This document shows, piece by piece, positions 1 through 21,871 of a stretch of DNA of 21,871 bases. A model generated the notes under the pieces. That model had not been told where the DNA came from. It searched no databases and saw only the letters and a list, made by a program, of their open reading frames with translations. A program made the position numbers and the translations under genes. Location of the stretch: the NCBI GenBank assembly GCA_000385875.2, contig KK365186.1, positions 3,404 through 25,274 of the forward strand. The letters run 5' to 3'. The stretch is from Anncaliia algerae PRA339. Taxonomy: Eukaryota; Microsporidia; Tubulinosematidae. How positions within the stretch are numbered: the stretch's first letter is position 1; every line of letters starts with the position of its first letter.

Positions 1-177
1 AAATTAAAATATAGCCTCATGAAGAGAATGAGAGTAGTTACACGATAAGTAACCCTTTTGACTTTAAATCTTTATTAAAGCATTTTCTACAAAACAGATG
101 TTATTACCCGATCTCACATCGTTATGAATAAAATTTATATAGAAAAAAATATGATCTTCGTCAATATCGCATAATTT
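1..177 (-). pseudogene. Broken choline/ethanolamine-kinase-like (kinase-fold) fragment, runs off the window
   Basis: Read on the minus strand, this stretch gives a coherent peptide containing FIHNDVRSGN, followed by ICFVENALIKI. The spacing H-x-D-x-x-x-x-N (His 124-126, Asp 118-120, Asn 103-105), followed about 10 residues later by a K-I pair, matches the catalytic loop and metal-binding entry of kinase-fold phosphotransferases. HND rather than HRD favours the choline/ethanolamine kinase family, where the sequence would normally continue into an Asp-Phe-Glu motif. Here the K-I pair is followed by an in-frame TAA (64-66) and then more protein-like sequence in the same frame (including NYSHSLHEAIF) up to TAA at 4-6. 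Another TAA (178-180) lies just upstream. A separate open stretch in another frame at 288-405 (including ADYNDYIRFI) may be more of the same gene. Three stops and a frame change argue for a pseudogene. The family is inferred from one motif, so a protein-kinase origin remains possible. Confidence 0.5.
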
Positions 178-595
178 TTACGATTAAAATATTGTTTTAT
201 ATATCTGTGCACACATAAGACAATAAATATATTAATTCACAAATTTGGGCTAAAAATATTTTAATAGTTATATTTTTCAGAAAATTATTAAAGTCTTTGA
301 TTTTCATTATAAATGTCCTGTATTTTCACAGATATAAATCTAATATAATCATTATAATCTGCAATATTTTGAAAAAATATATTTTGGTAAATGAAATATA
401 TTTTTTAGAGATAACTTTATAGTTCTCACATTATGATTTTTAATCTGTATCTTTATTCATATATTATTAATATTGTATAAATTTAAAAAATGAAAATACA
501 AAAAGATATTTTAATATATAAATATCATAGAGGAAGAAATTATATGCGAAAGAAAATATTACTGAGATTCAAAAGAGCAAAGAAAATTTTATTGA
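178..595. other. Gene-poor A+T-rich stretch, partly relic
   Basis: No intact gene is visible. Positions 288-405 on the minus strand are free of stops for about 38 codons and may be an upstream, frame-shifted part of the kinase-like relic at 1-177. The remainder (about 406-595) is very A+T-rich and shows nothing recognisable. It is also the 3' flank of the minus-strand membrane protein gene that ends at 596. Confidence 0.4.
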
Positions 596-1117
596 CTAAC
601 AGAATCTTAAATCATCAACAACAACCAAATAAATTAACCCTATTATAAAAAGCAAGATTACACCCATGGAAATTCCAAAAAGTACCCAAGAAAAACTTGG
701 TCTAATTGGATTAGGTGTCCAAAATACATAATTTTCATTTTCTGTTGAGTAAACAAAGGGTTTGGTGGAATATTTAATGCCGTTTTGAATAAAGACAATT
801 GTATAAATCATATTTAAAGGCAATTTTGGCAGTTTGAAAATTACATAATCTTGTTTGTGGTATACCTTACCTCGAATTTTTGTATAATACTTAAATGAAG
901 TGGGGACAGTAGGTGTTCTTGTTCTGTATATGAAAATAGGAGTATTGTCATTAAATTTTTCAAATGTAATATAAGCAGAAGGACTTTCTCTTCCACTTGA
1001 AAATACCACAGGAACTACTTTTGTATTAGTCAAATTTAGACATTTAAATATATTTAAAAATGATAAGAACAAAATTTTTGTTAAATTATCTCCACAGACT
1101 ATTAGCATAATGAGCAA
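596..1117 (-). CDS. Putative single-pass surface protein, short ectodomain
   Basis: This is a 173-residue protein with no family I recognise. The N-terminus is hydrophobic (two stretches, about residues 2-8 and 15-26), consistent with a signal peptide, although the break by GDN makes the exact start uncertain; Met4 is an alternative. A polar ectodomain of about 115 residues follows, then one strong transmembrane helix (about 145-167) and a very short cytosolic tail ending DDLRFC. This suggests a type I membrane protein with its ectodomain outside the cell. It resembles the neighbouring gene at 1305-1898 on the same strand: both have ITFE, then a Tyr-Arg-[TS] strand, then FKLPxL, a Tyr-rich strand, YS.[EK]PF, a C-terminal helix and a final Phe-Cys. 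Identity is low, so they are old paralogs at best. It lies 187 bp downstream of that gene. The function is unknown; a host- or spore-surface role is inference. Confidence 0.75.
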   Translation of the reverse strand: MLIMLIVCGDNLTKILFLSFLNIFKCLNLTNTKVVPVVFSSGRESPSAYITFEKFNDNTPIFIYRTRTPTVPTSFKYYTKIRGKVYHKQDYVIFKLPKLPLNMIYTIVFIQNGIKYSTKPFVYSTENENYVFWTPNPIRPSFSWVLFGISMGVILLFIIGLIYLVVVDDLRFC

Positions 1118-1304
1118 ATTTTAAAGATTAAAATATTACAAGTCGATGGTTGATTTGATTAATTGAAAAAATATAAATCAAAATTAAGTCAAATATAAAC
1201 AAAGAAGAGAACAAGAAATTGACAGTAAAAGATCTTTATAAAGATTTTAAGAATTCTATTATTTAAAAAATTAAAATTGTAATTCTATCTACTTCAACAT
1301 TTAT

Positions 1305-1898
1305 TTAACAGAAAAATTTGTAAATGATTACTAAAAGAATCAAAACCAATGCTGCTATTGCTAATCCCAATGCTATCCATGCAGCGCTTGTAGTGCTCTT
1401 GTGATTTTTTGCTTCTCTGCTTAACATAAATTTGTTTTGAGATTCGCAGAAAGTAAATGGCTCGCTATAATGAGTTTTCTCTTTTTCTCCAGAATTATCG
1501 CAAACCGCTACACAATAAGAATATTTTCTTTCATCTTCAGAAAGAGTAGGTAATTTGAACTTCTTAACCAAACCTCCTTCGCTTTTTATATCAGATTTAC
1601 TAAGCATATGACTAATGGTATAGGAATTTTTATCATCTGGTTTTGTTGATCTGTATAATATTATATTTCCATCTACTTTTCGGTTGTATAAGACTTTACA
1701 AATTGTATTATTTTTACTTCCTTCAAATGTAATTGTTTTAATTGGGTTGTCTTTATCGTTTGATGAGGCAGAAATATTTTGAGGAGGTTTTTTATCCTTC
1801 GTAGTAGATTTACCTGAGTCAACCTTTGGATTTTCTTTCATAGTAACTTTTGTAATTGTTAAAGCCAAAATAGCCCCCGTGACAAACAAAATTCTCAT
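1305..1898 (-). CDS. Putative type I surface protein, paralog of its neighbour
   Basis: This is a 197-residue protein with a signal peptide at about residues 1-17 (MRILFVTGAILALTITK), a Lys/Ser-rich segment (about 20-55), an ectodomain containing three cysteines (in TICKVLY, YCVAVC and FTFCES, four Cys in all) that could form disulfides, a transmembrane helix at about 173-193, and a three- to four-residue tail ending FFC. The arrangement and the motifs ITFE, FKLPTL and YSEPF match the gene at 596-1117, which lacks the paired cysteines. It is divergent from the plus-strand surface gene at 2199, with 300 bp between the start codons that must hold both promoters. It has no close match to any domain family I know. 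Possible roles are spore-wall, plasma-membrane or host-interface protein; none can be shown from sequence alone. Confidence 0.8.
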   Translation of the reverse strand: MRILFVTGAILALTITKVTMKENPKVDSGKSTTKDKKPPQNISASSNDKDNPIKTITFEGSKNNTICKVLYNRKVDGNIILYRSTKPDDKNSYTISHMLSKSDIKSEGGLVKKFKLPTLSEDERKYSYCVAVCDNSGEKEKTHYSEPFTFCESQNKFMLSREAKNHKSTTSAAWIALGLAIAALVLILLVIIYKFFC

Positions 1899-2198
1899 GT
1901 TATTTACAAAACGCTCTATTTAAACATTTGACATCTGATATTATTCAAATGAAAATTTAGATACAAAACATTAATTAATCTCAGATCATAAAAATAAAAT
2001 CAAATATGTCAAAAAAAAAGTTTTTGCGTTTATAAATATTATCTATAGAATTACAGTTTTCATTATATTTTATAAAATTTAAAAGAAAAAATAAATATAT
2101 GATTAAAATATAGATTAATGTCAGAGATCTTTTGATAAATTGACATTAGACTTTAATTAAGCAATAAATTTTGGCATTATATAAGAAAAAATTGGCTT
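1899..2198. promoter_or_regulatory. Divergent intergenic promoter region of the surface-protein genes
   Basis: These 300 bp separate two start codons that point away from each other. A TATA-like element (TATATAAG, 2178-2185) lies 13 bp before the first ATG at 2199, an appropriate place for the plus-strand gene given the very short leaders of microsporidia. For the minus-strand gene no single element stands out from the A+T background. The shared position would allow co-expression, which is inference. Confidence 0.45.
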
Positions 2199-3008
2199 AT
2201 GCCCATGTTACTTTTTCTCGGAACAATTCTATCTGTAAAAATATGGGGAAGAATAAAGCAAGATAAAAAAGATTATTTAGTAGTAGATAATGAAGGAAAC
2301 GGAGTATGTAAACAGGTAAAAATAATATGCTGTCCACATAAAAACTTTAAACATGAAGTTACCACTCATGCTACACCAGAGATGAAAGATAAAAGTAATT
2401 ATACTTTTGTTGAGGTTCCTAAGGATGTCCGCGATCAATATATTAAAGTAGAAATAGTAGATAATCATAATAAGGTCTACAAATCAAAAGCTGTAAATTA
2501 TGGAGATATGAAATCACAATCACCAGATAGATTCTTCAAAGATGCAGTTGTAGAAGAGGGGAAATCACATTCTGGCAAATCGAGTGGTTATGATTATGGT
2601 AAAAAGAGCTCTAGCTGGGATATGGGTTCAGACGATTATGTTGTGGTAGATAATAAATCTTCAGGTAAAAAGGATTCAACAAATGCTGTGCCATGGTATT
2701 TAGATACAAAAAATAATGAATATATTCCCGGATTAGACGGAACAGGAAATGGCTCCTCTTCTTCTGGAAAGACAAAAGGTGAGAATGGTTCAAGTAAATC
2801 AGGTGGAAATGAAAAGGGTTCAAGTAAATCAGGTGGAAATGAAAAGGGTTCAAGTAAATCAGGTGGTAAAAAGGGCGATGAAGAGGAATCAGATGAAGAA
2901 GACGGAGAAGGTTCATCTAAAGACTCTGATAAAGATGAAAAGGATAATGGAATTGCGTCAATGTCAATAGGAATTCTTTTAATTTTTGGTATTCTTACAT
3001 TTTTCTAA
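2199..3008 (+). CDS. Putative GPI-anchored, Ser/Gly/Lys-repeat surface protein
   Basis: This is a 269-residue protein. Residues 1-16 are a signal peptide and a GRIKQD motif begins the mature part. An ectodomain module of about 80 residues has three Cys near residues 37-45 (GVCKQVKIICC). It is followed by a long low-complexity Ser/Gly/Lys/Asp/Glu region (about 118-248), which includes three near-perfect ten-residue repeats GSSKSGGNEK at about 197-225. The C-terminus (249-269, beginning DNGIAS) is hydrophobic to the last residue, as in GPI-attachment signals. There are two possible starts: the ATG at 2199 or a second at 2205, which has CCC immediately before it, the motif found ahead of microsporidian starts. 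The gene at 3268 shares GRIK, a strand-LP-strand pattern and the DNGIAS tail, so the two are tandem paralogs. A short 3' end is suggested by AATAAA at 3012-3017. No known family is recognised. Confidence 0.82.
   Translation: MPMLLFLGTILSVKIWGRIKQDKKDYLVVDNEGNGVCKQVKIICCPHKNFKHEVTTHATPEMKDKSNYTFVEVPKDVRDQYIKVEIVDNHNKVYKSKAVNYGDMKSQSPDRFFKDAVVEEGKSHSGKSSGYDYGKKSSSWDMGSDDYVVVDNKSSGKKDSTNAVPWYLDTKNNEYIPGLDGTGNGSSSSGKTKGENGSSKSGGNEKGSSKSGGNEKGSSKSGGKKGDEEESDEEDGEGSSKDSDKDEKDNGIASMSIGILLIFGILTFF
2787..2873 (+). repeat. 30-bp coding tandem repeat, three copies
   Basis: Copies begin at 2787, 2817 and 2847. The first two are identical over 30 bp and the third diverges after about 21 bp. The unit encodes GSSKSGGNEK, so it stays in frame. 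Identical copies at the DNA level point to recent expansion by slippage or unequal exchange, which makes repeat number likely to vary between isolates. Confidence 0.9.
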
Positions 3009-3011
3009 TTG

Positions 3012-3017
3012 AATAAA
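3012..3017 (+). terminator. AATAAA polyadenylation signal
   Basis: AATAAA lies three bases after the TAA stop of the repeat-containing surface protein. The same arrangement follows the next gene, which supports very short 3' untranslated regions. In A+T-rich DNA this hexamer is common, so the call rests on the repeated position. Confidence 0.4.
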
Positions 3018-3241
3018 GTTGATGTGTAAATTTTTTTAAATTTTCCATTTAATCTTTTCATAAAATTTAATAAAATTCCAGCGTCTTAAAAAACTCTCTT
3101 GTTTGTTTACAAGAATAAAATACATGATTTATTAAATCAGTAACACTTTATAATTCTATAATAAACATTATGAAATGTACAACATGTCATTAAAATTAAA
3201 ATAATAAATCAAATAGAATGTTCTTCCACATGACATAAAAG

Positions 3242-3249
3242 TATAAATA
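3242..3249 (+). promoter_or_regulatory. TATA-like element before the second tandem surface gene
   Basis: TATAAATA ends 18 bp before the ATG at 3268 and is the best TATA match in the 260-bp gap between the tandem genes. The upstream gene has a comparable element 13 bp before its start. Confidence 0.4.
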
Positions 3250-3267
3250 GCATTAAACTATCTTAGC

Positions 3268-3777
3268 ATGTATTTACTTACTATACTCTCAGCAATAAGC
3301 TGCAATTTATCTGGTGAATATCACGGAAGAATAAAAAAAGATGGAAATGAAAAAATAGTCATTTCAGATGTAAAACAGAACTGCGAACCTAAATTATCAG
3401 GTAAGCTGGATGGAGAGAAGATAACCTTTAAATCACAAGAACTTGAATATGAGATGCAGGAAAATATGCTTTACATTACTCTACCAGAAATGCTCAAAGA
3501 TGCAGAAGATTTACAAGTAACACTAAGTTCAGATGATGGAAAAAAGACTATCTCAATTCCAAAGGAAGCTCCGCAGAATCCTGAACTTCCAGTCCATGGG
3601 CAATCAGCAAAGGAAAAAAGTTCTAGCAAAAGTAGCAGCAGTAGCAAGGATGGCAAGAATAAAGAGACAACTAAGGATAAAGAATCCAGCAGCAGTGATA
3701 AAAACAAAGATAACGGAATCGCATCATTTGGTATTCCTATTTTCGGAGTCCTTTTAGCATATTTCTTTATCTTTTAA
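3268..3777 (+). CDS. Putative GPI-anchored surface protein, shorter tandem paralog
   Basis: This is a 169-residue protein with a signal peptide at about 1-14 (MYLLTILSAISCNL), then HGRIKKDGNEKIVISD, which parallels the same region of the gene at 2199. A module of about 85 residues follows, containing a YITLPEM strand, then a Ser/Lys-rich stretch (about 113-147) and a hydrophobic C-terminus (148-169) that again begins DNGIAS and lacks any charged tail. This architecture fits secretion and GPI anchoring. It is essentially the 2199 product without the glycine-rich repeat block. An AATAAA overlaps the region just after the stop (3780-3785). It converges with a small minus-strand gene whose stop lies 48 bp away. 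The family is unknown, and a role at the parasite surface is inferred from architecture only. Confidence 0.82.
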   Translation: MYLLTILSAISCNLSGEYHGRIKKDGNEKIVISDVKQNCEPKLSGKLDGEKITFKSQELEYEMQENMLYITLPEMLKDAEDLQVTLSSDDGKKTISIPKEAPQNPELPVHGQSAKEKSSSKSSSSSKDGKNKETTKDKESSSSDKNKDNGIASFGIPIFGVLLAYFFIF

Positions 3778-3779
3778 TG

Positions 3780-3785
3780 AATAAA
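3780..3785 (+). terminator. AATAAA polyadenylation signal
   Basis: AATAAA begins three bases after the stop codon, mirroring the tandem gene upstream. It is supported only by position and by that parallel. Confidence 0.35.
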
Positions 3786-3825
3786 TGTTAGAAATAAAAA
3801 TGTGTTTATAGAATTTATTAAAATA

Positions 3826-3999
3826 TTATTTATTGTTAGAATCATAGCAGCTTGTAATGATATTTTGTAAATCTTTTAAATTGTTTATTGCACTTTCTGT
3901 TGATTCTTCATTCTTCTGAATATCATTAAACATTTTATTTAAACTATCAGCAAATGATAAAAGTAAATCAACTGACTTCAAGTATTTTTTCTCCTCCAT
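3826..3999 (-). CDS. Small 57-residue helical protein, unidentified
   Basis: An open frame from ATG at 3999 to TAA at 3826 encodes a 57-residue, soluble, charged protein starting MEEKKYLKSVDLL. Hydrophobic residues recur every three to four positions (L-L-F..L..M...I, then I..L..L..II), as expected of one or two amphipathic or coiled-coil helices. There is no signal peptide and no cysteine pair. Its base composition is richer in G+C than the flanks and the codons look normal for the window. It sits between the surface-protein cluster (48 bp, convergent) and the CAAX-protease relic (140 bp between divergent starts). Very short helical proteins of this kind occur among DASH-complex kinetochore subunits and other small scaffold proteins, but I see no diagnostic motif and do not assign one. 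Confidence 0.6.
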   Translation of the reverse strand: MEEKKYLKSVDLLLSFADSLNKMFNDIQKNEESTESAINNLKDLQNIITSCYDSNNK

Positions 4000-4139
4000 A
4001 AATAAAATTTAATTTACATTTTTAATTAAAAATGCTTTATTTATGGTCAACAGAAAAAGTCAAAAATATTATTTAATTAAATAGGATTCTTAAGAATTCA
4101 TTAATTTAACAGTTAAAAATAAATATTTTTACTTTTTAG

Positions 4140-5309
4140 ATGAGCAAATCATTTACAACAAAAATATTTCTATTTCTTGCTTTGCTTTATAATTCATTCT
4201 TATTTTATGTATTTTTAGACCTGAAAAGATACAAAACATTGTTATATAAAAATAGAAACATATTTGGGAATAAAACAGTTGATAAATTAATAAATTCTTC
4301 CCACATTGAAACATTTAGAAAAAAGGAATTACAAAACATTTTAAACCAAAATAAAACTTTATTGGTTGATTTAACCTTGTTTTGGACATTATTGCTGATA
4401 AATCTGTTATTTTACAATGATCATGCCAGAAATATAATTATTAAACAATCTAAGAAATATTTAAAAAGAATAATTGACTTGTGTTGTGTAGAAAATGATG
4501 AGAAATCTGCTGTTTTAATATTTTATACAAATTTAATGATTTTAGCCAATTTGCTTTATTTTACTCCATTTTTGTCACTTTGGAAAAATGTACTCCTCTA
4601 TTTTTGCTATGTAAATTTATTGATACTCAATCAGAAATACATTTATTCTTTTGACATCACAAAGATTAGAAAAAGAATGTATTTTTTATTTACCTTAACT
4701 ATTTTCCTTGTTAGTGAAGTATTTCATACTGTTACAATTCATTATGTTTACAAGGATAAAAAAGGAAAGATACCAGCATTCTTACGTGGAGAACCCCTAG
4801 AATTAGCTACTAAACACTTTGATATAGAGAATATATATTTTAATAATCAGAATGGAATAAATATGTGCAGCTCATATAAACTCTTTACAAATATTCTTAT
4901 TATACTTGGAAATTGGGCTTCATTTACAAAAAAAGAAATCACTTCTGTTGTTGCCCATGAAATTGGACACGGCGGAATAGTTTTGAAATATTTCACTTCC
5001 TTTGTATATTGTGTTATAAAGGTATTTAGTTTATATATTTATTCTTTGGGGATTAAATTATTCTCGAAAAGGTTTGAGACTAAATCTGAGAAAATTAGAA
5101 TATTTTTACGTTAAACGGTTTTTCTTTCTCAATTATAGATTTTATTTAAATACCTTAGAAAATTTCGAATAGAAGGAAATGCTAACTTTATACAAGCATT
5201 TATAAAATAATTAAATTTGCATTTGAAAGAATAACAGCAAAGTACTTTTAATTATTCTATTTCCCAAGAACAAATCTTTTGAATAAGTACAAAATATAGA
5301 ATAAATTCA
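4140..5309 (+). pseudogene. STE24: Ste24-type CAAX prenyl protease, decayed C-terminus
   Basis: Ste24 is an M48 zinc metalloprotease of the ER/nuclear membrane that trims prenylated CAAX proteins. The first 324 codons are open: a hydrophobic multi-pass N-terminus, then VVAHEIGHG with zinc-site residues His273, Glu274 and His277, ending at TAA 5112-5114 before the third zinc ligand. The same frame carries on as recognisable Ste24 beyond the stop. It reads LRKFRIEGNANF at 5154-5189, matching the family's E-x-x-A-D motif with Glu at codon 345, 71 residues after the HE (79 in human ZMPSTE24) and the Asp replaced by Asn. Then comes an Asn-Tyr-Ser stretch where the family has a Ser-His-Pro-containing motif. 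In-frame stops lie at 5112, 5136, 5208, 5232 and 5280. The family's late His and Arg are lost. With no frameshift but five stops, this is a pseudogene broken by substitutions. A translated 324-residue product would lack a complete active site. Splicing cannot remove all the stops. Its tail overlaps the end of the convergent gene by three bases. Confidence 0.85.
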
Positions 5310-5957
5310 TGAATATTTAATGGATATATGGTGTTTAATAGTGTGAATTAAATATACATAGAACATACTTAATATTGTAAACTCAATAAAAAATATAATT
5401 CGTGCGGAATTACCTAAGTTATCAAATATTCCATATTGCCATCTTCCAGATAATTTATAAAAGTAAAATGAGAAAAGATAATATATAACAGAGGATGGTA
5501 TTAATAGAATACATAAATTAGGATCACCTTCTATTTGAAAGGCTTCATATAAGGCAAAAAGGAAAGGTAAAGTGTGTTGAGCATTGTTTTTGAGCAAAGA
5601 AGGCCTATACCCCAAAGCAACTAATTCTTTTACAACAACATTTTCTGGGTCAGATAAATACAAAGACCAATATCCCAAAAATACGCAAAAACTTATTCCT
5701 AATGCATTAACCATCAAAACCTTACGCAAATATTTCATAAAGGATCTAAATTCTACAGGTATATTTATTTCAAATACAGAAATACTATGCAAAAAAATTA
5801 AGAGTAGCAAAAGGATTTGTGTCAGTTGTATAAATTTATAAGGTTTTGTAAGGTTATAAATATATTTATATTTTTCCTCACACTCATCTGTCATTCCATA
5901 AATACAACAAAGGATAAATAATGTTCTTAATATGTTTGAATATAATAAGTGCATCAA
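5307..5957 (-). CDS. FAR-17a/AIG1-like membrane hydrolase
   Basis: This is a 216-residue, six-helix-like integral membrane protein (hydrophobic segments near 8-20, 44-62, 80-101, 129-138, 149-168 and 185-207). It matches the FAR-17a/AIG1 family: YWSLYLSDPE in the middle, then NNAQHTLPFLFALYE, then SGRWQYGIFDNLG and ARIIFF near the end, in the family order and spacing. Animal AIG1 and ADTRP are threonine hydrolases of fatty-acid esters of hydroxy fatty acids, with catalytic Thr43 and His134 in human AIG1. The equivalent histidine is His128 here. The Thr-bearing helix reads KFIQLTQILL, where Thr46 sits about two residues from the expected place, so the catalytic pair needs checking. It probably acts in the ER or plasma membrane on lipids. 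It overlaps the last codon of the decayed CAAX-protease relic tail to tail. Length is close to the usual 220-240. Confidence 0.82.
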   Translation of the reverse strand: MMHLLYSNILRTLFILCCIYGMTDECEEKYKYIYNLTKPYKFIQLTQILLLLLIFLHSISVFEINIPVEFRSFMKYLRKVLMVNALGISFCVFLGYWSLYLSDPENVVVKELVALGYRPSLLKNNAQHTLPFLFALYEAFQIEGDPNLCILLIPSSVIYYLFSFYFYKLSGRWQYGIFDNLGNSARIIFFIEFTILSMFYVYLIHTIKHHISIKYS

Positions 5958-8033
5958 TATTTTTGTAAGAACTTTTCTAATATATTATTTTCACTCCTTT
6001 TTTTTATTTACAAGATTATTGATCTATTTCTCCAATTTTATTGCGTAACAATAAATAATAAAGACATTTGAAATATATTGCAGTAAATGTCAAAAATATG
6101 TGATTTGGCGTATTTTATTGTTCTAATTGACTTATAAAACAATCTAATAATTTTTGAACTAATGTCATTCTTAAATTGCTATATAAAAAATTTTTAATCT
6201 CTCTATATAATTAGTCAAAATATTTGTGATTTTAAATATTTGTTGATTACTAGAATTAGAATATATAATTATTTTTATACATTTTGAATATAGTTTTACT
6301 CATTGCTTTCTTGAAGATCTACTATTTTTGAAACATCAAATATGTACTACAGTACTATATGTATTACATGCTATTACTCTTCAATTTTTTCATATATTCT
6401 TTATATTGTAGATTATTTTTTTGATCAAAAATCCTAAAAAATAAATATTTTTTACTTATAATGGATAACAAGTAGACTAGGTTTAAGCACCAAATAAGCT
6501 AAAGAAGGTGTGTTATAAATTAACACATTAAAAAGTCATAAATTTAAAACTATTGCATAAATATTTGAACTTTAAAGAATATTGGTAAATTATAAAATAT
6601 TTTATTGGAAATATATTTGATTTTTAAGAACCAGAAAATGAAGTAATTTTTTTAAGTTTCTATTTTTATTAAAATCAATCCTATCTTTTTTATTTTATTG
6701 CAACTAGAATATTTTCTAAGCTAAAGTTATATTTTATTACCAACTTTAAGTTCCCTAGCCACTTTTGTTATGCTTTAAAATAATTATTTAATTTTAATAA
6801 TTAGCTGCTATAATCATAAATTTTAGTATAAAATTTAATAAAATAATAATATATATTAGAATTAAAAATGCAAATTCTCTTGCATTAGCGAATAATATTG
6901 ACCTATCCCTTTATGAAATTTATACACTCATAATTATAAATATTTCTCATATATATATGATTAAATCTCTATATTTTCTTTGTTAATTCATAAATAGCAA
7001 AAGATCCTTTGTATAAAAATTTACTAAAATACAATATATGTTTATTCTGAGTTTTAAAATGTATGAAATTCAAAGTTCAAAAATTAATAGGAGTGTATTA
7101 TTAAAAAATGGTTGTGATTTTAAAGTATTCTGTTACTTAATTGTTAAACAGAAATCTTTTTCATTTGAATTAAGCATATGTTATCGTAAGAATAATTTTT
7201 GAATGGAATATTTTTATTTTTTGGGCTTCTTATAAAAATATGGTACTACTTTAAATATAAGCTTATAAGTTTTATATAATTCAATAAACTTTAAATAATA
7301 TTGTAAGAAGATATATATTTCTAAAAGAAGTTTATATATTTTGAAAAGAACAACATATATAAAATTTTATTAGTAAAAAAAGGATATATGATAATATTTT
7401 GATTAGGTTGAGGTTAAGAAGAATTATATGAAAGATCATAAATGATTTTAATTATGAATATTACTGTTATTACCCATAAAAAAGCTATTATTATATTTAT
7501 TAATTAATCTTTACCATTAATAATTAAAGAAAATAAAATTGGATTCCATCTCTGCTATCACAAAACACATAGTAATCAGACCTTGAATAAAGGTTATCAG
7601 ATAAAACCTATTTAACTAAACTATGTACCTCTTGACAGGTATCCCCAGTGATCTGATAATTGCCTTATAGAAATTAAAAAACTCAGTTTTAAATGAGATA
7701 TATCTAAGCTTTTTACCATTTCCAAGAAAAATTAATCTTAAGATCATACTTTTGTGAAAGTGATTTAATATTTTAATTAAATAAAGATTTTTTTACTTAC
7801 TAATTTTATTATTCTTAAATATTAATGCTTCTTTTTCATGAAAAATTAAGAGAATTTTTCTAAAATTAAATAAAACATAAGCTTACTTTAAATATTCAAA
7901 TATTTTAATTATATTTCATTTTAAACTAATTTCTAAAGTTAATAGATAATAATTAATATTTTTAAATAAAAATACAGAAGATATTAAATAATGAATACAA
8001 TATTTTGAGATCTTTTTAAAATATTAAATTATA
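5958..8033. other. 2-kb A+T-rich gap with one possible RNA
   Basis: No protein gene is visible on either strand. Most of it is near-homopolymeric A+T sequence with scattered short inverted repeats (for example GACATTT at 6063-6069 against AAATGTC at 6085-6091). The exception is a richer, structured island at about 7541-7680, listed separately. Confidence 0.5.
7567..7659. ncRNA. Candidate structured RNA with a possible pseudoknot
   Basis: An island of clearly higher G+C within very A+T-rich DNA contains several exact complementary pairs: ACATAGT (7567-7573) with ACTATGT (7620-7626), TTATCAGAT (7594-7602) with ATCTGATAA (7651-7659), a hairpin ACCTT/AAGGT (7580-7584, 7590-7594) and a hairpin TACCT/AGGTA (7626-7630, 7637-7641). 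The first two helices cross each other, which is pseudoknot topology. I checked it by eye against tRNA, 5S, SRP, RNase P, U2, U4, U5 and U6 signatures and found no match. The strand is undecided because inverted repeats look alike from both sides. It could equally be the remains of a degraded gene. Confidence 0.35.
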
Positions 8034-8522
8034 TTATCTTAATTTATAATCAGCTAATATTTTTAAAATTTCATTAAATTCTTCATCATCTTTTTTAACA
8101 TTAATTTCATCAAACAATGTTATTCTATCATTATAAATATCTAATGCTTTATTTAAAGAAGCAACAGAATTAATGAATCTTGAAGTAAAAATACTCTTAT
8201 CGGTAGGTGCTTTATAAACGATACCATTCATAATGTAATACAAATCTAGTAAAATAGTTTTTTCATTGTCTTTTCTGTAGGACTTCTGTATAATAAAAAT
8301 ATTGGAGATATTTTCTCTGAATGAGTATTCCACACCAACCATTTCTTTAAGCCTTTCATTTATGTTAATTTTCATATTCGCATTGTATTGCATTTGCATA
8401 CGCAATATTTCATTATTACATTGTTTATCATAAAAAGGTGAATTCCTAAAATATTCTAGTGCTGTTTCTTCTGTGGGATAAAAAGAAGGATCGTAGAAGC
8501 AAATATCATCTTCAGGACTCAT
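8034..8522 (-). CDS. MED6: Mediator complex subunit 6
   Basis: This is a 162-residue MED6 homologue. The family core is plain: ALEYFRNSPFYDKQCNNE (residues 21-38) followed by ILRMQMQ, then MVGVEYSF (61-68), FIIQKSYR (76-83), and LLDLYYIMNGIVYKAP (91-106), then a serine-arginine pair and a helix ending ALDIY. In other eukaryotes MED6 sits in the head module of Mediator, bridging activators to RNA polymerase II in the nucleus. Only the conserved N-terminal domain is present; the variable C-terminal extension found in yeast is missing, as is usual for reduced microsporidian proteins. It lies downstream of and in the same direction as the forkhead gene with a 258-bp gap, so a separate promoter is likely. 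The start fits the family N-terminus and no upstream in-frame ATG is better. Confidence 0.92.
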   Translation of the reverse strand: MSPEDDICFYDPSFYPTEETALEYFRNSPFYDKQCNNEILRMQMQYNANMKININERLKEMVGVEYSFRENISNIFIIQKSYRKDNEKTILLDLYYIMNGIVYKAPTDKSIFTSRFINSVASLNKALDIYNDRITLFDEINVKKDDEEFNEILKILADYKLR

Positions 8523-8780
8523 TTATTGGTTTAGTAAATATTTTAATAAATATTTAATTAAAAATAATTAAATTATTATAAGAAGAAAACAACCTCATAT
8601 ATAATTTAAAAGTAAAAATATTTTCATAAAAATATATTTTTTAAGGTACAAATATAATTTATTTATATCTTTCCACAAATTAAAGATTTATGGGATATAA
8701 AAAAAATAGTATTAAAAAAATTTTAATAGAAGACACATATAACAAGTTTATTAAAATTGATTTCTATGCATTCTATTTAT

Positions 8781-9482
8781 TTATGAGAATTTAAACAATG
8801 TATTAGCCGTAAAAGAATCGTTTCCTTGGTAATTTCCTTTTTCATTTTTATTATCGTAATAAAAGTCAGGATGAGATAAATCACCATTAAAATGAGATGG
8901 TTCACTGTAGGTTGGCTTGATATTAGAATAATCACTATTATTTTGGATTCTATTAAGAATTGACTCTACAGATTCATTGGTTTGAACCGGATTGATCAAA
9001 ATATTTCTATCTATGTGTGTATATCTTCTACTCTTTTTAGACTTGTGTCTAAAATTATTTTCATATGTTTGGTTATCTAATCCCCAATATGATCCTTTAC
9101 CTGGATCATTTGGGTTTCGTGGTATTTTATAAAAACAACTATTTAATGATAGATTATGTCTAATAGAATTTTGCCAATTACCTCTCTGTTCTCTAAAATA
9201 AGGATATTCTTCCATTATATAGGTATATATTTCTTTTAATGTAAGCTTTTTCTCTTTAGAATTAGTAATTGCTTGTGCTATAAGTGTAGAGTATGATATG
9301 TTTGGCTTATTAAGCATATGAGAATGGTGATTTCTATATTTATTTTCAGTCTTCCATACTAAATTGGCCTCTATATTCCTTGCGATGTGATTATTAATTT
9401 CTAATTCCTCACTATTTTCACTATAATCATGTCCACTATTTCTAGAAATACCCTTGTCTTTTCGGAGATAAGACTGAGTCAT
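8781..9482 (-). CDS. Forkhead (winged-helix) transcription factor
   Basis: This is a 233-residue protein with one forkhead domain at about residues 59-150: [14 protein letters not shown], then [18 protein letters not shown], the recognition helix [13 protein letters not shown] (102-114) with the DNA-contacting Asn105, Arg108 and His109, and the wing GKGSYWGL (128-135). A basic tail [10 protein letters not shown] (145-154) probably serves as nuclear localisation and second wing. The RHNLSLN form resembles fungal Fkh/Hcm1 and animal FoxM/FoxJ types, which often control the cell cycle. There is no FHA domain, unlike yeast Fkh1 and Fkh2, so it is closer to an Hcm1-like layout. N- and C-terminal parts are polar, Asn/Ser-rich and probably disordered. 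Its upstream DNA has two forkhead-type cores and two palindromic or CRE-like sites, listed separately. The target genes are unknown. Confidence 0.93.
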
Positions 9483-9484
9483 GA

Positions 9485-9566
9485 ATAAACAAAAACAATT
9501 ATTTTATTTTATTAGTTTTGTTTTGAATTGTTTATTAAATGTTTCACGTGATTTATTATGACGTAA
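9485..9566 (-). promoter_or_regulatory. Promoter-proximal site cluster of the forkhead gene
   Basis: Directly upstream of the forkhead start codon lie ATAAACA (9485-9491), its reverse complement TGTTTAT (9529-9535), an E-box CACGTG (9545-9550) and a CRE/ATF-like TGACGTAA (9559-9566). The forkhead cores fit the family consensus RYAAAYA and would allow autoregulation, but such A+T strings occur often by chance here. CACGTG and TGACGTAA are rarer in this composition and more telling. Confidence 0.35.
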
Positions 9567-9929
9567 TTTTGATTAAAATTTATTATAAATTTATAATATT
9601 TTTAATTTTAAATCAAATATTACTTAGCTTCTAGATTTTAAAAATCATTGATAATACAAGAAAATTTTGTATATGTGATAATATTCAAAATTGTCACTTT
9701 ACATATCTCCTGTAAAATTTATTTATTTTTAATATAAAAAATTATATATATTTTTTTAATTTTTATTTAAAGAACAGAATTTTCAAAGAAAAGATTATAT
9801 TTGAATTTTTAGTAATTGTTCAAATATTTCAAAATTTATTTAATATATATTCAGGTTTATGTATCTTTAAAATATTACTTCTCTTGATATTCAAAAATAT
9901 ATTATTTATATATTTTCTAGAAGAAAATG
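9567..9929. other. A+T-rich spacer with no recognised feature
   Basis: No gene, RNA or notable repeat is visible between the forkhead promoter sites and the 3' end of the RhoGEF gene. The frame open on the plus strand at 9884-10108 is mostly the complement of the RhoGEF coding region. Confidence 0.5.
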
Positions 9930-12125
9930 CTATTCTGGTAAAATTAAATCGTAAATTTTTGTATTATCGTGTATTTGAGGCTTTTTGCTGTTCTTTAAAA
10001 AATAATAATTATTTGAACAATCATAAAACACAAGTAAGCTATTTGATAGATCAAACACATAGATGCAATAGTTTCCCAATACCACCAAATACTTGCCAAA
10101 AATTTTAAAATCATGGGCGCTTTCATCCCAAGCATAGAAAAGCGACGAATTAAATATTTTAAATTCCGAACTTACCACATATCCAAAATTTTTATAACAA
10201 AGAATAAAATTACCATCTCCTATGTGTAAAATTTTTTTGCCTTCTGGTTTTTCTATCATGGAAAAATAGCATATTTTTATAATCTCGTCATTCACGGAAA
10301 TTTCTTTAATAATTGTGCTGTTTATGTTTACACACGTAAAAATTTCGGATACTACTATTAAATTGGATCCTTCTAGAGCTTCTAAAAAAACTACTTGGGA
10401 AGGAACGTAGAATTCTCCTCGCAAGATCATTCTGATTGTATTGTCAAATTCTGTAATTTCATAATAAAATATACGACTTTCGGCATTTTTTAATTCCACC
10501 ATAAAAATATATGGCATATCATAAAGATATATGTAAAAAAACTTGCTTATATTTTTCCTAACGAAATAAATGTCCAAAGAGCTTGAATTTGAATTTAAAG
10601 GGGAGACCACACATGAATTATCAACCAATAAAATTAATACATTAGGCTCTAATGCATATATCATGTCTTTTGGTATGATTGACGATATGTTTTTGTATTC
10701 ATTATTTGTCATCATAAATGTTCCACTTTGATTTGCAATTATTTTAAGAGAACCATCAATTTGTAAATTTGGTAATTTTTCAAACGAAATTACATGTTCT
10801 ATAATTTGTGCTTTTGAAAAAAAATTTCTAAAAATACTTGTGTATTTATACATATCTTCTCCATTAATACTTTGATCTGGTAATTGCAAAGAATCTAGGT
10901 TGTTTTTTTTGTTACAAAATTGGGCAATATTTTTAAAAAAGTTTTTTTCAGGGGGCAGAGCTAAGGTATAATTAATACTTTTCGTTGATGTCATCTTTTC
11001 ATAAATATATGGAGTACAAATTAACTTAATATCTTTTAAAGGCAATTTAGATTCCTCTAATATTTTTATCCTTTTATCAAAAAACTTTAATGTACTTCTA
11101 ACAGAAATATCAAAGGAATTTAACCAATTTATCATGTCTCTTTGATGCTTAAAGTAAATGAGAATTTTTTCTTCTTCATTAAAATCATGAAGTTCAATCG
11201 AATATCTATTTAATTCATTTTCTTCTCCTAAAACTTTGTAAAGATACTTAAACTGCTCAATATAATATTTTAAGTAAATCATCTCATTTTCATCTTGCAT
11301 TACAACAACGTCGCAAAACAAAATGTAATTGTCCAAGACAATAACCCTATAATTATTAATCAAGCTATTTATCTTTACAAACAAATCCCTTTCATCAAAT
11401 ATTTTACGTTTTCTGCTCCAAAGAAATAAATTTGGCACGGATTTACTCATTAGTCTATTTCTTAAAATTTCTCTAAACTGATATAGTCGGAAATCATTTT
11501 TTGCCTCACCCAAAATTATTTCACTTTGTGAGTTAAAATTTTTAATATCATTTAATATTTTAATAAAATTATCTTTGATTTCTAAAACATTGATTCTTTT
11601 AACTAAACCTTCCAATAAAAGAGGATATCTAACAAGTTTAAATGCTGGTTTATAGATAAAATGCTTGTATCCTAACTTATCTATTCCGTTTTTTTGTAAA
11701 AATCTTGATACAAAGATATTAAATTCTTTGTCGTTTTTGTATCTATAGTCAAAAAAAAAGTCTATTCTTGGGAGGTTCATCAAATATTCATTGTACACAT
11801 TTATTTGCTTAACAAACTCTATAAATACATTATAAACATTAATAAGCAAATCGTTGATATTTTTTTCATTTATTTTAGATTTATCTTCAGGGAAAATTCT
11901 GTTAAAGTCTTCGAGAAGACAAGTATGCACTTTCAAAATTTTTGACATTTCACAAAAAAATAGATTATTCAAATAAGTGGCTTTGATATTGTCAAAAATG
12001 GGAGTAAACTTTATTGCTCTTTTCAAAGAAACACACCAAATATTTAGTTCAAATACATAGTTTTTTTCCGACTCATATAGTTCAAAAAGTGCTTCGATTT
12101 CTTTGTTTGCCATAATTCTTGCCAA
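9930..12125 (-). CDS. Rho guanine-nucleotide exchange factor (DH-PH-CNH)
   Basis: This is a 731-residue cytosolic protein. The DH domain (about 8-200) starts EALFELYESEKNYVFEL and ends with the hallmark helix FKLVRYPLLLEGLVKRI (162-178), which contacts the GTPase. A PH domain follows (about 235-345; NYRVIVLDNYILFCDVV as the first strands). The C-terminal half (about 400-715) is a citron-homology (CNH) beta-propeller, recognisable by FILCYKNFGYVV and, near the end, GKYLVVLGNYCIYVFDL. This order is that of fungal Rom1/Rom2 and Tus1, which activate Rho1 for cortical actin and cell-wall synthesis. The N-terminal DEP domain and long disordered leader of yeast Rom2 are missing, so this is a minimal version. 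Met1 and Met5 are both possible starts; both keep the whole DH domain. The gene is single and followed on its strand by the forkhead gene 447 bp on. Confidence 0.88.
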   Translation of the reverse strand: MARIMANKEIEALFELYESEKNYVFELNIWCVSLKRAIKFTPIFDNIKATYLNNLFFCEMSKILKVHTCLLEDFNRIFPEDKSKINEKNINDLLINVYNVFIEFVKQINVYNEYLMNLPRIDFFFDYRYKNDKEFNIFVSRFLQKNGIDKLGYKHFIYKPAFKLVRYPLLLEGLVKRINVLEIKDNFIKILNDIKNFNSQSEIILGEAKNDFRLYQFREILRNRLMSKSVPNLFLWSRKRKIFDERDLFVKINSLINNYRVIVLDNYILFCDVVVMQDENEMIYLKYYIEQFKYLYKVLGEENELNRYSIELHDFNEEEKILIYFKHQRDMINWLNSFDISVRSTLKFFDKRIKILEESKLPLKDIKLICTPYIYEKMTSTKSINYTLALPPEKNFFKNIAQFCNKKNNLDSLQLPDQSINGEDMYKYTSIFRNFFSKAQIIEHVISFEKLPNLQIDGSLKIIANQSGTFMMTNNEYKNISSIIPKDMIYALEPNVLILLVDNSCVVSPLNSNSSSLDIYFVRKNISKFFYIYLYDMPYIFMVELKNAESRIFYYEITEFDNTIRMILRGEFYVPSQVVFLEALEGSNLIVVSEIFTCVNINSTIIKEISVNDEIIKICYFSMIEKPEGKKILHIGDGNFILCYKNFGYVVSSEFKIFNSSLFYAWDESAHDFKIFGKYLVVLGNYCIYVFDLSNSLLVFYDCSNNYYFLKNSKKPQIHDNTKIYDLILPE

Positions 12126-12353
12126 TTACCTAACAAATAATAAAAATGACATAATACTTGCTAACTTTATGTGTTTATATATCTTATGTAGTGAATAAAT
12201 TATTACATCAGATTATTTAAATACTGTATAAGATTCAAAATAAATTTATTCAGATTAGAACAATTAATATCTCATAAACTATTCTTAATTTTTATTAGCG
12301 AAATTAAATTTAAATATTAAAAATTTTATGATCTTCACTAAAATATAGTTTTA

Positions 12354-12797
12354 ATATGTGATAAAAATATGTGAAACTATATAAATATACACTGTTAATA
12401 AAATTAATTTATAAATATAGGTTATTGTATAATGTAAAAGTGTATTATCGTATATATTATTTGGAAAATTATCATTAACAACATAATATATGATTCAAGC
12501 CAAACATAACTTTACAATATTTTTTTGTTTGCTGTCGTACCATTGTGGTATGACATTATTCCATATGAAGAAATTACTTGCTAACGATTTTTTTTAAATG
12601 TTTAGAGAGTGTAACTCGTGCGTATAATTACTTGGTGCGTGTATCCATGGGTTAAAGAGTAAAACTTCGTTACATATTATATTTTTTCTAGAAAAGTTTG
12701 AATTCGAAATATCTAAATTAAATACAATATATACTTATGTAGGATTTTCTAAATGATTCAACTCAATAATTATATTATGACTTCTTGAATTTAAAAT
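12354..12797 (-). pseudogene. Decayed protein-coding relic A, family unknown
   Basis: One minus-strand frame stays protein-like for 148 codons with only three stops (TAA 12735-12737, TAA 12594-12596, TGA 12495-12497), where this base composition would give roughly a dozen. Peptides such as LLFNPWIHAPSNY, FFIWNNVIPQWYDSKQ and NDNFPNNIYDNT look like real protein. Upstream in other frames are FNVLFNIDFKF (about 12790-12830) and a hydrophobic leader-like stretch after an ATG near 12900, which suggests a frameshifted secreted or membrane protein. It does not join to the RhoGEF gene downstream, whose DH domain is already complete. A second relic at 13294-13566 shares FN[IM][DE]F and P-x-IH. I do not recognise the family. 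Confidence 0.5.
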
Positions 12798-13293
12798 CTA
12801 TGTTAAATAGAACGTTAAAAATAAGCATATTTCTCGAATCTAATTTCCTCATATAAGTGCATCAGAAAAATAGTTATTATGAAGGACATATTTATACTAT
12901 GCATAATGAAGCATTGGAGAAGCAATAAAGAATATCTCTTATCTTATTAATTTAAAAAAATATTTTAAACTTAGAATTATCATCAATTCGAGGCCAATGA
13001 GAAAATAGAATAAGATATCATTCAAATATGACTGGCAAACAAATGAAAAAACTTCAAGTCTAAAAAAAGTTTACATCATGTGGATTTAACAAATAATTTT
13101 TTATTTACTGTCAACTTAATTAGAATTAAGTTCAAGTTTTAATTCATTGATTATCTTTTGTTGTTCTAGACACGTGTTTTGGAAAATTTTAGGAAATTTA
13201 AATAAATATATTCATTAAAATCGTTTAGAGGGTTAATCTTATAGAGAATAACTATCTATAAGCATATAAATTTTACATATTGAATTAAATCAA

Positions 13294-13566
13294 TCAAGAC
13301 GGCAAAATATTGACGATTATGAAGTTTAAAGAATTTATTTACACATGTATTGGAGGAAAACTAAATTTTAATGCCCATTTAAAATGTTTATAAAAATTCT
13401 AAAATAAATAATCTGACATAATCATTGAATTATTTAATTGCCATGTAATTAAACAATAGTTTTTTTGATATTTAAATGTGAATTCCATGTTAAACAGAAT
13501 ATTTTTTGGTTAATTTTTGAAAATGCCGATTTTACTGTCAATGGTATCGAGAGAATAATGATGTTT
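13294..13566 (-). pseudogene. Decayed protein-coding relic B, apparently related to relic A
   Basis: About 90 codons in one minus-strand frame carry three internal stops (13510-13512, 13399-13401, 13339-13341). It reads NILFNMEFTFKYQKN, then ITWQLNNS, then FSFPPIHV and later INSLNF, in the same order as FNVLFNIDFKFKK, IIIELNH, FNPWIHAP and HSLNI in relic A. The similarity is short and patchy, so homology is likely but not certain. If real, this is a degraded tandem duplicate. No function can be given. Confidence 0.4.
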
Positions 13567-13874
13567 TTATTTGTGATAAATTAAAATAGCTCACTAGAAA
13601 TTTAATAAAAATTTTTATTGCAATGGGAAAATAAAAAAATTTATATTAAATTTTTAAAAAACCATTTTAGAGCCCACAAAATAATTCTTTTATAGTAGTC
13701 AGAAGATGAGTCTTAAAAATGTTAAAAAAAAGGACTTGTATATTCTATTTTGTGACAAATAGTGAATTTTTTTAGAATCTATTTAACATAGTGACTAATA
13801 TATTTGCATAAATGTTCTCTTTAGAATATGTAAAAAGAGCAACTCTTCAAAAAATTACCACATTAAGTAATAAT

Positions 13875-14039
13875 TTACCATTTTTTTAGCAACTTGACCA
13901 AAAAATTTATAAATTTAATGATTAAAGGCATAAGTTCATATAAATATCTGGACAAACTTAATATTGCGTTTAAAATTAGGTATTTAATTTCCCTTTCCAT
14001 TCTTAAAATGGCTATCCTAATCTGATTCCAATATCTCAT
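13875..14039 (-). other. Short open frame, 54 codons, doubtful
   Basis: The ATG at 14037-14039 opens a 54-residue, hydrophobic and basic peptide beginning MRYWNQIRIAILRMER and ending VKLLKKW. It has no recognisable domain and no promoter signal. Such a frame could be a small membrane peptide, another relic, or chance. I do not call it a gene. Confidence 0.2.
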
Positions 14040-14543
14040 TTATTTTTGTAAATATAAAAATATATAATTTTCCATATTTTACCCTTAAATATATTCGCAT
14101 TGCAATTATATTCTCACTTTTAAGGTATTCTGTTACATTTAAAAAATTTTTATTTCTTTTTAATTTATTCCTCCTAGAGTTTATATTCTTCTTTGATTTT
14201 TTTTCTATCCTTGTTCTAATAAATTTTCTATAAACCTATTTTTTTGTGTGACTTTTGGCAGTACTTTTGTAAATAAAATATATAAAAAATATAATTAAAT
14301 AAGTAAATAAAATAAATTATATTCCTTATATGGTCAAATCGGCAAAGTATTTAAATAGTTGTGATTTCTACACTAAATTCTTTATTTTAAGTGTGGCTCA
14401 TTGATATTTTTTATTTTAAAAAATAAATATATTTAATAAATAAATAAACAAAGTATTTTTTCATTTCCTTGTATAAAAAATGTTTATCAAATATATTTAT
14501 TTTTTAAAATATTCAATATTTATTTATTAATTTATTTTAGTCC

Positions 14544-15263
14544 ATGTCTTATACAGAAGCATTAAATGTATTTTCTCCTGATGGAAGACTTATTCAAGTA
14601 GAATATGCTCACCATGCTAGTGAACAGGGCTCTCTAATTACAGCCAATGTAACCACTGGAGCAGTTATCATCTGCATAGAGAAAAAGACTGCCATAAAAA
14701 ACCTTATTTCAAAGTCAAAATTATTAAAAGTAGCTGAGAATATCTACTTCTCATACTCAGGATTAGCATCAGATGCACAAACAATCTTTACAAGGTTATC
14801 ATTATTCTATCATAATTATAAGATTGAAACTGATACATACCCAGATATATCCTTATTGGCTATGGAATTGGGTGTAATTAAATTTAAATATACTATTGAA
14901 GGAGGTAAAAGACCTTTTGGAGTGAGAAGTATTTTAGTAGGATTCGATGATAAACCTAGGGTATTTATAATTGAGCCTGATGGTAATTATGGAGAATATA
15001 ATAATGCAACATTAGGATATAAGAATGATAAGGTGGAATTTAATAAAGTAGAAGTACAAAATAAGCATGTTACTCTTCATAAAAAGGATGAGACGATTTC
15101 TTCTGATTTAACTAATGTCGTTTATAATGATTTATTTATGACAGTTAAATCAATGTCTGATGCTATTAAAATTGATCACAAGAGGATTGAATGTTTTATT
15201 GTAACAAAAGAAAATTGTTATTTAGTAAGTGAAGATACCATCAAAGATATTATAAATGAATAA
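14544..15263 (+). CDS. PRE6: 20S proteasome alpha subunit, alpha-4-like
   Basis: This is a 239-residue protein with the complete proteasome alpha N-terminal signature: Tyr3, then VFSPDGRLIQVEYA (8-21), the segment that gates the 20S channel. Later landmarks are FSYSGLASDAQTI, GGKRPFGVRSILVGFD (about 120-135) and EPDGNYGEY with the short ATLGY turn. The initial MSYTEALNVFSPDG and the RPFG-x4-L-x-GF form fit the alpha-4 (PRE6/PSMA7) subunit best among the seven, but the protein is divergent and other alpha subunits cannot be excluded, so the symbol is tentative. It forms part of the outer heptameric ring of the 20S core in cytosol and nucleus; alpha subunits are not catalytic. The long Lys-rich C-terminal tail of the human protein is missing. 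It stands alone between two large gaps. The ATG is preceded by TTTTAGTCC, with no clear CCC motif. Confidence 0.85.
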   Translation: MSYTEALNVFSPDGRLIQVEYAHHASEQGSLITANVTTGAVIICIEKKTAIKNLISKSKLLKVAENIYFSYSGLASDAQTIFTRLSLFYHNYKIETDTYPDISLLAMELGVIKFKYTIEGGKRPFGVRSILVGFDDKPRVFIIEPDGNYGEYNNATLGYKNDKVEFNKVEVQNKHVTLHKKDETISSDLTNVVYNDLFMTVKSMSDAIKIDHKRIECFIVTKENCYLVSEDTIKDIINE

Positions 15264-15398
15264 AAATAAGAAAATACTAAAAAATTATTATATTTTTATA
15301 CTTAATCTTTATTTTCTAACTAAAATATTTTTAAATAAATAATCATTATAAATTTAAAGAAGATTTAGCAATATTTGTGGTAAAAAAATATTTATTAA

Positions 15399-15420
15399 AG
15401 AACAAATGCAACTTTGTTCT
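15399..15420 (+). other. Perfect 8-bp hairpin downstream of the proteasome gene
   Basis: AGAACAAA and TTTGTTCT enclose a six-base loop, TGCAAC, about 135 bp past the proteasome stop. It could act in 3'-end formation, be the 5' part of a small RNA, or be chance. Confidence 0.3.
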
Positions 15421-16072
15421 ATAAAAATAATATAAAAAGAATATTAATAAAATCTATTAAAATTTTAAAACTAAATTACCGAAGTGATCATTTTTCCTGC
15501 GCAGAAATCTTAAACGCGTAATATATGTTCAACATTTGTAAAAGGGCTAATTATAAATTTTTAAAATTAATTCATATAAAATTTAATAAATTTGTAAGCT
15601 AATCATCATTTAAAACTATTTAAAAAATATTTTACATAGATTTTATTTCTTTCTCGTATATCAAATAGACAAAGTGTTCGAATAAGTTTTTTTAACTCAA
15701 AAATTAACAGTTTTTGGGCAATTAAATTATCCCAAAGTTATTACCATTCTCTAAAGCAGAAATGATATAAATAAAAAACTAACAAAAATGATCACTGTAA
15801 TGATAAGAATTACAATTTAAATGTAATTATCATATTTTATATTCATAGTTTTATATAAAATATTTCTAATTATAAAACAAATAAATTAATACATTTTAAG
15901 AGAAATAGCATTTGCTACGATCAAATTAATTGAGATTTAAAAAAAGTGTTAAACAACAAAAAATACTTAAACAAATTTTCATTTATTTAACCTTTTTCTT
16001 TACATTTTAAATTTTATTTAATGTAATTTTTGCATCTTTACAACCCATTAATATATAAATTTGGGGTAGTGA

Positions 16073-16303
16073 ATGAAGTTTATAAAAACTAACCAAATTA
16101 AATCCTTTTTTATCTGGTTTTATGACAATAATTATATAAATAGGAGTAAAATTAGTTTAAACAATAGAAAATTAATTATGATAATTCACAAAGAAGTCCA
16201 AATAAAAACAAAATATGAAAAAATCTTTACTTATGGTTTTAATTTTTTATATCCCAGTGATACAATTTTTAAATCTTCTCAAATTCTAATAATCACATTG
16301 TAA
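16073..16303 (+). CDS. Possible 76-residue protein, unsupported
   Basis: An open frame encodes a 76-residue Lys/Ile/Phe-rich peptide (starts MKFIKTNQIKSFF, ends SSQILIITL). A GGGG run lies seven bases before the ATG, recalling the GGG/CCC motif near microsporidian starts, and a frame this long is somewhat unusual for DNA this rich in stops. Against it, the amino-acid make-up is what random A+T-rich DNA would give and no domain is recognisable. It has no near neighbour in the gap. Confidence 0.25.
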   Translation: MKFIKTNQIKSFFIWFYDNNYINRSKISLNNRKLIMIIHKEVQIKTKYEKIFTYGFNFLYPSDTIFKSSQILIITL

Positions 16304-17782
16304 ATAAACCTCTTAAATTCTAATCTCATAAATTATTTTTAGTAAATTCTCCATTTAAATTAAATTATATATAAGTATTAATCTATAGATTTTTAATAAG
16401 GTTCAAAAAAACTACACCAATTTTAATAATTGAATATATTATTAACTACAAACAAATGGAAGTTATAAAATAACTTTAGTATTACATCCGACATCAAAAA
16501 ACTTTATCAAAGAATAATATAATTTAGAATAATACTTTTTTTATGTTCGATGTTTAATTTTTAGGCAAACAAATGACTTGAATCAATAAACAAAAAAATA
16601 TATTAAATTTATATTTAAACTTTCTTATGGTGTTGTGAAATTCTTTAAAGCATTTGACGTACATCGATAAACAAGCAAACGATTTTAAAATGTTATATTG
16701 TTTTTATAAAATTATAAATATTCTCTTTTCATAATATGATACATTATAATATTAAAATTATTATAAATGAATTGATTTTCTCCTTAACATCTTTTGTTCA
16801 ATATTGTTCTAGAGCTATTATGAATGAAAACATAAAATTAACTATGATAAATATCATAAACTAAGTAGTTATTGAGAATTCTCTTCTTTCTTTTCAAAAT
16901 ATTAATCCATTCCAATAAATATCTATTAATATAGCACTTTCCGCACGATCATGAGAGGCAAAAAAATATTTATATTAAGATAGAGAAACTTATACTTATT
17001 AAAATTGTTATCATAAAATATATTTAGATTTCCATTTTATTTTAGATTTTTTATTCCGATTCTGGTAGCAATATTTAAGTCTTTAGGTTAGGTGTGACTT
17101 AAAAATCAAGAATCAGAATACAACATAGATAATTAACTTTTGGTCAAAGGCTTAGCTTATGTTTGAAGAGAGAGCTGGATTTAGGAAATATATAAATGAA
17201 AATATATTACAGCTTTACAGGAGCACATTTCTTTTATAGCAATATTCTAGTTAATGGAATGAATAAGTAAAACCATAAATATAAAAGTAGAAATCTACAC
17301 ATTAAAACCAAACATAGATAAATGATTATTTTATAAAATATTTTTAGTATTTTATCAAAAAAATTTTATAAAATGCATCAAAAACTGAATACAGAGATAT
17401 TAGATTTCTACTTAACCAGATATTAGCTCTTTTATAAATGCTTTAATGCTGAATTTTCAGTGGTTGCCTGAAAGCTATTTAAAATTTATATAGTATGACG
17501 GACACCTAGGTAAGATTGTGTGCTTTTAATAAAAGTTTTATTTAAAGTAAATGATTTTATTTTACTTTTATTTATACTATCATGCATGATTAACTGGGGC
17601 TGTAACAGATATCTGTTTGAATACTTTTGAATTGTTCTTAGAATATATAATTAAATAGTACTTTGAATAGCCCAAGAAAATAAATGCTAAATTGTTTTAT
17701 TTTTTAATAAAGATTATTCTAAAGATTGCTGCTTCTATAATTGATAAATCCTATGATTTTAAAGATTGTTGAAACACAAAAT

Positions 17783-17983
17783 TTATATCTTAGAAAAGGA
17801 AATAAAATTAAATAATGCTAGAATTTCTATTAGTTTTTTCCATGTAAACTTGAGCCGGTTTATTCCATAAAGGATGCAAGTAATCAAATAAAGATCCTTT
17901 AAAACAAGATTATCATTTTTAAATTTGTTATAATTAAAATTTTGGTGGAAGTTATTAAAATAAACAGTTGTAGCATCATTCAT
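17783..17983 (-). pseudogene. Relic frame D, shares an HPLW motif with the 21.4-kb relic
   Basis: A minus-strand frame of 66 codons begins MNDATTVYFNNFHQ. Near 17882 the protein-like reading moves to the next frame: YLHPLWNKPAQVYMEK up to TAA at 17808-17810. The HPLWNK part matches HPLWDK in the relic at 21348-21711, and the DNA agrees at 18 of 20 bases (17860-17879 against 21391-21410). A frameshifted fragment of a repeated gene is the likeliest reading. The family is unknown. Confidence 0.35.
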
Positions 17984-18271
17984 AAATTTAGTTTTTTTCT
18001 AATGAAGATTAAATGTTATTCTAATTTAATTATTGTGTTCCTTTGTTAAAAAATATTTATTTCTTATCAAGACAATGATTATTGAGATAAATTAATTAAT
18101 TGTATTCGGATATTAAATAGAATAAAATATTTTTAAAATGATTATTTGATAACAACACATAAACAAGATGATTTTTAATTAAATTATTATTTAATCAATA
18201 ATTTTTTTAAGAATATTAATTAAATGATAATATTAATTTAAATAATAATTAAATGAGCATTTATGATTGGT

Positions 18272-18551
18272 TTAATCAATTGTAAGATTTTATTAAATTA
18301 TTATCATATTCTTTTAATAAAATATTTAAGTCTTTGAGATAAACTTTTAGTTATTAAGATAACTCAGCATAAGTTTTTCAATTTTGTTTAATTTATAATT
18401 TTTGTTAAATTTAATCAATTGTAAGATTTTATTAAATTATTATCATATTCTTATAATATAAATATTTAAGTTTTATGAGATAAACCTTTAGTTATTAAAA
18501 TAACTCAGCATAAGTTTTATAATTTTGTTTAATTTATAATTTTTTTTATAT
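18272..18551 (+). repeat. About 139-bp tandem duplication upstream of actin
   Basis: Copy one (18272-18410) and copy two (18411 to about 18551) are near-identical, differing by a few substitutions and two single-base insertions. Shared blocks include TTAATCAATTGTAAG at the start and ATAACTCAGCATAAG later. The second copy ends about 60 bp before the actin ATG, so the duplicated unit is well placed to be upstream regulatory sequence of a highly expressed gene. The non-A+T island ACTCAGCATAAG is the best candidate for a bound site. Confidence 0.85.
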
Positions 18552-18603
18552 TTATTAAAATTTTGGATTTAATTTATAATTATTTATTTTCAAATTTTTT
18601 TTG

Positions 18604-18606
18604 CCC
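18604..18606 (+). promoter_or_regulatory. CCC start-proximal motif of actin
   Basis: A CCC triplet sits seven bases before the actin ATG in otherwise T-rich sequence (TTGCCCTTAAGAAATG). CCC or GGG motifs immediately upstream of start codons are reported for strongly expressed microsporidian genes with very short leaders, so this supports both the start and the taxonomic assignment. Confidence 0.55.
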
Positions 18607-18613
18607 TTAAGAA

Positions 18614-19732
18614 ATGTCAGACGAAATACAAGCATTAGTTATTGATAATGGTTCAGGAATGTGTAAGGCTGGATTTGCTGGAGATGATGCCCCAAGAGCA
18701 GTGTTCCCAAGCATAATGGGTAAACCCAAGCACAGAGGCGTTATGGTAGGAACTGGTCAGAAAGAACGCTATGTTGGTGATGAAGCACAAACAAGAAGAG
18801 GAATACTTACTTTAGATTATCCAATTGAGCACGGAATAGTCAACGATTGGGATGGAATGGAAAAAATATGGCACCATACTTTTTATAATGAGTTGAGAGT
18901 TGCTCCAGAGGAACATCCTGTCTTAATGACTGAAGCACCACTTAATCCAAAAGCAAACAGAGAAAAAATGACACAAATTTCATTTGAGACATTCAATGTT
19001 CCTTGTTTTTATGTTTCTATTCAAGCAGTTCTCTCACTCTATGCAAGCGGAAGAACAACAGGTATTGTTCTTGATTCAGGAGACGGTGTAACCCACACAG
19101 TGCCAATATACGAAGGTTATTCATTGCCACATGCAATCCAAAGGCTTGATTTAGCAGGAAGAGATATTACTAATTATTTGGGTAGATTACTTATGACATC
19201 AGGAATAGCTCTTACTACATCAGCAGAAAGAGAAATTATCAGAGATATTAAAGAGAAACTTTCTTTTGTATCTTTGGAATATGATATTGATTCAAAAAAT
19301 ACCTCTTTTGAGAAGAAGGAATATGAATTACCTGATGGTGTAAAAATATTTATTGGATCTGATAGATTCAAGGCTCCAGAGTTGCTTTTTAAGCCCAGTT
19401 TAGGAGGAATTGAATCACAAGGTATCCATGAAACATGCTTAGCTTCTATTCTTAAGTGTGATGTTGATATAAGAAGAGATTTGTATGGAAACGTAGTTTT
19501 ATCAGGAGGATCAACTTGTTTCCCCAATTTGAGTGAAAGAATTTCTAATGAATTAAGTGCATTGGCTCCTCCCTCTATGAAAGTTAAGGTAGTAGCACCC
19601 CCTGAAAGAAAGTATTCAGTTTGGATAGGAGGATCCATTTTAGCATCACTTTCTACATTCCAGGGTATGTGGATTACAAAGGCAGAGTATGAAGAAGATG
19701 GACCAAGCTGTGTTCACAGAAAATGTTTCTGA
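18614..19732 (+). CDS. ACT1: Actin
   Basis: This is a 372-residue conventional actin (375 is usual), cytoplasmic. Phosphate-binding loop 1 is [21 protein letters not shown] (residues 11-31), loop 2 is [12 protein letters not shown], the DNase-binding loop is HRGVMVG, and His of the YPIEHGI segment is the residue methylated in other actins. The ATP-site SGGST and the C-terminal HRKCF are intact. No motif is broken, so it should polymerise. Compared with metazoan actin it has substitutions in subdomains 3 and 4 and is a few residues shorter, in line with divergent microsporidian actins. The coding region is much richer in G+C than its flanks, consistent with high expression. There is no intron. 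The gene stands alone, with a CCC motif before the ATG and a tandem duplication upstream. Confidence 0.98.
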
Positions 19733-19824
19733 TTAAAGAAAGGTAGTAAAAGTATTCTTAATTAATTTAATTACTTATAAATTATTTTAAATTTTATTTA
19801 TTTATGTAATGTTTTTATAAAAGA

Positions 19825-19875
19825 TATTTTTTAATAAGTATAAATAATTAATATATTTATATTTTTTAATAAGTA
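19825..19875 (+). repeat. Two copies of a 16-bp direct repeat
   Basis: TATTTTTTAATAAGTA occurs at 19825-19840 and again at 19860-19875, just upstream of the 19-bp triplet repeat. It is low-complexity and probably results from replication slippage. Confidence 0.8.
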
Positions 19876-19881
19876 ATATTC

Positions 19882-19938
19882 TTATTCTATGTATATTTAT
19901 TTATTCTATGTATATTTATTTATTCTATGTATATTTAT
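19882..19938 (+). repeat. 19-bp tandem repeat, three perfect copies
   Basis: The unit TTATTCTATGTATATTTAT is repeated exactly at 19882-19900, 19901-19919 and 19920-19938, about 150 bp past the actin stop. Perfect identity suggests a young and possibly length-variable minisatellite. Confidence 0.95.
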
Positions 19939-20698
19939 ATTTCATAAGAAATAGTATTAACTTAATAAATGTTATTTAATCAAATTTAACATGTTATAAG
20001 AAAAATTCTATAAAGAAAGAATCAAGATTTAATTAAAAGATATATGTTATCTAATTTCCATTTCTTTTAAAATATTCCTGTATTCAATAAGCATTAACTA
20101 ATTTTATGGGAAATATATTTTTATTTATTTAAAGTTTCCTTTATGTAAAAGAACACTGGACACGTAAATATATTGTATTTTCATAATAACATTTATCTAT
20201 TAGCTTACTTAATTTAAACCGGGCAATTAATATTATTAAATCAACTTATTGTTTTAAAATTTAATCTTATCTCAATTTATGATTAAAATTCAATCTCATA
20301 ACAATTTACATACCATTTAAGAATAGATTGTAATATATTATGAAATATAATATCAGATTTATTTTTGATATATGGTTAATAACTGCTTAGGAAGTAATAA
20401 AAAATATAAAAGATCTTATAAATAAAGATTAACAGGATTTATTAGATATAAATTAATTTTATTTTGTGTTTGTCTTTTAGACTAAATGCATCTTAAATTC
20501 AGCCTAACATCCTCTTATGATGTCAATATGAACTTATTTTAATTCTATCTTCAAAAATTCTGAATAATTAGCGATTAAATGAATATTTTAAAGATTCTTA
20601 CCATTAACATTTATTACACTTGGCCAAATAATAAATACTATTTTATATCTTTTTGTTAAAGTGTTTTTCACGCTATTATTAAGTGATAATGATTAAGT

Positions 20699-20899
20699 TT
20701 ATATACCGATGTTCCTTCCGACATGCCAAAAACATAACATCAGCAAATCAATGGTCATTATTCTATTTTCTGTTTACAAATATTGAATAACCAACTTTTA
20801 AGATGGTATTATTACTACCTATTCTAATTCAACATCATAATTAGCAGAATTAACATCAAGAAGATGCTTTTAATATTCAATAAATAATTTTTCTGTTGA
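20699..20899 (-). pseudogene. Possible decayed frame C
   Basis: This minus-strand frame of 67 codons with four internal stops reads peptides such as KHLLDVNSANYDVELE and MTIDLLMLCFWHVGRNIG. Just upstream, near 20911-20935, the same frame gives NIQFNIDF, resembling FN[IM][DE]F of relics A and B. Stops are only mildly depleted, so decay from a gene is a guess. The local G+C is higher than the surroundings. Confidence 0.25.
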
Positions 20900-21347
20900 T
20901 TAATTTTAAACAAAATCTATGTTAAATTGAATATTTCATTCATTTATGGTTTAAAATTTGTAGTATGTTAGTTGTAATTTAAAAATTTTTTAGATATTTA
21001 AATCAATTTGCTGTGGTTTAAAGATTTATTTTTATTTAAATTAGAATACATAATGAATCAGGGCATTTATTTGTTATTTCTTTTTAAATTTAATATTTGA
21101 ATCTCTTTATCTTTTAAACTACCAATTGAAACCACCATACTATTACAAATTAATTTATGTTGTTAGGAAAATTTATACTCAAAGTAATATTTAATGCATC
21201 TTTAGTTGATTTATGATATTTTTAATTTCTAAACCCTTTAAATCCCATTTTAAAACAAAATTTTTGATTTTTTAATCAAAATATGCAATTAAGTTATGTT
21301 TCTCTGTAAGTTAACCTAGAAATTATTTAAATTTATCCACATCTGAT

Positions 21348-21711
21348 TTATAAATTTAAAATTCTATTCCTTTTCAATAAATTAATTATCTTATCCCATA
21401 AAGGATGCCAATTATATTTTAATACTTATCAAAATAGAAACCTTGCAATTTCTGATTTTTTTGTCTTCTTTTTTAGATCCCCTTTCTTAAGATTTAGGAA
21501 GTTCAAAGAATGCTATTTTTAGAAAAAAGTATTTGAATTACCTTGAATTTTGATCTTGGGCTTCTGTTTTTAACTCATTTGTATAAATTTTAAAAACAGA
21601 TTTAAAATTTGCAACTGTATTTTGAAAGGTTTTGTTATAGAATTTCTTCATCCAATAATTTTTTTTCAAAATTTCCCCAATCTTCATAATTACGAGATTT
21701 TCAATAAGCAT
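21348..21711 (-). pseudogene. Frameshifted relic E, family unknown
   Basis: On the minus strand an ATG at 21709-21711 opens 57 codons (including FYNKTFQNTVANFKSVFKIY) to TAA at 21538. Protein-like sequence resumes in another frame at about 21512: HSLNFLNLKKGDLKKK, then after two adjacent stops KYNWHPLWDKIINLLK, ending at TAA 21348-21350. The HPLWDK block matches relic D at 17.9 kb. Real splicing seems unlikely because the stops cannot be avoided. The product appears Lys-rich and soluble. I cannot assign it to a transposon or other family. Confidence 0.4.
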
Positions 21712-21871
21712 TTCTTTCTATTTAATAAAATAAAGCCTTGTGATGATATATAAGCGCATGAAATGACTTTGATTTTTTTTATTTTTATTACAGGAAGATT
21801 TTTATGATAGTTATAAGTTTTTTTTTCTTTATCTATTCTTTTTAAAATGTAACAATTAAATCCAATATAAA

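What the first reader, a model, noticed from the sequence alone, without database searches (positions are those of the whole stretch)
596..3777. Four-gene surface-protein cluster: one ectodomain module with two kinds of membrane anchor
Two minus-strand genes end in a transmembrane helix plus a Phe-Cys tail, and two plus-strand genes end in a DNGIAS hydrophobic GPI-like signal. All four have a signal peptide and, about two-thirds through the module, a strand of the form [FI]x[LV]P followed by a Tyr/Val-rich strand and a polar turn: IFKLPKL, KFKLPTL, FVEVPKD and YITLPEM. Within each pair the similarity is clearer (ITFE and FKLP; GRIK and DNGIAS). This looks like local duplication of a small beta-rich secreted domain with alternative anchoring, a plausible undescribed host-interface family.
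Basis: partly seen in the sequence, partly recalled or inferred. Interest (0 to 1): 0.75.

Follow-up and report, generated by a model that had tools for sequence, protein, structure and literature searches.

The report
Twin pairs of Ig-like surface proteins
Four neighbouring genes of a microsporidian parasite encode small, likely secreted proteins that form two pairs of likely relatives, one pair ending in a predicted membrane-spanning segment and one in a predicted lipid-anchor signal, and a member of each pair is predicted to carry an immunoglobulin-like domain, so they would likely act as recognition or attachment proteins on the parasite surface.

Summary
The four ORFs, their order (two minus, two plus, head to head) and their two kinds of C-terminus are real. 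Genes 1 and 2 are homologous: the Tubulinosema ratisbonensis relative of gene 2 finds gene 1 in the genome at E 3e-4, and global ectodomain alignments across the two families reach shuffle levels at most once in 2000. Genes 3 and 4 are probably homologous (4 of 2000 shuffles reach the global score). No pair-to-pair sequence similarity was found. The [FI]x[LV]P motif is weak: gene 3 does not fit it, and its Pro is not kept in gene 2's relatives. The DNGIAS match belongs to the anchor signal; a protein elsewhere in the genome ends in DNGVSS plus a hydrophobic tail. Genes 2 and 4, one of each pair, fold with good confidence into beta-sandwiches whose listed PDB matches are nearly all immunoglobulin-superfamily entries, though scores stay below family level. 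Gene 2 has Cys at the usual Ig disulfide positions. So one small beta domain on two anchors holds as a predicted fold class, not as proven descent. Ectodomains differ more between relatives than anchors. Function is inferred: surface recognition. There are no expression or localisation data, and much of the genome is withheld.

The parts
596..1108 (-). gene 1, 170 aa: hydrophobic N-terminus, ectodomain, predicted TM helix, tail ending Phe-Cys
   Evidence: relative P0007 64% identical; no Pfam domain over cut-off
749..1036 (-). gene 1 ectodomain (residues 25-120), homologous to that of gene 2
   Evidence: FDLP in P0007
599..694 (-). gene 1 TM segment and tail (residues 139-170), with GISMG (GxxxG) and C-terminal Phe-Cys; 30 of 32 residues kept in P0007
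1305..1898 (-). gene 2, 197 aa: hydrophobic N-terminus, low-confidence linker, Ig-like ectodomain, TM helix, tail KFFC
   Evidence: relatives P0002 57% and P0003 (T. ratisbonensis TUBRATIS_008610) 53%
1446..1748 (-). gene 2 ectodomain (residues 51-151), predicted beta-sandwich
1548..1559 (-). gene 2 FKLP (residues 114-117) at the end of predicted strand 111-115; Pro is Asp in both relatives
1698..1700 (-). gene 2 Cys67 on predicted strand 66-71 (read as strand B), kept in all 3 sequences
1512..1514 (-). gene 2 Cys129 on predicted strand 127-134 (read as strand F), kept in all 3 sequences
1308..1382 (-). gene 2 TM helix and tail (residues 173-197), 21 of 25 residues kept in each of 2 relatives
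1899..2198 (.). 300-bp divergent intergenic region between the two pairs
2199..3008 (+). gene 3, 269 aa: hydrophobic N-terminus, ectodomain, Ser/Gly/Lys/Asp-rich stalk with short repeats, GPI-type signal
   Evidence: searched only in its own genome and against Pfam
2241..2510 (+). gene 3 ectodomain (residues 15-104), probably homologous to that of gene 4; not folded
2406..2420 (+). gene 3 FVEVP, does not fit the strict [FI]x[LV]P
2943..3005 (+). gene 3 DNGIAS plus hydrophobic tail, predicted GPI signal
3268..3777 (+). gene 4, 169 aa: hydrophobic N-terminus, Ig-like ectodomain, Ser/Lys-rich stalk, GPI-type signal; 97% copy at G000:C78:8400-8906
3316..3567 (+). gene 4 ectodomain (residues 17-100), predicted 8-strand beta-sandwich
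3472..3486 (+). gene 4 YITLP (residues 69-73) on predicted strand 67-71
3709..3774 (+). gene 4 DNGIAS plus hydrophobic tail, predicted GPI signal, identical in P0004, P0005 and the C78 copy
3062..4862 (.). block repeated at 97.7% identity in C78:8194-10000 (gene 4 and the start of the HEIGH-motif gene)

Best explanation
The locus holds two head-to-head pairs of genes for small, likely secreted proteins, genes 1-2 ending in a predicted transmembrane segment with a Phe-Cys tail and genes 3-4 in a predicted GPI-anchor signal, whose single ectodomains are predicted to fold as immunoglobulin-like beta-sandwiches and which would likely work as surface recognition or attachment proteins. Shown by sequence: homology of 1 with 2, probable homology of 3 with 4, and ectodomains that differ more between relatives than their anchors. 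Predicted: the Ig-like fold (genes 2 and 4 only), the signal peptides, the TM segments, the GPI attachment. Inferred: each pair arose by tandem duplication; the proteins sit on the parasite plasma membrane or in the spore wall; the ectodomain binds a host or parasite partner and changes with it, while the conserved TM segment (small-xxx-small spacing in both genes) or GPI anchor keeps position and partners in the membrane. Whether the two pairs share an ancestor or reached the same common fold separately is open.
Confidence: 0.58

Rival explanations
1. The two pairs are unrelated clade-specific families that merely lie side by side; the shared Ig-like arrangement is convergence on the commonest beta-sandwich, and only the anchor signals of 3 and 4 look alike because the genome uses one kind of GPI signal.
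For: No cross-pair sequence signal in 15 comparisons by two scores each. Gene 2 matches V-type Ig and FN3-like domains, gene 4 C/I-type Ig domains (set names recalled). The DNGVSS tail of the C4 protein aligns with gene 4's tail at 0 of 1000 shuffles.
Against: Adjacency and head-to-head order of two pairs of similar build; both folds fall in the same broad class; the motif strand sits at the same place in both sandwiches. Genes 3 and 4 also share ectodomain signal beyond the anchor.
Confidence: 0.4
2. Spore-wall or endospore structural proteins: the GPI pair and the TM pair build or tether the wall during sporulation, with no host partner.
For: EnP2/SWP3 of Encephalitozoon cuniculi is a 221-aa GPI-anchored endospore protein with O-glycosylation sites (table passage in PMC10381864), an architecture close to genes 3 and 4; low-complexity Ser/Lys stalks.
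Against: Ectodomains diverge faster than stalk and anchor; no family in Pfam, spore-wall or other, is matched over its cut-off.
Confidence: 0.25
3. Genes 1 and 2 are secretory-pathway cargo receptors of the p24 kind, with the FF/Phe-Cys tail as an export signal.
For: Type-I build, about 200 aa, beta-rich lumenal domain, FF in gene 2's tail (sequence; p24 features recalled).
Against: No EMP24/GOLD match in Pfam; the gene 2 model has only an 8-residue helix (160-167, pLDDT about 67) before the TM helix, not a long coiled coil; ectodomain poorly conserved.
Confidence: 0.08

Closest known systems
Immunoglobulin superfamily single-domain surface proteins (V-set such as PD-1; C/I-set such as basigin, titin Ig)
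   Same: Predicted beta-sandwich (genes 2 and 4); gene 2 has cysteines at the B and F strand positions; one domain on a TM or GPI anchor
   Different: No Pfam or PDB sequence match; B-F cysteine pair only in gene 2; microsporidian rather than animal
Fibronectin type III domains (PelI pectate lyase N-terminal domain)
   Different: No fn3 Pfam match; FN3 domains lack the B-F disulfide that gene 2 could form (recalled)
Microsporidian host-exposed, clade-specific proteins (Nematocida large gene families, PMC5423893, passages read)
   Same: Signal peptide and/or C-terminal TM, clade-limited as far as searched, adjacent local duplication
   Different: Large families there have at least 10 members; here four genes seen, and GPI is not mentioned in that paper's main text (0 occurrences)
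Encephalitozoon EnP2/SWP3 GPI-anchored endospore protein (PMC10381864, table passage)
   Same: Small and GPI-anchored, with O-glycosylation sites there and a Ser-rich stalk here
   Different: No sequence link tested; ectodomain relation unknown
Fungal Kre9/KNH1 Ser/Thr-rich GPI family (PF10342)
   Same: Small beta domain, Ser-rich stalk, GPI signal (architecture recalled)
   Different: No PF10342 match in the searchable genome or in any of 9 proteins scanned

Membership tests
Immunoglobulin superfamily | Ig-like beta-sandwich | tested here: met
Immunoglobulin superfamily | Cys pair on strands B and F | tested here: inconclusive
   Gene 2 and its 2 relatives have it; genes 1, 3 and 4 do not; strand letters are my reading
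Immunoglobulin superfamily | Sequence match to an Ig or I-set/V-set Pfam model | tested here: not met
Fibronectin type III | Sequence match to Pfam fn3 | tested here: not met
Kre9/KNH1 (PF10342) | Match to the family model | tested here: not met
   0 matches in the searchable genome at E <= 10; none in 9 scanned proteins
p24/EMP24 (GOLD) | Match to the family model | tested here: not met
GPI-anchored proteins | Small-residue site followed by a hydrophobic tail to the C-terminus, and transamidase in the genome | tested here: met
   Genes 3, 4; Peptidase_C13 gene, E 1.4e-19, with GHG and DTC stretches; NetGPI not available
GPI-anchored proteins | Lipid shown on the protein | not testable with these tools
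   needs biochemistry
Microsporidian large host-exposed families | Signal peptide and/or TM | tested here: met
   Crude hydropathy rule, 4 of 4
[quoted passage not shown]
   Only these genes and one copy of gene 4 found, but much of the genome is withheld

The most novel reading that the evidence does not exclude
A microsporidian has its own set of immunoglobulin-like recognition proteins, a V-like pair on transmembrane anchors and a C-like pair on GPI anchors, born by duplication at one locus and diverging under pressure from a host or mating partner: an independent fungal-lineage counterpart of animal Ig-type surface receptors.
Probability: 0.25. Interest if true: 0.7.

Novelty: new variant of a known kind. 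Interest (0 to 1): 0.47.

Why it matters
Many clade-specific microsporidian surface proteins have no recognisable domain (recalled; in a passage read, PMC10393165 found no solved-structure match for three of the four further large Nematocida families that it modelled), so how these parasites touch host cells is poorly known. If the reading is right, a compact gene cluster with a predicted binding fold on two anchors, with a relative of gene 2 in Tubulinosema ratisbonensis, which infects Drosophila (PMC6675976), would give four small candidates for host or self recognition that can be tested.

Tried and rejected
Rejected as homology evidence: the four-way [FI]x[LV]P motif, the ITFE register, and DNGIAS (anchor signal also on the C4 protein). 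Considered and not met: Kre9/KNH1 and p24. Weak Pfam rows taken as chance: among them Orf78 E 0.038 (1 of 5), HYR-like E 1.4 (1 of 5), HSP20 E 0.052 (2 of 4), DUF4519 E 0.05 (2 of 4). One MAFFT alignment of full-length genes 3 and 4 was misled by the stalks and was replaced by one with gene 3 cut at residue 114. PDB sequence searches gave nothing useful. The viral structure library for gene 2 gave the same broad class among mixed rows (herpesvirus glycoproteins, phage Fn3-like proteins), best E 2.6e-3, none under 0.001. A background sample of 20 stretches returned 18; 11 of the 18 read N throughout, 6 in part, 1 not at all. It yielded 14 ORFs of 120 aa or more, 5 with a hydrophobic N-terminus and none with the signal-plus-single-C-terminal-anchor build, against 4 of 11 in the window, too small for a rate. 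TM-score between the two models could not be computed: no coordinates are laid in the Python box. The C4 protein's body scored 12 of 1000 against gene 4's ectodomain, a possible weak link that I did not follow; that protein has no Pfam match at E <= 0.1. Papers: PMC6675976, part 1 of 2 of the whole text (main text and part of the references); PMC5423893, PMC10393165, PMC10759460, PMC10381864, PMC11999971, PMC11573180 and PMC7862400, passages only; the rest search listings. Searches for microsporidia with Ig-like domain, immunoglobulin fold, immunoglobulin-like plus AlphaFold, and fibronectin type III listed no paper that, by its title, abstract start or the passages I read, describes such proteins in microsporidia; that covers open-licence PMC papers only, and most listed papers were judged by listing alone.
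Full report
What is there. The window is a stretch of contig C44 (45,936 bases) of a 5.6-Mb, 78-contig genome (contig length). Its other genes (actin, proteasome, MED6, forkhead, RhoGEF with CNH), about 24% G+C, and a relative of gene 2 from Tubulinosema ratisbonensis at 53% identity fit a microsporidian near that genus; the organism itself is not named. The four ORFs of the finding exist at the stated places: genes 1 and 2 on the minus strand, genes 3 and 4 on the plus strand, with 300 bases between the two pairs. All four pass a crude rule for a hydrophobic N-terminus, one hydrophobic C-terminal stretch and none between; none of the other seven window ORFs of 120 aa or more kept by the script does, though two of those seven have a hydrophobic N-terminus.

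Pair A. Gene 1 and gene 2 share a type-I build and a C-terminal Phe-Cys. A direct BLASTP gives E 4e-6 for the single comparison, TM part included. I therefore tested ectodomains alone with relatives: gene 1 or P0007 against gene 2, P0002 or P0003 gave 0 of 2000 shuffles at or above the global score in 5 of 6 comparisons and 1 of 2000 in the sixth; the local score was reached by 85, 5, 0, 15, 0 and 2 of 2000. The T. ratisbonensis protein P0003 finds gene 1 in the genome at E 3.0e-4, 26% identity over its residues 47-188, TM part included. Profile comparison gives P 8.4e-4 over 119 columns, probability only 24%. I take pair A as a real, old duplication.

Pair B. Gene 3 and gene 4 ectodomains: global score reached by 4 of 2000 shuffles (gene 4), 1 (P0004) and 21 (P0005); local by 27, 5 and 47; hhalign P 7.6e-5 but over only 19 columns around GRIK. 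I call this probable. The DNGIAS match is a property of the anchor signal: a degenerate pattern for it occurs 5 times in the searchable genome against 0 for the reversed control. Three matches are gene 3, gene 4 and a copy of gene 4; one is inside an ORF that looks like a helicase (GPPGTGKT, not scanned); and one is in a 264-aa secreted-type protein on C4 that ends KDNGVSSFSIVGVVMLIVLNM. That tail aligns with gene 4's at 0 of 1000 shuffles, while its body is unlike gene 3's ectodomain (989 of 1000) and only doubtfully like gene 4's (12 of 1000). A Peptidase_C13 gene, the GPI transamidase type, is present at E 1.4e-19, so GPI attachment is plausible.

Between pairs. No sequence link: 15 cross comparisons by two scores each, best 28 of 2000 (gene 1 against P0005, global), then 53 (gene 1 against gene 3, global), as 30 tries would give; profile comparisons align only 8 to 30 columns. 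The strict motif is in 3 of 4 ectodomains and its Pro is Asp in both relatives of gene 2.

Which parts change. In gene 1 against P0007 the ectodomain keeps 53 of 96 residues and the TM plus tail 30 of 32; in gene 2, 58 and 54 of 100 against 21 of 25; in gene 4 against P0005, 66 of 84 against 66 of 69 for stalk and GPI signal (Fisher P 3e-5, 0.020, 0.006, 0.002). These segments were chosen after looking; gene 1's juxtamembrane stretch (11 of 18) and gene 2's N-terminal linker (14 of 41, 13 of 46) are not well kept. The C78 copy of gene 4 differs by five amino acids, all between residues 27 and 64, and by two silent changes; the numbers are too small to claim selection. Both TM segments keep small-xxx-small spacing (GISMG in gene 1, GLAIA in gene 2), which would suit helix pairing (inference).

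How it most likely works. Small surface recognition proteins: the Ig-like domain reaches out, on a short juxtamembrane stretch (pair A) or a Ser/Lys-rich stalk (pair B), and binds a partner; the anchor fixes place and company. Host contact is favoured by clade restriction as far as searched and by ectodomain divergence; targeting signals, clade restriction and large gene families are the features in which experimentally found host-exposed proteins of Nematocida are enriched (passages of PMC5423893). Spore-wall roles like EnP2/SWP3 (table passage of PMC10381864) and parasite-parasite recognition are not excluded.

Limits. No SignalP, TMHMM or NetGPI; two folds only; no superposition; gene 3 was searched for relatives only in its own genome; much of that genome is withheld (11 of 18 sampled stretches wholly), so absence of further members is not shown; no expression data.

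Noticed in passing
window 3062-4862 and L006 8194-10000 (C78): A 1.8-kb block with gene 4 and the start of the next gene is present twice at 97.7% identity; left of it C78 carries unrelated DNA with an ISXO2/IS1595-type transposase (L006 4139-4909, Pfam E 2.4e-15), and the searches with genes 1-3 found no copy there. Either a duplication or an alternate haplotype.
   Followed up: partly
L011 769-1563(+) and 1-279(-): The C4 secreted-type gene with the DNGVSS tail lies head to head with a second copy of its start, which runs off the locus: bases 1-1047 of L011 match their own reverse complement at 86% identity.
   Followed up: no
window 4140-5114: A 324-aa multi-membrane ORF with HEIGH, like a Ste24/M48 protease (recalled), stops about 50 residues after the motif and has no M48 match in Pfam; it may be short, split or degraded.
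   Followed up: no
window 9930-12113: A RhoGEF plus CNH protein (Pfam E 1.3e-17 and 1.1e-9) in a microsporidian genome.
   Followed up: no
window 1899-2198 and 3208-3267: TATA-like stretches (TATATAA, TATAAAT) lie about 14-25 bases before the start codons of genes 3 and 4; the two pairs diverge from one 300-bp region.
   Followed up: no
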